A DNA stretch of 64,000 bases from Chryseobacterium luquanense (GTDB lineage: Bacteria > Bacteroidota > Bacteroidia > Flavobacteriales > Weeksellaceae). Under the pieces are notes generated by a model. The model did no database searches. It worked only from the letters and a program-made list of their open reading frames with translations, and was not told the origin of the DNA. Every line of letters begins with the position of its first letter. The stretch's first letter is position 1. Shown piece after piece: positions 1-64,000 of this stretch. The stretch spans positions 124,001-188,000 of the forward strand of contig NZ_JAOVZV010000015.1 in NCBI RefSeq assembly GCF_026460945.1. Reading direction: 5' to 3'. Made by a program: the position numbers and the translations under genes.

Positions 1-422
1 GTTGAATCTGAATTTATTGCAGAATCTGAATTTAAATTATAAATAAAAGCCGACCCAAAAATAAGAGCTAAAGACGCCGCTGCAGCATATCCCCAATTCA
101 ATTTGAAAATCGGTGCTTTTTTCTCAACTTTTATCTCATTCAAAACTCGTTCCTGAATTGTTTCAAACAAATTCTCAGGAATTTTATAAATGTTTTTACG
201 TTCTAATTCTTCTAGATTGAATTCTTTCACTTCGCCCAATACTCTATCCTGAACTGTTTGAAATAAGTTTTCAGGAGTTTTGTATATATTTTTGCGTTCT
301 AAGTTCTCCAGATCGAAATCTTTCACTCCGCTCAACACTTTTTCCTGAATATTTTCGAAAATATTCTCAGGAACTTTATAAATGTTTTTACGTTCTAAAT
401 TATCTAGATCAAAATTTTTCAT
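1..422 (-). CDS. Membrane protein with three N-terminal repeats, probable anti-sigma partner (3' end outside window)
   Basis: The gene starts at 422 and is still open at the window edge (about 140 codons visible). Residues 4-35, 36-67 and 68-99 are three near-identical 32-residue repeats with the pattern F-D-L-x-x-L-E-R-K-N-I-Y-K-x-P-E-N-x-F. A hydrophobic segment at about 110-130 (WGYAAAASLALIFGSAFIY) is a membrane helix, followed by an Asn/Ser-rich stretch. It lies 18 bp downstream of the ECF sigma gene on the same strand. An anti-sigma role is inferred from that pairing and from the short cytoplasmic segment plus single helix; no classical ZAS domain is visible. A single copy of the K-N-I-Y-K-x-P-E-x-F motif is, as I recall, common in flavobacterial sigma-linked membrane proteins. 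The triplication is unusual. Confidence 0.7.
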   Translation of the reverse strand, partial: MKNFDLDNLERKNIYKVPENIFENIQEKVLSGVKDFDLENLERKNIYKTPENLFQTVQDRVLGEVKEFNLEELERKNIYKIPENLFETIQERVLNEIKVEKKAPIFKLNWGYAAAASLALIFGSAFIYNLNSDSAINSDS

Positions 423-440
423 ACTTTGTTTTCTCAAAAA

Positions 441-992
441 TTATCTTTCGTAATTTTCTTTGATATATTCTTCTATTTTCTGTTTGGCATAATGATAATT
501 TGTTTTTAAAGTCCCAACAGACATATCTACAATTTTAGATATTTCTTCGTAAGGCAAATCATCATAGTATCGCATCATAAATACCAGTTTCTGCTTCTCG
601 GGAAGGCTTTGTATAGCTTTTTGCAAAAAAACTTGTATTTCTTCGGCATCGCTGTGCGTATTATCGGCAACCAGATTCTGCATATAATATTCAGGGTCTT
701 CATCTGTCTTCTGCATTCTTTTTAGCTTATTGATCTGCTGCAACGCTTCATTGGTCGCAATTCTGTAAAGCCAGGTATACAGCTGACTATCATTTTTGAA
801 TTGATGAAAATTCTGATATGCTTTTATAAATGTTTCCTGCAAAGTATCCTGCGCAAGGTCTGCATCTACAATAATACGTCTAATGTGCCAATATAATCTA
901 CTCTGATAAGCATCCATTAACACCCGAAGGCCTTTTTCAAGGGTTCGAGGATCTTGCATCAGCGCAATAATTTCTGCGTCTTTAATCTTCAT
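441..992 (-). CDS. ECF-type RNA polymerase sigma factor
   Basis: This 183-residue protein has the two-domain layout of extracytoplasmic-function sigma-70 factors. Region 2 is at about residues 25-95 (ADLAQDTLQETFIKAYQN, then TWLYRIATNEAL). Region 4 is at about 125-178 (LPEKQKLVFMMRYYDDLPYEEISKI, then a helix-turn-helix with GTLKTNYHYAKQKI). It should direct RNA polymerase to a small stress or envelope regulon. The start at 992 (MKIKDAEIIALM) is the only good one. A TATTTTTG -7 box lies upstream at 1018-1025. The gene precedes the repeat-containing membrane protein by 18 bp, the usual arrangement of an ECF sigma factor and its membrane-bound regulator. The regulon cannot be read from this window. 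Confidence 0.93.
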   Translation of the reverse strand: MKIKDAEIIALMQDPRTLEKGLRVLMDAYQSRLYWHIRRIIVDADLAQDTLQETFIKAYQNFHQFKNDSQLYTWLYRIATNEALQQINKLKRMQKTDEDPEYYMQNLVADNTHSDAEEIQVFLQKAIQSLPEKQKLVFMMRYYDDLPYEEISKIVDMSVGTLKTNYHYAKQKIEEYIKENYER

Positions 993-1017
993 AAGATGCT
1001 TTCATTGTTTTGGATTA

Positions 1018-1025
1018 CAAAAATA
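1018..1025 (-). promoter_or_regulatory. Predicted -7 element for the ECF sigma gene
   Basis: On the minus strand this reads TATTTTTG, a full match to the Bacteroidota -7 consensus TAnnTTTG. It is about 25 bp before the start codon. A TTG lies 22 bp further upstream as a possible -33. Inferred from sequence only. Confidence 0.4.
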
Positions 1026-1131
1026 TCTAAAAGTTAAATTACTTATTCAATTTTTGTGCTATAATTTAGATTCTTATCATTAAAAGTCAAAAACATCCTT
1101 TATCCACCTTCCATCACCCAACCAGAATATT

Positions 1132-1139
1132 TATCTTTG
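1132..1139 (+). promoter_or_regulatory. Predicted -7 element for the DUF2520 operon
   Basis: TATCTTTG matches TAnnTTTG exactly. It ends only 4 bp before the ATG at 1144, which would make the mRNA nearly leaderless. No convincing -33 TTTG is visible at the right distance, so the promoter could instead belong to a start further in, or need an activator. Confidence 0.4.
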
Positions 1140-1143
1140 TTAG

Positions 1144-1896
1144 ATGCAAACAATCATTATAGGTTCCGGAAATGTAGCTTATCATTTAGCAAAAGCCTTC
1201 GTTCAGAATGGGATTCCTTTAAATCAAATATTTGGCAGGAACGAAACTGAACTTCAGAAAATTTCTTCAGAATTAAATATTCCTTACTCAACAGAAAGAT
1301 TGGAAGATGCAGATTTATACATTATTTGTGTAAGCGATAATTCTGTGGAAAATGTTTCTAAAATTATTTCTAAAAAAAATTGTTTGGTTGCTCATACTTC
1401 AGGTTCTCTTCCAAAAGAAATATTGATAGGAGAGTACAGAAAATCAAGCTTTTATCCTCTGCAAACTTTTTCAAAATCAAAAGAATTAGATTATAAAAAA
1501 ATTCCTTTCTTTATTGAAACTGAAAATTCTGAAGATCAGAAAATTTTAACTGAACTGGCTTCTAAAATTTCAGAAAATGTGATGGAAAGCAGTCATGAAA
1601 AGAGAAAATATATTCATTTGACCGCAGTTTTTGCCTGCAACTTTGTGAATCACCTTTTTACAAGAGCCAAAGAAATTTCAGATGCACAGGAAATTCCGTT
1701 TGATTATTTTTTACCCCTGATTGATGAAACGGTACAGAAAATTCATGAGATTGAACCAAAATCTGCGCAAACCGGACCGGCTGTAAGAAATGATAAAAGA
1801 GTTTTAGAATTACACGAAGAATTATTACAGGATGAAAGTCTTGAAATTTATAAAACCATGAATCATTCTATCAAAAAAATGTATCAATTGCCATAA
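1144..1896 (+). CDS. DUF2520 Rossmann-like oxidoreductase-family protein
   Basis: The 250-residue protein begins with a Rossmann nucleotide-binding strand and loop (IIIGSGNVAYHLAKAF, residues 4-19), as in F420/NADP-dependent oxidoreductases and pyrroline-5-carboxylate reductase relatives. The C-terminal half is helical and contains HLTAVFACNFVNHL and TGPAVRNDK, typical of the DUF2520 domain. The substrate is unknown. It heads a plus-strand run with SIMPL, KdsC and Maf genes. Grouping with KdsC and Maf may reflect cotranscription rather than shared chemistry. Confidence 0.88.
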   Translation: MQTIIIGSGNVAYHLAKAFVQNGIPLNQIFGRNETELQKISSELNIPYSTERLEDADLYIICVSDNSVENVSKIISKKNCLVAHTSGSLPKEILIGEYRKSSFYPLQTFSKSKELDYKKIPFFIETENSEDQKILTELASKISENVMESSHEKRKYIHLTAVFACNFVNHLFTRAKEISDAQEIPFDYFLPLIDETVQKIHEIEPKSAQTGPAVRNDKRVLELHEELLQDESLEIYKTMNHSIKKMYQLP

Positions 1897-1924
1897 AGTT
1901 TTAACTTTGAGGAAAACCAAAAAA

Positions 1925-2680
1925 ATGAATACAAATATTATTCGTTCCCTCATCATCGGAGCAGCCATCGTTACCACAGCTTTTGTATTAGGTTCAAGTT
2001 TTAAAAACAGAAACTTAAAACAAGATACAATATCTGTTACAGGTCTTGGATCTAAAGATTTTATTTCAGACGAAATAAGTTGGGGCGGAAGTTTCGACGC
2101 CAGTGCAATGGATGCAAAAGAAGCTTACAATTTGATTTCGCAAGATAAGGAAAAAGTAAAGGCATTTTTCTACAGCAAAGGTTTCAAAGCTGGTGAATTT
2201 GCTTTTGGTGGAGTTAATTTTTCTAGATCTTATCGTACCGTTACAACAAAAGAATCTGACGGATCAGAAAAATCTGAAGATATTTTTGATGGTTATAAAG
2301 CAACACAAAGTGTGTTTTTCAGGTCTAAAAAAAATCCAGCTTTGATGAAAAAAATTGAAAGCGTGATTGATAAAACTGCCGAGCTTATCAACAGCGGAGT
2401 TCAGTTTGAGCCATCTTCGGCACAATATACTTATTCTGACCTTTCATCATTGAAGCATAGTTTAATAGAAGCAGGTTCTAAAGATGCCAAAGAAAGAGCT
2501 GAAAAAATTGTGAAAAGTGCAGATGGAGATTTAGGGAAATTAAAAGACGCTTCGATGGGAGTTTTTCAGATTACAGCAAAAGGCTCTACCGATGAAGACA
2601 GTTATGGAGGAAATTTTGATACTTCAAGCAAAGAAAAATCTGCGAGAATTACGGTAAGACTTACGTATAATCTTGATTAA
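1925..2680 (+). CDS. SIMPL (DUF541) domain protein, membrane-anchored periplasmic
   Basis: The preferred ATG is at 1925 (MNTNIIRSLIIGAAIV), giving 251 residues. A longer reading from a TTG at 1907 adds six basic residues and lacks support. Residues 5-24 form an uncleaved signal or anchor helix. The rest is a SIMPL/DUF541 domain: an opening I-S-V-T-G-L-G-S strand, a central FFRSKKNPALMKKIESVI helix, the DAKERAEKIVKSA helix and a final ITVRLTYNLD strand. The family forms periplasmic or outer-membrane-associated oligomers, and its function in Bacteroidota is not settled. It follows the DUF2520 gene by about 30 bp and is probably cotranscribed. Confidence 0.85.
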   Translation: MNTNIIRSLIIGAAIVTTAFVLGSSFKNRNLKQDTISVTGLGSKDFISDEISWGGSFDASAMDAKEAYNLISQDKEKVKAFFYSKGFKAGEFAFGGVNFSRSYRTVTTKESDGSEKSEDIFDGYKATQSVFFRSKKNPALMKKIESVIDKTAELINSGVQFEPSSAQYTYSDLSSLKHSLIEAGSKDAKERAEKIVKSADGDLGKLKDASMGVFQITAKGSTDEDSYGGNFDTSSKEKSARITVRLTYNLD

Positions 2681-2708
2681 AATAATTTATTAATAAAACA
2701 AAACAAGC

Positions 2709-2772
2709 GATTAATGAATGCGATTGATTTGAATCTTATCATTAATCAATTATCATTAATCAATCATTAATT
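2709..2772 (+). repeat. Leader with overlapping inverted and direct repeats upstream of kdsC
   Basis: GATTAATGA (2709-2717) is the exact reverse complement of TCATTAATC at 2739-2747 and again at 2753-2761; a third partial copy follows at about 2764. One left arm can therefore pair with alternative right arms just before the kdsC start at 2776. It may be simple repeat drift; no regulator is known for it. Confidence 0.4.
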
Positions 2773-2775
2773 AAA

Positions 2776-3294
2776 ATGAGTTATAAAGAGAAATTAAAAG
2801 ATATAAAAGCATTTGTATTTGATGTAGATGGTGTTTTTACAGACGGAAGCGTTTATTTAATGCCCGGCGGAAATATGAGCCGAGTGATGAATGTTTTAGA
2901 TGGATATGCCGTTGTGAAAGCTTTAAAAAATGATTATTTAATCGGAGTTATTACCGGTGGAAATGATGAAATGGTAAGACATCGTATCAGCTATCTCGGA
3001 ATTCAGGATTATTATGCAAAATCTCATGATAAAATGGTGGATTATGAAGATTTCAAATCTAAATATAATCTTAAGAATGAAGAAATTCTGACAATGGGAG
3101 ATGATATTCCTGATTTTCACATGATGCAGAATTCAGCGCTTGCAACTTGTCCGGAAAATGCAGTTCCGGAAATCAAAAGCATTGCAGATTATATTTCACA
3201 AATCAAAGGTGGAAGTGGAGCAGTACGCGATGTCATAGAACAGGTAATGAAAGTGCAGGGAAAATGGCATGATGATAATACGCAATCCGTTTAA
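2776..3294 (+). CDS. kdsC: KdsC-family phosphatase (Kdo 8-phosphate phosphatase)
   Basis: A 172-residue HAD-superfamily phosphatase of the small, cap-less KdsC/YrbI type. Motif I is FDVDGVFTDGS (residues 15-25) with the nucleophile and acid aspartates; motif II is the VITGG segment; motif IV is MGDDIPD with the Mg-binding aspartates. The length matches the family, which acts as a tetramer. The expected reaction is removal of phosphate from 3-deoxy-D-manno-octulosonate 8-phosphate, giving Kdo for the lipid A inner core. The stop is 5 bp before maf, so the two are cotranscribed. Confidence 0.9.
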   Translation: MSYKEKLKDIKAFVFDVDGVFTDGSVYLMPGGNMSRVMNVLDGYAVVKALKNDYLIGVITGGNDEMVRHRISYLGIQDYYAKSHDKMVDYEDFKSKYNLKNEEILTMGDDIPDFHMMQNSALATCPENAVPEIKSIADYISQIKGGSGAVRDVIEQVMKVQGKWHDDNTQSV

Positions 3295-3299
3295 AATTT

Positions 3300-3857
3300 A
3301 TGATGAAAATACTTTTAGCATCGCAATCTCCGAGAAGAAAAGAATTGCTTTCGAGTTTAGGTTTTGAATTTGAAGTAGTGAAAATCGACTGCGAAGAAAT
3401 TTTACCTGAAAATATAAAAATAGGAGAGGCCGCAGCTTATTTATCTGAATTAAAAGCAAATGCATTCCAAAATCTACAAGAAGGGCAGACTTTGTTAACA
3501 GCAGATACCGTTGTTGCCAACGAAAATCAATTTCTCGGAAAACCAAAAGATAAAATTGAAGCTAAAAAAATGCTTCAGTCATTATCCGGAAAAACGCATC
3601 AGGTTTATACAGGAATTACCATTAAAACTTTAGATAAAACCATTACAGAAACCGATGTTGCCGATGTAGAATTTGATGAAATTTCTGAAGAAGAAATCGA
3701 TTTTTACATTAAAAATTACAAACCTTTCGATAAAGCGGGAAGCTACGGAATCCAGGAATGGCTCGGAATGTCGAAAATTAAAAAAATCAACGGAAGCTTT
3801 TATACTATTATGGGACTTCCAACACATTTGGTTTATAAAATTTTGAAGGAATTATAA
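3300..3857 (+). CDS. maf: Maf-family nucleoside triphosphate pyrophosphatase
   Basis: The 185-residue protein shows the Maf signature near its N-terminus (LLASQSPRRKELLSSLGFEF), the catalytic TADTVV segment around residue 68 and the GKPKDKIEAKKML and SGKTHQVYTGI motifs. Maf proteins hydrolyse dTTP, UTP or modified pyrimidine nucleotides to monophosphates, as house-cleaning enzymes with effects on cell division. Two ATGs in tandem (3300 and 3303) make the exact start uncertain by one residue. It is the last gene of the DUF2520-SIMPL-KdsC-Maf run. Confidence 0.93.
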   Translation: MMKILLASQSPRRKELLSSLGFEFEVVKIDCEEILPENIKIGEAAAYLSELKANAFQNLQEGQTLLTADTVVANENQFLGKPKDKIEAKKMLQSLSGKTHQVYTGITIKTLDKTITETDVADVEFDEISEEEIDFYIKNYKPFDKAGSYGIQEWLGMSKIKKINGSFYTIMGLPTHLVYKILKEL

Positions 3858-3943
3858 TAATTTTCAAAATAAAATTTTATTATTTTTACAAAATCATCAA
3901 ACTGCTGATAATAAAAAGTAAATTAGCGAGTTATATTGAAATA

Positions 3944-6526
3944 ATGAAAAAGAAAATAGTTTTCCTTTTAGCGGCGATTGTTGTTGTTTCCTGTAGCACG
4001 AGAGTGAAAAAACCGGAAGCAAGATCAAAGTTTTTAAAAGGGTTTTCAACATATTACAACACACTTTTTAATGCTAAAGATGCGTTGAACAGTGAGTTTA
4101 CCGAAAGAGACAAAGCTCATAAAGATAATTTTTATGCGCCTTATATTCCTATTTTGACTTATGAAGAGCAACCTTTAGGAAGCGACTTAGGTCAGTCTTC
4201 AGCTTTTGCCGAAAATTCTATGAAAATGGCAGAAGTAAACAGACCACAAAATGGAAAAAACGGTCCTGGAATGCCATCAAATGGTCCCGGAATGCCTGGA
4301 ATGCCCGGTAATAATATGCCTCAAGATCCCAATAATCCTGAAGGAAATAAAGGTGCAACTACTTTAGAAATTGCCGAAGCAAAAGCTTTAAAAGCAATTA
4401 ACAAATATTCTGTTATCAGAAAAGGAGAGGAAAAGAATAAAACGGTTTTTGATGCATATATTATTTTAGCGCAATCAAGAATTTATCAGGGAAAATCAGT
4501 GAAAGCGTTAGATGCTTTAAACTATGTTTTCACACATATGAAAGAAGACAAAAGGCTTCCTTTAGCTCGTGTTTACGAAGGTTTAGCTTATTCTCAACTT
4601 AAAAACTACCATAAATCTGATGAAATTTTTGATAAGCTTAAAAATGAAAAAATCAGTAAAGATCACGAGAAGCTTCTGAGTATTTATTACGCCGAATCTC
4701 TTTTGGATGCTGGTAAAAAAGAATCTGCTATAAAGGAATTAGACCGCGCTTTTGAATTAAATGGTAACCGAAAATTAAAAAGTAGGATTGCCTTTTTGAG
4801 AGGTCAGGTTTTACAGGAAACCGGGAAATGTGATTTGGCTAGAGAAAGCTTTGCAGCTGCCTACAAATATGCAAACGATTTTGAATTTGAAGTTAAATCT
4901 CAAATCGAAATTGCCAAAACTTTCAACGGAAAAGGAAATTATGAAGGAGCGAAAGATTATCTTGAAAAAATAAGTAAAAAAGGAACTTATGGATCTAGAA
5001 AAAATGAGTTTTACTATGCTTTAGGTTTGATGGCAAACAAAGCAGGAAAGAAAAAAGAGGCTCAGGATTTTTTCAAAAAATCTCTTCTTGAGAAGGTTTC
5101 AGATGCACAAGTGAGAGGTTTGGCTTATTATGAGATTGGTAAAGATTATTTAGATAGAAACGATTACATCGGAGCAGGAGCATATTATGATTCAGCATTG
5201 GTTGCAATGACGTATGAACCTTCAAGAATATTATTGCAGGATCAATCTAACTACATTAAAAAGATTTCTAAAAACTATTATTTAATCAAGAAAAATGACA
5301 GTATTCTTTCTTTGGCAAGAATGTCTGATGCTCAGAAAACTGATTATTTTGCAAAGTATATTGAGAAATTAAAGATTAGAGAAGAGAAAGAAGAATTGGA
5401 AAGAAGACGTGAAGAAAGAAACAAAGGTTTCGATAATGGAGATTACAATGCCAATTCACTGTTTGCTAACAGCGGAAATTCTTTTGAAGATTTCGGAGTT
5501 GCTACGAAAGGTTTCTATTTCGGTAATACAGGAACGGTAAGTAAAGGTACATCAACTTTTAAACAGCTTTGGGGAGATCGTGCTTTGGTTGATAACTGGC
5601 GTTATTCCAAAAAAATGGCAACGATAGAAGACATGAAGAACGAAGCTTTAGGAATAACTTCAGCACCGAATCCGAGACGTTTTGAACCATCATATTACAT
5701 AGAACAAATTCCGGCAGATTTAGGAAAATTATCTCAGTTGAAAAAAGACAGGGATACCGCTTCTTTAGGACTTGGAATTATGTATCAGAATTATTTTACC
5801 AATACATCTTTAGCAACAAAAACGCTTTATGATTTGGTAGATGTAAAACCTGAAGAAAAAGTAATGTTGCAGGCTTTATATGAAATTTTTGCGATGAATT
5901 ATGAGAAAAATCCTCAGATTGCAGACAGAGCAAAACAGATTTTATTGACCGATTATCCTTACACATCGTATGCAGAATTTGTAAGAAATCCTAAGAACAA
6001 CACTTTTGTAAAGTCTTCGGAAGAAGTTGAAAACGAATATAAAATGGCTTATGCTCTTTATGAGTCTGAAAAATTCACAGAAAGTCAGGGAAGAATTGAG
6101 CAGATTATTTTGAAATATCCTAAAGATGCATTAATTCCTAAACTCAATTTATTGAATGCTATTAATGCCGGAAAAACAAGCGGAAAAGAAGTAATGATTT
6201 TGCAGCTTGAACAAATCGTTCTGAATTATGCTAAAACTCCGGAAGGAATTAAAGCTAAAGAAATGCTGAATTATTTGAAAAGCGACTTAGCGTTCCAGCC
6301 AACAGATAATAAAGGAAATTCTGTGCCTAATAATCCTTTTAACGGACCTGGACAACCAAGTATGCCTCAAACTGATCAAAATAATATTGCTCCGGGTAAT
6401 AATAAAGTGAACAATAATAGTCAGATGATGAATAATACTCCGCAAAACAATAATATCCAAAAAAAGCAGTTGAATCAAATGCAAAAGCTACAGTCTCCTG
6501 AAGAAGTGAAGGCGAGTGGTAAATAA
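3944..6526 (+). CDS. porW: Type IX secretion system periplasmic lipoprotein PorW/SprE
   Basis: This 860-residue protein has a lipoprotein signal peptide (MKKKIVFLLAAIVVVSCS, lipid-carrying Cys about residue 17). The segment KGFSTYYNTLFNAKDAL just after it is the family hallmark of PorW/SprE. A Pro/Gly/Met-rich linker (about 105-135) is followed by many TPR-like helical repeats (about 150-450 and 600-760). The C-terminus is a low-complexity Asn/Gln/Pro tail from about 785. SprE is needed for secretion and gliding in Flavobacterium; PorW is the Porphyromonas counterpart. Length is close to F. johnsoniae SprE. Two secreted proteins with T9SS sorting domains occur elsewhere in this window, so the system is in use. 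Transcription ends at a strong bidirectional terminator shared with tsaB. Confidence 0.85.
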   Translation: MKKKIVFLLAAIVVVSCSTRVKKPEARSKFLKGFSTYYNTLFNAKDALNSEFTERDKAHKDNFYAPYIPILTYEEQPLGSDLGQSSAFAENSMKMAEVNRPQNGKNGPGMPSNGPGMPGMPGNNMPQDPNNPEGNKGATTLEIAEAKALKAINKYSVIRKGEEKNKTVFDAYIILAQSRIYQGKSVKALDALNYVFTHMKEDKRLPLARVYEGLAYSQLKNYHKSDEIFDKLKNEKISKDHEKLLSIYYAESLLDAGKKESAIKELDRAFELNGNRKLKSRIAFLRGQVLQETGKCDLARESFAAAYKYANDFEFEVKSQIEIAKTFNGKGNYEGAKDYLEKISKKGTYGSRKNEFYYALGLMANKAGKKKEAQDFFKKSLLEKVSDAQVRGLAYYEIGKDYLDRNDYIGAGAYYDSALVAMTYEPSRILLQDQSNYIKKISKNYYLIKKNDSILSLARMSDAQKTDYFAKYIEKLKIREEKEELERRREERNKGFDNGDYNANSLFANSGNSFEDFGVATKGFYFGNTGTVSKGTSTFKQLWGDRALVDNWRYSKKMATIEDMKNEALGITSAPNPRRFEPSYYIEQIPADLGKLSQLKKDRDTASLGLGIMYQNYFTNTSLATKTLYDLVDVKPEEKVMLQALYEIFAMNYEKNPQIADRAKQILLTDYPYTSYAEFVRNPKNNTFVKSSEEVENEYKMAYALYESEKFTESQGRIEQIILKYPKDALIPKLNLLNAINAGKTSGKEVMILQLEQIVLNYAKTPEGIKAKEMLNYLKSDLAFQPTDNKGNSVPNNPFNGPGQPSMPQTDQNNIAPGNNKVNNNSQMMNNTPQNNNIQKKQLNQMQKLQSPEEVKASGK

Positions 6527-6557
6527 AAAAAAGCGAAGATTATTCTTCGCTTTTTTG
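6527..6557. terminator. Bidirectional terminator between porW and tsaB
   Basis: A-rich left arm AAAAAGCGAAGA, loop TTAT, right arm TCTTCGCTTTTTT. The A and T tracts serve both converging genes. The hairpin overlaps the tsaB stop codon. Confidence 0.9.
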
Positions 6558-7223
6558 TTTCTTTTTTACTCCATGAAAATCTTTCAAATAAAAAGGCTCG
6601 AAGTAAGCAATATCTTCAAAGTCTTCATTCTTTATTTTTTCCAAAGTTTTCTTTAATAAATATTGTGCAGAAGGGTAGATGTCATTATTAAATTCTGCAT
6701 TAGCAAGCTGTACAATTTCTTTTGTCTTGGAAGCTCCGTCACCCACAAAAAGTACTTTTTTGTCTTTAAATTCCTGAAAAGAATTTTCATCTAAAACTTT
6801 TGCTTCGGTCGGATAAAGTTCTTTCCCCGAAATTCCGTCATAAACGGCAGTATAAACCTCCATTCTTCTTGCATCGACCAATGTAATTATAAGATCATAG
6901 TTTTGATCTAAAAATGGCTCAATCATACTTTCCATAGAATTTACGCCAATTAAAGGAATTTTTAAGCCATAACAAAACCCTTTTGCTGAAGCAGCTCCAA
7001 TTCTTAAACCCGTATACGAACCAGGACCTTTGCCCAAAGAAACGGCTTCAATATCCTTTATCGAAAGTTCTGCGCCTTCCAAAGCCCACTCAACAAAGGT
7101 GTGAAGACTTTCAGATTGTTTATAATTTTCTGAAACTTCTTCGCAAACACATAAGAGTTTTTCGCCATCAGAAATCGCAACTGAGCAGTTTTTCGAGGAA
7201 GTTTCGAGATATAATATTTTCAT
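6540..7223 (-). CDS. tsaB: tRNA threonylcarbamoyladenosine biosynthesis protein TsaB
   Basis: A 227-residue ASKHA-fold protein. The N-terminus MKILYLETSSKNCSVAI is the first phosphate loop of the fold. The central KGPGSYTGLRIGAASAKGF (about residues 66-84) is the TsaB signature. It partners TsaD and TsaE in making t6A37 on ANN-decoding tRNAs and has no catalytic activity of its own. Length is normal. It is last on a long minus-strand run and its stop lies in the shared terminator with porW. Confidence 0.95.
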   Translation of the reverse strand: MKILYLETSSKNCSVAISDGEKLLCVCEEVSENYKQSESLHTFVEWALEGAELSIKDIEAVSLGKGPGSYTGLRIGAASAKGFCYGLKIPLIGVNSMESMIEPFLDQNYDLIITLVDARRMEVYTAVYDGISGKELYPTEAKVLDENSFQEFKDKKVLFVGDGASKTKEIVQLANAEFNNDIYPSAQYLLKKTLEKIKNEDFEDIAYFEPFYLKDFHGVKKKQKSEE

Positions 7224-7242
7224 TTTTTTAATTTCTAAGTTT

Positions 7243-8253
7243 TTATAACTTATCTTTTTTACCTATTTTTTTTATTTCCTTATCAAAATCAGAAATTATT
7301 TTCTGAGTTTTATTAAAAGTTTCATATTCAGAAACTACTTTTTTATCAGCTACAATTTTTGCAATTTTTCCTTTTCCATCTAAGATTTTATACTCATTAA
7401 AATCTAAAAATCTGTTAACACTTTTTGCCAAAGATTCCATTGTAAAGGTATTTTCTCTCTCAATTAAACCTTCGATATAATCAAAATAACCTGTAACAGT
7501 TCGTTCTAATTGTTGGATTTCTTTCTCAGATAAATAGTTTTTGGCAACAATCACATCAGATCTTAAAATTCTTCCGTCTGGTGAATGCTTCCAATTCGTT
7601 AAAACCATATTCTCCTCTTTACTGTCAGCTTTCTGATAGATAATTTCTGCAGCAGTTTTACCCGTTATGGCGAAGTGAAATTTATTTTGAACTATTGCAT
7701 AAAAATTCTTTGTGATGTCTGAATTCCTATCATAATCGATACTGCATTCAGCAAAAATATCGGTGATTTGTTGGTAAACTCTTCTTTCACTTGCCCGAAT
7801 TGAGCGAATTCTCTGAAGAAGTTCTTTAAAATAATCTTTACCAAATACATTCTGACCTTGCTTTAATCTTTCATCATCGATCACAAAACCTTTAATGATA
7901 AACTCTTTTAATGTTTGTGTTGCCCAAATTCTGAATTGCGTTGCTTTTGATGAATTTACGCGGTAACCAACTGAAATTATTGCATCGAGATTGTAGTATT
8001 CAAGGTTTCTGGTAACATTTCTTTCTCCTTCAATTTGAACTGTTCGGAATTCCCGAACAGTTGCATCTCTCTTTAATTCTTCTGTGTTGAAAATATTGGT
8101 GAGGTGTTCACTTACGGTCGATTTAGCAACATCGAATAAAGTCGCCATTGCCTTTTGGGTGAGCCAAAGTGTTTCGTTTTGTAAAAAAACATCAACCCTA
8201 ACTTTTTCATTAGGTGTGTTATAAATTAAAAATTTCTGAATCTCTTCGTTCAT
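7243..8253 (-). CDS. RhuM-family protein (virulence RhuM)
   Basis: The 336-residue protein matches the RhuM family. Its N-terminus contains a DNA-binding-like helix-turn-helix (LWLTQKAMATLFDVAKSTVSEHL) followed by the typical NTEELKRDATVREFRTVQ, EYYNLDAIISVGYRVNS and FRIWATQTLKEFIIKGF blocks (residues about 30-125). The C-terminal half is related to Fic/Doc-like helical segments (TGKTAAEII, FLDFNEYKIL). The biochemical role is unknown; homologues are scattered in pathogenicity islands and restriction loci. Here it stands alone between tsaB and an NTF2-like gene, with no toxin or methylase neighbour, so it is best seen as a sporadic accessory gene. Confidence 0.85.
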   Translation of the reverse strand: MNEEIQKFLIYNTPNEKVRVDVFLQNETLWLTQKAMATLFDVAKSTVSEHLTNIFNTEELKRDATVREFRTVQIEGERNVTRNLEYYNLDAIISVGYRVNSSKATQFRIWATQTLKEFIIKGFVIDDERLKQGQNVFGKDYFKELLQRIRSIRASERRVYQQITDIFAECSIDYDRNSDITKNFYAIVQNKFHFAITGKTAAEIIYQKADSKEENMVLTNWKHSPDGRILRSDVIVAKNYLSEKEIQQLERTVTGYFDYIEGLIERENTFTMESLAKSVNRFLDFNEYKILDGKGKIAKIVADKKVVSEYETFNKTQKIISDFDKEIKKIGKKDKL

Positions 8254-8275
8254 TGTGTTGATATTCTATGCAAAT

Positions 8276-8707
8276 TTATGGCTTTATTTCTACACTTTGT
8301 CGGCTCCACAATTTCCATTCGGATTTGTTTTTAATCCAAATTTCAAGAAGTGACAAAGTCATTTCAAAATCTTGATTTTTATACAAACCTGAAACTTTTA
8401 TTTTTCTTCTAATGCTGAATGATTTTTTAAACTTTTTAATTTCGGAAACTTCAGTCTGTTTGATTTCTGTGTAAACAACTTTTTTAGAAGAAAAATCATT
8501 TTTAAAATTATCTAGATTCTGAATCCAGCCATTTGAATGACCAAAAGAAACGTCCTTTGCAAACAATTCTAAAATTTTAGAATCATTATTCTGCATTAAA
8601 GAATCCAACTTTCTGGTTTGAGAAAACAACTGTTTTTCCTGTTTTGAATAATTCTGAGAATAACCAAAAACACAACAAAAAAGGAATAGAATAGGGAAGA
8701 ACCTCAT
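8276..8707 (-). CDS. Secreted NTF2-like (SnoaL/DUF4440-type) protein
   Basis: I take the ATG at 8707 (MRFFPILFLFCCVFGYSQ), giving 143 residues with a clear signal peptide; the longer reading from 8761 would overlap the SDR gene and hide the signal. The mature part (QLFSQTRKLDSLMQNNDSKIL, VSFGHSNGWIQ, then FEMTLSLLEIWIKNKSEWKLWSRQSV) has the helix-then-sheet pattern and terminal W-K-L-x-x-R-Q strand of small NTF2-like proteins such as DUF4440. These are often of unknown function. The start lies 14 bp after the SDR stop, so the two are likely cotranscribed. Confidence 0.75.
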   Translation of the reverse strand: MRFFPILFLFCCVFGYSQNYSKQEKQLFSQTRKLDSLMQNNDSKILELFAKDVSFGHSNGWIQNLDNFKNDFSSKKVVYTEIKQTEVSEIKKFKKSFSIRRKIKVSGLYKNQDFEMTLSLLEIWIKNKSEWKLWSRQSVEIKP

Positions 8708-8720
8708 TTTCAAATTTAGA

Positions 8721-9473
8721 TTAAGGCTTTCTATAAATCGTTCTCGGTTCACTTTGGGCACTTGGATAAATCGTCATATCTGAAACCGTCACATGTTGTG
8801 GAGCATTAATACAATAAGCAATCGCATCGGCAATATCTTCAGCCTTCAAAGCTTCATAACCCGCATAAACTGTTGCTGCTCTTTCATGATCTCCTTTAAA
8901 TCTGATTAAAGAAAAATCTGTTTCCACCGCTCCTGGTTGAATATTGGTAACTCGAATTCCAAATTCTGTCAATTCAATTCTCATTCCTTCAGAGATTACA
9001 TCAACTGCCTTTTTTGTTGCACAATACACAACTCCATTTGCGTAAGTTTGTCTTGCCGCAACCGAACTGATGTTGATAATTTGCCCGGAATTTCTTTCTT
9101 TCATCATCGGAATTAAAGTTTTAGAAACATATAAAAGACCTTTTACATTTCCATCGATCATAGAATCCCAATCATTTGTACTTCCTGCTGAAAGAGGCTC
9201 TAAACCGTGTGCATTTCCGGCATTGTTGATGAGAACATCTACGTTTTTCCATTCTTTTGGAAGTGAAGAAATAGCATTTTCAACTTCTTCTAAATTTCGT
9301 ACATCAAATTTTAAACTAAATATCTCGGTTAAAGTTGATAATTTTGCTTTTACAGCTTCCAAAACTTCAGTTCTTCTTCCACAGATGATGATTCTGTTTC
9401 CCTGTTTTGCTAAAAGTTCTGCTGTTGATTTTCCTATTCCAGAAGTTGCTCCGGTGATGAGTATTGTTTTCAT
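8721..9473 (-). CDS. Short-chain dehydrogenase/reductase (YdfG-like)
   Basis: From the ATG at 9473 (MKTILITGATSGIGKSTAE) the protein is 250 residues; an upstream in-frame ATG at 9491 would add MANNKI. It shows all classical SDR motifs: cofactor loop TGATSGIG (residues 7-14), NNAGNAHG, catalytic Ser in INISSVAARQ, and YCATKKA with Tyr and Lys. The C-terminal PGAVETDFSLIRFKGD resembles the NADP-dependent 3-hydroxy acid dehydrogenase YdfG group. The actual substrate is not predictable. It is followed by the NTF2-like secreted protein. Confidence 0.9.
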   Translation of the reverse strand: MKTILITGATSGIGKSTAELLAKQGNRIIICGRRTEVLEAVKAKLSTLTEIFSLKFDVRNLEEVENAISSLPKEWKNVDVLINNAGNAHGLEPLSAGSTNDWDSMIDGNVKGLLYVSKTLIPMMKERNSGQIINISSVAARQTYANGVVYCATKKAVDVISEGMRIELTEFGIRVTNIQPGAVETDFSLIRFKGDHERAATVYAGYEALKAEDIADAIAYCINAPQHVTVSDMTIYPSAQSEPRTIYRKP

Positions 9474-9555
9474 AATTTTATTGTTTGCCATTAGCGTTTA
9501 GCTTCAGGCTTTCTATTTAATTAAAAGCAAATCGCTATTTGCCAAAAGCAAGAAG
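9474..9555. repeat. Self-similar intergenic element
   Basis: The gap between the SDR and yraN genes is built from related words: TTTGCCATTAGCG and TAGCTTC on one side, CGCTATTTGCCAAAAGC and GAAGCTAA on the other. The words occur in both orientations. I recall similar self-complementary spacer DNA from other flavobacterial genomes. No gene is visible. Confidence 0.35.
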
Positions 9556-9927
9556 CTAATTTGCATCGAATGCTTCAAAAGCATTTGGGATATGTTCAAT
9601 TTCTAATTTTCCTTTTTTGTCGGGAAGAACGGATATAATATCAAACCTTACTTCCTGATTTTTATTAAACTCTTCCATAAAATGATTGGCGGCCAAAACA
9701 ATTGCTTTTATCTTACCTCTTGTGACTGCTTCTTGAGGAAGAATAAAAAAATCAGTTGAGCGAGCTTTAACTTCCACCACAATAATCTGATTATCTTTTT
9801 CAGCAATAATATCGACTTCATTTTTCTTGAAACGAAAATTTCTCACAAGAATTTTATATTCATTTTTAAGTAAATATTCTGCCGCAAGATTTTCTGCTTT
9901 CTTGCCAAGTTCGTTGTGCTCTGCCAT
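9556..9927 (-). CDS. YraN/UPF0102 family endonuclease-like protein
   Basis: A 123-residue protein with the restriction-endonuclease-like core of the UPF0102/YraN family: GKKAENLAAEYLLKNEYKIL at the start, then KNEVDIIAE and VVEVKAR carrying the D-x(n)-E-x-K active-site pattern (about residues 38-55). The family resembles Holliday-junction resolvases but its cellular role is not established. Length is typical. Its start abuts the stop of the upstream hypothetical gene with no gap, which implies translational coupling. Confidence 0.9.
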   Translation of the reverse strand: MAEHNELGKKAENLAAEYLLKNEYKILVRNFRFKKNEVDIIAEKDNQIIVVEVKARSTDFFILPQEAVTRGKIKAIVLAANHFMEEFNKNQEVRFDIISVLPDKKGKLEIEHIPNAFEAFDAN

Positions 9928-10422
9928 TTACTTTTTATTAAATCTAATCGCTTTTCCTTCAGAAGCAATTTCAAATTCCTTATCAATCCAGAGTTGTAAT
10001 TCATTATGAAACTCCAAAAAGCACTCTTTTCCTTCGCTTAATAGGATTTGAGAAAAATCATATGGAATACGAACCCTTTCATCTATATCTCGAATTTTTA
10101 TTTTATAATATTCACTTTTTGAATGCTCAGATGTAGCATATTCAATCTTATCAGACTTAATTATTTGTGGTTTGATAATTTCTAATTTTGAAACTAATAA
10201 TTCTTTCAGTTTTTCTTTAAGATATAGAGGTAATTTATCTTTGATTTTTGTAAATCTCCTGTGTTGTTTTAATTCATAATCATTATTGGGAAAATATCCT
10301 AAATCAAATGACCAGAAATATTTAAGCGAATAATCGAAAGATTCTGAAATCTGCAAATCTTTAATTATAAAATCTCCATAAAAACCCGGACTATAATGAT
10401 ATGTAAGAATTACTTTATTCAT
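9928..10422 (-). CDS. Hypothetical protein, translationally coupled to yraN
   Basis: I do not recognise this 164-residue protein. It lacks a signal peptide or membrane helix, is rich in charged and aromatic residues (YHYSPGFYGDFIIKD, YSLKYFWSFDLGYF), and has a long Lys-rich middle (about 58-95). The stop TAA is immediately followed by the yraN ATG. The upstream DoxX-like gene ends 11 bp before its start. The composition suggests a soluble cytoplasmic protein. No function is proposed. Confidence 0.7.
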   Translation of the reverse strand: MNKVILTYHYSPGFYGDFIIKDLQISESFDYSLKYFWSFDLGYFPNNDYELKQHRRFTKIKDKLPLYLKEKLKELLVSKLEIIKPQIIKSDKIEYATSEHSKSEYYKIKIRDIDERVRIPYDFSQILLSEGKECFLEFHNELQLWIDKEFEIASEGKAIRFNKK

Positions 10423-10433
10423 TTAAAATCGAC

Positions 10434-10784
10434 TTATTTTCTAAATTGATACGCCCACCAAATTAAAACAATTTGTAAAGGAAGTCTTAAAACTGTCACC
10501 CAAAAATATTTGTGGTGAATCTGATAAAACTTTTTTGCCATCTCAATGTTTGCCGGAAAAACAGCAATAAATAAAGCTATGCAAAGATAAGCTCCCAATT
10601 TTTGAGTTTCCAGGAATAGGAGGAGAGTGCCACACAAAATTTCTACAATTCCGCTTATGTAAACCATTTGCAAATGCAAAGGAATGTAATCGGGCATTAT
10701 TTTCATGAAAAACTGAGGTTTCACAAAATGAAAAATTCCCGCTAAAATCAGTAAAAATGCAAGTAAAAATTTTGAATAAAACAT
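10434..10784 (-). CDS. DoxX-family small membrane protein
   Basis: A 116-residue protein with four predicted membrane helices (about 4-22, 43-62, 68-84, 95-112) and the family pattern AGIFHFVKPQFFMKIMPDYIP in the first loop, followed by SGIVEILCGTLLL. DoxX-like proteins are quinone-linked or of unknown role in Bacteroidota. It begins one base after the LD-carboxypeptidase stop, so both are in one transcript. Confidence 0.85.
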   Translation of the reverse strand: MFYSKFLLAFLLILAGIFHFVKPQFFMKIMPDYIPLHLQMVYISGIVEILCGTLLLFLETQKLGAYLCIALFIAVFPANIEMAKKFYQIHHKYFWVTVLRLPLQIVLIWWAYQFRK

Positions 10785-10785
10785 A

Positions 10786-11712
10786 TTATTTAAAATTTAC
10801 TGAAACTGTCTTATCTATTTTTAATGAGATATCACCACCAATAATTAACGGTTGATTATCTTTAATGTGACCATTCGGAAAACCAAAAACTGTAGGAAAT
10901 TTATATTTTGAAATTCTATCTGAAATCAGTTTATAAGCAAATTCATCGAAGCTTTCTTCGTATTGTTTATTCTCTTTTTCATCGCCCATATTGGTCATTC
11001 CACCGATAATTAATCCGGAAATCTTCTTGAAAACTCCGGCAAGTTCCAAACTCATAATCATTCGATCCAGAGCATAGAAGTTTTCACCTATATCTTCAAT
11101 GAATAAAATTTTATCTTTAAAATCAAAGGAATATTTCGTTCCCAGAAGAGCATAAACCAAGGCTAAATTTCCTCCAATCAATTCTCCTTCAATATTTCCT
11201 TGCATATTAAATTGATTTGATTTTAAGCTGTATTTTCGCTTTTTACCTTTTAAAATATCAAAAAGTAAATCATAGCTTTCTTCAGTTACCCCAAAACTTG
11301 AAGTTTTGATGGTTTGTCCGTGAATGGAAGCAAAACCTTTTTTCAACAAATAACTTTGAATAACTGTATTGTCAGAATACCCAATATACCATTTCGGATT
11401 TTTTGTAAATTCTTTTAAGTTTAAACCTTCAATTAAATGTTGACAACCATAACCACCTCTTGAAGCCCAGATTGCAGAAATTTCGGGATCATTTAAAGCC
11501 CAATTCATATCTTTCAATCTTTGTACTTCGGTTCCTGCGTAATTGTAGCCGTTTGAAAATTTGGTATAAAGATTTTCACCTAAAACAGGTTCATACCCTT
11601 TAGATTTAATCATTTCAATACCTTTTTCCAACTGAGTCGGCTCTACAGAACCTGCTGGAGAAATAATGGCTATTTTGTCGCCTTTTTCAAGTGGTTTCGG
11701 AAATATTTTCAT
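10786..11712 (-). CDS. LD-carboxypeptidase (S66 family)
   Basis: The 308-residue protein fits the S66 serine peptidase family (LdcA/MccF). The start carries KGDKIAIISPAG; the nucleophile Ser is in WYIGYSDNTVIQ (about residue 115); the Glu and His partners fall in FIEDIGE and FGFPNGHIKDN. LdcA removes the terminal D-Ala from murein tetrapeptides in the cytoplasm during peptidoglycan recycling; MccF relatives cleave microcin-type adenylates. The general assignment is secure, the exact substrate is not. It is first of a tight minus-strand run with DoxX and the yraN pair. Confidence 0.92.
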   Translation of the reverse strand: MKIFPKPLEKGDKIAIISPAGSVEPTQLEKGIEMIKSKGYEPVLGENLYTKFSNGYNYAGTEVQRLKDMNWALNDPEISAIWASRGGYGCQHLIEGLNLKEFTKNPKWYIGYSDNTVIQSYLLKKGFASIHGQTIKTSSFGVTEESYDLLFDILKGKKRKYSLKSNQFNMQGNIEGELIGGNLALVYALLGTKYSFDFKDKILFIEDIGENFYALDRMIMSLELAGVFKKISGLIIGGMTNMGDEKENKQYEESFDEFAYKLISDRISKYKFPTVFGFPNGHIKDNQPLIIGGDISLKIDKTVSVNFK

Positions 11713-11839
11713 TAATCAATTGTTGTTTTTATTTGTATTTGTATTTAATTTTAACGCAAAGCTCACAAAGATGCTTTTACCATTATTCTGCATATTTTTC
11801 GTTCACAAAGGCGTTCTATTCAGCAAAGGCCAAATAATT
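11713..11839. repeat. Intergenic repeat element with AACGCAAAG start
   Basis: The gap holds a short TTTGTA tandem (about 11732-11746) and then an element from 11753 to about 11831: AACGCAAAGCTCACAAAGATG at one end and TTCACAAAGGCGTT then CAGCAAAGGCC at the other. The outer AACGC and GCGTT are complementary. I recall similar CGCAAAG/CACAAAG spacers from other flavobacterial genomes. No gene is visible. Confidence 0.5.
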
Positions 11840-12526
11840 TTATTTGTTTTTCTTATATTTTAATTCTTTTTTTTCGGCTTCTTCAAGACGTTTATCAAAT
11901 TGATTAAACATTTTGAAACTTTGAAGGAATATGAAGAAACTGAAAATAATCAAAACAACTCCAACACCTTTTCTGATATTGTTTGCCAGTTTTTGTGTTA
12001 ATCTGTCGTGAAACTGTTTAGCCAAGAAAATTTTAGCAAAATCTATCAAAAGATAAGTTGTAATAACGATTGCTAAATAAAGAATAAGCGTTTCTGTATC
12101 TGGATATTGATTTCTCACCCCAATTACTGTTACTAACCAAAAAAGAATTACTCCGACATTCAAAAGGTTTAATAAAAAACCATTGAGAAATGTTTTAAAG
12201 TAATTCTGACTGATAATTTTCTCTTCTCCAGGCATGTGCATTTTGGTTTTTGTAACCATCATTATAATTCCGTAGGTGAGAATAAGAATCGAAGTAATTC
12301 TGTAAAATCCTGGATGTTTATCAATTAAATCAACAATATCTGCACTTGCATAATAAGCTGCAATAATGCACAACAAATCTGCCGTAATAACACCAAAGTC
12401 TAATGCTAAAGCATGTTTTGGACCTCTTGTAAAACTTGTTTCTATTAAAAGAAAAAAAATAGGCCCAATAAAAACAAGACTCAGCATAAAGCCTAAACCT
12501 ATGGCAGAAAATATGAGTTCAAACAT
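11840..12526 (-). CDS. LysE-family amino-acid exporter
   Basis: A 228-residue inner-membrane protein with six predicted helices and the LysE/RhtB start pattern (LGFMLSLVFIGPIFFLLIETSFTRGPKHALALDFG). The family exports amino acids or related small molecules. The C-terminus is a charged tail (LEEAEKKELKYKKNK). The substrate cannot be inferred. A perfect -7 element lies at 12546-12553. Separate from its upstream neighbour by about 250 bp containing repeat DNA. Confidence 0.88.
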   Translation of the reverse strand: MFELIFSAIGLGFMLSLVFIGPIFFLLIETSFTRGPKHALALDFGVITADLLCIIAAYYASADIVDLIDKHPGFYRITSILILTYGIIMMVTKTKMHMPGEEKIISQNYFKTFLNGFLLNLLNVGVILFWLVTVIGVRNQYPDTETLILYLAIVITTYLLIDFAKIFLAKQFHDRLTQKLANNIRKGVGVVLIIFSFFIFLQSFKMFNQFDKRLEEAEKKELKYKKNK

Positions 12527-12545
12527 TAAAAATTTGTTTCAAACC

Positions 12546-12553
12546 CAAATTTA
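12546..12553 (-). promoter_or_regulatory. Predicted -7 element for the LysE-family gene
   Basis: Minus strand reads TAAATTTG, a full TAnnTTTG match, 19 bp before the start codon. No clear -33 is present. Confidence 0.4.
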
Positions 12554-12637
12554 AAGATTATATTTTTATTGGAGTTTTAAATTAAGAATTTATTAGGTTT
12601 ATGCATTGAATTTATTTCTAAATTTCTCGCTGATTTT

Positions 12638-12690
12638 GCAGATTACACAGATTTCTATGATTAAAAATTTGTGTAATTAGCTTAATCTGC
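12638..12690. repeat. Imperfect inverted repeat (GCAGATTACACAGATTT type)
   Basis: Left arm GCAGATTACACAGATTT (12638-12654) pairs with AAATTTGTGTAAT and AATCTGC on the right, interrupted by about nine extra bases. A related motif (GGATCACACAGATTTGTGCGGATGA) occurs at 37749. This is dispersed spacer DNA; no coding role is seen. Confidence 0.55.
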
Positions 12691-12730
12691 TTGAAATTAA
12701 ACACTTTTAAAAAAACAGGATTTTAAAAAT

Positions 12731-12758
12731 AAAAAAGACCGCAAAATTGCAGTCTTTC
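12731..12758 (-). terminator. Terminator after the rnr-coupled membrane protein gene
   Basis: Stem AAAGACcGCAA / TTGCaGTCTTT with a short loop; on the minus strand it is followed by a T-rich run. It lies 18-45 bp after the stop of the 12776-13300 gene. Confidence 0.8.
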
Positions 12759-12775
12759 AATTATTGTATTAATTT

Positions 12776-13300
12776 CTAAAAATTCAAATAATTATCAGGG
12801 CAATTTTCATTATAAACAAATTTAAAATCTTTTCTAACTTTTAATCCAAAAATACCTCTTTCAAAAGTATAAATAACTTGATTGTTACCCCACATTTTTT
12901 TGTAATCAATAAAAAAACTTCTTGTCATATAAGAATATTTATAGGCATCTCCACTTAAATAAATATAAGTGGTTTTGCCTTTTTGATGACTATTTCTTCC
13001 ACCAACTTCAGAAATCATGTTCTTAAAACAATATGTTTCTTGTTGGGGATTCATTCCTGTGAAATAGTTTATTACAAAAAAACAATTAACTATAAGTGGG
13101 AAAACTACTACAAAAAAATACTTTTTGTCTTGATTTTTAATCTTAATAATGCTTCTGTTGATTAATTTATTGATAATAATACTAAGCAAGCTGATAATCA
13201 AAACAAACCAATAAAAATTGATAACAGTTTTACATACTATAGTTGCTAATAAAACAATATTTAAAATACTAAAAACTACATGTTTATCAGCTTTACTCAT
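12776..13300 (-). CDS. Hypothetical small membrane protein, coupled to rnr
   Basis: Unrecognised 174-residue protein. The N-terminal half has three hydrophobic helices (about 8-26, 29-46 and 62-80), and the C-terminal half is a soluble domain with paired cysteines (about 92 and 167) and the pattern KTTYIYLSGDAYKYSYMTRSFF. Its ATG overlaps the rnr stop by one base (TAATG), so it is cotranslated with RNase R. The gene may be strain-specific: AT content is high and neighbours differ in kind. No function is proposed. Confidence 0.65.
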   Translation of the reverse strand: MSKADKHVVFSILNIVLLATIVCKTVINFYWFVLIISLLSIIINKLINRSIIKIKNQDKKYFFVVVFPLIVNCFFVINYFTGMNPQQETYCFKNMISEVGGRNSHQKGKTTYIYLSGDAYKYSYMTRSFFIDYKKMWGNNQVIYTFERGIFGLKVRKDFKFVYNENCPDNYLNF

Positions 13301-15450
13301 TACTCAACAATCTTAAAATCAAGTTGTTTAGCAATTAAATTCGCTTTTATTACTTTTATTTGAAGTTCGTCACCCAATTGGTATCTGTTTCCGGTTCGGG
13401 AACCATAAACAGCATGAGTCGTTTTATCGTAAGTGTAAGAATCATCCATCAAATCTCTCAATTTAATTAAACCTTCAGCACCATTTTCAGGAATCTGAAC
13501 CCAGAAACCAAATTCCGCAACTCCGGAAATTACACCTGTGAACGTTTCTCCCAAATGTTTTTCCATGAATTTTACCTGCATGAATTTGATAGAATCTCTT
13601 TCTGCATCAGCTGCCAAACGTTCTCTTGCGCTACAATGTTTAGATTTTTCTTCCAACTCATTTCTGTCGGGAGATTTTCCTCCATCTAAATAATGCTGCA
13701 ATAATCTGTGAGCAAGCAAATCTGGATAACGACGAATAGGAGAGGTGAAATGCGAATAATAATCGAATCCTAAACCGTAATGACCAATCGGATCGGTAGA
13801 GTAAACCGCTTTGCTCATGCTTCGCATTGCCAACGTTTCTATCATATTTTCTTCGCCTTTTCCTTTTACGTCTTTCAACAAAGTATTTAAAGATTCTGCT
13901 ACTTTTTTGGTGTTTGCCAAATCTATTTTATATCCGAAAGTGGAAACAAAATCTCTTAAAGCTTCCAATTTTGCAGGATCCGGATCGTCGTGAATTCTGT
14001 AAATAAAGGTATTTCCGTTTGGACTTCCTTTTTTAAGCGAAACAAATTCCGATACTTTTTTATTAGCCAATAGCATAAATTCTTCAATCAGATGATTCGA
14101 ATCTTTGCTGATTTTAAAGTAAACCCCAATCGGCTGGTTATTTTCATCTAAATTGAATCGAACTTCGCTTCTGTCAAACGTAATTGCACCGTTTCTGATA
14201 CGTTCACCACGCATAATTTTGGCTAATCCGTCCAAAACATTAATTTCTTCTTGTAAATCACCATCTTTGGTCTCAATTCTTTCCTGAGCTTCTTCATACG
14301 TGAATCTTCTGTCGGAATGAATGACCGTTCTACCAAACCATTCTTTTTGAATTTCGGCTTTCTCATTTAATTCAAAAACTGCTGAGAAAGTATATTTATC
14401 TTCATTGGGACGAAGAGAACAGACATCGTTACTTAAAACCTCTGGAAGCATCGGTACAACCCGGTCTACAAGGTAAACTGAAGTCGCTCTTTCGTACGCT
14501 TCATCATCCAAAATAGTTCCCGGAACTACATAATGAGAAACGTCTGCAATGTGAACTCCGACTTCCCAATTTCCGTTTTCAAGTTTTCTCATCGACAAAG
14601 CATCATCGAAATCTTTGGCATCTTTCGGGTCAATGGTGAACGTTAACACATCACGCATATCCCAACGTTTTGCGGCTTCTTCATCGGTAATTCTACGGTC
14701 GATTTTATCGGCATCTCTTTCCACTTCCTCAGGAAATTCATATGGTAAACCGTATTCTGCAAGAATAGAATGAATTTCGGTTTCATGATCTCCCGGATTT
14801 CCAAGAACCTGTAGAATTTCTCCTTCAGGGTTTTTGTCACCAGCTTTCCATTCTGTCATTTTTACAACAACTTTATTACCGTTTTCAGCTCCGTTTATTT
14901 TTCCTTTTGGAATAAAAATATCTGTGTTGATTGTTTTTTTATCACAAACTACAAAACCAAATTCTTTATGAGGAACTAATTGGAAAGTTCCTACAAATTC
15001 TGACCTTTTTCTTTCCAGAACTTCCAAAACTGAGCCTTCCAATTTCTTACCTTTAAAATTGTAAGTAACAATCAAAACTTTATCGCCCTGTAAAGCATCT
15101 TTTACGTTTTTTGAGTGAACGAAAACATCATCTTTTAGATTTTCTACAGTAACGTAAGCATTTCCGCTTTGGTTGAAATCAATAGTTCCCGTCAAAGTGC
15201 CTTCAATATTAAGATTAATACTGAATTTGCCTTTTTCAGTTTCTTTAATTCTCTGGTTTGCCAGCAATTTGTGCAAAGCTTGAATCACCATTTCCCTTTG
15301 TCGAGGATTTTTGTGATCAATTCCGTCTGAGATTTGTTTGTAATTGTATAATTTGGTTTGATTTTGATTCATAAATTTCATAATCAATCTTCCGATTTCC
15401 ATTAATTTATGATCGTTTTTCTGACTTATATATTTTTTCTTTTTTGCCAT
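13300..15450 (-). CDS. rnr: Ribonuclease R
   Basis: A 716-residue RNB-family exoribonuclease. Domains in order: N-terminal helix-turn-helix (about 12-78), cold-shock domains (about 80-215), RNB catalytic domain (about 265-590) with the Mg-binding cluster DPKDAKDFDDA at 274-284, and a C-terminal S1 domain (about 630-715, GETFTGVISGVAEFGFWV). It degrades structured RNA 3' to 5' and helps in rRNA quality control. The start at 15450 (MAKKKKYISQ) is 2 bp after the stop of the calcium-repeat protein gene, and its own stop overlaps the next gene. Confidence 0.97.
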   Translation of the reverse strand: MAKKKKYISQKNDHKLMEIGRLIMKFMNQNQTKLYNYKQISDGIDHKNPRQREMVIQALHKLLANQRIKETEKGKFSINLNIEGTLTGTIDFNQSGNAYVTVENLKDDVFVHSKNVKDALQGDKVLIVTYNFKGKKLEGSVLEVLERKRSEFVGTFQLVPHKEFGFVVCDKKTINTDIFIPKGKINGAENGNKVVVKMTEWKAGDKNPEGEILQVLGNPGDHETEIHSILAEYGLPYEFPEEVERDADKIDRRITDEEAAKRWDMRDVLTFTIDPKDAKDFDDALSMRKLENGNWEVGVHIADVSHYVVPGTILDDEAYERATSVYLVDRVVPMLPEVLSNDVCSLRPNEDKYTFSAVFELNEKAEIQKEWFGRTVIHSDRRFTYEEAQERIETKDGDLQEEINVLDGLAKIMRGERIRNGAITFDRSEVRFNLDENNQPIGVYFKISKDSNHLIEEFMLLANKKVSEFVSLKKGSPNGNTFIYRIHDDPDPAKLEALRDFVSTFGYKIDLANTKKVAESLNTLLKDVKGKGEENMIETLAMRSMSKAVYSTDPIGHYGLGFDYYSHFTSPIRRYPDLLAHRLLQHYLDGGKSPDRNELEEKSKHCSARERLAADAERDSIKFMQVKFMEKHLGETFTGVISGVAEFGFWVQIPENGAEGLIKLRDLMDDSYTYDKTTHAVYGSRTGNRYQLGDELQIKVIKANLIAKQLDFKIVE

Positions 15451-15452
15451 TT

Positions 15453-16325
15453 TTAATTTAATTGTATAAAGGTATTTCCTTTAGCTTGTAATCGGAAATA
15501 TTTCTGTTCTAAATTCGAATTTTCATTAATCTTAATAAAAATTTCATCATTTTCTTCAAAGAAGATGTAGATATTAAATTTTCTATAGGGATTAATTTCT
15601 TTATTATTTAATTCTTTAAAGTTATTTTTTGCGTTGTAAAAGGTCTGTCCGTTACTTTTTTTGAAATAAATCTTTTTAAATGATTGTACTTTTTTATTTA
15701 TATCTTCATTCTCACTATATGGAAAAACGATCTTTGAAGGAAATTTATTTACAAATTTTTTGAAGTTACTTTCATTCCAAAACAATTCTGAAGCCAAGTT
15801 TACTCTTAGATTTGTTGGAGAGTAATCTGTTCTATCCTGTCCACAACCTGCCATTTGTGAAAAACTTGCGATTTCTAAGGTAATCATTCTTGATTCAAAT
15901 CCTTTTAAATCAATTTTACTAAAAATAAAATCTGCAAGCTTATCGTAATTAATATTCTTTGTTTTTTCTAAAAATTTTTTCTTTACTTCATCCAATTCTT
16001 CCTGCGAATACCTGTGAGAGTGATAAACTTTTTTAGGACAACCGTCTTCTGCGGGTATTCCCGGAATTGTAGGACATGCATCATCCTTATCTAAAATTCC
16101 ATCTCCATCTGTATCCGGCCAAGGACAGCCATCATTTTCTGCAGATCCTGCTTCTTTCGGACAATGATCTAAATAAAATAAAACACCATCTCCATCTTCA
16201 TCAGAAAGGCAAATCTTTTTGTTAAATTCCTTCTTACATTTTTTAAAAGCTTCCTTGTCAATAATTTCCTGTGCACTAGTACAGAAAATTATAAACAGTA
16301 AAAAAAAAGTGTAATAGATTTTCAT
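15453..16325 (-). CDS. Secreted protein with thrombospondin type 3 calcium-binding repeats
   Basis: The 290-residue product has a signal peptide ([19 protein letters not shown]). Residues about 40-92 hold three thrombospondin type 3-like repeats with Cys pairs and Asp-rich loops ([30 protein letters not shown]). The C-terminal two thirds is unrecognised. Such repeats bind calcium and are common in OmpA-like flavobacterial surface proteins, but no OmpA peptidoglycan-binding motif is seen. It sits 2 bp upstream of rnr, so secreted and RNA-decay functions share a transcript, perhaps by chance. Confidence 0.75.
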
Positions 16326-16414
16326 TTCGATTATTGTTTGGATGTTGTTTTATACAAAAAATTCAAATCTTTACTGTAAAATTCGTCAATATTTTGCTTT
16401 GATTCTTTGTCAAA

Positions 16415-16584
16415 TTAATTTATCTCATACTTTCCATCACTATCTTTCATACCATATTTTTCATTTCTTTCAATAATAAATTTACTTTTTATTGATTGAT
16501 GCTGTCTCTAAAAGAATTGTCAACTTGTCTAATGCTCAGCAAAAACATTAAAATAAGAATTAAGGAAAGATATTTTTTCATCAT
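16415..16584 (-). pseudogene. Possible frameshifted small secreted WG-repeat gene remnant
   Basis: The ATG at 16584 overlaps the TGA of the upstream gene (ATGA), as in a coupled operon gene. It encodes a signal-like start (MMKKYLSLILILMFLLS) but stops after 31 residues at 16489. A second frame (16492 to 16415) continues with FIIERNEKYGMKDSDGKYEIN, which resembles a WG repeat of secreted Bacteroidota proteins. One indel near the ATCAATCAAT repeat would join the halves. The second half is too short to be certain. It may instead be a tiny real peptide or a sequencing error. Confidence 0.4.
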
Positions 16585-17396
16585 GCTAAAGTTAATTTTT
16601 CTTCTTTTAAAAATTTCCAGTTTCCATCTTTGTATTGATATAAAATATTCAATCTATTAAGCTCTTTTTCTTCATTTCCAACAATAATTTTAACTCTATA
16701 AATAATAGAATTTTCTTCTGAAACAGGAAATAAACTCATATCCAATTGAAGATAATCTTCAGACATCATTTTATATTTTAGAAGATGAATTTCTAAATTT
16801 TCAGTAGATTTTTGGTAAGCTGAATAATAAAATTCTTTTTTCTCATTATTTAAATTCCAATAAATTCCTTTTAATAAAGGTTTGATATTGTGCTTTTTAA
16901 GATAATTATTTTCATCACGCATATTTTGCTCAAAAGAAGAAAATGGCGATCCAACCAAAGGAATAATTAGTTTATTATCAAAGAATTTTTGAATCTTCAG
17001 ATAATTATTTTTCTTCCAGACTTTCTCAAAAACTTCATCATGAATATGCTTTTCGTAATGTTTGCAATTATAATAAGAATTGTTTCCACAACTAGAAATA
17101 ATCGTTGTATAATTAGGATTAAAAACTAATATTTTCCGCTCATCAGACTTTAATTTCTGCAATTCTTTTAACTTTAAAATTTCATCAAAAAGTGTTTCAA
17201 AATTTAATTTCCTAAGTTCTTTGGATTGCTTTTCATAAATAGTTTTTTCTTGATCATAAATTTTCTGACAAACTATTTTTTCTCGTCCTAAGACTACTAC
17301 GACATCCTCAATTTTATCATTCCTCATAGAATCATTTTCCTGCGCTTGAATGCACAAAAAACTTAATAATGATAAAAAAGAAAATGCAAATTTCAT
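16581..17396 (-). CDS. Secreted hypothetical protein
   Basis: Unrecognised 271-residue protein with a signal peptide (MKFAFSFLSLLSFLCIQAQ). The body is rich in Lys, Asn and Glu, with a short Cys-containing segment (SSCGNNSYYNCKHYEKHIHDE) that could bind metal or form a disulfide. The C-terminal strands (NSIIYRVKIIVGNEEKELN, YKDGNWKFLKEEKL) suggest a small beta-rich domain. It stops in an ATGA overlap with the remnant gene at 16584. The AT-rich codon use resembles its neighbours. Confidence 0.65.
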   Translation of the reverse strand: MKFAFSFLSLLSFLCIQAQENDSMRNDKIEDVVVVLGREKIVCQKIYDQEKTIYEKQSKELRKLNFETLFDEILKLKELQKLKSDERKILVFNPNYTTIISSCGNNSYYNCKHYEKHIHDEVFEKVWKKNNYLKIQKFFDNKLIIPLVGSPFSSFEQNMRDENNYLKKHNIKPLLKGIYWNLNNEKKEFYYSAYQKSTENLEIHLLKYKMMSEDYLQLDMSLFPVSEENSIIYRVKIIVGNEEKELNRLNILYQYKDGNWKFLKEEKLTLA

Positions 17397-17450
17397 TTAA
17401 AGTTTAATTCTTTAATAAAAAAACATCAATTCCATCTAAAGTTTTTTACA

Positions 17451-17589
17451 ATGGAAGTTTCAGTTAAATTTAAAACAAAAAAGTGGAGAAGGAGATAAAC
17501 TTTCTGATGGAACTTTGAAAGTTTTATGGAATCAACAGTTTGGTAATTACCGTTGGATAGTGCAAATATATAAAATAAAAAATAAATAA
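17451..17589 (+). pseudogene. Possible broken small gene (homopolymer frameshift)
   Basis: An ATG at 17451 opens MEVSVKFKTK and then stops. Removing one A from the six-A run at 17476-17481 continues the frame as SGEGDKLSDGTLKVLWNQ and ends YKIKNK at 17589, about 45 residues. The aromatic-rich end looks protein-like. It could be a decayed gene, a real frameshift or an assembly error; no family is recognised. It overlaps the region upstream of the minus-strand gene. Confidence 0.3.
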
Positions 17590-17614
17590 GGCTTGTAATT
17601 TGATTTACAAGCCT
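17588..17614 (-). terminator. rpiB terminator
   Basis: Stem AAGGCTTGTAA / TTACAAGCCTT with a loop of about 5 bases. On the minus strand a T-rich tract follows. It lies about 10 bp beyond the rpiB stop at 17623. Confidence 0.9.
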
Positions 17615-17622
17615 TTATCAAT

Positions 17623-18057
17623 TTAGCAAAATGCAATTTTATCAACTCTGGTTTGGTGTCTTCCACCTTCAAAATCTGTAGAAAGAAACTTATTTGCAAT
17701 TTCAATCGCTACTTCTTTCGCAATAAATCTTGCTGGAATCGAAATCATATTCGCATCATTATGCTGTCTCGCCAATTCTGCAATCTCCGGCATCCAACAC
17801 AATGCACATCTTATTTTCTGATGTTTGTTTGCTGTTATTTGTACACCATTTCCGCTTCCGCAGATTAAGATTCCCAATTCATTTTCTCCATTTTCCACTG
17901 AAGTTGCTGCTGGATGTACAAAATCAGGATAATCAACAGAATCTGTAGAAAAAGTTCCGAAATCCTGAACTTCAAAATTTTCTTCAAGATGTTTTTTCAA
18001 GATTTCTTTATACTCAAAACCGGCGTGGTCTCCTGCAATAGCAATTTTTCTTTTCAT
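17623..18057 (-). CDS. rpiB: Ribose 5-phosphate isomerase B
   Basis: A 144-residue RpiB/LacA-type isomerase. The N-terminus IAIAGDHAGFEYKEIL, the SVDYPDFVHP loop, the ILICGSGNGVQITANKHQKIRCALC active-site region (Cys in the glycine-rich loop) and HNDANMISIPARFI are all conserved. It interconverts ribose 5-phosphate and ribulose 5-phosphate. The start at 18057 lies 19 bp downstream of the DUF4139 gene, so both are likely cotranscribed and end at the terminator just beyond. Confidence 0.95.
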   Translation of the reverse strand: MKRKIAIAGDHAGFEYKEILKKHLEENFEVQDFGTFSTDSVDYPDFVHPAATSVENGENELGILICGSGNGVQITANKHQKIRCALCWMPEIAELARQHNDANMISIPARFIAKEVAIEIANKFLSTDFEGGRHQTRVDKIAFC

Positions 18058-18076
18058 TTTTACTTTAAAATTTATT

Positions 18077-19657
18077 TTACTTGATATCTACCGTGATTAA
18101 ATCTTTTGGCAAAGTTACATTAAATCCGAATTTAATCTTCTTAGTTTCATTAGGTTTTATCTCAAAATTCCAAATCATAAAACCTGAACTTTTATCGTAA
18201 TTAGCCTTATCAGGATTTATTGCTTCAATTTTAATGTTTTCAGCAGTCGAAACCGGAATCTGATCTTTCATTTCCAAAATAATAGCTGTTTCTTTATTAT
18301 TCTTAATTGTAATTTCATAAAAATAACTTTCGAATTTTTCTTTTTCACCTAAATCTTTAGTTTCTTTTTTCACCAGTTCTCTTTTGGTTAAAATATTGGG
18401 ATCACTTCCGAGACTGATTAACATCTCACTTGTAAGCTGATTCGTATCAATATTTACAGTGCCAATTAATAAATCATCCATAAAAATATCAGCATTTCCG
18501 GGTAGAAAATTGTATTTTGAATAATCTTTTATTGAAGCTAAAAGGAAAGTCTTGTTTTCTAATTTCGGAGTAGAGAAGTATTTATAAGTAGTGGTAACTT
18601 CAAAATCATTAAGATCTTCCGTAACTTCAACGTCAGAAGGCAATATAGCATTCTTATCTAAAGAAATTTCTGTTTTCATCGTTTTCTGAGAAATTTTTGA
18701 ATCTCCCATCACAACTACTTCCTGAATATTTTTTTCTTCAGGATTATATTCACTTTTTGGTCTCTGAAATGCCTGATTAGAAACATATTGATCCCGTTCG
18801 GTTCTCAAAAACCAACGGTCTAATTCATAAGGTTTGTCTTCAGCACTGAAGCTTCCGTTAATAAGTTTAATTGGAATATTTTTAAGTTCCAAACCTGTAT
18901 TTTGTTGAATTTTAGCTTTATAAGAAATTTTTAAAGGTGATTTTATCCCATTTGATTTAATAATATAATATGGTCGCCAATTGGCTTCCTGAATATATTG
19001 ATTAACCTCAAAATTCACGGTTTGTTTTTTATCACTAGTAATTTGAAGAACGATAATGTTATTATTTTTAGTTTCATCATTTCTTGTTAAAAAATATCTT
19101 TTATTTTCCAATGCTGAGATTTTTGCCTGATTCGCAGCAATTTTTGCTTGTAAAGTTTGCTCTTCAATATATAAATTCTTTAAAGTTACTTTATTGAACT
19201 CAATCATTTTTATAATTTCAGTTGACGAAGGATTCCCCAATGCCTGATTTTTCTGAATAATTCCAATAGAATTTCTGGTTAATAACAACTCTTGATCGAA
19301 ATCTTTGTTGATTTTTCTAAACACTTCAATACTGTCATTCAACAGTTCTGTTTTTTTATTCTTTCCTAATTTATCAGCATAAAGAGTGGGATTATTGTTA
19401 TAAGACTCATATCTAATAATAGTGATTTTTTTGTCTGGTTTAAAAGAAGAAATATCAATTCCACGGCTTCTTCCAAATTCATTGACAATAATAAAATTTT
19501 TCCCTGGAACAACATCTGCAGAGAACGATTGTTTTAGCATTCCACCGTTTGAATAGATTTTTGCTTCTTTAATTTTGGAACTCGTTGTAGTATAGTTCTC
19601 CTGTCCGAAACAGTTAGAAATAAAAAATAAAAAAGCCAATACGTTGATTTTCACCAT
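18077..19657 (-). CDS. DUF4139 domain protein (MuiA-like)
   Basis: A 526-residue secreted protein with signal peptide MVKINVLAFLFFISNCFGQ. The N-terminal part (about 25-95, KIKEAKIYSNGGMLKQSF) is the DUF4140 region and residues about 205-520 form the DUF4139 beta-sandwich (YIQEANWRPYYIIK; final LEMKDQIPVSTAENIKIE and IWNFEIKPNETKKIKFGFNV). The family includes the mucoidy inhibitor MuiA; molecular function is unknown. Coiled coil is likely at about 110-195. It is upstream of rpiB. Confidence 0.85.
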   Translation of the reverse strand: MVKINVLAFLFFISNCFGQENYTTTSSKIKEAKIYSNGGMLKQSFSADVVPGKNFIIVNEFGRSRGIDISSFKPDKKITIIRYESYNNNPTLYADKLGKNKKTELLNDSIEVFRKINKDFDQELLLTRNSIGIIQKNQALGNPSSTEIIKMIEFNKVTLKNLYIEEQTLQAKIAANQAKISALENKRYFLTRNDETKNNNIIVLQITSDKKQTVNFEVNQYIQEANWRPYYIIKSNGIKSPLKISYKAKIQQNTGLELKNIPIKLINGSFSAEDKPYELDRWFLRTERDQYVSNQAFQRPKSEYNPEEKNIQEVVVMGDSKISQKTMKTEISLDKNAILPSDVEVTEDLNDFEVTTTYKYFSTPKLENKTFLLASIKDYSKYNFLPGNADIFMDDLLIGTVNIDTNQLTSEMLISLGSDPNILTKRELVKKETKDLGEKEKFESYFYEITIKNNKETAIILEMKDQIPVSTAENIKIEAINPDKANYDKSSGFMIWNFEIKPNETKKIKFGFNVTLPKDLITVDIK

Positions 19658-20277
19658 ATTTAAAATTTTAAGATTTTTGTTTTCCGCAAATTTTAATAAT
19701 TGTTAATTAAACTCTAACAAAATGTTAAAAGCATTGTGAATAAGTGTGGAAAACTTTGTTAAAAATAATCTTTTTTTTAATCAGAAAATTTATTAATGAA
19801 AGTAGCTTCCAAATTTTAAGACATAAATTTTCAAAAACTTTCATTACACAATTCTTGAGTTTTTCCATAAATCAGTTATTCATAATCACAATCGTGGAAA
19901 AGTTATCAATATTTGTTAGTAAGTGCCCGAAAAATCAGATTCTCAGCATTTTATTTTGTGAATTAAATATGAATTACAGATAAATTGAATGTTATGAAGT
20001 TTAAACATTAAAGTTATCCCCTAAACTCACAATACTCAACAACAGTATTCACTCTTTCCTTTTAAAAAAAAAGAAGATATTGTTGATTGATGAGTGTTGC
20101 TTTGTTTGGAAAATTTTGAAAACTTTTGAAAGATTCGATTTTTTGCGAGACTTTAAAATCTTACATTTGTGAAACAAAAATCAAAAAGAATTTAAGAAAT
20201 CGACCTGCCTCTCCAGTTTCTGTGAACTGTATACGTAAGTTGATTTTCTAAGACTGTAGAAATTAATAAAAGTACAT
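19658..20277. other. 620-bp AT-rich divergent gap with DnaA-box-like sites
   Basis: No credible gene. Two exact matches to the DnaA-box pattern TTWTNCACA occur on the minus strand at 19735-19743 (TTATTCACA) and 19745-19753 (TTTTCCACA), 10 bp apart. One-mismatch copies are at 19876-19884, 19893-19901, 19956-19964 and around 20168. The pgk promoter closes the region. The gap lies between a left-going and a right-going gene, and parS-like palindromes lie 3-5 kb away, so an origin or another DnaA-binding site is possible. Chance matches in AT-rich DNA remain possible. Confidence 0.4.
20142..20169 (+). promoter_or_regulatory. Predicted pgk promoter
   Basis: TTTG at 20142-20145 and TACATTTG at 20162-20169, separated by 16 bp, fit the Bacteroidota -33/-7 consensus. 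The start codon is about 108 bp downstream, giving a leader of roughly 100 bases. Confidence 0.65.
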
Positions 20278-21468
20278 ATGAAAACAATCAATGATTTCAA
20301 TTTTAAGGATAAAAAAGCTCTTGTAAGAGTTGATTTTAATGTTCCGCAAGACGACCAGCTGAAAGTTACAGACAACACAAGAATTGTTGCTGTAAAACCT
20401 ACAGTTGATAAAATTCTTAAAGATGGAGGTTCTGTAATTTTAATGGCTCACTTAGGAAGACCAAAAGGAGAGGTTAAAGATGAATTTTCTTTAAAACATA
20501 TTGTAGAAGAGGTCTCCAGCGTACTTGGAAATGAAGTAAAATTTGTGGATGAGTGTGTTGGCGAGAAAGCAGAGCAAGCTGCTTCTGAATTAAAGGCCGG
20601 AGAAATCCTTTTATTGGAAAATTTACGTTTTCATAGCGAAGAAGAGAAAGGTGATGAGGCTTTTGCTGAAAAACTTTCTAGATTAGGTGATGCTTATGTA
20701 AATGATGCTTTCGGTACTGCTCACAGAGCACATGCTTCTACAGCTATAATTGCTAAATTTTTCGAATCAACTAAATTTTTCGGTTTACTGATGGCTAAAG
20801 AACTTCAGGCAATTGATAAAGTTTTAAAAAGTGGTGAAAAGCCTATCACAGCGATACTTGGAGGCTCTAAAGTTTCAACTAAGATTACCATTATAGAAAA
20901 TATTTTGCCTGCAATCGACAATTTAATCATTGGTGGAGGAATGGCATTTACTTTCATTAAAGCTTTAGGTGGAAAAATAGGAAATTCACTGGTTGAAGAA
21001 GATAAATTACCTCTTGCTCTTGAGATTTTAGGAAAAGCAAAAGAACATAATGTAAAAGTTTATCTTCCTTCAGATACTATTATCGCTGAAAGCTTTAATA
21101 ATGATGCTGAAAGAAAAGAAGTGAGTATCTATGAAATTCCTGAAGGTTGGATGGGATTGGATGCTGGTGTAAAATCCAGAGATCAATTTAATGATGTTCT
21201 TTTAAATTCAAGAACTATTCTTTGGAACGGACCAATCGGAGTTTTTGAAATGTCAAATTTCTCAGCTGGAACTATTGCTTTAGGTGACAGTATTGCTGAA
21301 GCAACAAAATTGGGAGCTTTCTCATTAGTTGGAGGAGGAGACAGTGTAGCTTTTGTTAAGCAATTCGGTTATGGTGAAAAAGTAAGTTATGTATCTACCG
21401 GAGGTGGCGCAATGCTTGAAAGTTTGGAAGGCTTAGAACTTCCCGGAGTTGCTGCAATTAATAATTAA
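20278..21468 (+). CDS. pgk: Phosphoglycerate kinase
   Basis: A 396-residue glycolytic kinase. Conserved blocks are ALVRVDFNVPQDD (residues 15-27), VILMAHLGRPKGE, LLLENLRFH, DAFGTAHRAHAS, ILGGSKVSTK, and the C-terminal nucleotide loop AFSLVGGGDSVAFV. It transfers phosphate from 1,3-bisphosphoglycerate to ADP. It stands alone, with its own promoter and terminator, between two long AT-rich gaps and is the only plus-strand gene between 6.5 and 30.9 kb. Confidence 0.98.
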   Translation: MKTINDFNFKDKKALVRVDFNVPQDDQLKVTDNTRIVAVKPTVDKILKDGGSVILMAHLGRPKGEVKDEFSLKHIVEEVSSVLGNEVKFVDECVGEKAEQAASELKAGEILLLENLRFHSEEEKGDEAFAEKLSRLGDAYVNDAFGTAHRAHASTAIIAKFFESTKFFGLLMAKELQAIDKVLKSGEKPITAILGGSKVSTKITIIENILPAIDNLIIGGGMAFTFIKALGGKIGNSLVEEDKLPLALEILGKAKEHNVKVYLPSDTIIAESFNNDAERKEVSIYEIPEGWMGLDAGVKSRDQFNDVLLNSRTILWNGPIGVFEMSNFSAGTIALGDSIAEATKLGAFSLVGGGDSVAFVKQFGYGEKVSYVSTGGGAMLESLEGLELPGVAAINN

Positions 21469-21494
21469 TAATTATTTATTTTTTTATAAATTTT

Positions 21495-21530
21495 AAGTCT
21501 GTTGGAATTCCGACAGACTTTTTTATTTTT
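21495..21530 (+). terminator. pgk terminator
   Basis: Stem AAGTCTGTTGG / CCGACAGACTT (one wobble pair) around AATT, followed by TTTTATTTTT. It begins 27 bp after the pgk stop. Confidence 0.92.
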
Positions 21531-22007
21531 CTTTTAAATCAATTAAATTTTTCTTTTTTAAGAAAATATTAAAAAATTGACTTTCATAAATATATTTAAA
21601 ATCCATAAATAGATTTTTCTATAGTATTTATATCTAAATTTAAAATAAATATTAAAATGGATGGTTTTTGTAAGAATTTACTTTTTAAGAATCAAAATTT
21701 ACAATTTTTTTCTATTTTTTCTCTTGTTCTAAAACCAAACAGTGAATTTTTTTTTTAAAACTTTAAAATTTAGTTTCTATAAAAATTTCTAGTTTATACA
21801 TTTTCAATTTAAAGAATGATAAAAATTTTAGCCTTTAAATTTTTACAAAAGTCTATGAATTTTCAGATTTGCTTATTTAATGATCTCAATAAAATTTAAT
21901 CTCATTGGATTCTAAAATATTTTATATGAAATAGTAATAGGGTAGGATGGAAGTAAAATTTTCAAATTCTTAACAATGAAATATATTATTGAATAGTTTT
22001 GAAAAAT
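21531..22007. other. Very AT-rich gap with no gene
   Basis: Roughly 10-20 percent G+C by eye, far below the rest of the window. No ORF, tRNA or strong hairpin is visible. AAAAATTGACTTT (21572-21584) is related to two copies of AAAAATCGACTTT at 22059-22071 and 22084-22096, the last touching the methyltransferase stop. An easily melted region is possible; no DnaA box was found here. Confidence 0.4.
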
Positions 22008-22038
22008 AAAAACTCAGGATAAATTCCTGAGTTTTTTG
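22008..22038 (-). terminator. Methyltransferase gene terminator
   Basis: Stem AAAACTCAGGA / TCCTGAGTTTT with loop TAAAT, flanked by A and T tracts on both strands. It lies 60 bp beyond the methyltransferase stop at 22097; the symmetry would also stop plus-strand transcripts. Confidence 0.85.
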
Positions 22039-22096
22039 AATTTTATTCTGAAAATGCTAAAAATCGACTTTAATAAATAGGTTAAAAATCGACTTT

Positions 22097-22918
22097 CTAC
22101 TTTTTTTCGATAATGTATATCAAACTTGAAAATTCATTAGAAAAAAGAGCTTTTATGTTAGAAATCGTTCCATAGATGGTTGCTTTTAGCCAAAAAAGAG
22201 AAGATTTCTTGTACTTTTCGCTCAGCATGGAGATGTAATAAGAATCTAAAACAAGAGGTTTAATTTTTCTTATTTTCCAATTTGGTTTTTTAGAAATTAA
22301 ATTTTCCATCCCATTTTTAGAAAAATGATAGATGTGTCTTGGTACATCATAAGCTGCCCAATATTCTTTATAATGTTTTGCATCGTAAGAAGTAGGGTTG
22401 GGAACAGCTATAATTAGTAATCCTTTTTCTTTTAATTTCTTATTGAAAATTTCAAGCATTTCATCTTGATTTTCCACGTGCTCGAATACATGCCAAAGGG
22501 TAATCGCATCCAAACTGTGATCTTCAATTATATTGATATTATCTATAACTGTTGCTTTTGAAATCTTATTTTGCGCTGCTTTTCTTGCATCTGAATTAGG
22601 TTCAAATCCGAAAACCTCAAAGTCATTTTCTATATATTTTACAAATTCTCCTGCACCGCAACCATAGTCTAAAACTTTTGAACCCTTATTAATTCGGTCT
22701 AAAAGTATTGTTTTTTTGTACTGTAAATTAAAAGACTGAAGAAATTTATACAGTTTTTCTTTTAAACTTCCTGAATCTTGATGATGAGAAATATAGTCTT
22801 CACTTTCATAATATTTTGAAATATTAGATGGAATAGGGGAGGTTTTAAAAACGCCTTTTGTATCTGTTTCTTTTATTTCAAATATTTCCTGTGAAAGAAA
22901 ATGATCTTTAATTTTCAT
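22097..22918 (-). CDS. Class I SAM-dependent methyltransferase
   Basis: A 273-residue methyltransferase. The N-terminal part (SKYYESEDYISHHQDSGSL) precedes the Rossmann core: motif I KVLDYGCGAGEFVKYI (about 88-103), motif II VFGFEPN, and motif IV LDAITLWHVFEHVEN (about 132-146) with post-motif ELLIIAVPNP-like LIIAVPNP. The HVFEHVE stretch is common in small-molecule methyltransferases such as the UbiG-like group. The substrate is unknown. The gene lies between the AT-rich gap and the parS-like palindrome beside mnmG. Confidence 0.88.
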   Translation of the reverse strand: MKIKDHFLSQEIFEIKETDTKGVFKTSPIPSNISKYYESEDYISHHQDSGSLKEKLYKFLQSFNLQYKKTILLDRINKGSKVLDYGCGAGEFVKYIENDFEVFGFEPNSDARKAAQNKISKATVIDNINIIEDHSLDAITLWHVFEHVENQDEMLEIFNKKLKEKGLLIIAVPNPTSYDAKHYKEYWAAYDVPRHIYHFSKNGMENLISKKPNWKIRKIKPLVLDSYYISMLSEKYKKSSLFWLKATIYGTISNIKALFSNEFSSLIYIIEKK

Positions 22919-23007
22919 TTGAATTATTCTTTTAAATAATAAAATTAAGATATTTAGAGGCTTTAATAAGCTCAGAAATACCTTAATTTATGCTTTTATC
23001 TTATCTA

Positions 23008-23023
23008 TGTTTCACGTGAAACA
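23008..23023. other. parS-like centromere site (downstream of mnmG)
   Basis: TGTTTCACGTGAAACA is a perfect 16-bp palindrome and an exact match to the parS consensus TGTTNCACGTGAAACA bound by ParB/Spo0J. It lies 8 bp beyond the mnmG stop. An identical copy lies upstream of mnmG. parS sites are usually near oriC. ParA and ParB genes are not in this window. Confidence 0.85.
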
Positions 23024-23031
23024 TTCTGTAT

Positions 23032-24894
23032 TTAACGTTCTAAATAGACCAGTAAAACGTTTATATCAGCAGGAGAAACACCACTTATTCTTCCAGCTTG
23101 AGCAACTGTTTTTGGTCTTACATTGTTCATTTTTTGCTTGGCTTCTGAAGATAGGCTAGAGATTTTTAGATAATCAAAATCCTCAGGAATTTTTACATTT
23201 TCAAGACGGTTAAGCTTTGCAACATTCTCTTTTTCTTTCTCGATATAACCTTTATATTTTATATTTACTTCAGCCTGTTCACGAACTTCATCGTTGAATT
23301 GAGAAGTGAATTCTTTAATTATATCAATTTCGTCAAGCTTTTCTAATGTAATATTTGGTCTTGTAAGGAATTGTGAAGCTCTGTAAGCTTGATCTACAGG
23401 ATTACTTTCCATACTTTCTAAGATAGGATTAATGATTCCAGGCTTTAAAGAAGTTTCTCGTAAAAATGTCTCAAGTTCCTGACTTTTAGCTATTTTTTCT
23501 TCAACTCTTCTCAATCTTTCTTCTTTTGCTAAGCCTAATTCAAAAGCTTTTTCAGTTAATCTGATATCAGCATTATCCTGTCTTAAAAGCAATCTGTATT
23601 CAGCTCTAGAAGTGAACATTCTATAAGGTTCTTCTGTACCTTTTGTAATTAAATCATCTACTAAGACACCGATGTATGCTTCATCTCTATTTAAGATAAA
23701 TTCATCCTTTTCATGTACTTTATTGTGAGCATTAATACCTGCAATTAAGCCTTGTCCTGCCGCTTCTTCGTAACCTGTTGTCCCATTTATTTGTCCTGCA
23801 AAATATAAATTATCAACTAATTTTGTTTCTAAAGTATGCTTTAATTGGGTAGGAGGGAAGTAGTCGTATTCAATAGCATAGCCAGGTCTGAATACTTTTA
23901 CGTTTTCAAATCCAGGGATATGTTTCATAGCTTTGATCTGAACATCTTCAGGTAAAGAAGAACTGAATCCGTTTACATATATTTCAACAGTTTTCCAACC
24001 TTCCGGTTCTACGAATAATTGGTGTCTGTTTCTCTCTGCAAATCGGTTGATTTTATCTTCAATAGATGGACAATATCTTGGTCCTAAACTTTGAATAGTC
24101 CCATTAAACATTGGGCTTCTATCAAATCCTTCACGTAAAATATCGTGTACAGTTTCGTTGGTATAAACGATATGACAACTTAATTGTTTAGTTAATTTAG
24201 GGCTGTCTAAATAACTGAATTTTTGAGGATTTTCATCACCTTTCTGTTCTTCCATTTTGGAATAATCAAGGCTTCTTCCATCAACTCTAGGTGGAGTACC
24301 TGTCTTCATTCTTCCGGATTCAAACCCGAAAGAAACCAATTGTTCAGTGATTCCAAAAGCTCTTGGTTCGCCCATTCTTCCGCCACCTAATTGTTTGTCT
24401 CCGACATGGATTAATCCGTTCAAGAATGTTCCATTTGTAAGAACAACAGATTTGGATCTGATTTCAATTCCTAAAGAAGTTATTACACCAACAGCTTTAT
24501 TATTCTCAATAATTAAGCTCTTAACCATATCTTGGAAAAAGTCTAGATTTGGGGTGTTTTCTAATGCATAACGCCATTCTTCTGCGAAGAGCATTCTGTC
24601 ATTTTGTGTTCTTGGTGACCACATTGCAGGACCTTTGGAAAGGTTTAGCATCTTGAATTGTATCGCAGATTTATCTGCAATAATCCCTGAATAACCTCCC
24701 ATCGCATCAATTTCTCGTACGATTTGTCCTTTTGCGATTCCTCCCATCGCAGGGTTGCAACTCATCTGTCCGATGGTTTGCATGTTCATTGTAACAAGCA
24801 ACGTCTTTGAACCTAAATTCGCTGCTGCAGCTGCTGCTTCACATCCTGCGTGACCGGCACCAACTACGATTACATCATATATTTCTGAAATCAT
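23032..24894 (-). CDS. mnmG: tRNA uridine-5-carboxymethylaminomethyl modification enzyme MnmG (GidA)
   Basis: A 620-residue FAD protein. The N-terminal FAD loop is [14 protein letters not shown] (about residues 7-20), followed by [42 protein letters not shown] and the C-terminal [18 protein letters not shown] and FPEDF-like [16 protein letters not shown] region. With MnmE it makes the cmnm5 group of U34 in certain tRNAs. The gene is flanked on both sides by identical parS palindromes. In many bacteria gidA lies beside the origin, which fits the nearby DnaA-box-like gap. Confidence 0.97.
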
Positions 24895-24940
24895 ATTTTA
24901 TTGCTTATTTTAAGCCTTAAATTTTAATCTTTTATATAAA

Positions 24941-24956
24941 TGTTTCACGTGAAACA
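24941..24956. other. parS-like centromere site (upstream of mnmG)
   Basis: TGTTTCACGTGAAACA again, identical to the copy at 23008-23023 and an exact parS consensus match. It lies 46 bp upstream of the mnmG start, where ParB binding could also affect mnmG transcription. Confidence 0.85.
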
Positions 24957-24992
24957 TTCTTTCAAATTACAAGCTAAATAGGCTTGTATGTA

Positions 24993-25083
24993 GGGTTTTT
25001 AGCCCCGATTGTAGCATTTGTTTGAGCTCATTTTCTTTGATAAAAGAAAATAGCGAGTGCGGAAAGCGGGAGTAAGCTTCATG
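24993..25083. repeat. Dispersed flavobacterial intergenic element (TAGCCCCGATT type)
   Basis: The sequence GGGTTTTTAGCCCCGATT, then a short hairpin (ATTTTCTTT/AAAAGAAAAT at about 25030-25052), then GCGGAAAGCGGGAGTAAGCTTC. I recall this CCCGAT...GCGGAAAGCGGG layout from other Bacteroidota chromosomes. It is non-coding; function unknown. It separates ybeY from mnmG. Confidence 0.6.
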
Positions 25084-25109
25084 AAAGTTAAAAGATTTAA
25101 TCCTTAATT

Positions 25110-25517
25110 TTAGTTAAACTTTGCTAAATAAAAATCTTCCTTGCTTCGCATTAATTGTTCTTCTTCTTCCGTTTTATCTTTATATCCGGAAAGATGAAGA
25201 ACGCCATGAGCCAAAACTCTTCTCAGTTCTTCTTCATAATCTTTCGATAGGGTAGAAGCGTTATCTGAAATCCGCTGCAAAGATACGAAAATCTCACCGC
25301 TTATAGTTTTGCCTTTTACATAGTCGAAAGTGATGATGTCTGTGTAGTAATCATGCTGAAGATAATCTTGATTTACTTTCAATAAATAGTCGTCATTACA
25401 GAAAATATAATTGATTTCACCTAGTTTTTTTCCTTCTGAAAGAATAATTTCTTCCAGCCATTTTGTGTAATCTGTATTTACAGATTCGGATAAGTTTTCG
25501 TAAAAGAATTGTATCAT
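25110..25517 (-). CDS. ybeY: rRNA maturation RNase YbeY
   Basis: A 135-residue protein of the YbeY family (16S rRNA 3'-end processing and ribosome quality control). The family's metal motif is H-G-x-L-H-L-x-G-Y-D-H; here it reads HGVLHLSGYKDK (about residues 107-118), so the third His is replaced although the first two are kept. I recall this form from other Bacteroidota, so it is probably not a broken gene. It starts 4 bp after the patatin gene stop and is last in the murF/alr run. Confidence 0.9.
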   Translation of the reverse strand: MIQFFYENLSESVNTDYTKWLEEIILSEGKKLGEINYIFCNDDYLLKVNQDYLQHDYYTDIITFDYVKGKTISGEIFVSLQRISDNASTLSKDYEEELRRVLAHGVLHLSGYKDKTEEEEQLMRSKEDFYLAKFN

Positions 25518-25521
25518 GATT

Positions 25522-27678
25522 TTAAAACCAGTGTCCTAAGATAACACTGAATATACCTTTTTGATTGTTTTTTAGAGAATGTCCAAAGTTGAATTTTATT
25601 TGCCCGAAAGGAGATTTGTAACCGATGCTTCCACCTATAGAACTGTAGTTAACTTTTACCGCATCTTCAAAACTAATATCATTCGATAAATTAGCGAATG
25701 AGAAATTTCCGCTCAGGAAAAAGCTTTTATTAAATTTAAATTGAATATCATTAGAAATCAATGCAACGTTATTGCTATTGAGCTGTGCAAAATAAAAGCC
25801 ATTGAACGTTTTAAAATTAATAACGTTCTGTTCAAAAATTCCTCCTAATCTGTATTGATAGAAATCTGGAAGATTATCACCAATCGTTATTCCTCCATAT
25901 AAATTCAAATGATAACTAAATTGTCTCGACAAAGGAATGTTGATTCTGATATCTGCTTTCACCTGAACGACTCTTTTTTCAACTTCGGATTTAAGCAGAT
26001 CAATAACTTTACCTTCAGCATTTAGATAAAATCCCTTGGTAGGAAAATCACGGTCATTTTGAGTATCGCTTTTCAAAAATACGTATGGATTGAGAAAGCG
26101 ATTGTATCTTTTGTTTGTACCATTCATTTCAGCTTCGAAATAATCATGACTAATTCCTGTTCCGATTGCAAATTTATCTTTCCAGACCGATTGTATATAA
26201 ACTTCGTTTCGCAACCATTCCCATTTATCTATATTGATATTGTTATTGCCTTTCAGATCGAAGCTCATCCCTGAAGAATAAATTCCAAATCCGGGAATAT
26301 AGCCATTATCGATAAAATAGTTTAGATAGTATCTTGGCTTATCTCCAACTATGACATCAAGCGAAAGATTTGAATTTTTAAATAAAAGTCTTTTAGCAGA
26401 ATAATTTAATAAAAGACCAGTCTTGAAAATCTCATCATAATGTAATCCAACTTTCAGAAAATGTCTAGCTTCATCTTCAGTTACATATAGTTTGAGATAA
26501 TTGAAATTGTTTTCTGTTACAATATCATAATTGATAAAACGGTAATTATTAGTTGCGACTAATTTATCTAAACCTTTATTAATGCTTCCATAAGTTTGCA
26601 TAGATGGAAGACGAAGCCCCATTTTACCGAGAACGTAGTTTTTGCCGTAGATTTTCCCTCCATCTATCGATATACTATCAATCTTATATACATTGGAATA
26701 GATTGAATTTACGGGCTGTCTAAGACGGTCAAATTCACGTTTTGGAAGCTGATCTAAAACTGCCGAATATTTCAAGCCTTCTACATAGCCGCTATCAAGA
26801 ATTTTCTTTTTGTCGTCATAGCTCGTAGCAGTCATTCCTGTTAGATTTGGTTTGATATTGATATCAGTATATTTATATTGCCTTCTTGTATCTTTTTGAA
26901 TCCCGAAATCAATCACCTGGTTTAAAATAGAAATGATATTATTTAAATCTTCTCTTTTTGAAAGGTCTTGATTTAAATCTACACCAATTACAATATCAAT
27001 TCCTTTTTCTTTCAATGGTTTTGAAGGATAATTAACTGTCATCGCTCCGTCAATATAAATACTGTCACCAATTTTTACAGGATCCATTAGGGAAGGAAAT
27101 GCAGAACTTGCCATAATTGATTGTACCAAATCTCCTTTTTCAAAAATTTCCATGTTGCCGCTTTCAAGATTTGTAGCAACGCATAGGAAAGGAATTGGAA
27201 GTTTAGAAAAATCATTGATATTCGAAACGTTTTTAAATAATTCTTTTAAAAGATAAACATTTTTTTGTCCGGAACTGATAGAAGAGGGAAGTGTAATTTT
27301 TCCATTTTTTAAAGGAATTGAAAATAAGTATTTATCAACTGATTTATTAAAAAAAGTACTTTCTTTTCTTGATTTTGGATCTCGTATTAATGAGTAAAAA
27401 TCGGTGTCCATCACAATCTTTTCAATTTCTTTACCAGAATATCCTGATGCATACAATCCACCAACGATTGCACCCATACTTGTTCCTGAAATGTAATCGA
27501 CTTTTACACCTAAAGAATCTAAAACTTTTAGAACTCCTACATGAGAAAATCCTTTTGCTCCGCCGCCTGCAAGTGAAAGTCCGATTCTTGGATTTTTTGG
27601 AATGACCAAGTTTTTCTTTACTTGAGACTGAATCAAAAGTAATTGAAATGCAAATAAAAGAATCAGGAGTTTTCTCAT
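25522..27678 (-). CDS. Patatin-like phospholipase with BamA-type outer-membrane barrel
   Basis: A 718-residue two-part protein with a signal peptide (MRKLLILLFAFQLLLIQSQ). The patatin domain (about 32-230) has the oxyanion loop GGGAKGFSHVG, nucleophile GTSMG and catalytic Asp in DGAMTVNYP. The rest is a POTRA-like linker (about 310-380) and a C-terminal barrel (about 400-718) ending in FGHSLKNNQKGIFSVILGHWF, the surface-antigen type. The layout resembles PlpD of type Vd autotransporters. It may secrete or anchor a phospholipase at the cell surface. It starts 2 bp after murF/alr and precedes ybeY by 4 bp. Confidence 0.92.
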   Translation of the reverse strand: MRKLLILLFAFQLLLIQSQVKKNLVIPKNPRIGLSLAGGGAKGFSHVGVLKVLDSLGVKVDYISGTSMGAIVGGLYASGYSGKEIEKIVMDTDFYSLIRDPKSRKESTFFNKSVDKYLFSIPLKNGKITLPSSISSGQKNVYLLKELFKNVSNINDFSKLPIPFLCVATNLESGNMEIFEKGDLVQSIMASSAFPSLMDPVKIGDSIYIDGAMTVNYPSKPLKEKGIDIVIGVDLNQDLSKREDLNNIISILNQVIDFGIQKDTRRQYKYTDINIKPNLTGMTATSYDDKKKILDSGYVEGLKYSAVLDQLPKREFDRLRQPVNSIYSNVYKIDSISIDGGKIYGKNYVLGKMGLRLPSMQTYGSINKGLDKLVATNNYRFINYDIVTENNFNYLKLYVTEDEARHFLKVGLHYDEIFKTGLLLNYSAKRLLFKNSNLSLDVIVGDKPRYYLNYFIDNGYIPGFGIYSSGMSFDLKGNNNINIDKWEWLRNEVYIQSVWKDKFAIGTGISHDYFEAEMNGTNKRYNRFLNPYVFLKSDTQNDRDFPTKGFYLNAEGKVIDLLKSEVEKRVVQVKADIRINIPLSRQFSYHLNLYGGITIGDNLPDFYQYRLGGIFEQNVINFKTFNGFYFAQLNSNNVALISNDIQFKFNKSFFLSGNFSFANLSNDISFEDAVKVNYSSIGGSIGYKSPFGQIKFNFGHSLKNNQKGIFSVILGHWF

Positions 27679-27680
27679 AG

Positions 27681-30128
27681 TTAATCTTTTACATAAATCC
27701 GTTTTACACGAGGTGAAATGGAGGTTAATACTTCATAAGTGATAGTTTTGCAGTATTCTGCAAATTCTTTTAAAGTTGGTTTTGCATTAAAAACGGTAAC
27801 GGTATCGCCTTCTTTTACATTCGGAATATGATCAATATTAATCATCATCATATCCATGCAAATGCTTCCTACAATCGGAGCTAAGCGTTTATTAACCCCA
27901 ACATTTCCGATTTGATTTCCAATTAATCTCGGAATTCCGTCTGCATATCCAACGGGAATTGTGGCTATTTTTGTATTATGATCAGCTTTAAATCTTCTGC
28001 TGTAACCAACAGATTCTCCGTTTTCTACTAAAGAAATTTGTGATATTACGGTTTTAAAACTTACAACAGATTGTAATTGTTTTTGTATTTCACTATTTGG
28101 TGATTCTCCTAACATTCCGATGCCAATTCTCACCATATCATATTGATGATCGGTGTAGCTTGTAATTCCTGATGAATTTAATATATGTCGAATAGGAGTG
28201 TATCTCAATTTTTTAATCAAATAGCTTGAATTTTTTTCAAATGTTTCCAGCTGATTTAATGTAAACTCTTTCTCCTCTGGTATATCTGAAGACGAAAGAT
28301 GGCTGAAAATACTTTGAACTTTTACATTCATTTTATTTAAAGTTTCGCTCAGCTGATCTAATTCATATTCCTTAAAACCAAGACGATGCATCCCAGTTTC
28401 GAGTTTAATGTGGATAGGATATTTTTTATCAAAACCCGATTTTTGAACCGCTGCGTAAAACAATTCTAAAACACGGAAACTGTAAATTTCAGGTTCTAAA
28501 TTGTATTCAATCACTGTATCATAACTGTGTTGCTCAGGATTCATTACAACAATAGGAACCGTAATTCCTTTTTTTCGAAGTTCAACGCCTTCATCAACGA
28601 AAGCAACTCCTAAATAATCAATATGATGATGCTGCAAAAATTCTGAAATTTCATAACTTCCTAATCCATAAGAGTTTGCTTTTACCATTGCCATCATTTT
28701 TGTGGCTGGCTTAAGTAAGGATTTATGATAATTAATATTGTGCAGAAGTGCATTTAAATTAATTTCTAAAACTGTATCATGCTTTCTGAGCTCAAGTAAA
28801 TCTTTTATTTTTTCAATCTCAAATTTTCTTGCACCTTTCAGTAAAATGATTTGATTTTCTAGCTCTGTAAGATGTTTACTGTCAATTAATTCCTGTGTAT
28901 TAATGAAAGTATATGTTTTAGATTTAAATAAATCACTGAAATTTGATATTTCGTTACCAATTAAGAAAACAGAATCGAATTTTTGTTCGTTTACCAAATC
29001 TGAAACTTCTTCGTATAATTCTTTAGAATTAAAATTGACATCAAAAATATCGGTTAAAACCAAAGATTTTTTAGATTTATTGTATTCATTTAAAAACTGA
29101 AGAGCAGTTTTCAATGAGTCTAAGTCAAGATTAAAGGAATCATTAATAATGATATTGCTTTTTATTCCTTCAATCGCTTCAAGTCGCATTTCAACGGCCT
29201 TTAAAGTGTTGATTTTCTCAACAATCTTTTGATTTTCGATTCCTAGATCCTTTAGAACTGTTACAAGAGCCAAAGCATTGGTTAATGTCGCTTCGTCTCT
29301 TTGATGCACAGGGAAAGAAATTTCTTCGTCAAAATATTTTACAATAAGATTTTCTTCTTTTGAATTTAAATTTTTAAAATAAACCTGATTACTTTCCTTA
29401 AAACCGTAAGTAATTAATTTTTTACTTGAATAGAGATTATTTATTTTATTTAAAACCAATTGATTGTCTCCATTAAAAATAATTACCTCAGAATCTTTAA
29501 AAAGTTTGATTTTTTCATCAATCAATTCTTCTTCCGATTTGAAATTAGCAAGATGGGCAGTTCCAATGTGCGTTAGTAAACCAATTTGAGGGCTAAAAAT
29601 GTTTTCAAGTTTCTGCATTTCATCAGGTTTAGAAATCCCGACTTCAAAAATTCCAAGTTTGTGAGAATCATTAATCTGAAGCAGAGAAAGTGGAAGACCA
29701 ATCTGAGAATTGAAACTTTTCGGGCTTTTTACTGTCGGAAATTCATTCCAAAGACATTGATAAAGCCATTCTTTTAAAATAGTTTTACCATTACTTCCTG
29801 TAATGCCGATGGATTTTAGATGAGAATTTCCAAAGTGATATTTGGCTAGATCTTGAATAAATTCCACAGAATTTTCAACAATAATCCAATTGACATTCTC
29901 AAACTGAGGATAATGATGTTCGGAAATAATAATTTTTATTCCTCTATCAATCGCAGATTCAATAAATTTTTCTCCGGAATTTTTATGCGTGTTGATGGCT
30001 ATGAAAGCAGTATTTTTTGTAGAATAAATAATCCTGCTGTCAAAAGCTATGTTTTTTATAACTAAATTTTTATCACCAATGACTTTTGCGTTGGCAATCT
30101 CTGCAATTTGTTTGATGGTATAATTCAT
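27681..30128 (-). CDS. murF/alr: Bifunctional MurF/alanine racemase fusion
   Basis: An 815-residue fusion. The N-terminal half (about 1-440) is MurF: P-loop SIGITGSNGKTILKE and later TNALALVTVLKDLG; it ligates D-Ala-D-Ala to UDP-MurNAc-tripeptide. The C-terminal half (about 450-815) is alanine racemase: MAMVKANSYGLG holds the PLP lysine, and the barrel ends with PVGYADGIPRL and GSICMDMMMINID. The fusion supplies substrate and ligase together and is known across Bacteroidota. The downstream patatin and ybeY genes are separated by 2-4 bp. Confidence 0.95.
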   Translation of the reverse strand: MNYTIKQIAEIANAKVIGDKNLVIKNIAFDSRIIYSTKNTAFIAINTHKNSGEKFIESAIDRGIKIIISEHHYPQFENVNWIIVENSVEFIQDLAKYHFGNSHLKSIGITGSNGKTILKEWLYQCLWNEFPTVKSPKSFNSQIGLPLSLLQINDSHKLGIFEVGISKPDEMQKLENIFSPQIGLLTHIGTAHLANFKSEEELIDEKIKLFKDSEVIIFNGDNQLVLNKINNLYSSKKLITYGFKESNQVYFKNLNSKEENLIVKYFDEEISFPVHQRDEATLTNALALVTVLKDLGIENQKIVEKINTLKAVEMRLEAIEGIKSNIIINDSFNLDLDSLKTALQFLNEYNKSKKSLVLTDIFDVNFNSKELYEEVSDLVNEQKFDSVFLIGNEISNFSDLFKSKTYTFINTQELIDSKHLTELENQIILLKGARKFEIEKIKDLLELRKHDTVLEINLNALLHNINYHKSLLKPATKMMAMVKANSYGLGSYEISEFLQHHHIDYLGVAFVDEGVELRKKGITVPIVVMNPEQHSYDTVIEYNLEPEIYSFRVLELFYAAVQKSGFDKKYPIHIKLETGMHRLGFKEYELDQLSETLNKMNVKVQSIFSHLSSSDIPEEKEFTLNQLETFEKNSSYLIKKLRYTPIRHILNSSGITSYTDHQYDMVRIGIGMLGESPNSEIQKQLQSVVSFKTVISQISLVENGESVGYSRRFKADHNTKIATIPVGYADGIPRLIGNQIGNVGVNKRLAPIVGSICMDMMMINIDHIPNVKEGDTVTVFNAKPTLKEFAEYCKTITYEVLTSISPRVKRIYVKD

Positions 30129-30288
30129 TGGTGCCCTTTCTGCTTATTTTTTTAGTGTTATTGGTTAATCGCAAAGAAGCAATTTTTAATTTAAGTAAGT
30201 TATTTATTTAAAAGCACTTCGGCAGGCTAAGTGTGATAAAAAAAAATTAAAAATAAATTTGATTTCAAAGAATTAATTTGCCTTAATT
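30129..30288. repeat. Intergenic region with dispersed repeat word
   Basis: The gap contains AAGCACTTCGGCAGGCTAAG (from 30220) followed by TGTGATAAA. I recall similar CTTCGGCAGGCT(C)AGTGTGA words in the spacers of many Bacteroidota genomes. No gene and no -7 element are recognised for murF/alr. Confidence 0.45.
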
Positions 30289-30873
30289 TTATTTCTTATT
30301 TAAAACTTCTTCCACAAAAATCCTTCTGCTCACAGCATCATAAGCTTCTGTTTCTCCCAATTCTACAAGATCTTTTCCGGAAGATGTTCTCATGGAATAA
30401 TTGGCTAAATTTCCTGTTCTTCTGCAAATGGCGTGAACTTTCGTAACATATTCTGCCGTTGCCATCAAATTGGGCATCGGTCCGAAAGGACGACCAAGAA
30501 AATCCATATCCAGACCTGCAATAACCACTCGTATTCCGCTGTTTGCTAATTGATTAGCTATTTCTACAATGCTTTCATCAAAAAACTGAGCTTCATCAAT
30601 TCCTACAACGTCACAATTAGATCCCAACAAAATAATTTCATTAGGATTTTCTACAGCAGTGCTGCGAATTTTGTTTTTGTTGTGTGAAACAACATCTTCT
30701 TCAGAATATCTCGTATCTGTTTTTGGTTTAAAAATTTCCACATTCTGCCCCGCCATTTCTGCTCTTCGTAATCGTCGAATCAACTCTTCGGTTTTTCCGG
30801 AAAACATTGATCCACAAATAACTTCCATCCAACCGCTCTGTTTGGAATGATTAATTGTATTTTCTAAAAACAT
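30289..30873 (-). CDS. tdk: Thymidine kinase
   Basis: A 194-residue type II thymidine kinase. P-loop GSMFSGKTEELIRRLRRAE (about 22-40), Walker B-like VVGIDEAQFFDE, lasso segment GLDMDFLGRPFGPMPNLMA and the zinc Cys segment HAICRRTGNLANYSMR. The usual C-terminal zinc cysteines are reduced here: one Cys is in CRRTGN. It phosphorylates thymidine for dTTP salvage. It is divergent from the acidic repeat protein and has a -7 element at 30903-30910. Confidence 0.95.
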   Translation of the reverse strand: MFLENTINHSKQSGWMEVICGSMFSGKTEELIRRLRRAEMAGQNVEIFKPKTDTRYSEEDVVSHNKNKIRSTAVENPNEIILLGSNCDVVGIDEAQFFDESIVEIANQLANSGIRVVIAGLDMDFLGRPFGPMPNLMATAEYVTKVHAICRRTGNLANYSMRTSSGKDLVELGETEAYDAVSRRIFVEEVLNKK

Positions 30874-30902
30874 TTGTTAAATTAGCCGTAATATTTTAAC
30901 AT

Positions 30903-30910
30903 CAAAAGTA
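30903..30910 (-). promoter_or_regulatory. Predicted -7 element for tdk
   Basis: Minus strand reads TACTTTTG, a full consensus match, about 30 bp before the tdk start. No convincing -33. Confidence 0.4.
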
Positions 30911-30933
30911 AGCAATTTTAATAAGAATCTACG

Positions 30934-32373
30934 ATGCAGAACATTCAAGATTTACAGGATAAGATTTTTTTTGAATCTAAGAATATCATTGATATTTTGG
31001 CCAAAACAAACAATGTTGACGAACTGATTTCTAAGCACGATCTGCTGAATGATCTTGCCGAAAAAATTGCTTTTTTGAAATTGTTGAATAAAAATCTGGA
31101 ACATTACAGCCAAGAAAATTCAAATTTTTCTAATTATCAGAAAGCTGAAGTTTTAATTTCAGATCATTTAGTCACAGAAGAAGAGGCAATTTTTAACAAT
31201 GAACTCAACGAAATTGGTTCTGAATCTTTTGAAGAAACTGAAAATAATGTTTTAGTTGAGGAAGAAGAAGCCATTTTTAATAATCAACTGAATGAAATTA
31301 TCGAAAGTGATTTCCATGAAAATATTGTTCAGTTAGCAGAAGAAAATCAACCTGAAGCGAACGAAAATTTTGTCTCAGATGAAATTTCAGATCATTTGGA
31401 ATTGGAAGAAGAAGCTGTTTTTAATAATCAATTGAATGAAATTGATGAAGAACCGGAAAATACAGATCAGGTTTTAAGTTTTATTGATGAAGAAAGAGTT
31501 CTGGAAGATTCTGAGCCTGAAAGTGATGATGATTTTAATGAAGAAATTTTTAATCAGGAAACTACTGAGGAAGAATTTGTTTTCAATGATCAGTTAAATG
31601 AAATTACTGAAGAAAAAGCTGAAAAATCTAATTCTGAAGAAACAGAATCTCATATTATTCCTGACATTTTTGCAACAGAACAAAATGAAGATGAAATTTT
31701 GATTGAAGAAACAGAAAGCGAATATCAATCAAACGATTTTAATCATAATCAGGAAGAAATTATCACGGAAAGTTCTAACGTTGAAACGATTTTAACTGAA
31801 ATCAAAAAAGATTCTGAAATTGAAGAAATTAAAGCTGAAGAAATCGAAGTAAAATCAGATGATTCAGAAAGAAGAAAAATTGTTGAAATTGATAAACCAA
31901 CATCAGAATCAAACCAGGAAAATCTAAAATCTGACGAAAGTTTCGAAAATATTGAAGCTTATCGTCAAGAAAAAAAGATCAAATTGGCGAATATAAGAGG
32001 TTTAAAAAATATTCAGACCTTGTTTGATGATGATCCTTTGGAAAGAGAAACTCCGCATGAAAAAGTTGAAATTCCCGTTGTAAAAGAAGACACCGGAAGT
32101 TTAATTAAAACAAATATTCCTACAGATTTTATGGAAGCTGAAAAGCAAAGACCAGAATTCAGACTTGATCTGAACGATAGAATTGCTTTCACAAAAGTAC
32201 TTTTCGGCGGAAGTCAGACAGACTTAAATGATGCAGTTTCCGAGCTAAACAGATGCAGAAATATTAACGAAGCCAAAGAATATCTGAGCGAGCTTTATTA
32301 CGATAAAAAATGGGATAAAGTAGATGAATATGCACAGAGGCTTTGGTTATTGGTAGAAAATAAATATATTTAA
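30934..32373 (+). CDS. Acidic protein with four EEEAxFNxQLNEI repeats
   Basis: Unrecognised 479-residue protein, strongly acidic. After an N-terminal helical part (about 1-70), the motif E-E-E-A-I-F-N-N-x-L-N-E-I recurs at residues 82-94, 110-122, 158-170 and 212-224 (the last reads EEEFVFNDQLNEI), two copies preceded by ISDHL. A disordered Glu/Ser/Asn stretch follows to about 345. A compact C-terminal domain (about 395-479) ends in DLNDAVSELNRCRNINEAKEYLSELYYDKKWDKV-like helices; I see it as the conserved part of a Bacteroidota family. No signal peptide. It precedes rsmI by 2 bp. The repeats could be short docking motifs. Confidence 0.7.
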   Translation: MQNIQDLQDKIFFESKNIIDILAKTNNVDELISKHDLLNDLAEKIAFLKLLNKNLEHYSQENSNFSNYQKAEVLISDHLVTEEEAIFNNELNEIGSESFEETENNVLVEEEEAIFNNQLNEIIESDFHENIVQLAEENQPEANENFVSDEISDHLELEEEAVFNNQLNEIDEEPENTDQVLSFIDEERVLEDSEPESDDDFNEEIFNQETTEEEFVFNDQLNEITEEKAEKSNSEETESHIIPDIFATEQNEDEILIEETESEYQSNDFNHNQEEIITESSNVETILTEIKKDSEIEEIKAEEIEVKSDDSERRKIVEIDKPTSESNQENLKSDESFENIEAYRQEKKIKLANIRGLKNIQTLFDDDPLERETPHEKVEIPVVKEDTGSLIKTNIPTDFMEAEKQRPEFRLDLNDRIAFTKVLFGGSQTDLNDAVSELNRCRNINEAKEYLSELYYDKKWDKVDEYAQRLWLLVENKYI

Positions 32374-32375
32374 TT

Positions 32376-33053
32376 TTGAGTGGAATTCTATATTTCGTTC
32401 CTACACCAGTTGGGAACTTAGAAGACATGACTTTCAGAGCCATAAAAGTGCTGAAAGAGGTCGATTATATTTTGTGTGAAGACACGCGAACTTCGGGAAT
32501 GCTTTTGAAACATTACGAAATTTCAAAACCTTTAAAATCTTATCATTTACACAACGAGCATACTGCAACGGAGAAAGTGATTACTGATCTTCAAAGCGGA
32601 CAAAATATAGCAATTATTACGGATGCAGGAACGCCAGGAATTTCAGATCCGGGATATTTATTGGCAAAAGCGGGTTCAGACAATAATATAGAAATGATTT
32701 GTCTTCCCGGAGCAACAGCTTTAATTCCGGCTTTGGTCGTTTCAGGATTGCCAAATAATGAATTCTTGTTCGCAGGATTTTTACCTCCCAAAAAAGGGAG
32801 ACAGACAAAATTGAAACAACTTGCAGAAGAGAAAAAGACCATTGTTTTTTATGAAAGCCCACATAAAATCAATACTACTTTAGAGCAAATCAAAGAATTT
32901 TTCGGGGATGAAACGAGAGCAAGTTTAAGCAGAGAAATTTCAAAGAAATTTGAAGAAACAAAAAGAGGTACAATTGATGAACTAATTGAATTTTCAAAAA
33001 GCAAAACTTTGAAAGGGGAGATTGTGCTGATCGTGAATAATTCGCTAAAATAA
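32376..33053 (+). CDS. rsmI: 16S rRNA (cytidine1402-2'-O)-methyltransferase RsmI
   Basis: A 225-residue tetrapyrrole-methylase-fold protein. FVPTPVGNLEDMTFRAI (about 6-22), CEDTRTSGMLLKHY, ITDAGTPGISDPGYLL, and the SFYESPH-like IVFYESPHKI are the RsmI signatures. It methylates the 2'-OH of C1402 in 16S rRNA. The start codon is TTG at 32376, only 2 bp after the upstream stop; no ATG fits the conserved N-terminus, so the TTG is needed. Confidence 0.95.
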   Translation: MSGILYFVPTPVGNLEDMTFRAIKVLKEVDYILCEDTRTSGMLLKHYEISKPLKSYHLHNEHTATEKVITDLQSGQNIAIITDAGTPGISDPGYLLAKAGSDNNIEMICLPGATALIPALVVSGLPNNEFLFAGFLPPKKGRQTKLKQLAEEKKTIVFYESPHKINTTLEQIKEFFGDETRASLSREISKKFEETKRGTIDELIEFSKSKTLKGEIVLIVNNSLK

Positions 33054-33096
33054 AAGAAAAGTAAGCTGTTGATTTATCACAAACAGCAAATTATAA

Positions 33097-33104
33097 TATC
33101 TTTG
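33097..33104 (+). promoter_or_regulatory. Predicted fabG -7 element
   Basis: TATCTTTG, a full TAnnTTTG match, 56 bp before the fabG ATG. A TTG lies 25 bp upstream, a rather long spacing for a -33. Confidence 0.5.
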
Positions 33105-33159
33105 CAAACTGATAATTTACACCACTAAATTATTTAAGTTTAAAATAAATAATCATTAT

Positions 33160-33903
33160 ATGAAACTATTAGAAGGAAAAGTAGCACTAATTACCGGAGC
33201 TACAAGAGGAATCGGGAAGGGTATTGCCGAAATTTTTGCTCAACAGGGAGCAAAAGTTGCATTTACTTATGCCGGATCTGTGGAAAAAGCGAAAGAATTA
33301 GAAACTGCTTTAAGTTTTGTAACTCAAATTAAAGGTTATCAGTCTGATGCTTCAGATTATGATGCAGCTCAGAAATTAGTGGATGATGTAATGGCTGAGT
33401 TTGGTAAAATCGATATTTTGGTAAACAATGCAGGTATTACAAAAGATAATCTTCTGATGAGAATGTCAAAAGACGATTGGGATACGATTATCAAGGTAAA
33501 TTTAGATTCTGTATTCAACCTTACGAAAGCGGTAATTAAGCCGATGATGAAAGCAAAATCTGGTTCTATTATCAACATGACTTCTGTAGTTGGGGTAAAA
33601 GGAAATGCCGGACAAGCAAATTATGCTGCTTCTAAAGCCGGAGTTATCGGGTTTACAAAATCTATTGCTTTGGAATTAGGTTCTAGAAATATTCGTTGTA
33701 ATGCAATTGCTCCAGGATTTATTGAAACTGAAATGACGGCTGCATTAGACGAAAAAACAGTTCAGGGATGGAGAGACGGAATTCCATTGAAAAGAGGAGG
33801 ACAGCCTGAAGATGTTGCAAATGCATGCGTTTTCTTTGGTAGCGAAATGTCTTCTTATATTTCCGGGCAGGTTTTAAACGTTGACGGAGGAATGTTGACT
33901 TAA
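33160..33903 (+). CDS. fabG: 3-oxoacyl-[acyl-carrier-protein] reductase FabG
   Basis: A 247-residue SDR with TGATRGIGKGIAEIFA (cofactor loop), NNAGITKDNLLMRM (typical FabG loop), Ser in NMTSVVGVKGNAGQ, YAASKAGVIGFTKS with catalytic Tyr and Lys, and the C-terminal YISGQVLNVDGGM. The LLMRM and GFIETEM segments favour FabG over general SDRs. It reduces beta-ketoacyl-ACP with NADPH in fatty-acid synthesis. It ends at a strong terminator shared with the converging TPR gene. Confidence 0.96.
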   Translation: MKLLEGKVALITGATRGIGKGIAEIFAQQGAKVAFTYAGSVEKAKELETALSFVTQIKGYQSDASDYDAAQKLVDDVMAEFGKIDILVNNAGITKDNLLMRMSKDDWDTIIKVNLDSVFNLTKAVIKPMMKAKSGSIINMTSVVGVKGNAGQANYAASKAGVIGFTKSIALELGSRNIRCNAIAPGFIETEMTAALDEKTVQGWRDGIPLKRGGQPEDVANACVFFGSEMSSYISGQVLNVDGGMLT

Positions 33904-33924
33904 GAAAATTTGAAATTTAAATAT

Positions 33925-33958
33925 AATCCCTTTCATAAGCTTTATGAAAGGGATTTTT
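33925..33958. terminator. Bidirectional terminator between fabG and the TPR-LuxR gene
   Basis: Perfect 13-bp stem AATCCCTTTCATA / TATGAAAGGGATT around AGCTT, followed by TTTTTTA. It reaches the last codons of the converging gene. Confidence 0.93.
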
Positions 33959-35463
33959 TATTCTGAATCAATGTGATTTCTCAACCAGATTTGAAGATCT
34001 TTTTCGGGTGAAAGATTGATTTTTTTTCTGAAATTATATCGGTTATTTTCAATTGTTTTTGAGGCTTTAAATGTGTAGTCTGCAATTTCTTTTGTGGTAA
34101 AACCTAAATAAACATATGCTGCAAAAGTCAGTTCGCTTGGTTTTAAATTTTCATTTAATTGCAACATTTTAGACTGAAATTTAGGATATACTTCTTGAAA
34201 TCGTGTGTAAAATGACGGATTATTATCTTTTGCCAATTGTATTACTTCATCAAAAGCTTCGTTGATTTGTTGTTTCAGTTTATGAGTTTCCAGTTCGCGA
34301 ATTTCTTTTTCTTTAATTAGATTTTCTGTGATTTTAATTGTTTCTTGATTTTTAGATTTAGATTTTTTAAGAAGATAAATAATAATTGTTGTAATAATTA
34401 CGAGCAAAGAAATAATAATTAAAGTGGTTTGTTTTGTTTTTTTAGCTTCAAGATTGTACTTTATTTTTTCCTCTCTCATTACCTCATTCAGCACAAAATC
34501 TCTTTCCTTTTTCATCTGATCACTAAGTTCCTTATTGGTTTTAAGGTATAAATCAGAATAATATTTTGCTTCAGTAGCAATTCCCTGAGAGATTTTTAGT
34601 TCAGCAATTTTTTTATACAATTCGCTCAGAATATCGGGAAAATGATGTTGATCGAAACTTTTTAAAGCAAAATCATAGAATTTTTGAGCTTCAGAATAAT
34701 TTTTCTGTGAAGCATTTAGATTTCCCAGACCGATTAATGTTTCAATTTTACAAGGATGCTCTCTATCTTTAAAGTGATTTAGTGAGTTCTTGTAATAGTG
34801 TTGTGCAGAATCAATTTTATTTTGATTTAAATAGTAATTTCCAAAACCTAAACACGAACAGCCTTTTTGAATATAAGCATCTTGCAAATCGATTTTTTTT
34901 AGAATATTTTTTTCTTTTTGTAGAAAATAGTACATCGAATCGGGCTTGTTTATATTCTCATAAATGTAGCTTAAATGAGAATAAACAGTACTTTGTGTAA
35001 GTGAATCGATTGATGTCTTGTTATTTTTTGATTCGAGAATTTTAAGGGCTTTTCTGTAATTTTCAAATGATAAACTGTAAAGCTCAAGAAGTAAATAATT
35101 TCCACCTAATAATGATGAAATATTTGCTGAATGTGTTTTATCTTTTTCTAAATATGGAGAGTACTTCTGTGCTTTTTTAGCATAATCAATACTTTGTTTA
35201 AACTCTGCGTGATCGTAATAATATTGTGCTAAATAATAATTTGCATAAGAAAGCCCTTTCTCGTCTTTTAAATTATTTGATAACTTTAATAGTTTTTGAG
35301 ATGCTTCCAAGATTCGATCAGATTTTCCGGATAGCTGAATAGCATTAATTTGTTTTACAAGAAAATCAACATCAGACTGATCTTGATTTTTGTTTTGACC
35401 ATACAAAAAGTTGCTCAAAAGAATGAGAACAAAAAAATATCTATAAGAATGGAGGTAACCCAT
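33958..35463 (-). CDS. TPR-containing membrane regulator with LuxR-type helix-turn-helix
   Basis: A 501-residue one-component sensor regulator. Signal peptide (about 1-23, FFVLILLSNFLYGQ), then TPR-like repeats in the periplasm (about 35-330), a single membrane helix (TTLIIISLLVIITTIIIYLL, about 345-364), a cytoplasmic coiled coil (about 370-405), and a C-terminal LuxR-like domain (ELTFAAYVYLGFTTKEIADY, then SKTIENNRYNFRKKI). The class is common in Chryseobacterium, often next to genes for exported proteins. The target genes are unknown; the neighbouring secreted-protein gene is a candidate. It converges on fabG. Confidence 0.9.
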   Translation of the reverse strand: MGYLHSYRYFFVLILLSNFLYGQNKNQDQSDVDFLVKQINAIQLSGKSDRILEASQKLLKLSNNLKDEKGLSYANYYLAQYYYDHAEFKQSIDYAKKAQKYSPYLEKDKTHSANISSLLGGNYLLLELYSLSFENYRKALKILESKNNKTSIDSLTQSTVYSHLSYIYENINKPDSMYYFLQKEKNILKKIDLQDAYIQKGCSCLGFGNYYLNQNKIDSAQHYYKNSLNHFKDREHPCKIETLIGLGNLNASQKNYSEAQKFYDFALKSFDQHHFPDILSELYKKIAELKISQGIATEAKYYSDLYLKTNKELSDQMKKERDFVLNEVMREEKIKYNLEAKKTKQTTLIIISLLVIITTIIIYLLKKSKSKNQETIKITENLIKEKEIRELETHKLKQQINEAFDEVIQLAKDNNPSFYTRFQEVYPKFQSKMLQLNENLKPSELTFAAYVYLGFTTKEIADYTFKASKTIENNRYNFRKKINLSPEKDLQIWLRNHIDSE

Positions 35464-35644
35464 TTAAATAACTTGGTGTTTTGTAAGTCGCAAAGTTAAA
35501 TCAAATAAATATTAAATACTTGAAAAGTAATATTTATCACTATTTATACGCTATTTTCACTTTAAATTCCGGACAACTTTTTCACCAATGTAAACCTGTT
35601 CATTTTAAGAGCTTAAAATAAATTATTATAAGATTTAGTTTAAA

Positions 35645-36178
35645 TTATTTCCAATAACTCCATGCAGAACCGTCATAAACAGCCAAAGATTTACTGTTTG
35701 TATCATAACACATCGTTCCTGGGTAAGGATTTTTAACATTAATGTGCGGATTGGAAACTTTTGGTAAAATTACCGCTTTGTTTGTACTTTCTAAAACTAA
35801 AGCTCCTTTAGCGCTACTTGTAGAATTTCCGATAATTACACCTTGAGAATTGCTCAATTCTGATGATGTATTGGCTGTAATTTGAGTAGAACTTCCTGCA
35901 TTACTAAGGTCTTTCCAGACTGAATTTTCGTAGAATTTTACTTTGCCGTCAGATTTATCAAATAAAAAAGTTCCGTTGTTATTTGATGGAGTAGAAGCTA
36001 AAGCATTGTTGGTATTATTTACACTGGGTAAAATAATTCCGTTTGTATTTGAGCTGGAATCTTCAAAATCTAAAATTGTGCTGCTTCCGTTTACAGATTG
36101 CTTTCCTATCCCTACTTGTCCAAATACAAAATTTGAAATAAGCAATACAGGAATGAAATAAAATGTTTTTTTCATCAC
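35645..36178 (-). CDS. Small secreted protein of the chryseobacterial surface/tail-like type
   Basis: A 177-residue protein with a signal peptide (MMKKTFYFIPVLLISNFVFGQ). The mature part is rich in Asn, Ser and Thr with strands such as GIILPSVNNTNNALASTPSN, DGKVKFYENSVWKDL, and a C-terminal CYDTNSKSLAVYDGSAWSYW. This W/Y-N-S-x-x-x-L-A-V-Y-D-G pattern resembles tail-fibre-like or spike domains. No function is known. A second ATG is one codon inside. It is transcribed toward the TPR-LuxR regulator and may be cotranscribed or regulated by it. Confidence 0.65.
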   Translation of the reverse strand: MMKKTFYFIPVLLISNFVFGQVGIGKQSVNGSSTILDFEDSSSNTNGIILPSVNNTNNALASTPSNNNGTFLFDKSDGKVKFYENSVWKDLSNAGSSTQITANTSSELSNSQGVIIGNSTSSAKGALVLESTNKAVILPKVSNPHINVKNPYPGTMCYDTNSKSLAVYDGSAWSYWK

Positions 36179-36606
36179 TTCAGTTTTATTTTAAGGTAGA
36201 ATCATGAAATTACTTCGTCTCATTCCCTACCTGTTTTGTTTTCTAAGAAAAAATTCACCCAATTTTATTTTATAAATAGTTGAAGAATTTTAATCTTGCA
36301 AATTCAAAATTAAGATTTTTAAATGATTAGAGAAAATCATCTTGTGATGAATTTTAAAATATTTGTAAAAAAAAATCATCAGAAATAAAAAATCTCCGGA
36401 GATTTCAAACCAATAGCTTAAAATCTCCGGAGATTAATATTCTTTTCATCATTCGTATTTTCATTCGAACAGCACAAATAGATGAAAAAAATAAAAAATG
36501 GACAAAATAAACGCCCCTCATTTTGCCCTCTATTCACCTAAATTCCTTATTTAAAAGGTTTTATCAATTATTCGAAAATTATTATTTAAAGTGAATCAGA
36601 TAACAT
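36179..36606. other. 428-bp gap with a paired palindrome
   Basis: No gene visible. AAATCTCCGGAGATTT (36390-36405) and AAATCTCCGGAGATTA (36421-36436) are near-identical 14-16-bp palindromes whose start points are 31 bp apart, about three helical turns. This is the geometry of a two-site dimer operator, or of a small repeat element. No other copy was noticed in the window. Confidence 0.55.
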
Positions 36607-37647
36607 TTAATCATTAAAAACCTGATTTTCCTGTTCCTGAACTCTTATAAAAGTAGTTCTTTTTGACAATTCTTTCAACGTTGAAGCACCAACATAAGTG
36701 CAAGTTGAACGAACTCCACCTAAAATATCTTTCACTGTTTCTGAAACCGAACCTTTGTAAGATACCTTCACAGTTTTTCCTTCTGAAGCTCTATATTCTG
36801 CAACTCCTCCTGAATGTTTATCCATTGCAGTTTTAGAACTCATCCCATAGAAAAGCTTGAATTTTTTGCCGTTTTCTTCCACCATTTCACCACCGCTTTC
36901 ATCATGACCGGCAAACATTCCGCCCAGCATCACAAAATCTGCTCCACCACCAAAAGCTTTGGCGACATCTCCAGGAACTTTGCAACCGCCGTCTGCAATA
37001 ATATGCCCTTTTAAACCATGAGCAGCATCAGAACATTCAATAATTGCGGAAAGTTGTGGATAACCAACTCCGGTTTTTACTCTGGTTGTACAAACTGAAC
37101 CAGGACCAATTCCAACTTTGATAATATCTGCACCAACCAAAAGTAGCTCTTCAACCATTTCTCCCGTAACTACATTTCCAGCAATAATAATTTTATCAGG
37201 AAAATTGGCTCTTGCGTTCTTTACAAATTGCACGAAATGCTCAGAATAACCATTGGCAACATCAATGCAGAGAAACTCGATTTTTGGGTGCTTTTCGAGG
37301 ATGATTTTAATTTTTTCTTCATCCGCTTTTCCGGTTCCGGTGCTTAAAGCGATGTATTGATGAATTTCTTCGGGCTGATTATTTAAAAAATTGCTCCATT
37401 CTTCTGGAGTATAATGTTTGTGAACAGCCGTAATGATTTTGTCTTTTGCGAGTTCAACCGCCATTTCGAAAGTTCCCACTGTATCCATGTTGGCTGCAAT
37501 AATCGGAGTTCCTGTCCATTTTTTTTTGGTGTGTCTGAAAGTGAATTCTCTTTCAAGATTTACTTCAGAACGGGATTTCAGCGTGGAACGTTTTGGTCTG
37601 AACATTACATCTTTGAATCCCAATTTTATATCATATTCTATTCGCAT
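36607..37647 (-). CDS. guaC: GMP reductase
   Basis: A 346-residue IMPDH/GMPR-fold enzyme. [19 protein letters not shown] at the start, [15 protein letters not shown] (typical GuaC substrate loop), the catalytic Cys in [21 protein letters not shown], and [40 protein letters not shown]. It converts GMP to IMP with NADPH for purine balance. No CBS domains, as expected for GMPR. Separate from surE by 229 bp holding repeat DNA. Confidence 0.96.
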
Positions 37648-37748
37648 AATTTTGAAAATTATTTTAAATAAAAATAGGGAAAAGATTTAAAGGAATACTG
37701 AAAGTAAATGTTTTTATAGAATATTTATGATAAATGTATAAATTGGTT

Positions 37749-37868
37749 ACCCGCGGATCACACAGATTTGTGCGGATGATTATGAATGAAAATCTCTAAC
37801 GAAAGATGTTGCCCCGAATGCACGATTATTTAATAAAATCTTATTAAATAATCGTGCATTCGGGGCAA
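37749..37868. repeat. Intergenic palindromic elements with a perfect 28-bp inverted repeat
   Basis: First comes GGATCACACAGATTTGTGCGG (about 37754-37775), related to the element at 12638. Then 37809-37836 and 37841-37868 are perfect 28-base inverted copies separated by AATC. The arm contains GCCCCGAATGCACGATT. No T-run follows on the minus strand, so it is not a plain intrinsic terminator for surE; it resembles dispersed flavobacterial palindromes, and I infer a mobile or recombinational origin. Confidence 0.75.
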
Positions 37869-37875
37869 AATAATT

Positions 37876-38646
37876 TTAATCAAACTTCATCACTTCATTG
37901 AGCGTATTCATATACTCATAAGCGGTAAGATCGAATTTTACCGGAACAATCGAAATATATCCATTGGCCAAAGCAGTTTCATCAGCATCTTCAGATTCAT
38001 CCATATTGTTGAAATATCCTGTTAACCAATAATATTTTTTACCATGAGGATTGATTCTTTCATCAAAACTTTCTTCCCATTTAGCATTGGCTTGCTTGCA
38101 AATTTTCACTCCTTTAATTTCCTCTTTAGGAAGTTTTGGAATGTTTACATTTAAAACAACTCCTTTAGGCATTGGGTTTTCTAAAGTTTTTCTTACGATT
38201 CCCTGAATATATTCTTTCGCCTGCGTAAAATCTGCTTCCCAACTGAAATCTAAAAGCGAAAAACCAATTGATGGCAATCCTTCAACACCGCCTTCAACAG
38301 CAGCAGACATCGTTCCCGAATAAATTACATTGATTGAAGAATTTGCACCGTGATTGATTCCGGAAACTACAATATCCGGTCTTCTAGGAAGTATCTTATC
38401 CAAAGCCATTTTCACACAGTCAACCGGAGTTCCGCTGCATGAATAATCGGTTTGTGGACCTTCAAGCTGTACTTCTTCATAACTTAATGTGGAGTTGATG
38501 GTAATTGCATGACCTTTTCCGCTCTGAGGCGAGTTGGGAGCAACCACAATTACATCTCCGATTTCATTCATAAATTCTACTAAGTTTCTGATACCCGGAG
38601 CAGTGATTCCGTCGTCATTTGTTACCAGAATAAGTGGTTTTTCCAT
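37876..38646 (-). CDS. surE: 5'/3'-nucleotidase SurE
   Basis: A 256-residue SurE-family phosphatase: ILVTNDDGITAPGIRNL (metal aspartates, about 6-22), APNSPQSGKGHAIT, SCSGTPVDCVKMAL and VSGINHGANSSINVIYSGTM-type active-site blocks. It dephosphorylates nucleoside 5'- and 3'-monophosphates under stress or stationary phase. The C-terminal strands (YISIVPVKFDLTAYEYMNTL) close the family fold. A -7 element lies at 38666-38673. Confidence 0.95.
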   Translation of the reverse strand: MEKPLILVTNDDGITAPGIRNLVEFMNEIGDVIVVAPNSPQSGKGHAITINSTLSYEEVQLEGPQTDYSCSGTPVDCVKMALDKILPRRPDIVVSGINHGANSSINVIYSGTMSAAVEGGVEGLPSIGFSLLDFSWEADFTQAKEYIQGIVRKTLENPMPKGVVLNVNIPKLPKEEIKGVKICKQANAKWEESFDERINPHGKKYYWLTGYFNNMDESEDADETALANGYISIVPVKFDLTAYEYMNTLNEVMKFD

Positions 38647-38665
38647 ATTGTATATTTAATTTTAA

Positions 38666-38673
38666 CAAAGATA
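38666..38673 (-). promoter_or_regulatory. Predicted surE -7 element
   Basis: Minus strand reads TATCTTTG, a full match, about 20 bp before the surE start; a TTG lies 24 bp upstream. Confidence 0.5.
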
Positions 38674-38901
38674 AGAATTAAGGTTTGCTCTATAAAACAA
38701 GTTCAATTTAATTAATAATTAATAAAATTGTATTGAAAATCAAAGCCTTAAATTTTGAGGTGTTTTAATATTAAAAAAAACTGAAAACTAATGATTATTT
38801 CTAAATAAGGTATTAAATTTGATAGTTTGTAACAGAAATTTAATTGTTACTACTAATTAAAATACTTTTTAAAGAAATTAATAAAAATACATTACAGATT
38901 T

Positions 38902-41031
38902 ATGTGGAAAAATTTTAAGCTAAATAAATTTTTACTCTTTATTCCATTAACAAGTCTTATGTTTTGTTTCAATTCGCCTAAAAATGATGATGAAAAAATG
39001 CAGACGATAATGGTGAGCGTTAAAAACACTCTTTCATACTTACATTACAGCCCAAAACCTATCAACGATGCCTATTCAAAAGATGTTTACAAGCATTATT
39101 TTGAAATGATTGATCCGGGAAAAAGATATTTTCTTCAATCTGATATGAACGAATTCGGAAAGCACGAAACTAAGCTTGATGATTATATCAATCAGGGAGA
39201 TTTACAGTTTTATAAATTAACAATCGACAGATTATACCAAAGAGTTGATGAAATCGATAAAATTACTCAGGAAATTTTCAGTAAGCCAATCAATTTAGAA
39301 GAAGACGAAACTCTTACATTGGAATCTAAACTGAAAAAAGTTCCTACAGATCAAAAGGAGCAGTATAATGAGTGGAAAAAATTCATCAAATACAATATTC
39401 TTCAGGAAATTGAATCGATGAACAGCAAAGAAGAAGCTCAGAAAGAAAAGAAAGATTCTGTACAGAAATTTAAGCTGAAAGATACCATCAAACTAGAAAT
39501 TCTTTCGCCTCAACAGAAGCTTACAAAAGCAACTGACGAAGTAAAAGATTTGGTAAAAGAAACTTTTACAAGATTCAAAAAAAGAAAGAAAATGGATTGG
39601 TTTTCTGTGTATATGAATGCTTATACAGAAGTTTTTGATCCACACACCAATTATTATTCTCCAAAAGATAAAGAAGATTTTGACACTCAATTTAAAGGAA
39701 AAGTGATCGGAATCGGTGCTATTATTCAGGAGAAAAAAGGAAATCTTTATTTGGGTGCATTAACGATCGGAGCTCCGGCTTGGAAATCGAAGAAACTTTC
39801 TGAAGGCGATAAAATCTTAAAAGTAAAATCTAAACCGAAAGAAGATCATGTAAACGTTGTGGGAATGCTTTCTGATGAGGCAGTTCGTTTAATAAGAGGG
39901 GAAAAAGGAACTCCGGTTACTTTGACAGTTCAGAAAAAAGATAAAACGATTGTAGAAGTAACGATGATTCGTGAAGAAGTGGCTATTGAAGATACTTTTG
40001 CGAAAAGCATTATTGTAAATTCTCCAAACGGAAAGAAATACGGATTCATCAATTTACCAAGCTTTAACGCTGATTTTGAAGATGAAAAAGGAAGAAATGC
40101 TTCTGATGACATTAAAAACGAAATCGTAAAATTAAAAGCTCAGAATATTGAAGGAATTGTTTTAGATCTAAGAAATAACGGTGGTGGTTCATTAACGGAA
40201 GTTGGTGACATCATGGGATTATTTATGAATGCAGGTCCGTATGTTCAGGTGAAAGACGGAAATGGGAAAATCCAGACGTTAAAAAACAAACAGGAAGCTC
40301 CAATCTGGACTGGTCCTTTGGTAATTATGCAGAATGAAATTTCAGCGTCGGCTTCAGAGATTTTGGCAGGTGCAATGCAGGATTATGGCAGAGCAATTAT
40401 CGTTGGTTCACCACAATCTTATGGTAAAGGAACAGTACAGACTTTTGTTGATTTAAACAGATTCTTAAATACTGAAGATGATTTTGGTTCTTTAAAACTG
40501 ACAATTCAGAAGTTTTACAGGATTACAGGTGAATCAAACCAAAGAAAAGGAATTGTTTCTGATATTAAAATGAAAGATTTCTTTACTTACGCAGAAATCG
40601 GAGAAAGATATGATGATTTTGCTTTGGCTTGGGATAAAATTCCGAGTGCTTCTTTCCAAAAGTTAAGCTATTTTGATGTGAAAGCATTAGAAAAAGCAAG
40701 CAACGACAGAATGGCGAAAAATGCAAATTATCAGTTATTGCTTGAATCTGCACAATGGAGAGAGCAATTGGATAAAGAAGAGACTATTACATTGAATGTC
40801 AATAAGTTTAATGATTTAATGAAACAGAGAAAAGCTCAAATCGAAAAGTTCAAGAAACTGACGAAATTTGATAACGGATTGAAGTTTGAAATGTATCCTG
40901 CAGAAATCGAAAGAGAGAAAAAGGATGAAGTTTTCAAAAAGAAATCTGAAATGTGGGTGAAAAACCTAAGAAAAGATTCTTACTTACAGGAAGCGATGAA
41001 CATCATTGCAGATATGAAAGCAAAGCAATAA
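38902..41031 (+). CDS. Carboxy-terminal processing peptidase (S41A, Tsp/Prc family)
   Basis: A 709-residue protease with a signal/anchor segment (about 8-24). The N-terminal DUF-like helical domain (about 30-200) is followed by a PDZ domain (about 245-330, GKVIGIGAIIQEKKGNLYLGAL) and the S41 catalytic domain. The nucleophile Ser is in ISASASEILAGAMQDYGRAI (about residues 477-496) and the Lys in SYGKGTVQ; the core also has VLDLRNNGGGSLTE. The C-terminal domain (about 555-709) matches the Tsp/Prc layout. Members cleave nonpolar C-termini of periplasmic proteins. The preceding segment, 38647-38901, holds no clear gene or promoter. Confidence 0.93.
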   Translation: MWKNFKLNKFLLFIPLTSLMFCFNSPKNDDEKMQTIMVSVKNTLSYLHYSPKPINDAYSKDVYKHYFEMIDPGKRYFLQSDMNEFGKHETKLDDYINQGDLQFYKLTIDRLYQRVDEIDKITQEIFSKPINLEEDETLTLESKLKKVPTDQKEQYNEWKKFIKYNILQEIESMNSKEEAQKEKKDSVQKFKLKDTIKLEILSPQQKLTKATDEVKDLVKETFTRFKKRKKMDWFSVYMNAYTEVFDPHTNYYSPKDKEDFDTQFKGKVIGIGAIIQEKKGNLYLGALTIGAPAWKSKKLSEGDKILKVKSKPKEDHVNVVGMLSDEAVRLIRGEKGTPVTLTVQKKDKTIVEVTMIREEVAIEDTFAKSIIVNSPNGKKYGFINLPSFNADFEDEKGRNASDDIKNEIVKLKAQNIEGIVLDLRNNGGGSLTEVGDIMGLFMNAGPYVQVKDGNGKIQTLKNKQEAPIWTGPLVIMQNEISASASEILAGAMQDYGRAIIVGSPQSYGKGTVQTFVDLNRFLNTEDDFGSLKLTIQKFYRITGESNQRKGIVSDIKMKDFFTYAEIGERYDDFALAWDKIPSASFQKLSYFDVKALEKASNDRMAKNANYQLLLESAQWREQLDKEETITLNVNKFNDLMKQRKAQIEKFKKLTKFDNGLKFEMYPAEIEREKKDEVFKKKSEMWVKNLRKDSYLQEAMNIIADMKAKQ

Positions 41032-41046
41032 AGCCCATCAATAACG

Positions 41047-41079
41047 AAAAAACCACTAATGAAAATTAGTGGTTTTTTT
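41047..41079 (+). terminator. Terminator after the S41 protease gene
   Basis: Stem AAAAAACCACTAAT / ATTAGTGGTTTTTT around GAAA, 16 bp past the stop. Confidence 0.92.
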
Positions 41080-41108
41080 ATGTTTAAAATTTTTGCAGAT
41101 TATTTTTC

Positions 41109-41245
41109 TACCGCAAAAGTAACATAAGATATTGCCACTTTTTAAGTAAATCAAAAGCAAACAAAAAATAATAAAGAATCATGTTTTGTAAACTTTGTAA
41201 TCTTCTTTTTTTCAAAAATTCCTTTTGTCTCGTTGCAGTAAAAGA
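41109..41245. repeat. ACCGCAAAAG-type intergenic repeat, copy 1
   Basis: Outer word ACCGCAAAAG (41110-41119) faces a degenerate partner (TTTTGTCTCGTTGCAGTAAAAG) at 41223-41245, and TTTTGTAAACTTTG lies centrally at 41184-41197. The copy at 44134-44260 has the same outer and central words, but the central word is in the opposite orientation. Confidence 0.6.
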
Positions 41246-41248
41246 AAT

Positions 41249-41752
41249 CTATTTAATCTCAATACAACCCACTCTTCCACCTGCATTTCCTGTTGGTTGC
41301 GTCTGGAAATCATCTTTTCCGGCGTGAATGATTAATCCTTTTCCGATAATATTTTTACTCTCTTCTACACAATCAAGACACCATTTGTCGGTTTTAAAAG
41401 TAAGTTTTGCCTTTCCCTCATTATCAGCAACAAGATTTCCGATGTCGCCCTTATGAAATTGGTTTTCGCCCCATTTTCCGTGATTGTGATTTTCAGGATT
41501 CCAGTGTCCTCCTGCAGATTCTCCATCAGGAGAAGAACAATCTGCTTTTTGATGAATATGTACCGCATGAATTCCCGGAGTTAATTTTGTGACTTCCAAA
41601 TCGAGAATAACATCATTTCCATCTTGAGTAAATTTCGCAGTTCCGCCTGTTTCTGTTCCGCTTTTTGGGATGACGGTATAGGTTTTTGAAGTTGAGCAGG
41701 AAATTGTAAATAATGCACAACCTGCAATCAGTAATAGTTTTGTTGATTTCAT
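41249..41752 (-). CDS. sodC: Superoxide dismutase [Cu-Zn]-like lipoprotein
   Basis: A 167-residue protein with a lipoprotein signal (LLIAGCALFTISCSTS, lipid Cys about 19). The SOD core has HAVHIHQKADCSSPDGESAGGHWNPENHNHG (metal ligands about 63-93), HKGDIGNLVAD, and the C-terminal IIHAGKDDFQTQPTGNAGGRVGCIEI with the disulfide Cys. It detoxifies superoxide in the periplasm or outer-membrane face. It is divergent from the TonB receptor gene, and the LytTR-like site lies in between. Confidence 0.93.
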   Translation of the reverse strand: MKSTKLLLIAGCALFTISCSTSKTYTVIPKSGTETGGTAKFTQDGNDVILDLEVTKLTPGIHAVHIHQKADCSSPDGESAGGHWNPENHNHGKWGENQFHKGDIGNLVADNEGKAKLTFKTDKWCLDCVEESKNIIGKGLIIHAGKDDFQTQPTGNAGGRVGCIEIK

Positions 41753-41806
41753 ATTTTATTATTTAGGTTTAAATTTTGGTATTTTTTCAACATTTTTCTA
41801 AAAAAT

Positions 41807-41839
41807 ACAGTTCAGTAATTCAAATCAACCGTTCGGTCA
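41807..41839 (+). promoter_or_regulatory. LytTR-type operator site A, upstream of the TonB receptor
   Basis: ACAGTTCAG (41807-41815) and ACCGTTCGG (41828-41836) are 9-bp direct repeats with 12 bp between them and 21-bp start-to-start phasing. Both match the LytTR consensus [TA][AC][CA]GTTN[AG][TG]. A second such site is at 48578-48610, with the same spacing and a similar distance to a -7 element. A LytTR regulator gene is in this locus. Confidence 0.7.
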
Positions 41840-41869
41840 AAAAAAAAAAGAAACGATAAGTTTTAGATA

Positions 41870-41877
41870 TAGTTTTG
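41870..41877 (+). promoter_or_regulatory. Predicted -7 element of the TonB receptor gene
   Basis: TAGTTTTG matches TAnnTTTG; the ATG is at 41895. There is no -33 TTTG, which would fit an activator-dependent promoter using site A, 33 bp upstream. Confidence 0.5.
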
Positions 41878-41894
41878 TAAGCAAATAAACCGCC

Positions 41895-44126
41895 ATGAAG
41901 ACTATTTGTACTAAATTTCTTTACTTTTTCGCTTTTTTAATTAGTATTTTTCATTTTTCTCAAAGCATTAAAATTTCAGGAAAAGTAAGTTATAAAAACA
42001 AAGGAATATCCGAAGTCAATGTCACTTTGAAAGATACTTATGATGGTGCAACGACTGATAAAGAGGGTAATTTCTCATTTGAAACTTCTGAAAAAGGAAA
42101 TCATATTCTTACCTATTCACATTCAAAGTATATTGAAGTTGAAAAAAATATCAATATTTCAAATCAGGATTTAAGTATTGATATTCAGTTAAAAGAACAA
42201 GTGAACGAAATTGATGCAGTCGTGATCACGGCGGGTTCGATTGAAGCGAGCGACAAAAACAGATCAGCAATTATTAGTCCTTTAGATGTTTATACAACAG
42301 CCGGTGCAGATGCGCAGATTTCTTCGTATGTGACGTATCTTCCGGGAGTTCAGAAAGTAGGAGAGACAGAAGGACTTTTTATCCGTGGAGGAACTGGCTC
42401 TGAAGCTAAAATTTTTATGGATGGAAGTTTAATTAACAACTATTTCTCCAATTCTGTTCCCGGAATTGCTGGTCGTGACCGTTTCAATACCTCTCTTTTT
42501 AAAGGGAATGTATTTTCCAGTGGTGGATATTCTGCGCTTTACGGACAGGCACTTTCCGGAGCTTTAATGCTTGAAAGTGTAGATTTTCCGGACCAAAGTT
42601 CTTATGATTTCGGAATTTCGCCTATATTTTTAAATGCAAGTTTACAGAAAGTCAATGATGAAAAAACATTCTCTTACGGAATAAGTGCAGGATATTCCAA
42701 TTTAAAACTAATGCAGGAAGTTCTGAATTTTAATACAGATTTCAACGAAGCTCCAAGTGGTTTCAATGGAGATTTGAATTTTAGATTTAAAACAAAATCA
42801 GGCGGAATGTTTAAATATTATGGAATGTTTAATAATGATGTTATGGGCGTGAAAACAGCAAGTCTGGAACCTGATTCTCAATATTTTTTAGTTGATTTAA
42901 AAGGTAAAAACACATTTCACAATCTTTCTTTTAAGCAAAAATTTGGCAAATATCTATTGAATGTTGGTGCATCTTATTCTTTTAACCGGTCAGATTTAAA
43001 TTTTTCAAGTGAAACAAATGATATTCAGTCTTCGCCAACAAGATTATTAACTGATGGAAATTATTTGAATTTTAAAACGATTTTAGAAAGAAAAATTAAC
43101 AGAAGAGTTACCGCAAGAGGAGGTTTTGAGTTAAATCAGGCTCGCGAAGAACTTTCTATTGAAGAAGTCCGTAAAGATTATAAAGATTTAATCTCCTCTG
43201 CTTTTCTAGAAACAGACATTGCTTTTAGCAACAGATTTTCAGCAAAAGCCGGAGCGAGAGCAGAATATTCATCTTATCTAAAAGAAAGCAATTTTGCGCC
43301 CCGTTTTGCACTCGCTTACCGTTTAGATAAAGACTGGACAACATCATTTGCCTACGGAATTTTTTACCAAAATCCTGAAAGCAGATACATTAATTCAGGC
43401 GCAAAACTCTATTTTCAGCAGTCGCAGCATTATATTTTTCAGGTTCAGAGAACTGTAGAAGGAAGAAATTTGAGATTGGAAGCATTTTACAAAAAATATA
43501 ACAATTTAATTAAAGTTCAGAATATTGCGAATATTCCCGGGCAATATCAACCGGTACAGGCTGCAGTCAATAATCAGGGAGACGGTTTTGCAAAAGGAGT
43601 TGAACTGTTTTGGAGAGACAAAACAACGATTAAAAATATTGATTATTGGATAAGTTATTCTTATCTCGATTCTGAAAGAAATTTTTTGAATTATCCAACG
43701 ACTTTAAAACCTGGATTTGCTTCTGAACATACGGTTTCTGTTGTAGCGAAAAGATTTTTCCCAAAGCTGAAATTCCAGACCAATCTTTCATTTAATTATG
43801 CGAAAGGAAGACCTTATTACGATATTGTTACCGAAAACGGAACCAATATGATCCGAAATGAAGGAAGTCTGAAAGATTATAGTTCAATCAATCTTAGTTT
43901 CAATTATCTTCCGAGTATCGGTAAAAAAGATGCTAAAGCATTTACGGTTTTTGTTTTAAGTGTTTCAAATGTTTTAGGCAGAAAAAATATGTACGGATAT
44001 AACTTTTCAAATGACGGAAATTTCAGATCAGCAATTGTTCCGCCTGTTAATACATTTGTTTTTGTAGGGGCTTTCATCAGTTTCGGAGTTGATAAAACAC
44101 AGGATGCAATCAATAATAATCTTTAA
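41895..44126 (+). CDS. TonB-dependent outer-membrane receptor
   Basis: A 743-residue receptor. Signal peptide (about 1-23), a carboxypeptidase-regulatory-like domain (about 25-110, KISGKVSYKNKGISEVNVTLKD), then plug (about 115-220, NRSAIISPLDVYTTAGADAQ, RGGTGSEAKIFMDGSLINN) and a C-terminal barrel rich in paired aromatic strands, ending ...VFVGAFISFGVDKT. The ligand is unknown. It heads a plus-strand set with a periplasmic protein, a sensor kinase and a 2TM protein, and carries LytTR site A upstream, so it is probably part of that circuit. Confidence 0.9.
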   Translation: MKTICTKFLYFFAFLISIFHFSQSIKISGKVSYKNKGISEVNVTLKDTYDGATTDKEGNFSFETSEKGNHILTYSHSKYIEVEKNINISNQDLSIDIQLKEQVNEIDAVVITAGSIEASDKNRSAIISPLDVYTTAGADAQISSYVTYLPGVQKVGETEGLFIRGGTGSEAKIFMDGSLINNYFSNSVPGIAGRDRFNTSLFKGNVFSSGGYSALYGQALSGALMLESVDFPDQSSYDFGISPIFLNASLQKVNDEKTFSYGISAGYSNLKLMQEVLNFNTDFNEAPSGFNGDLNFRFKTKSGGMFKYYGMFNNDVMGVKTASLEPDSQYFLVDLKGKNTFHNLSFKQKFGKYLLNVGASYSFNRSDLNFSSETNDIQSSPTRLLTDGNYLNFKTILERKINRRVTARGGFELNQAREELSIEEVRKDYKDLISSAFLETDIAFSNRFSAKAGARAEYSSYLKESNFAPRFALAYRLDKDWTTSFAYGIFYQNPESRYINSGAKLYFQQSQHYIFQVQRTVEGRNLRLEAFYKKYNNLIKVQNIANIPGQYQPVQAAVNNQGDGFAKGVELFWRDKTTIKNIDYWISYSYLDSERNFLNYPTTLKPGFASEHTVSVVAKRFFPKLKFQTNLSFNYAKGRPYYDIVTENGTNMIRNEGSLKDYSSINLSFNYLPSIGKKDAKAFTVFVLSVSNVLGRKNMYGYNFSNDGNFRSAIVPPVNTFVFVGAFISFGVDKTQDAINNNL

Positions 44127-44133
44127 AATCACC

Positions 44134-44260
44134 TTTTTTTACCGCAAAAGAATCAAAAGAAATGACTGAAATAAAATTCAAAAGTTTACAAAATATAAAA
44201 TCGCTTTTGAATAACTACAAACAGGAATGAAAATCTTTTGTCTTTTTTGCGGTAAAAAGA
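44134..44260. repeat. ACCGCAAAAG-type intergenic repeat, copy 2
   Basis: TTTACCGCAAAAGAATCAAA (44138-44157) and TTTTGTCTTTTTTGCGGTAA (44236-44255) form a long imperfect inverted repeat, about 27 bases with four mismatches. The central AAGTTTACAAAA lies at about 44182-44193. This gap separates the receptor gene from the next plus-strand gene. Confidence 0.75.
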
Positions 44261-44299
44261 ATTAATAATAAAATATCAAACAATTAAAATTTAGAAATC

Positions 44300-44950
44300 A
44301 TGAAAAAATTAATCTTAAGTTTTGCTTTAAGTATGTTGAGTTTAACTGCTTTTGCACAGGGTCAATATGAAAAAATAATGACAGAAAAGATCGCCAAAAT
44401 AGAAACCTGTAAGACAGCAGAAGATTTCAATGCTTTGTCTAATGATTTTCAGAGAATTGCCGATAAAGAAAAAGGGAAGTGGCAACCAAATTATTATGCT
44501 GCATTTTCGCAGATTCAAAAAGGAAGGGTTATGATGCGTGAAAATAAAATGAGTGAACTTGATGCAGTTGCAGACCACGCTCAGGAATTTGTAGATTTAG
44601 CAGAAGCAGCAGACAAAAACAATTCTGAAATTTATCTTCTCCAAAAAATGATTTATTCACTAAAAATGATGGTCAATCCGATGGAAAGATACATTACTTT
44701 TGGAACGAAAGCTGATGAATTTCTTAAAAAAGCAGAACAACTGAATCCTCAAAATCCAAGAGTAACTTTGATTAAAGCGGAAGATATTTACTTTACACCT
44801 GAACAATTTGGCGGAAGTAAAAAGAATGGAATGGAATTATTTAAAGCAGCTTTGGAGAAATTCAATTCATACAAACCAAAAACGGCTTTAGACCCAAATT
44901 GGGGGAAATCTGAAGCAGAATATTTTATCAGTCTATCTGCAGAGAAATAA
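44300..44950 (+). CDS. Periplasmic helical-repeat hypothetical protein
   Basis: A 216-residue secreted protein (signal MKKLILSFALSMLSLTAFAQ) with TPR-like helical repeats: QYEKIMTEKIAKIETCKTAED, NALSNDFQRIADKEKGKWQPNYYAAFSQIQKGR, a middle MVNPMERYITFGTKADEFLKKAEQLNPQNPRVTLIKAEDIYFTPEQFGGSKKNG-type block and a final GMELFKAALEKFNSYKPKT. The pattern resembles small TPR proteins found beside TonB receptors. No specific role is known. It precedes the sensor kinase by 62 bp. Confidence 0.7.
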   Translation: MKKLILSFALSMLSLTAFAQGQYEKIMTEKIAKIETCKTAEDFNALSNDFQRIADKEKGKWQPNYYAAFSQIQKGRVMMRENKMSELDAVADHAQEFVDLAEAADKNNSEIYLLQKMIYSLKMMVNPMERYITFGTKADEFLKKAEQLNPQNPRVTLIKAEDIYFTPEQFGGSKKNGMELFKAALEKFNSYKPKTALDPNWGKSEAEYFISLSAEK

Positions 44951-45012
44951 ATATTTAATTTTGTCAGCAATAATTTTTCAATTAATGCTTTTTTAAGCTT
45001 GAAAACCAATTT

Positions 45013-46344
45013 ATGAAACGTAAAAATTTTATAACATTAGCATGGGTATCGCTTGGTACATCAATGTTCTTCTTTTTTGTCTTTACTGACGAGAAAAATA
45101 TAGAGAATTTTCTATACACGATTATTATTTCATTCATGTATTCATTTGTTTTGGGTGGTGGAAATGGCTTAATAAACGACTTTCTCAACAAAAAGTTTCC
45201 GTGGTCTGAAGCGACAACCAAAAGAGGAATTATAAGTATTGTTGTGATATTGATTGCTAATATTATCATGGTTTATTTCTGTAATTATATGAATTTTGTG
45301 GTTTTTCAAAAAGGAGCAACCACAGCAGAATATTTTAAGGGAAAATATAATTTTATCAACTGGTTTACCATCAATATTGCGCTTCTGATTTCGGCTTTTC
45401 TTCATGCGAAAGGTTTTATGGATGAACTGAAAAAAACATCCAGAAAAGAAGTTGTAGAGCAGAAATTAATTGCAAAATCTGCCAATGCACAGTTTGAAAG
45501 TTTAAAAAACCAGCTCGATCCCCATTTTTTGTTTAATTCTTTAAATGTTCTGAGTTCGTTAATTGATGAAAATCCTGTTCAGGCGCAGAAGTTTACAGCT
45601 TCAATGTCAAAGATTTACCGATATGTTTTAGAACAAAAAGATAAAGAATTGGTTACTGTTGAAGATGAAATTGAATTTGCAAAAATCTACTGCGATTTGC
45701 TGAAAACAAGATTTGAAGACAGCGTGAATTTTCAGTTTGATGTTGATAAAGAAAATCTGCGAAAATTTGTAGTTCCGCTTTCTCTGCAATTGCTTTTGGA
45801 GAATTGTATTAAACATAACTTGGCAACTTCTTCAAAACCATTATCGATAAGAATTTTTACGGAAGGAGATGTTTTATGTATTGAAAATAATCTGCAAATT
45901 CGTGAACAGATCAAGGAAAGTGCAGGAATCGGTTTGGCAAATATTGTACAACGTTATTCTTTACTGACAGACAGGAATGTTTATATAGAAAAATCTGAAG
46001 ATTATTTTAAAGTAAAACTTCCGATTCTTATTGATAAACCGAATGTTATCAGTGTAAATAGTGATGATGAAGATAAAGCGTACTTAAGAGCCCGAAAGAG
46101 AGTAAAAGAGATGAAAGGATTTTACGGAAATCTTGCTTCATACTGTATTATTATTCCTTTTTTAATATTTATAAATCTTTATACTCAAAATAAGTATCAT
46201 TGGTTTTGGTGGCCGCTTTTAGGTTGGGGAATTGGGGTTGCTTCTCACGCTTTCCAGGTTTTTGGAATCGGTGAATCGTGGCAAGAAAAAAAGATTCAGG
46301 AAATTATGAATAAACAAAAAAACAGACATCATGGAAAAATTTGA
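45013..46344 (+). CDS. LytS-type sensor histidine kinase with C-terminal 2TM domain
   Basis: A 443-residue membrane kinase. Four N-terminal helices (about 7-23, 34-50, 70-93, 113-131) precede a His_kinase domain: phospho-His in NQLDPHFLFNSLNVL (about 170-184) and an ATPase part with LLLENCIKHNL and ESAGIGLANIVQRY. The C-terminus (about 355-440) is a 2TM domain: AYLRARKRVKEMKGFYGNL, two helices, then SWQEKKIQEIM. It should pair with the LytTR regulator at 49341. It overlaps the following 2TM gene by 14 bp. Confidence 0.93.
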   Translation: MKRKNFITLAWVSLGTSMFFFFVFTDEKNIENFLYTIIISFMYSFVLGGGNGLINDFLNKKFPWSEATTKRGIISIVVILIANIIMVYFCNYMNFVVFQKGATTAEYFKGKYNFINWFTINIALLISAFLHAKGFMDELKKTSRKEVVEQKLIAKSANAQFESLKNQLDPHFLFNSLNVLSSLIDENPVQAQKFTASMSKIYRYVLEQKDKELVTVEDEIEFAKIYCDLLKTRFEDSVNFQFDVDKENLRKFVVPLSLQLLLENCIKHNLATSSKPLSIRIFTEGDVLCIENNLQIREQIKESAGIGLANIVQRYSLLTDRNVYIEKSEDYFKVKLPILIDKPNVISVNSDDEDKAYLRARKRVKEMKGFYGNLASYCIIIPFLIFINLYTQNKYHWFWWPLLGWGIGVASHAFQVFGIGESWQEKKIQEIMNKQKNRHHGKI

Positions 46345-46630
46345 CGAAAATGATATCAATTATCAACATGCTAAAAAGCAAGTAGAAAGATTAAGAGGTT
46401 TCTATGGGCATTTATTTTCATATGTTGCTGTGAATCTTTTGTTTGCCTATTTCAATTATATCAATCTGAAGCCAAATGAGAGCTATTTTCAATTTAAAAA
46501 TTTCATTACAGCAATTTTTTGGGGAATAGGAATTTTAGCACATGCGTTGTTTGTTTTTCTGCCTAGATTTGACTTTGCAAAAAAATGGGAAGAGAAGAAG
46601 ATTAAAGAAATAATGGATAAAAATAAATAG
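46331..46630 (+). CDS. 2TM-domain small membrane protein
   Basis: A 99-residue protein homologous to the kinase C-terminus: YQHAKKQVERLRGFYGHLFSY, then two helices (about 30-48, 60-80) and KKWEEKKIKEIM. It overlaps the kinase gene by 14 bp, so it is translationally linked, and ends at a terminator. The family is unstudied; close linkage to LytTR kinases suggests a sensing or scaffolding role. Confidence 0.85.
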   Translation: MEKFDENDINYQHAKKQVERLRGFYGHLFSYVAVNLLFAYFNYINLKPNESYFQFKNFITAIFWGIGILAHALFVFLPRFDFAKKWEEKKIKEIMDKNK

Positions 46631-46666
46631 AAAGTCAGCATTGAAAAATGCTGACTTTCTATTTAT
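46625..46666. terminator. Bidirectional terminator between the 2TM gene and the T9SS cargo
   Basis: Long stem AAATAGAAAGTCAGCATT / AATGCTGACTTTCTATTT around GAAA. T runs follow on both sides; it ends 5 bp before the cargo stop. Confidence 0.93.
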
Positions 46667-46670
46667 TAAA

Positions 46671-48479
46671 TTACTTTTTTACAGTCATTTTAAATACTTT
46701 GAGTTTTTCTCCTTTTTCGTTATTTACTTGTACTAAATAATTTTCTGGGGTTAAAAGACTTTGTAAATCAAATTGTTGTTCTTTTTTACGCTCTACATTC
46801 TTTTTAATAATAAGCTTTCCAGACATATCATAAATTGCGATGGAACATGATTCATTTTGTAAAATACTTCCGGAAATACTAAATTTTCCGTTGTTCGGAT
46901 TGTTGTATAAAGTCAAATCTTTTTTAGCGTTCGATTCTTCAAGAGATAGCTCGGTTTTTTTATTTAATCTTGCAATATAACCTGTATTTTCTGTTGTTGT
47001 ACTTGGGATTCTATATGGCATAAAAGCCCCTTCTGTTGCGTAGCCAATGTTGGAATTGGTATTTCCGAAAAGAAACAAAGAATTATTGTCATATTTAACA
47101 TTGATCGATTTCAGATATGGAGTATTTGTTGAGCTTCCACCATAATAAGAACTCCATTCCAGATTTCCTGAAGAATTAAATTTAGCAAAGAAATTATTGG
47201 TCATATTGCTGGATGAACTTTGAGGTGAACTTTGATAAGATCCCGGAGTAGCAATATTATCTGTTGATCCCATTGTAATTCCTGAAATGAATATATCATT
47301 TCCGTTTACATCAATTACTTTATCGAAAGTATTCATATCATCACCATTTCCTCCAAAATAAGTACTCCAAACTTTATTTCCATTATGGGAAAATTTAGAA
47401 ATAAATAAATCTGAACCACCTGTTACTTGTGTTTTGTAAGCGTTCGGTGTTGCAAAAAAATGTGAGTTATTCCAGTTATAATCGGTACCTGTAATATATA
47501 ATCCAGTTTCATTTACAGACAAATCATATAAAAAGCAAAGAGATGTTCCCATTGAAGGCCCATAATAAGTTCCCCATATTCTTTGCCCGTTCTGAGCATT
47601 CATTTTTGTGATAGAATAGTCTGAAGTGTTTGTTTGAAATGCTCCTGCAGTAGCTATTGTATTGAGTGACGGATTGGTATTGGTTGTTGTTATCATATAC
47701 AGTGCACCATCATAATATTTCATAGCAAATATTACGGTCGGTAAATAGGTTGACCAGATGAGCTCTCCATTTGAGTTTAATTTAGTTAAATAATTATTAG
47801 GCTGAATATTTCCCTGAGAATAAACTACATCAAAATCTTCCTGAAAAACACCCGGCGTACTTATATTTTGATGAATGGTTGATCCTGTAATGTAAATATT
47901 TCCGGCAGAGTCTGCTATCACATTAGCATATAAACTTTCATCAGGTAAATATGTAGCCCAGATTATTGATCCGGTTGGCGATTTTTTCACAAGCATATGT
48001 TTCAACGATGTTTGTGGATTTGTTTGTAACCATGTTCCTGTTGTCGGGTTCATAGTTGATGTGAAAGTTCCTAAATATCTGGAAATTTTGTTGTCTTGAT
48101 CATCAATTGCCATTAATAATTCGAAGTCTTGATTATTTGTGTTAACATTAAAAGCATGATAACCAAAATAATCAACCGTTCCTGTAGGCGTAATACGAGT
48201 AGAATAACCATTATTTATGGTATAATTTCCACCTCCGACAATTACAAATTGATCATAGTAAGAAGCTGTATATAGACTATTAGGGAAAACGTGTGCTTTT
48301 AAATGCATATTTTTTTGAGAATCGAGAATAATTCCCTGAGGAACATAATGTCCTGTAACATCAGTACCTGCAGGTCCAAAATACGTTCCCCAACTTCTTT
48401 CGTATTCCTGTGCTGAAACTGAATTTAATGAGATTGTAAATAATAAAGCACTGGTTAGTTTTAGTAAAGCTTGTTTCAT
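46671..48479 (-). CDS. Secreted SBBP-type beta-propeller protein with T9SS type A sorting domain
   Basis: A 602-residue secreted protein with signal peptide (about 1-23, ...NSVSAQ). The body holds spaced W-x-T-Y-x-G repeats (SWGTYFGPAG, WATYLPDE, WSTYLPTV, WGTYYGPSM, WSTYFGGNGDD, WSSYYGGSS), the SBBP beta-propeller type. The C-terminal about 85 residues (LTLYNNPNNGKFSISG to KVFKMTVKK) form a type A sorting domain for T9SS. It is a paralogue of the gene at 52333. It sits between the kinase and regulator halves of the LytTR locus, and divergent site B lies upstream. Confidence 0.9.
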   Translation of the reverse strand: MKQALLKLTSALLFTISLNSVSAQEYERSWGTYFGPAGTDVTGHYVPQGIILDSQKNMHLKAHVFPNSLYTASYYDQFVIVGGGNYTINNGYSTRITPTGTVDYFGYHAFNVNTNNQDFELLMAIDDQDNKISRYLGTFTSTMNPTTGTWLQTNPQTSLKHMLVKKSPTGSIIWATYLPDESLYANVIADSAGNIYITGSTIHQNISTPGVFQEDFDVVYSQGNIQPNNYLTKLNSNGELIWSTYLPTVIFAMKYYDGALYMITTTNTNPSLNTIATAGAFQTNTSDYSITKMNAQNGQRIWGTYYGPSMGTSLCFLYDLSVNETGLYITGTDYNWNNSHFFATPNAYKTQVTGGSDLFISKFSHNGNKVWSTYFGGNGDDMNTFDKVIDVNGNDIFISGITMGSTDNIATPGSYQSSPQSSSSNMTNNFFAKFNSSGNLEWSSYYGGSSTNTPYLKSINVKYDNNSLFLFGNTNSNIGYATEGAFMPYRIPSTTTENTGYIARLNKKTELSLEESNAKKDLTLYNNPNNGKFSISGSILQNESCSIAIYDMSGKLIIKKNVERKKEQQFDLQSLLTPENYLVQVNNEKGEKLKVFKMTVKK

Positions 48480-48577
48480 AAGTATTTTGGTTTGATGTTG
48501 ATGTAAAGATATAAAATTCTTTTAAAGGTGATTTAATGTTTTTTAATTTATTATATATCTGTTCAGATTTCATTTTT

Positions 48578-48610
48578 ACAGTTCAGTAATTAAATTCTAC
48601 AGCTCGGTCA
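48578..48610 (+). promoter_or_regulatory. LytTR-type operator site B, upstream of the 2TM-LytTR operon
   Basis: ACAGTTCAG (48578-48586) and ACAGCTCGG (48599-48607) are direct repeats with 21-bp phasing; one base departs from consensus. The first half-site is identical to that of site A. It faces a consensus promoter at 48622-48649; the divergent cargo gene begins 99 bp to the left. Confidence 0.7.
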
Positions 48611-48621
48611 TATTAAATTGA

Positions 48622-48649
48622 TTTGAGGCAGTAATCTGTTCTACATTTG
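48622..48649 (+). promoter_or_regulatory. Predicted promoter of the 2TM-LytTR operon
   Basis: TTTG (48622-48625) and TACATTTG (48642-48649), 16 bp apart, as in the pgk promoter. Site B ends about 34 bp before the -7. The first gene starts at 48693. Confidence 0.65.
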
Positions 48650-48692
48650 TCTCAACAAAAGCAAACAAATACTAATTTTAAAACAATACATC

Positions 48693-48989
48693 ATGGAAAA
48701 TTTATCAGTTAATCAGGAAAATTTAGCATATCGCAAAGCTGCAAAAAGAGTAAAAGATTTGAAAGGTTTTTATGGAAATCTTACTTCATACTGTCTGGTA
48801 ATTCCTTTTTTGTTGGTCATTAATCTTTTGACGTCGCCGAATGAACTGTGGTTTTACTGGCCAATGTTAGGTTGGGGAATCGGAATTGCTGCTCATGCAG
48901 TAAATGTTTTCGGAATCGGAAAAGATTGGGAAGAAAAGAAAATTCAGCAGTTGATGGATGAAGAAAGAAGAAACAAAAAATCACTTTAA
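48693..48989 (+). CDS. 2TM-domain small membrane protein
   Basis: A 98-residue protein: YRKAAKRVKDLKGFYGNLTSY, two helices (about 33-50, 57-73), FGIGKDWEEKKIQQLMDEER. It is nearly identical in pattern to the kinase C-terminal 2TM domain at 46081-46320. It heads the operon controlled by site B and is followed by a second 2TM gene after 26 bp. Confidence 0.85.
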   Translation: MENLSVNQENLAYRKAAKRVKDLKGFYGNLTSYCLVIPFLLVINLLTSPNELWFYWPMLGWGIGIAAHAVNVFGIGKDWEEKKIQQLMDEERRNKKSL

Positions 48990-49015
48990 CTAATAATCAA
49001 TAAAAAATTAATACC

Positions 49016-49288
49016 ATGAACTATAACAACGCCAAAAACAGAGTAAAAGATTTAAAATCATTCTACAAAAACTGTATGTGGTTCGGAATCGTTGCCGGAA
49101 TCATATTGCTGAGAAATTTTATAAAATATAGAGAAACGGATCATGTTTTTCACGGGTCAATAATCTTGACAGTTTGGGGAATCATTTTAGCAGTAAAAGC
49201 GGTAAAACTTTTTATTTTTGATGCTGAATGGGAAAATAAAATTATTCAGGAAGAACTTCAAAAAACCAAAAAGCCGATTAATTTTTAA
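49016..49288 (+). CDS. Divergent 2TM-domain small membrane protein
   Basis: A 90-residue protein with YNNAKNRVKDLKSFYKNCMWF, two helices (about 21-36, 51-68) and DAEWENKIIQEELQKTK. It keeps the Y-x-x-A-K-x-R-V-K-D-L-K-x-F-Y start but lacks the W-G-I-G-I-x-x-H core of its neighbours. It is between the other 2TM gene and the LytTR regulator. Confidence 0.8.
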   Translation: MNYNNAKNRVKDLKSFYKNCMWFGIVAGIILLRNFIKYRETDHVFHGSIILTVWGIILAVKAVKLFIFDAEWENKIIQEELQKTKKPINF

Positions 49289-49340
49289 AAACGAAAAGAT
49301 TTAATTAATTTTATCTGAATTAAAGCTAAAATCAAACTCA

Positions 49341-50084
49341 ATGATCAGAACTGTCATTATCGAAGACGAAAAACCTGCAGCAAGAAAATTAGAAAGAATG
49401 TTGAGTCTTTTTCCTGATTTGCAATTGGTTGCAAACCTGGAATCGGTAGAAGATGCCGTGAACTGGTTTTCTGAAAATGAGCATCCTCAATTGATTTTTT
49501 CAGACATCGTTTTGGGAGACGGTTTATCATTTGATATTTTTGAGAAAATTTCTACAAAAGCATTTATTATTTACACGACCGCTTTTGATCAATATACTTT
49601 AAAAGCTTTCAAACTCAACAGCATCGATTACCTTCTGAAACCAATTATGGAGGAAGATCTTGCGGGAGCAATTGAGAAATTTAAATCATTTATTCCTTCA
49701 GATCAGTCTGTGAATTCGGATGATATCAAGCAACTTATTAAGAAAGAAAAATCTATTCTTTCGAGAATTCTGGTGAAAATTGGGTACAATTTAAAAATTG
49801 TTCAGACACAAGAAATCAGCTGTTTTTACAGTGAAAACAAAATTGTTTATCTTCAGACTCAGGATAGGGTTTACCCTTCAGATTTTACTTTAGATGAGCT
49901 TACTGAAGTTCTTGATGATAAGAAGTTTTTCCGTGTCAACAGACAGTTTATTATCAATTCAGATTTTATCAAAAATATCCATACTTCACCTAATTATAAA
50001 GTGGAACTAAATTTTCAGCCAAGCGAAGAAATTACAGTTAGTCGGGAACGAGTAAAAGATTTTAAAGATTGGTTAGTAAACTAA
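49341..50084 (+). CDS. LytTR-family response regulator
   Basis: A 247-residue regulator. The receiver domain (about 1-115) has the acidic pair at 8-9, the phosphoacceptor Asp55 in IFSDIVLGDGL and a Lys in LLKPIMEEDL. The C-terminal LytTR domain (about 145-245) binds DNA and ends in VNRQFIINSDFIKNI and TVSRERVKDFKDWL. It is the likely partner of the kinase at 45013. Two candidate binding sites lie at 41807 and 48578, the second in front of its own operon, which suggests self-activation. Confidence 0.95.
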   Translation: MIRTVIIEDEKPAARKLERMLSLFPDLQLVANLESVEDAVNWFSENEHPQLIFSDIVLGDGLSFDIFEKISTKAFIIYTTAFDQYTLKAFKLNSIDYLLKPIMEEDLAGAIEKFKSFIPSDQSVNSDDIKQLIKKEKSILSRILVKIGYNLKIVQTQEISCFYSENKIVYLQTQDRVYPSDFTLDELTEVLDDKKFFRVNRQFIINSDFIKNIHTSPNYKVELNFQPSEEITVSRERVKDFKDWLVN

Positions 50085-50101
50085 ATTTGTATTAAAACAA
50101 A

Positions 50102-50130
50102 AAAAGAGGTCTGAATCTCTTCAAACCTCT
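50102..50130 (-). terminator. Terminator after the small membrane gene at 50143
   Basis: GAGGTCTGAA / TTCAAACCTC around TCTC (one mismatch). On the minus strand a run of seven Ts follows; plus-strand support is weak. Confidence 0.65.
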
Positions 50131-50142
50131 CTTATTGTAATT

Positions 50143-50340
50143 TTAAATTTTATTTTTCTCTTTCTGACCATATTTTTCAGCTGTAAAATAAGTTAAAACA
50201 ACCAAAATGATACTCAAGGTCAATCTCGAATTTTCAGGGTGTACAATTTCCTGATAAAGATTATAGCCTAAAACGGCACATGTAATCGCAATTAAAAACT
50301 GATAAAGAGAAGTGTACTGATGGGTAAGAATAGTTTTCAT
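50143..50340 (-). CDS. Small two-helix membrane protein
   Basis: Unrecognised 65-residue protein. Two hydrophobic helices (about 11-27 and 35-53) separated by a short polar turn (YQEIVHPENSRL), ending in a basic tail. The size and position before mnmA suggest a real gene, supported by the terminator just downstream. No function proposed. Confidence 0.55.
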   Translation of the reverse strand: MKTILTHQYTSLYQFLIAITCAVLGYNLYQEIVHPENSRLTLSIILVVLTYFTAEKYGQKEKNKI

Positions 50341-50411
50341 AATAGATATTTTTTATTGTTATTTACTAAGTAAGTATCACAATCTAAAATATGTTACAAA
50401 AAACTTTTACA

Positions 50412-51599
50412 TTACGAAATCACACCGCTTCCAATCAATTCATCTTCCAAATACCATGATGCAAATTGCCCTTCAGCAATAGCAGATTGAGGATTTTCAA
50501 ATTCCATATAAAAAGCATTTTCAAACTGGTGAATTGTCGCTTTCTGAAGCTCCTGTCTGTAACGGAATCTTCCCAATATTTCCATTGATTCTCCATTTTG
50601 TAATCTTAAATCTTCACGAACCCAATGCAATTCAGAATTATCGATTTTCAAAGCCTTTTTATGCAAACCCGGGAAACTATGACCTTCACCAACGAAGATA
50701 ATATTGTTTTCCATGTCTCTTGATACGATAAAACAGCTTTCTTTATGTCCACCAATTCCAAGGCCTTTGCTTTGTCCGATCGTGAAAAATTGAGCGCCTT
50801 GATGCTTTCCGATAACTTTTCCGTCAGTTTTTTTATAATTGATTTTTTTACTTAAAAATTCAAGCTCTACTTCTTTAGAAGAAAAAGCCGGAATTTCTTC
50901 AGAAAATAAAGGAGAATCTTTAAAAATCTCTACAATCTCACCTTCTTTTGGAACTAATTGTTGTTGTAAAAATTGTGGCAAACTTACTTTTCCGATGAAA
51001 CAAAGTCCTTGAGAATCTTTCTTATCAGCAGTAACCAATCCGATTTCTTTGGCAATTTCTCTAACCTGAGGTTTTGTCAGTTCACCGATTGGAAATAAAG
51101 CTTTAGACAATTGATCCTGATTCAGCTGACATAAAAAGTAAGACTGATCTTTATTGTTGTCTTTTCCTGCTAAAAGATGGAAGATTTCCTTTCCGTTTTC
51201 ATCAAAAGTAGAATCTACTCTTGCGTAATGTCCGGTTGCCACTTTATCTGCTCCCAAAGACATTGCTGTTTTCATAAAAACATCAAACTTCACCTCTCTG
51301 TTGCACAAAACATCAGGATTCGGAGTTCTTCCTTTCTGATATTCATCAAACATATAATCAACGATTCTTTCCTTATACAAATCGCTCATGTCGATCACCT
51401 GAAACGGAATCCCCAGTTTCTGGGCAACCATCAAAGCATCATTACTGTCTTCAATCCACGGACATTCGTCTTCCAAAGTTACGGAAGCATCGTTCCAGTT
51501 TCTCATAAATAAAGCCACAACTTCGTGACCTTGTTGCTGCAGCAAATATGCTGTAACACTCGAATCTACACCTCCTGAGAGGCCTACTACTACTTTCAT
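50412..51599 (-). CDS. mnmA: tRNA-specific 2-thiouridylase MnmA
   Basis: A 395-residue PP-loop enzyme: [17 protein letters not shown] (about 4-20) binds ATP, the first catalytic Cys is in [12 protein letters not shown] and the second in [11 protein letters not shown]. The C-terminal beta-barrel completes the family. It thiolates U34 of tRNA for Lys, Glu and Gln. Start at 51599. It complements MnmG (23032), which modifies position 5 of the same uridine. Confidence 0.97.
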
Positions 51600-51645
51600 G
51601 TATTCAATTTTACGAAACTCTTAACGGGAGTTCTTAGTTGAGCGG

Positions 51646-51653
51646 CAAAATTA
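51646..51653 (-). promoter_or_regulatory. Predicted mnmA -7 element
   Basis: Minus strand reads TAATTTTG, a full TAnnTTTG match, about 46 bp before the mnmA start. A short hairpin (AACTC/GAGTT) lies in the leader. Confidence 0.4.
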
Positions 51654-51755
51654 CGATAATCCTATTCACAAAAAAAATGATAATTTTATGCATTGATAAA
51701 AACGATAGAATCACAAAATCGTTGTTTAATTTTTTACAAAATAAAAATATTCAAT

Positions 51756-52283
51756 ATGAAAAAACTATTTATTTCTTCACTGATCCTGATCTCTGGATTG
51801 TCATTTTCTCAAGTTTCCATTGGAACTCCAACAGCTGAAACCAATAAATGGACATTCGGTGGAGGTTTGGGGGTCGGTTTCGGAAGCAATTCTTATTTTA
51901 ATCTTCAGGTTGCACCGAGAATAGGGTATCGGTTGACGAATGATTTGGAAGCTGGTTTAATTGGAAGTGTTTCCTGGCAGACTTCAGATTTTTATAAATC
52001 GACAATGTTTGGTTTTGGTCCTTGTGTGAATTATTATTTCGCAAGATCTTTCTTTGTGAGTGGAAATCTGCAACATTTTTTCATCAATTATGAAGATAAG
52101 TTTTATGATTTCAAAAACGATCAACAAGAGACTGCATTATATTTGGGAGGTGGATATATGCAACAAATCGGGAATAATTCTTTTATGCAGATCGGTTTGA
52201 TGTATAATGTTTTATATAAAGAAAATAGCAGTGTGTTTTCTGGTGGATTAATTCCTAGTGTGGGTTTTGTGGTGGGACTTTAA
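51756..52283 (+). CDS. Outer-membrane beta-barrel porin-like protein
   Basis: I choose the ATG at 51756 (MKKLFISSLILISGLSFSQ), giving 175 residues with a good signal peptide; the longer reading from 51693 adds 21 residues and hides it. The mature part alternates hydrophobic and polar residues in about eight strands (WTFGGGLGVGFGSN, FNLQVAPRIGYRL, DLEAGLIGSVSWQ, FGFGPCVNYYFA, FSGGLIPSVGFVVGL), as small outer-membrane barrels do. Function unknown. Confidence 0.75.
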   Translation: MKKLFISSLILISGLSFSQVSIGTPTAETNKWTFGGGLGVGFGSNSYFNLQVAPRIGYRLTNDLEAGLIGSVSWQTSDFYKSTMFGFGPCVNYYFARSFFVSGNLQHFFINYEDKFYDFKNDQQETALYLGGGYMQQIGNNSFMQIGLMYNVLYKENSSVFSGGLIPSVGFVVGL

Positions 52284-52291
52284 AAGATTTA

Positions 52292-52327
52292 GATAAAAAA
52301 GGCATCAGTTTTTTTTTGATGCTTTTG
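52292..52327. terminator. Bidirectional terminator between the barrel gene and the T9SS cargo
   Basis: AAAAAAGGCATCA / TGATGCTTTT around a T-rich loop, between the stops at 52283 and 52333. Confidence 0.8.
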
Positions 52328-52332
52328 CCCTA

Positions 52333-54126
52333 TTATTTGATAATTAATTTAAAACTTTTTACGAACATTTTATCTGCTTTTTTTATTGATAGAATATAAT
52401 TTCCTTTCGAAAGTTGATTTTCAAGGTTAAAATGCTCTTCTTTACTTTTTTGAATGCTTCTGGAATAAATTAATCTTCCGGACATATCATTAATACTGAT
52501 AATATGTGGTTCTTTATTTAATACAGACCCTTTTAAACTGAAATTTCCATTATTTGGATTGTTGTATAGAACAAAATCTTCAGAAGAATTTACTTCAGAG
52601 GTAGAGAGAAATTTAGGATTGAATTTGACAATATATCCAGAACGACCCATTGTAACTCCCGGTGGATAAATAATTCCTTGCTGATAACCATTTGTGGATG
52701 TTAAGCCGTTGTTACGATAAGTTGCTCCATACAGATAAAATCCGTTGGTTGATTTTGAGAAACTGCACCTCGCATCAATAGTCTCTGAAGGGCTATTAGC
52801 AGTACCTCCGTAATACGAAATAAAATCTGGCTGTCCATTGTTGGTATTTAGAATACCAAAAAAAAGATCTTCACTATTCGGGTTAGGTTTTGTGCTGGCA
52901 AAAGCTCCAGCGGTTGAAATATTATAATTTCCGTGATGTAATCCTGTGAAAAGCAATTTCCCATTTTTTATATCAAGTCCTCTGTCTCCGCTGTAAGAAT
53001 CATAACCATCAGTTCCTATGTAGGTACTCCAAACCCTGTTTCCTGAAAGATTGAATTTCGTAATAAACATATCAGCGCCATCATTCGTCTGAGATTTATA
53101 AGCTCCTTCTGTAGCATAATAAATACCACCCATTATGCCAAAGGTCATTCCTGTTACATATACTCCTGTTTCATCTGCTTTTATATCAGAAAGACTTGCA
53201 TCAAGCGTATTGCCTGGTGTTCCATAATAGGTTCCCCATATTCTTTGTCCTGTCATTCCGTTAATTTTCGAAATAAACTGTCCTGCTTTTGCAATCTGAA
53301 AAGTATTTGGGGATGATAATGTTGCTTCTGTTGTATTTAAGTCATTATTTCCAAAAATGTAAAGATTATTCTCATAAACAGTTAGCCCGTTTATTGAACT
53401 GGAAGGGGTGTAAGTTGCCCAAAGTTTTTGACCTTGAGGATTTAATTTTACGATATAAGTATTGGATAAAAGTTCCCCTGAAGCATCATAAACATACTTG
53501 AAATTCTGTTGAAAAGTACCCGGATCTGCCAAGGTTTGCCATTTTGTATTACCTGCGATATAAATATTTCCGTCATTGTTGACCTCAAAATTGTAAAATT
53601 CTCCATTATTGGGAACGTAGGTTTTCCATAAGAGATTATTATTTATATCATATTTAGCAAGGATTACATCAGTTGGCTCATTATTGTTTGGTAGCCATAC
53701 TCCGGATGGAAGTGCTGTGTAAGCTGTAATATTACTCACCATATCATATCGGTTTCCAAGATCATCTCTGAAATAAGTGTTTTGTTTTGATGTGGGCAAA
53801 TAAGATATTTTATATTCTGCCTGTAGGAGATTTCCTGAAGATGAAAATTTGCCATATAAGTTATTAGGATCGTTTCCTGTATATGTTTGACTTCCAGAAG
53901 TCACAAACTGATTATAATAAGAAACAGGAGTGCTTCCTCCAGTAGGATTTAGATAAGTAGTGATAATATCTACAGAGATGTTAGAAGAGCTGTCTTCATA
54001 AATTCCTGTAAGATAGGTATTAGTCCCACCGAAATAAGTGGCCCAATCTCTGTCATAATTAAAGCTTTGGGCAAACAGACTCGAAGAAAATAAGATAAAG
54101 AATAGATTTTTTGATTTCATATTCAA
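52333..54126 (-). CDS. Secreted SBBP-type beta-propeller protein with T9SS type A sorting domain (second copy)
   Basis: A 597-residue paralogue of the 46671 gene: signal peptide ending LFAQSFN-like, then RDWATYFGGTNTYLTGIYE, WKTYVPNN, WATYTPSS, WGTYYGTPGN and WSTYIGTDGYD propeller repeats. The C-terminal sorting domain (about 512-597) runs from VLYNNPNNGNFSLKG to VKSFKLIIK. Both proteins share the Y-N-N-P-N-N-G start of that domain. A -7 element is predicted at 54155-54162. Role unknown; surface display is expected. Confidence 0.9.
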   Translation of the reverse strand: MNMKSKNLFFILFSSSLFAQSFNYDRDWATYFGGTNTYLTGIYEDSSSNISVDIITTYLNPTGGSTPVSYYNQFVTSGSQTYTGNDPNNLYGKFSSSGNLLQAEYKISYLPTSKQNTYFRDDLGNRYDMVSNITAYTALPSGVWLPNNNEPTDVILAKYDINNNLLWKTYVPNNGEFYNFEVNNDGNIYIAGNTKWQTLADPGTFQQNFKYVYDASGELLSNTYIVKLNPQGQKLWATYTPSSSINGLTVYENNLYIFGNNDLNTTEATLSSPNTFQIAKAGQFISKINGMTGQRIWGTYYGTPGNTLDASLSDIKADETGVYVTGMTFGIMGGIYYATEGAYKSQTNDGADMFITKFNLSGNRVWSTYIGTDGYDSYSGDRGLDIKNGKLLFTGLHHGNYNISTAGAFASTKPNPNSEDLFFGILNTNNGQPDFISYYGGTANSPSETIDARCSFSKSTNGFYLYGATYRNNGLTSTNGYQQGIIYPPGVTMGRSGYIVKFNPKFLSTSEVNSSEDFVLYNNPNNGNFSLKGSVLNKEPHIISINDMSGRLIYSRSIQKSKEEHFNLENQLSKGNYILSIKKADKMFVKSFKLIIK

Positions 54127-54154
54127 TTTATTATTTTATGATTAAAGGTTTACA

Positions 54155-54162
54155 CAAAAATA
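54155..54162 (-). promoter_or_regulatory. Predicted -7 element for the second T9SS cargo gene
   Basis: Minus strand reads TATTTTTG, a full match, about 28 bp before the start. No -33 seen. Confidence 0.4.
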
Positions 54163-54202
54163 CAAACAATTGTGAATTATCCTAATGAATTATTATAAAA
54201 AC

Positions 54203-54231
54203 AAAAAGCATCAGGAAAATTCCCGATGCTA
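54203..54231 (-). terminator. clpC terminator
   Basis: AGCATCAGGAA / TTCCCGATGCT (one mismatch); on the minus strand a T run follows. It lies 25 bp past the clpC stop. Confidence 0.85.
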
Positions 54232-54255
54232 TCATTATTTATTTTGAAAAATTAT

Positions 54256-56787
54256 TTATTGAGAAGATTTCTCAGCAGACTTTTTTGTTTTCTGGGTTTT
54301 ACCTTCCAATCCGTCTTTAGCTTCATTTAAACCTAAAGTTACCGTTTCACCTTCAGACAATTGCTTATTGACAAGCATTTCTGCCAACAAATCTTCAATA
54401 TATTTCTGAATAGCTCTTTTCAGCGGTCTTGCTCCAAAATCTTTATCCCAACCTTTTTCTGAGATGAAATCTTTGGCTTCTTCAGTTAATTCAACTTTGT
54501 AGCCTAATTTATCAAGTCTTGTATAAAGTTTGTTTAATTCAAGATCAATGATTTTTTTAATGTCATTTTGCTCAAGAGAGTTAAAGATTACAATATCATC
54601 AATTCTGTTTAAGAATTCCGGTGCAAATGCTTTTTTAAGAGCGCTTTCAATTGTACTTCTTGCTCGGGAATCTGTATTTGTTTTCTTGGCATTCGTTCCA
54701 AAACCTACACCATCTCCGAAATCTTTAATATCTCTTGTTCCGATATTTGAAGTTAAGATGATAATTGTATTTCTGAAATCAATTTTTCTTCCTAAACTGT
54801 CTGTAACGTGACCTTCATCTAAGATTTGCAACAAAATGTTGAACACATCAGGATGCGCTTTTTCGATCTCATCTAAAAGAACAACTGCATAAGGTTTTCT
54901 TCTTACCGCTTCCGTCAATTGTCCACCTTCTTCGTATCCAACGTATCCAGGAGGCGCTCCCACCAATCTGGAAACAGCGAATTTCTCCATATACTCACTC
55001 ATGTCAATTCGAACTAATGCTTCGTCAGAATCAAAAAGTTCTCTTGCCATTACTTTTGCAAGCTCGGTTTTACCAACACCTGTTGTTCCAAGGAAAATAA
55101 ATGTTCCGATTGGTCGGTTTGGATCTTTCAGTCCGGTTCTGTTTCTTTGGATAGATTTTACAACCTTTCTTACTGCATCTTCCTGGCCAATTACTTTCCC
55201 GTTCATATTGTCGTCCATCTGAGCCAGTTTATCCAACTCATTTTTGCCGACTTTCGTAACAGGAACGCCGCTCATCATAGAAACCACTTCAGCAACACTT
55301 TCTTCAGATACAACCTCTTTTTTCTCTTTTACATCTTTATCCCACTGATCTTGTGCAGAATTCAGTTCCATTTGCAAACGCTCTTCTTCATCTTTCAGTT
55401 TTCTTGCTTCCAGATAATCCTGAGCTTTTACAGCTTTCTGCTTCAATTCTTTAATTTCGTCAATTTTCTTTTCGAAATCAATAATAGCAGTAGGAACTTT
55501 CATGTTTTTAATGTAAACACGAGATCCCGCTTCATCCATCGCATCAATTGCTTTGTCTGGTAAAAATCGATCTGTGATGTATCTTGATGTCAAATTAACA
55601 CAAGCTAAAATAGCTTCTTCAGTATACACAACATTGTGATGCTCCTCATATTTATCTTTGATCTGATTCAAAATCTGAATCGTTTCATCGATAGAAGTAG
55701 GTTCCACCATTACTTTCTGGAATCTTCTTTCTAAAGCACCGTCTTTTTCAATATATTGACGGTACTCATCAAGAGTTGTTGCACCAATACATTGAATTTC
55801 ACCTCTTGCCAAAGCCGGCTTAAACATATTGGAAGCATCTAAACTTCCTGTAGAACTTCCTGCTCCAACAATTGTGTGCAACTCGTCAATGAATAAAATT
55901 ACGTCACGGTTCTTTTCAAGTTCCGTCATAATCGCTTTCATTCTTTCTTCAAACTGACCACGGTATTTTGTTCCGGCAACCAAACTCGCCAAATCCAAAG
56001 TGATTACTCTTTTACCAAAAAGAACCCTAGAAACTTTCTTCTGCTGAATTCTTAAGGCCAAACCTTCAGCGATGGCAGATTTACCAACTCCGGGCTCACC
56101 AATCAACAGCGGATTGTTTTTCTTTCTTCTTGATAAGATCTGAGAAACTCTTTCAATTTCTTTTTCACGACCGATTACTGGGTCTAGTTTTCCGTCTCTT
56201 GCCAAAGAAGTTAAATCTCTACCAAAGTTATCCAATGTAGGTGTTTTACTTTTCGCAGAACCAAGATTTCCTGTAGGTTTTCTCATCTGCTCAAATTCTT
56301 CTCTGTCGTCATCATCATCGTAAGCCGAATTCTGTGGCGCTTCTCCGGAATTTTTCAGCATCGTTTGATACTCTCTCGAAACTCCTTCATAGTCGATATC
56401 GTAAGCTCCCAAAATATTTGAGGTAGGATCTTCATATTTATATAGAATGCCCAAAAGCAAGTGAACGGTATTAATCTCGTTGCTTTTATATTGTCTGCAC
56501 TCTAATTCTGCACGTTTAATGGAATGATCTGCCATTTTAGTGAATGAAATATTGGTGACCTCCTCAGAAATAGGATTTAGACTTGCTGTATTTAAAGTTT
56601 CAATTTTTCTTCTGATTTGTGTTAAATCGGCATTCAGCCCTTGAAGGATTTCTTTTGCAGAGTTTTCTGTTTTTATAATACCTAAAAGTAGATGTTCTGT
56701 ATTAAGAAATTCACTTTTCAGCCGCTTAGCTTCATTTTTGCTTTGTTTGAACACTTGGCTCAAACCTTGTGAAAACTTATAATCCAT
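54256..56787 (-). CDS. clpC: ATP-dependent Clp protease ATP-binding subunit ClpC
   Basis: I start at 56787 (MDYKFSQGLSQVFKQSK), giving 843 residues; the extra 14 residues of the longer reading are not typical. Order: Clp_N double repeat (about 1-140), AAA module 1 with GEPGVGKSAIAEG, a coiled-coil middle domain (about 400-475, KKIDEIKELKQKAVKAQDYLEARKLKDEEE-type), AAA module 2 with GTTGVGKTELAK and the C-terminal small domain. The Lys/Ser-rich tail (about 825-843) is variable. It unfolds proteins for ClpP. A strong terminator follows. Confidence 0.95.
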   Translation of the reverse strand: MDYKFSQGLSQVFKQSKNEAKRLKSEFLNTEHLLLGIIKTENSAKEILQGLNADLTQIRRKIETLNTASLNPISEEVTNISFTKMADHSIKRAELECRQYKSNEINTVHLLLGILYKYEDPTSNILGAYDIDYEGVSREYQTMLKNSGEAPQNSAYDDDDDREEFEQMRKPTGNLGSAKSKTPTLDNFGRDLTSLARDGKLDPVIGREKEIERVSQILSRRKKNNPLLIGEPGVGKSAIAEGLALRIQQKKVSRVLFGKRVITLDLASLVAGTKYRGQFEERMKAIMTELEKNRDVILFIDELHTIVGAGSSTGSLDASNMFKPALARGEIQCIGATTLDEYRQYIEKDGALERRFQKVMVEPTSIDETIQILNQIKDKYEEHHNVVYTEEAILACVNLTSRYITDRFLPDKAIDAMDEAGSRVYIKNMKVPTAIIDFEKKIDEIKELKQKAVKAQDYLEARKLKDEEERLQMELNSAQDQWDKDVKEKKEVVSEESVAEVVSMMSGVPVTKVGKNELDKLAQMDDNMNGKVIGQEDAVRKVVKSIQRNRTGLKDPNRPIGTFIFLGTTGVGKTELAKVMARELFDSDEALVRIDMSEYMEKFAVSRLVGAPPGYVGYEEGGQLTEAVRRKPYAVVLLDEIEKAHPDVFNILLQILDEGHVTDSLGRKIDFRNTIIILTSNIGTRDIKDFGDGVGFGTNAKKTNTDSRARSTIESALKKAFAPEFLNRIDDIVIFNSLEQNDIKKIIDLELNKLYTRLDKLGYKVELTEEAKDFISEKGWDKDFGARPLKRAIQKYIEDLLAEMLVNKQLSEGETVTLGLNEAKDGLEGKTQKTKKSAEKSSQ

Positions 56788-56910
56788 AATGTATCTCGTT
56801 AGAAAAAAAGCAGTATTACTTTTAATCAATATCTAAATTACAAATATTTTACCAAAAAACAAAGAATGACTTTATGGCAGATAAATGTTTTTTATCTTAT
56901 TGAAAATGAC

Positions 56911-56918
56911 TAAGTTTG
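56911..56918 (+). promoter_or_regulatory. Predicted -7 element for the small membrane/GT4 operon
   Basis: TAAGTTTG, a full match, 20 bp before the start at 56938; -33 unclear. Confidence 0.4.
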
Positions 56919-56937
56919 TCTTCCTCAAATTTTTCTA

Positions 56938-57165
56938 ATGAGTTCCGAGATTACAAATTATATCGGTTATGCCGCTTCAGTTTTTATTGTTTTAAGTTTC
57001 ATCCTTAAAGATTTAACCAAAATCAGGATTATCAATTTGGTTGGTTGCATCTGTTTTGTCATTTATGGTATTTTCAGCGGAATGCTTTGGCCGGTAATTA
57101 TTCCAAATGCAATAATTTGTTTCGTTCAGGTGTATCATTTACTGACTGCAAAGAAAAAAAAATGA
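56938..57165 (+). CDS. Small YgjV-like membrane protein
   Basis: A 75-residue protein with three hydrophobic segments (about 8-25, 31-49, 52-68) and the pattern IGYAASVFIVLSFILKDLTKIRIINLVGCICFVIYG. It resembles one half of YgjV-like inner-membrane proteins. The stop TGA overlaps the ATG of the glycosyltransferase (ATGA), so the two are translationally coupled. Role unknown. Confidence 0.7.
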   Translation: MSSEITNYIGYAASVFIVLSFILKDLTKIRIINLVGCICFVIYGIFSGMLWPVIIPNAIICFVQVYHLLTAKKKK

Positions 57166-58292
57166 GTCGAAAAAAAATACTGACTTCGGCATTCAGCAAT
57201 CTTTATACAGACCAAAGAATCGAGAAAGTCTGCCAAACTTTACACAAAAACGGATACGAAGTAGAATTAATTGGAAATAATTGGGGTGGTGCAGAAAAAA
57301 TGGAACGTCCTTATCCATTTTCAAGAATTCCTCTTGTTTCTAAAACTTTGAAAACTGCTTATTTTGAATTTAATTGGAAATTGTATTGGGAACTGTATGG
57401 AAAAATAAAAGAAAATCAAAATGTTATTCTTCATGCCAATGATTTGGATGCGCTTTTACCCAATTATTTGATTTCAAAAAAATATAAAATTCCTTTGGTT
57501 TTTGACAGTCACGAAATTTTTTCTGAAATGCCTGCAGTTCAGGGCAAAATGTCACAGAAATTGTGGAGATATTTACAAAATAAGATCGTTCCGAATATCG
57601 AATTCATGATTACCGCAAGTGGAAGTTATGGGAATTGGTTTCAGAATAGATATGGAATTCAGCCAATAATTGTACAAAATGCTCCGAAAAAAATAGACTT
57701 TAATATTGAAATTCCACATAATCAGCCTAAAATTTTTTTGTATCAAGGTGCTATTAATCCCTTTCGTGGAATTGATAAAGCCATTTTGGCAATGCATCAT
57801 CTAGAAAATGTTATTTTTAAAATTGCAGGTGACGGACCGAAAAAGAAAGAATACGAAGATTTGGTTCTCAAAGAAAAACTTCAGGATAAAGTTCAGTTTT
57901 TAGGGAAATTATTACCTGAAGATTTAAGAAAAATAACTGTTACTGCAGATTTAGGAATGAGCATCGAAGAAAATGGTGGCGAAAGTTATCTTTATTCGCT
58001 TCCCAACAAAGTTTTAGATTGCATTCAAGCTCGAGTTCCGTTAATTATGGCAAATTTGCCGGAAATGTTAAACATTAAAAATCAGTTTGATGTCGGAGAA
58101 ATTATTGAAAATCATCAACCTGAAAATATTGCTGCTGCAATAGGTAAAGTTTTAGATAAAGGAAGAAAAAATTATCAACCTGAGTTGGAAAAAGCTTCTG
58201 AGATTCTTTGTTGGGAAAATGAAGAAATTAAATTACTGGAGGTTTTTGATAAAGCTTCTCAGAAATCATGCGTTGATTTTTCCCGTAATTAA
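57162..58292 (+). CDS. GT4-family glycosyltransferase
   Basis: The ATG at 57162 (MSRKKILTSAFSNLYTDQR) gives 376 residues; the upstream 39 codons of the longer reading are the out-of-frame end of the small membrane gene. GT-B fold: N-terminal HANDLDALLPNYLISKKYKIPLVFDSHEIF-type domain and C-terminal nucleotide-sugar domain with YQGAINPFRGIDKAILAM, IFKIAGDGPKKKEYEDL, VQFLGKLLPEDLRKI and LPNKVLDCIQARVPLI. The product sugar is unknown; a surface-polysaccharide role is likely. Confidence 0.88.
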   Translation: MSRKKILTSAFSNLYTDQRIEKVCQTLHKNGYEVELIGNNWGGAEKMERPYPFSRIPLVSKTLKTAYFEFNWKLYWELYGKIKENQNVILHANDLDALLPNYLISKKYKIPLVFDSHEIFSEMPAVQGKMSQKLWRYLQNKIVPNIEFMITASGSYGNWFQNRYGIQPIIVQNAPKKIDFNIEIPHNQPKIFLYQGAINPFRGIDKAILAMHHLENVIFKIAGDGPKKKEYEDLVLKEKLQDKVQFLGKLLPEDLRKITVTADLGMSIEENGGESYLYSLPNKVLDCIQARVPLIMANLPEMLNIKNQFDVGEIIENHQPENIAAAIGKVLDKGRKNYQPELEKASEILCWENEEIKLLEVFDKASQKSCVDFSRN

Positions 58293-58360
58293 AATTTAAA
58301 CCTTCAACAACCTTACTATTTGAAAATATTTCAGTAAAAAATTTAAGTTTCTAAATTTAG

Positions 58361-58368
58361 TATCTTTG
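58361..58368 (+). promoter_or_regulatory. Predicted sufE -7 element
   Basis: TATCTTTG, a full match, 18 bp before the ATG at 58387; no -33 recognised. Confidence 0.45.
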
Positions 58369-58386
58369 CTGAAATTAATTGTTACA

Positions 58387-58806
58387 ATGACCATTAAAGA
58401 AAAACAGCAGGAAATAATCGATGAATTTGCCTTTTTGGAAGACTGGGAGCAGAAATATGAATATATTATTGATCTCGGTAAAGAATTAAAAGGTTTGTCT
58501 GATGACAAAAAAACCGATGAAAATCTAATTAAAGGCTGTCAAAGTAAAGTTTGGATCGACGCTGAGTTTAAAGATGGAAAATTATTCTTTAATGCAGATT
58601 CAGATGGAATTTTGCCCAAAGGAATTGTTTCTCTTTTGGTGAGTATTTACAGCGGTCATTCTATGCAGGAAATTCTTGATTCTGATTTTGAATTCATCTC
58701 AGAAATCGGTTTGCAGGAATTTTTATCGCCTTCCAGAGCCAATGGTTTGATGGCAATGACCAAACAAATTAAATTTTACGCCGTTGCTTATCAACTGAAA
58801 TCATAG
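58387..58806 (+). CDS. SufE-family protein
   Basis: From the ATG at 58387 (MTIKEKQQEIIDEFAFLEDW) the product is 139 residues. The motif DENLIKGCQSKVWID with the acceptor Cys (about residue 51) and the C-terminal GLMAMTKQIKFYAVAYQL helix fit SufE, which receives persulfide sulfur from SufS for Fe-S cluster assembly. The SufS/SufB genes are not here, so SufE lies apart from the suf operon. It is 3 bp before a heptosyltransferase-like gene. Confidence 0.9.
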   Translation: MTIKEKQQEIIDEFAFLEDWEQKYEYIIDLGKELKGLSDDKKTDENLIKGCQSKVWIDAEFKDGKLFFNADSDGILPKGIVSLLVSIYSGHSMQEILDSDFEFISEIGLQEFLSPSRANGLMAMTKQIKFYAVAYQLKS

Positions 58807-58808
58807 TT

Positions 58809-59774
58809 TTGACCAGAATTTTAGCATACCGTTTTTCCGCTTTTGGTGATGTTGCAATGACAATGCCTGTTTTTCGTGAGTTTTTAGAGCAAAATCCCGA
58901 TGTAGAAATTGTAATGGTTTCACGTAATAATTTCGAGAGCTTATTCGCTGATATTCCGAATGTTATATTTCATGGAATTGACCTTGATGAATATAAAGGT
59001 TTTTTGGGAATCAGAAGATTGGGAAAAGAGTTACTAAAACTATATAAACCAGATTATGTTGCTGATTTACATGACGTTATTCGATCTAAGATATTGGATA
59101 AACTTTATGTAAGAAAGGGTTTAAAGGTTTTTAAAATAAATAAAGGCAAGGAAGAAAAAGAAAATCTTACCAATGTCTGGAATTTAGATAAAATTCAGCT
59201 TAGAAAAACGGTAGAACGTTATGCAGATGTTTTCCGTGATATGGGTTTTAAACTTGAACTCTCTCATCAGTTAAGACCTCAAACTATACAAAAATCGGGA
59301 ATTGGTTTCGCACCATTTGCTCAGCATAAAGGAAAAATGCTTCCTTTGGAAAAGTCTTTTGAGCTTGTGAAAATTTTAGCACAAAAAAATACGATTTACT
59401 TTTTCGGAGGCGGAAAAAAAGAAACTGAAACCCTTGAAAGTTGGGAACAGCAAATTCCAAACACCAAAAGTTTAGCCGGAAAACTTAATCTTTCTGAAGA
59501 ACTTAACAGAATTGCTCAGCTTGAAGTGATGATTTCGATGGATTCAGCTAATATGCATTTAGCGAGTGTTGTAGGGACTCGATGCGTTTCCATTTGGGGG
59601 TCAACTCATCCTTATGCCGGGTTTTTAGGATTCGGACAAAGTGAAGATGATGTGGTGCAAATTAAAGATCTTACTTGCAGGCCGTGTTCTGTTTTCGGCG
59701 ATAAAGAATGTTTCCGTGGAGATTGGGCATGTTTAGAGGAAATTAACGTGCAACAAATCATTAATAAAATTTAG
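58809..59774 (+). CDS. GT9-family glycosyltransferase (LPS heptosyltransferase type)
   Basis: A 321-residue GT-B enzyme of family 9. The start codon is TTG at 58809 (MTRILAYRFSAFGDVAMTMPVF), 3 bp after sufE; no ATG fits. N-terminal FSAFGDVAMTMPV resembles the LPS core transferase start; C-terminal IYFFGGGKKETETL, LSLAGKLNLSEEL-like SLAGKLNLSEELNRI, SMDSANMHLASVVGT and SIWGSTHPYAGFLGFGQ are GT9 hallmarks. Likely adds a heptose or related sugar to the LPS core. Confidence 0.92.
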   Translation: MTRILAYRFSAFGDVAMTMPVFREFLEQNPDVEIVMVSRNNFESLFADIPNVIFHGIDLDEYKGFLGIRRLGKELLKLYKPDYVADLHDVIRSKILDKLYVRKGLKVFKINKGKEEKENLTNVWNLDKIQLRKTVERYADVFRDMGFKLELSHQLRPQTIQKSGIGFAPFAQHKGKMLPLEKSFELVKILAQKNTIYFFGGGKKETETLESWEQQIPNTKSLAGKLNLSEELNRIAQLEVMISMDSANMHLASVVGTRCVSIWGSTHPYAGFLGFGQSEDDVVQIKDLTCRPCSVFGDKECFRGDWACLEEINVQQIINKI

Positions 59775-59778
59775 CAGA

Positions 59779-60663
59779 ATGAAAATTTCTGTTTGCATTC
59801 CGGTTTATAATTTTGATGTTAGAGAATTAGTTTATGATCTTAAAAAAGAAATACAAAATAATTTAATTGACGCAGAAATTATTCTTATTGATGATGCCTC
59901 TGATGAAAAATTTAAGCATATAAATAATGAACTTTTAAATCAAGTAAAAGAATTTATTTTGCTTGAGAAAAATGTAGGAAGATCTAAAATTCGAAATTTA
60001 TTTTTGAAGCACACAGATGGTGATTATCTGTTGTTTTTGGATTGTGATGTCAAAATAGATAATGGAAATTTTCTAAAGAATTATTTAAAGGAAATTCAGC
60101 GAAATAGGGGAGTAGAGGCTGTATATGGTAATTTCAGAATTGATTCAGCATATTCAAAAACTTTACGAAATAGATATTCTGTTGAAAAAGAAATTTTTTC
60201 TGTTGAGAAATCATCCAATTTTTCGCTTTTAAAAACGGTTAATTTTATTATTAAAAAAGATGTATTTGAAAAATTTTCATTCAATGAAGATTTGGTAAAT
60301 TACGGGTACGAAGATTTTGTATTTGCTAAAACTTTGGAATTTGGAAATGTGAAGTTTTCTGCAATTCAAAATCCTGTTATTCATATTGATGATACATCTA
60401 ATGAGGTTTTTCTTAAAAAAACTGAGATAGCCATTCATTCACTTTATCAACTTTATCAAAATTCTGAAAATGAATTATTCATAAAAGACATTAAGGTTTT
60501 CAAAGTAGCAAAAAAAATTATAAAAGCTGGATTGAAAAATGTATTTCTAAATTTTTACACTTTAATTGAAACCAGAATTAAAAAGAATTTACTTTCCGAA
60601 AATCCAAATCTTAACTATCTGGATTTGTTTAAATTGGGATTATTGCTGAAGAAAATAAAATAA
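59779..60663 (+). CDS. GT2-family glycosyltransferase
   Basis: A 294-residue GT-A enzyme: KISVCIPVYNF (about 2-12), IILIDDASDE, VGRSKIRNLFL and the metal-binding DGDYLLFLDCDVKIDNGNF (DCD motif). The rest (about 105-210) has YGYEDFVFAKTLEFG, the acceptor loop. Glycan unknown. It follows the GT9 gene by 4 bp and ends just before the tRNA cluster terminator, so it belongs to the polysaccharide block. Confidence 0.9.
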   Translation: MKISVCIPVYNFDVRELVYDLKKEIQNNLIDAEIILIDDASDEKFKHINNELLNQVKEFILLEKNVGRSKIRNLFLKHTDGDYLLFLDCDVKIDNGNFLKNYLKEIQRNRGVEAVYGNFRIDSAYSKTLRNRYSVEKEIFSVEKSSNFSLLKTVNFIIKKDVFEKFSFNEDLVNYGYEDFVFAKTLEFGNVKFSAIQNPVIHIDDTSNEVFLKKTEIAIHSLYQLYQNSENELFIKDIKVFKVAKKIIKAGLKNVFLNFYTLIETRIKKNLLSENPNLNYLDLFKLGLLLKKIK

Positions 60664-60683
60664 ATTTTAGAATATTTGAAACA

Positions 60684-60714
60684 AAAAAACCTCTCAATAA
60701 ATTGAGAGGTTTTG
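60684..60714. terminator. Shared terminator of the GT2 gene and the tRNA-Val cluster
   Basis: AAAACCTCTCAAT / ATTGAGAGGTTTT around a 2-base loop, with A and T runs on both sides. It lies directly beside tRNA copy 1 on the minus strand. Confidence 0.92.
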
Positions 60715-60789
60715 TGGGCCCTGAGGGATTCGAACCCCCGACCCTCTGGGTGTAAACCAGATGCTCTGACCCAACTGAGCTAAGAGCCC
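60715..60789 (-). tRNA. tRNA-Val (TAC anticodon), copy 1
   Basis: 75 bases with a 7-bp acceptor stem (GGGCTCT / AGGGCCC), D arm GCTC/GAGC, anticodon stem TCTGG/CCAGA around TTTACAC, and T arm with TTCGAAT. The anticodon is TAC (valine, GUN codons). The discriminator is A; CCA is not encoded. The D loop has GGG where the other copies have GGT. Confidence 0.97.
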
Positions 60790-60823
60790 TGAAATTATTA
60801 GAAAGGCTTCAGTATCCTTTAAG

Positions 60824-60898
60824 TGGGCCCTGAGGGATTCGAACCCCCGACCTTCTGGGTGTAAACCAGATGCTCTGAACCAACTGAGCTAAGAGCCC
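60824..60898 (-). tRNA. tRNA-Val (TAC anticodon), copy 2
   Basis: Same fold and anticodon as copy 1. It differs by one base next to the anticodon stem (variable arm AGGTC in place of GGGTC). It starts exactly 109 bp from copy 1. Confidence 0.97.
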
Positions 60899-60932
60899 TG
60901 AAATTTTTAGAAAGGCTTCAGTATCCTTTTAG

Positions 60933-61007
60933 TGGGCCCTGAGGGATTCGAACCCCCGACCCTCTGGGTGTAAACCAGATGCTCTGAACCAACTGAGCTA
61001 AGAGCCC
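60933..61007 (-). tRNA. tRNA-Val (TAC anticodon), copy 3
   Basis: The reference form of the cluster: same sequence as copy 2 except GGGTC in the variable arm. Start-to-start distance is again 109 bp. Confidence 0.97.
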
Positions 61008-61041
61008 TGAAATATTTAGAAAGGCTTCAGTATCCTTTTAG

Positions 61042-61116
61042 TGGGCCCTGAGGGAGTCGAACCCCCGACCCTCTGGGTGTAAACCAGATGCTCTGAACCA
61101 ACTGAGCTAAGAGCCC
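61042..61116 (-). tRNA. tRNA-Val (TAC anticodon), copy 4
   Basis: First of the transcript, nearest the promoter. It matches copy 3 except that the T loop reads TTCGACT in place of TTCGAAT. If this base is real, it is an unusual but tolerated T-loop variant. Distance to copy 3 is 109 bp. Confidence 0.96.
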
Positions 61117-61147
61117 CACTATACTTGTTTCCTCGTTTAGAGTGGTG

Positions 61148-61178
61148 CAAATATACGACTTATTCGGAAATCTCCAAA
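61148..61178 (-). promoter_or_regulatory. Predicted promoter of the tRNA-Val cluster
   Basis: On the minus strand, TTTG (61178-61175) and TATATTTG (61155-61148) are 19 bp apart, a textbook Bacteroidota promoter. The -33 lies inside the folC coding end. The first tRNA starts about 32 bp downstream. Confidence 0.75.
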
Positions 61179-62404
61179 TTTTTTTCTAAAAATTCTCCTA
61201 CGACAAAGTTGCTTCCACCTATGAAAATCATTTCTTGGTTTGTACATTCTTGTTTTGCAGAAAGATACGCATCTTGTACGGTATCGAAAATTTTGTAAAT
61301 TATTTTTGCGTCAATTAATAAATCTTCATAATCTTGAGGATGTCTTCCTCTGTTTATTGATGGTTTTGCAAAATAAAACTCAGAATTTTTAGGAAGTAAA
61401 GTCATTACTTCATCTATTTTTTTATCATTAACGAAACCTAAAATAATATGTTTGTGCTTTTCAATAGAATTTAACTGCGAAAAAACATATTCCAAACCGG
61501 CTTGATTATGCCCGGTATCACAAATCGTCAAAGGATTTTGGGAAAACTCAAACCACCGACCGATAAATCCAGTGTTTTGATGTACCGTTAAAAGTCCGGA
61601 TTTTATATTTTTATTAGAAATTGTAAAATTTAATTTCCTTAATTCTTCAATTAAGCCTAAAACAACTTTAATATTTTTGTCTTGGTAATTTCCTTTTAAA
61701 TCTGATTTTAGTTCGGTTTTAAGTAGAGTAGCATCAACAAAAGGTGCATTTTCATCATCGGCTTTATTTTTAATGATATTTTTCACCGTTTTATTGACGT
61801 CTCCAAAAATAATCGGAATATTAGCTTTAATGATTCCTGCCTTTTCGCCTGCAATCTCTTCAATCGTATTTCCTAAGATGTTTTGGTGATCTAATTGCAC
61901 ATTTGTAATTGCAGTAATTAAAGGTTTAATGATATTTGTTGAATCTAATCTTCCGCCCAAACCAACTTCAATAATGGCTACATCTACATTTTGTTGAGCA
62001 AAATATTCAAATGCCATAATGGTCGTAAACTCGAAAAAAGAGGGTAGAATATCTCCCGGAAGTTTTTTTAGTTTTTGAATAAATTCATAGACAAATTCTT
62101 TATCACAATTTTTGCCATTAATTTTAATCCTTTCAGTAAAATCAATAAGATGTGGTGAATTGTACAAACCAACTTTGTACTCAGATTCTTGGAGAACGGA
62201 AGAAAGCATATTGCTTGTAGAGCCTTTTCCGTTCGTTCCTCCGATGTGAATACACTTTATTTTATCTTGCGGATTATCAAAAAAAGCACAAAGTTTTGTG
62301 ATATTTTCCAATCCTGGTTTGTATGCTTTTTCACCATCAATCTGATAATTTGGAGCCTGAACGAAAAGCCATTCTACAGCTTCAAGATATTGTTCGTTTG
62401 TCAT
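61160..62404 (-). CDS. folC: Bifunctional folylpolyglutamate synthase/dihydrofolate synthase
   Basis: A 414-residue Mur-ligase-fold enzyme. HIGGTNGKGSTSNML (about 53-67) is the P-loop; the SPHLIDFTERIKING segment and later VGLGGRLDSTN (about 145-155) are folC signatures; VQLDHQNILG and NTGFIGRWFEF close the site. It adds glutamate to dihydropteroate and to folates. The start at 62404 is preceded by a short gap before the tolC-like gene (62405-62575), where I see no clear promoter motif. Confidence 0.95.
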   Translation of the reverse strand: MTNEQYLEAVEWLFVQAPNYQIDGEKAYKPGLENITKLCAFFDNPQDKIKCIHIGGTNGKGSTSNMLSSVLQESEYKVGLYNSPHLIDFTERIKINGKNCDKEFVYEFIQKLKKLPGDILPSFFEFTTIMAFEYFAQQNVDVAIIEVGLGGRLDSTNIIKPLITAITNVQLDHQNILGNTIEEIAGEKAGIIKANIPIIFGDVNKTVKNIIKNKADDENAPFVDATLLKTELKSDLKGNYQDKNIKVVLGLIEELRKLNFTISNKNIKSGLLTVHQNTGFIGRWFEFSQNPLTICDTGHNQAGLEYVFSQLNSIEKHKHIILGFVNDKKIDEVMTLLPKNSEFYFAKPSINRGRHPQDYEDLLIDAKIIYKIFDTVQDAYLSAKQECTNQEMIFIGGSNFVVGEFLEKNLEISE

Positions 62405-62575
62405 GCCACAAAATTCTCAAAACTTTCATTAAAATGAAACAATAATTTTCTAAATCTGTAACTTTTTCTAAATCTTAGCGTCTAATGTGGAAAAAGAGAA
62501 TTCAAAATCGTTGCGTTAAATTTATTTTATGCTTTAAAGTGGCGATGATGTTGATTAAAACATAAATATTTCCTT

Positions 62576-63916
62576 ATGAAAAGAGTTTTGATTGTAGTTT
62601 TGGGATTAGCCTTCGCAGGAATTAATGCTCAGCAAAAATGGTCTTTGCGTGAATGTGTAGACTATGCAGTGAAGCATAATCTTCAGGTGATTCAAAATGA
62701 ATATTCGAAACAGATTCAGGATTCTAATCTTAAGATTGCTCAGAGAAATTATCTTCCTTCTGTGAATGCAAACGTGGGAAATAATGTAAGTTTCGGGCAG
62801 GCTTCTTTGGGAACGGGAAGCATCAGGAATGACGTATTTAGAAATAATGCTAACCTTTCCGCAGATATTTTGGTTTATAACAACGGTAAACTTGAAAAAA
62901 CAATTAGAAAAACTCAATTCGATGTAGAAGCAAGTCAGTATGATATTGAGACCATTCAAAACGATATTTCTCTTCAGATTGCTCAACAATATTTAACCAC
63001 TTTGCTAAATAAAGAAATTGTGAAAATTTCTCAAAGTGCAACTGAAAATGCGAAAAAACAATTAGAAAGAGCAAAAATTACGACAGAAGTTGGTACAACT
63101 GCTCAAACTGTTAAGGCAGAAGCAGAGGCAGCTTGGGCCAGAGAAAAACAAAACCTTAAAACTGCCGAAGTAAACGTTGGAAGAAGTTTATTTGCTTTGG
63201 CGCAATTGCTTCAGTTAAAAGATTATAAAGATTTTGATATAGTAGATGTTGAGGTTTCTGAAAGCTTAACGCCACAATTGATTGCTGTAGAAGATGTTTT
63301 AGAAAAAGCTTACGAAAACCAACCACAAATAAAAGCAGCATTAAGCAGAATAAAATCGGCAGAAGCACAGACAGAGGTTACCAAGACATCTTTTTGGCCA
63401 ACTCTTACTGCGAGTTTGGGTGTTGGAACTTTTTATAATAATTTGCTGAATACAAATAACGTAGGAAATGAATTTTTCTATGTAAAAGAAGGTGGTTTTT
63501 TCAATCAGTATAAAGATAATTTTGGGCAACAAGGGGGAGTGAGTTTAAATATTCCAATTTTCAATAAAGGAATTACGAAACTTCAGGTGGAGCAGTCAAA
63601 AATCAATGAAAATATTGCAAAAACAACTTTGGAACAGCAAAAATTGACGGTAAGACAGAATGTACAACAGGCTCAGTTTGACGCTGATGCAAATTACGAA
63701 ATTTATCTTGCTGCAACAGAAGCTGAAAAAAGCACAAAACTAGCGATGGATTTTGCCGATAAAAGCTATGCTGCAGGTCGTACAACAATTTTTGATTTGA
63801 ATATTGCCCGAAATAACTACGCAAATGCTCAAGGTTCTGTACAGCAAGCAAAATTTAACTATCTTTTCAGTCTTAAATTATTGAATTTCTATTCAGGAAT
63901 TCCGTTAAGTTTGTAA
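62576..63916 (+). CDS. TolC-family outer-membrane efflux protein
   Basis: A 446-residue protein with a signal peptide (MKRVLIVVLGLAFAGINAQ). It has the duplicated TolC fold: WSLRECVDYAVKHNLQV at the start, then long coiled-coil helices with strands between (about 30-230 and 240-446), and the conserved GTFYNNLLNTNN, SLNIPIFNKGIT and GRTTIFDLNIARNNYANAQGSV positions in the second repeat. It forms the outer-membrane duct of an export pump; the partner membrane-fusion and pump genes must lie beyond the window or elsewhere. Confidence 0.92.
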   Translation: MKRVLIVVLGLAFAGINAQQKWSLRECVDYAVKHNLQVIQNEYSKQIQDSNLKIAQRNYLPSVNANVGNNVSFGQASLGTGSIRNDVFRNNANLSADILVYNNGKLEKTIRKTQFDVEASQYDIETIQNDISLQIAQQYLTTLLNKEIVKISQSATENAKKQLERAKITTEVGTTAQTVKAEAEAAWAREKQNLKTAEVNVGRSLFALAQLLQLKDYKDFDIVDVEVSESLTPQLIAVEDVLEKAYENQPQIKAALSRIKSAEAQTEVTKTSFWPTLTASLGVGTFYNNLLNTNNVGNEFFYVKEGGFFNQYKDNFGQQGGVSLNIPIFNKGITKLQVEQSKINENIAKTTLEQQKLTVRQNVQQAQFDADANYEIYLAATEAEKSTKLAMDFADKSYAAGRTTIFDLNIARNNYANAQGSVQQAKFNYLFSLKLLNFYSGIPLSL

Positions 63917-63917
63917 A

Positions 63918-64000
63918 ATGTCTATTCAGTCTTTAGAAAAATATTTACCTAAAAATACACTTTCATACTTAAGGAAATGGTTTTCAGATCATTCTATTCA
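63918..64000 (+). CDS. SprT-like protein start (truncated by window end)
   Basis: The ATG at 63918 opens MSIQSLEKYLPKNTLSYLRK followed by WFSDHSI, 27 complete codons before the window end. The pattern resembles the start of flavobacterial SprT-like zinc metalloprotein-domain proteins. Only the first residues are visible, so the identity is a guess by similarity of this start. Confidence 0.45.
   Translation, partial: MSIQSLEKYLPKNTLSYLRKWFSDHSI

Follow-up and report, generated by a model that had tools for sequence, protein, structure and literature searches.

Two paired repeats in a 64,000-nucleotide stretch of the Chryseobacterium luquanense genome (the window) probably serve an autoregulated system of a histidine kinase, 2TM proteins and a LytTR regulator that activates HusAB-like uptake, the ligand being most likely haem or a porphyrin. 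Site A (41807-41836, forward strand), upstream of a TonB receptor gene, has its repeats at 41807-41815 and 41828-41836 and on direct reading is ACAGTTCAG-N12-ACCGTTCGG. Site B (48578-48607, same strand), upstream of a 2TM-2TM-LytTR operon, has its repeats at 48578-48586 and 48599-48607 and reads ACAGTTCAG-N12-ACAGCTCGG. The two sites score 40.1 and 40.8 bits with a position matrix and 43.4 and 55.7 bits with model R1, respectively. Both are direct repeats of the form 9-N12-9, 21 bp from repeat start to repeat start, as the initial annotation had it, correct to the base. Its interval of 33-34 bp from the second half-site to a -7 box is also what is measured: boxes of the TAnnTTTG type lie 33 nt past the end of the second repeat of site A (TAGTTTTG, 41870-41877, forward strand, receptor promoter) and 34 nt past that of site B (TACATTTG, 48642-48649, forward strand, promoter of the regulator operon). 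The accompanying match to a quoted LytTR consensus needs a small correction: the second repeat of site B has a C at position 5 and thus misses that consensus by one base.

The canonical LytTR site is described as two 9-bp repeats separated by 10-13 bp, and most LytTR regulators as activating from upstream of -35 (PMC11347149). Sites A and B have this arrangement, and both precede the promoter core, with 33-34 nt left to the -7 box. Like operators of the AgrA/YpdB/CoxC type, they consist of a pair of 9-bp direct repeats around a 12-bp spacer (PMC11347149, PMC4847170); unlike them, the sequence in these loci approximates ACNNYTCRG, a Bacteroidota TAnnTTTG box follows at a fixed 33-34 nt, and several copies surround one locus.

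A HusA homologue beside a TonB receptor

All genes of the proposed regulon in the window lie on the forward strand. The TonB-dependent receptor gene (41895-44126) encodes a CarbopepD_reg_2 domain, with the Plug domain below the cut-off, and is directly followed by the gene for p216 (44300-44950), a TPR-like protein of 216 residues whose start resembles a signal peptide by eye. p216 is homologous to the porphyrin haemophore HusA of Porphyromonas gingivalis, and its likely function as a haemophore of this type had been missed by the initial annotation. A profile of 30 p216 proteins (the window p216 with 29 of 54 intact p216 proteins, 41 after a redundancy cut; alignment A2) matches the HusA structures 6bqs/6crl in the PDB at E 8.3e-38, the two other listed matches standing at E 0.4 and 0.6. 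The AF2 model of p216 (pLDDT 91.4) resembles HusA in Foldseek (E 1.5e-10, TM 0.77/0.83) and in a structural alignment over 194 residues (Z 24.1, rmsd 3.0; next chain Z 15.8).

In P. gingivalis, the hus operon includes the genes of HusA and of the TonB receptor HusB (PMC10100897, PMC6173696). The likeness to Hus is that a HusA homologue again stands beside a TonB receptor, which is called HusB-like solely for this partnership and has no relative in the PDB at E<=0.001. The difference is that the locus also encodes a kinase/2TM/LytTR system, its probable controller. Another haemophore and TonB receptor pair is known from the Weeksellaceae, RhuH/RhuR/RhuA of Riemerella anatipestifer, but RhuH is reported as 10.7% identical to HusA and the rhu locus as being under Fur (PMC11967795). 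No NCBIfam model passes its cut-off other than that for the T9SS sorting domain in the cargo protein.

Homology to HusA makes haem or another porphyrin the favoured ligand, but it is quite possible, if somewhat doubtful, that the same regulon serves a different hydrophobic ligand and that p216 shares only fold and ancestry with HusA. The accessory S33 hydrolase of the regulon (below) would fit this alternative, as we know of no part that such an enzyme plays in haem use. The alternative would also fit the occurrence of HusA homologues across many Bacteroidetes, free-living ones among them, and the suggestion that it was in Porphyromonas that this fold came to bind porphyrin (PMC6173696). The homology is nevertheless at the level of the family, and the TonB receptor is a conserved partner. 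W130 and Y164 of HusA are groove residues whose substitution alters haemin binding (PMC6173696); in p216 they are replaced by Y131 and F165. The equivalent positions are aromatic in 58 of 59 and in 59 of 59 close p216 proteins, respectively, and variable in 20 distant homologues. These 20 were sampled from 77 HusA places (14 from other orders, mostly best-scoring, 4 from the neighbouring family and 2 second copies within the genus), with places in G187 and G280 outside the sample. A related TonB receptor lies within 12.7 kb in 15 of the 20; a related kinase and LytTR-type regulator are found in 7, four of which also have 2TM genes and sites. A literature search returned no report of ligand-binding tests on HusA homologues from these genera.

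Promoter geometry and the direction of control

The initial annotation had set absence of the repeats from orthologous loci as grounds for abandoning the idea; they are conserved across 80 related loci. In these loci and the window there are 168 strong matrix matches, and 164 of them stand before a receptor, p216, kinase or 2TM gene. A pattern derived solely from the window, allowing <=2 mismatches on both strands, gives 115 matches in 1,661,730 bases (the 80 loci and 28 kb of the window), of which 104 sit 0-105 bp upstream of five gene types: 25 before the receptor gene, 32 before the kinase, 35 before TM2, 7 before TM1 and 5 before p216. Six of the remaining 11 (L006, L011, L015, L024, L033, L042) resemble one homologous stretch and were counted as background; in L006 and L024, the two examined, this stretch falls within a conserved coding frame of the opposite strand. 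An isolated match 884 bp from the receptor (L014) was treated in the same way, as was a 16.6-bit matrix match inside a receptor gene (L197). Two matches precede a hydrolase (L067, L074), one precedes a DUF2141 gene (L079), and one at a contig end (L025) would be a TM2-type promoter with its gene cut off.

The spacing is equally regular. Among 92 half-site pairs 9-60 bp apart in the 80 loci and the window, 89 have the 21-bp phase, with one each at 25, 39 and 56 bp. A TAnnTTTG or TAnnTTTA box starts 32-35 nt past the site in 161 of 164 cases, bearing out the proposal of LytTR-type operators with a fixed -7 geometry, and a strict TAnnTTTG stands at 33 or 34 nt in 148 of the 164. Unlike this distance, that from site to ATG varies by gene. 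The receptor gene has a site upstream in 57 of 58 loci, and the kinase has a site of its own in 58 of 81, the window kinase being without one. The site alignment (A1) comprises 57 of 58 non-redundant sites, one kinase site of L078 being omitted.

This geometry bears on the sign of regulation. Negative autoregulation, in which both the receptor and the operon of the regulator would be repressed and phosphorylation would relieve or cause this, is unlikely. A LytTR repressor is known in CoxC, which uses three repeats overlapping -35 (PMC11347149). A TTG near -33 is kept by 45 of 46 TM2 promoters and 32 of 56 kinase promoters, so that not all promoters of the set are plainly activator-dependent. 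Against repression, about 33-34 nt separate the sites from the -7 box, which places them upstream of the -33 position, and the -33 TTG is absent from 39 of 46 receptor promoters. In addition, the distance is fixed to the -7 box but not to the ATG, as is typical of activators. Activation is the preferred reading.

Distribution of the sites and the proposed cognate regulator

In its own genome, model R1 finds three near full-length matches, at 55.7, 43.4 and 32.8 bits, the next being a partial one at 22.7. The third precedes an S33 hydrolase gene elsewhere than the window locus. Seventeen loci with matches of <=22.7 bits (L088-L104) were re-scanned with the position matrix, 56 still weaker matches being left out; they reach at most 7.2 bits and were therefore excluded from the site count. 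Within the genus, each of the 40 genomes searched carries 2-4 sites at E<=1e-5 (the match G039:C96 was left out of the follow-up). The hydrolase has no match at E<=1e-30 in 28 of these 40 genomes, making it an accessory member of the regulon.

The kinase gene (45013-46344) encodes PF06580 (7e-24) and a C-terminal 2TM domain, PF13239, and overlaps TM1 (46331-46630). TM2 (48693-48989) is the first gene of the regulator operon and is followed by TM3 (49016-49288), both also 2TM proteins by Pfam, and by the response regulator (49341-50084), the proposed binder of both sites, which has a receiver (PF00072, 3.9e-10) and a LytTR domain (PF04397, 8.9e-22). Its matches in the PDB at E<=1e-6 are two chains, each covering the receiver half only. 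The four PF13239 matches of the genome all lie in this locus, in the kinase C-terminus and the three 2TM proteins. A PF06580 kinase with a receiver-LytTR regulator constitutes a two-component pair of the LytS-type/LytTR kind, like YpdA/YpdB and their relatives; it differs from these in a kinase that ends in a 2TM domain and in three further co-encoded 2TM proteins. The kinase had been described as LytS-like, which is borne out for the PF06580 domain but not for the N-terminal multi-TM sensor domain of LytS, since Pfam at E<=0.001 gives only PF06580 and the C-terminal 2TM domain. A PSP paper that mentions 2TM domains was set aside, the term being used in another sense where it appears there.

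Among 80 genomes of the family, the site occurs in 42, the regulator (E<=1e-80) in 43 and both in 40; a Fisher test gives 9e-17, treating the family genomes as independent, which they are not, and using a regulator cut-off picked after the list was seen. The five mismatches comprise three genomes with a regulator and no site at E<=1e-5, in one of which (G042) the regulator lies at a contig start, and two with a site and no regulator, one of which (G069) is 56% complete. Sixteen site places from the family scan, picked as lying away from a kinase or before a gene of unidentified type, were examined. In one genome (G113, L174) a site stands with none of the locus genes beside it. A ChaN-like label for the target in two others (G007, G038) falls below the cut-off (PF04187, E 0.0059) and was not used as evidence for haem.

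The genome holds nine LytTR-domain genes, and the cognate regulator is accordingly assigned by neighbourhood and co-occurrence. That the sites are real operators of another of these regulators, the neighbouring one acting elsewhere, is quite improbable. Every genome in which the one paralogue compared (L156, E<=1e-80) occurs does bear a site (14 of 14; Fisher 4e-5), but this is a weaker association than that of the neighbouring regulator, and the paralogue is missing from 28 of the 42 site-bearing genomes. Furthermore, the site stands before the operon of the regulator or of the kinase in varied gene orders (kinase-first, TM1-first and p216-first), consistent with the neighbouring regulator as its binder.

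It had also been suggested that the genes divergent from the two sites in the window, sodC (41249) and a T9SS cargo gene (46671), may respond to them. Such co-regulation of divergent pairs is very improbable and was rejected: of the 49 loci with both genes, 17 have sodC no more than 320 bp from the receptor gene, yet every one of the 49 carries the receptor site, and a cargo homologue between TM1 and TM2 is found in the window only. Moreover, the direct repeats have a direction, and it is from the -7 box of the downstream gene that they hold a constant distance. Finally, sites A and B are not chance resemblances, for which nothing speaks beyond the shortness of the repeats; within the 64 kb, a degenerate paired pattern with <=3 mismatches has 3 matches against a mean expectation of 0.23, A and B being the only ones with 0 mismatches, and conservation, phase and the own-genome and genus matches refute the idea.

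The proposed regulon and its meaning

Taken together in a mechanism, sites A and B would be the operators of the LytTR regulator encoded beside them. A signal received by the PF06580/2TM kinase would lead to phosphorylation of the regulator, which is predicted to bind each 9-N12-9 repeat head to tail, as a pair covering roughly -75 to -46, a placement deduced from the position of the -7 box. Bound there, it would aid sigma-A polymerase at promoters that often have a weak -33 element or none, the receptor promoter in particular. Site A would drive cotranscription of the receptor and the HusA-type p216, and probably of the kinase and TM1 as well, because the kinase has no site of its own here and follows p216 after a gap of 62 bp; site B would drive the 2TM-2TM-LytTR operon. 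The predicted outcome is positive autoregulation of uptake by haemophore and receptor; the ligand would most likely be haem or another porphyrin, and the S33 hydrolase would be an extra member. The small two-site regulon originally proposed thus stands in its targets, the TonB receptor unit and the operon of the regulator, but was incomplete, as the hydrolase promoter and the kinase sites of other loci had not been included. A two-component system tied to haem acquisition is also known in HaeSR of P. gingivalis, which is said, in contrast, to regulate hmuY, kgp and rgpA (PMC10100897).

More tentatively, the kinase may, with the small 2TM membrane proteins fused to it and encoded around it, sense porphyrin status at the envelope, the latter acting as membrane co-sensors or as brakes on it, and drive its own genes and HusAB-type uptake through several uniform 9-N12-9-(33/34)-TAnnTTTG promoters. 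If this is true, the system would act as a switch dedicated to haemophore uptake, one that is conserved in much of one family and that also occurs, sites included, in a neighbouring family of the order; its 2TM proteins would be made from the operon that they tune.

The operator type is already known; the strict promoter architecture of this regulon predicts targets genome by genome. Word searches, mainly of openly available literature and mostly at listing level, found no paper linking a LytTR regulator with HusA, with such 2TM-domain proteins or with Chryseobacterium promoters. Both Chryseobacterium and Elizabethkingia have members that are opportunists in people and fish, for which haem supply is a relevant question. 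The analysis offers a likely role for p216, a secreted protein without a Pfam family, and associates the 2TM domain, of which little has been described, with uptake of the haemophore type.

Architecture and conservation of the putative operators

Site A (41807-41836), which precedes the TonB receptor gene, and site B (48578-48607), which precedes the 2TM-2TM-LytTR operon, each consist of a pair of 9-bp direct repeats separated by 12 bp, a kind of operator that is textbook for LytTR regulators (PMC11347149, PMC4847170). Searching the repeat pattern with up to three mismatches yields three matches in the window, of which only A and B are perfect. The receptor ATG (41895) lies 59 bp past the end of site A and the first 2TM ATG (48693) lies 86 bp past that of site B, and a TAnnTTTG box (the -7 box) follows after 33 nt and 34 nt, respectively. 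The initial annotation's proposal of paired repeats with conserved geometry thus holds, as a 9-N12-9 arrangement with a box gap of 33 or 34 nt.

The nearest named relatives of the window are Chryseobacterium species. A kinase scan of named genomes supplied the best 80 of 580 relatives as a locus set (Chryseobacterium, Epilithonimonas, Kaistella, Cloacibacterium, Elizabethkingia, and a few others), and most Chryseobacterium loci are ordered receptor, p216 (a 216-aa HusA homologue), kinase, TM1, TM2, TM3 (2TM proteins), and regulator. A pattern drawn from the window alone, allowing up to two mismatches with the 21 bp phase fixed, gives 115 matches in 1,661,730 bases on both strands. The repeats are kept in orthologous loci, where their absence would, by the initial annotation, have refuted the reading: in the 80 loci and the window, 104 of the 115 matches fall 0-105 bp ahead of TM2 (35), the kinase (32), the receptor (25), TM1 (7), or p216 (5). 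The remaining 11 comprise four that precede a different target or the end of a contig (L067, L074, L079, L025), six that resemble a single homologous stretch, coding in both loci checked (L006, L024), and one isolated match. A position matrix derived from those 104 sites, with counts that are consequently partly circular, finds 168 matches at ≥24 bits, 164 of them in the promoters of the same five genes and the other four in L067, L074, L079, and L025. At ≥14 bits, a site precedes the receptor in 57/58 loci, TM2 in 46/52, the kinase in 58/81, TM1 in 9/79, and p216 in 7/59; TM3 (0/59) and the regulator gene itself (0/78) have none, as expected for operon-internal genes.

When half-sites were sought singly and paired at 9-60 bp, 89 pairs were spaced by 21 bp, 86 of them in locus-gene promoters, with one pair each at 25, 39, and 56 bp. 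The distance to the ATG depends on the gene, being 40-63 bp for the receptor, 75-87 bp for TM2, and 58-60 bp for the kinase apart from a single case of 82 bp, but the -7 box keeps its position. In 148/164 cases the strict form TAnnTTTG begins 33 or 34 nt past the site, and TAnnTTTG or TAnnTTTA lies 32-35 nt past it in 161/164. Taking the box as -12 to -5, following PMC9723704, the operator would span about -75 to -46, the position of an activator. A TTG at -33 varies by gene, being found in 45/46 TM2, 32/56 kinase, 8/8 TM1, 7/46 receptor, and 0/5 p216 promoters, which on that ground suggests activator dependence for part of the set only.

Extent of the predicted regulon

R1, a sequence-only site model of 81 positions, matches the own genome over nearly its whole length at three sites: B (55.7 bits), A (43.4), and a third on the minus strand at G000:C2:988-1063 (32.8). 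A genome scan had been suggested earlier; done with R1, it returns A and B together with one further site, and the next match (22.7 bits) spans a single half-site. The third site, ACAGTTCAG-N12-ACACTTCAG with the box TATATTTG in register, lies 63 bp upstream of a gene for an S33 alpha/beta hydrolase (an intact homologue matches PF12146) with a signal-peptide-like start, as judged by eye. The hydrolase frame is broken into pieces of 183 aa and 97 aa (L087:172-970, contig C2, near its end), which may reflect gene decay or a mistake in the assembly; intact homologues are present in other genomes.

Each of the 40 genomes in an evenly drawn genus sample, the own one included, has between two and four sites at E ≤ 1e-5, which mostly form clusters. 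Seven outlying sites were followed, five preceding the same S33 hydrolase and two preceding a different protein, membrane-anchored (L136:2748-3476, L139:2492-3550) and weakly similar to ChaN-type, haem-binding uptake proteins; in L139 a DUF2268/GldB-like protein comes next. The hydrolase is found at E ≤ 1e-30 in 12/40 genus genomes; 11 of the 12 promoters score 16.5-34.8 bits with the matrix and one 8.6, the second repeat being deviant in some, and TAnnTTTG stands at 33 nt in all 12. In L067 and L074, a hydrolase gene (55% and 48% identical) and its site lie within the kinase locus. Sixteen regions from the family search hold the hydrolase (7), the receptor and/or p216 (7), a DUF2141 protein (1), or nothing recognisable (1). 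A DUF2141 protein is first after the site in L079 (9462-9875), L196 (5645-6064), L175, and L197, which come from Polaribacter and from other loci beyond the family or genus of the window. L174 (G113:C1:1493200-1496700) has a 35.9-bit site, the same as that of G040, without a recognisable locus gene, and its genome lacks the regulator at E ≤ 1e-80.

The suggestion that the divergent genes might respond too is not borne out, as sodC and the receptor are no more than 320 bp apart in 17 of the 49 loci that have both and the receptor site is present in 49/49, and a homologue of the T9SS cargo between TM1 and TM2 was found in the window only. Many relatives have a kinase site, always with 128 bp or more between p216 and the kinase; loci lacking the site have 40-547 bp there, the window 62 bp. 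From this comparison, the window's kinase may depend on site A.

The probable regulator and the proteins of the locus

Nine LytTR-domain genes are present in the own genome. Of 80 genomes from the family, 42 carry the site (E ≤ 1e-5) and 43 the receiver-LytTR regulator (49341-50084) at E ≤ 1e-80, a cut-off set in the gap between 56% and 53% identity and picked after viewing the list. Both occur in 40, the regulator alone in 3, the site alone in 2, and neither in 35 (Fisher 9e-17, inflated by shared ancestry). The one paralogue, of eight, used as a control, L156, occurs at E ≤ 1e-80 in 14 genomes, all site-bearing (Fisher 4e-5), and is absent from 28 site-bearing genomes. A kinase search over those 80 genomes gave 55 matches at E ≤ 1e-50, with identity down to about 38%, and was kept out of the counting because more distant kinases are mixed in.

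Pfam identifies the receptor by CarbopepD_reg_2, with Plug slightly under cut-off, the kinase by PF06580 and a C-terminal 2TM domain, as well as three 2TM proteins, the receiver-LytTR regulator, Cu/Zn SodC, and the T9SS-sorted SBBP protein; p216 has no Pfam family at E ≤ 0.001. The four PF13239 (2TM) matches in the 4.35-Mb genome all fall within the locus (45013-46630 and 48693-49288), one of them fused to the kinase, and the 2TM number differs among relatives. Two related T9SS-type SBBP proteins (46671-48479 and 52333-54126, 34% identical) lie in and beside the locus. The first runs in the opposite direction between TM1 and TM2, a placement seen in none of the 80 other loci; at that position, L006 (11667-12242) and L024 (11676-12245) carry a multi-TM protein, in L006 matching PF04140 ICMT (E 5e-18) and PF04191 (E 1.8e-16).

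A HusA-like protein and the likely function

The structure of p216 is predicted with high confidence. Among solved structures it comes closest to the HusA haemophore of P. gingivalis, with a Foldseek E of 1.5e-10 and a VIA-align Z of 24.1 across 194 residues; the next chain reaches a Z of 15.8. Consistently, a 30-protein p216 profile retrieves HusA at E 8.3e-38, the sole other matches up to E 1 being at 0.4 and 0.6. According to PMC6173696, the HusA groove binds haem and metal-free porphyrins, and substitutions of L123/V124, W130, and Y164 slightly lower haemin affinity. Their p216 counterparts in the profile alignment are M124/V125, Y131, and F165; position 131 is aromatic in 58/59 and 165 in 59/59 close homologues, and both are variable in 20 distant ones.

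With the p216 profile, HusA homologues are found in 69/296 genomes across the phylum. Twenty neighbourhoods were fetched, two of them around second copies within the genus (L198, L199). A receptor related to that of the window is present in 15/20, and a related kinase with a LytTR-type regulator in 7/20 (L189, L192, L193, L194-L197), indicating that receptor and haemophore are widely paired and that a link of the pair to a LytTR system recurs. The kinase and regulator lie directly downstream in L192 and L193, as Pfam confirms in L192; the L189 match is only 29% identical, 3 kb off, and on the other strand. L194-L197, which belong to a neighbouring family within the order, have 2TM genes and 18-35-bit matrix matches before receptor, p216, or DUF2141 genes. 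L198, L199, and L186 have neither a related receptor nor the kinase and LytTR-type regulator.

Word searches, which covered few subscription papers, returned no paper tying LytTR to Chryseobacterium promoters, 2TM domains, or HusA in this sense. The locus joins a familiar switch to a well-bounded regulon and a likely function that was missed in the initial annotation.
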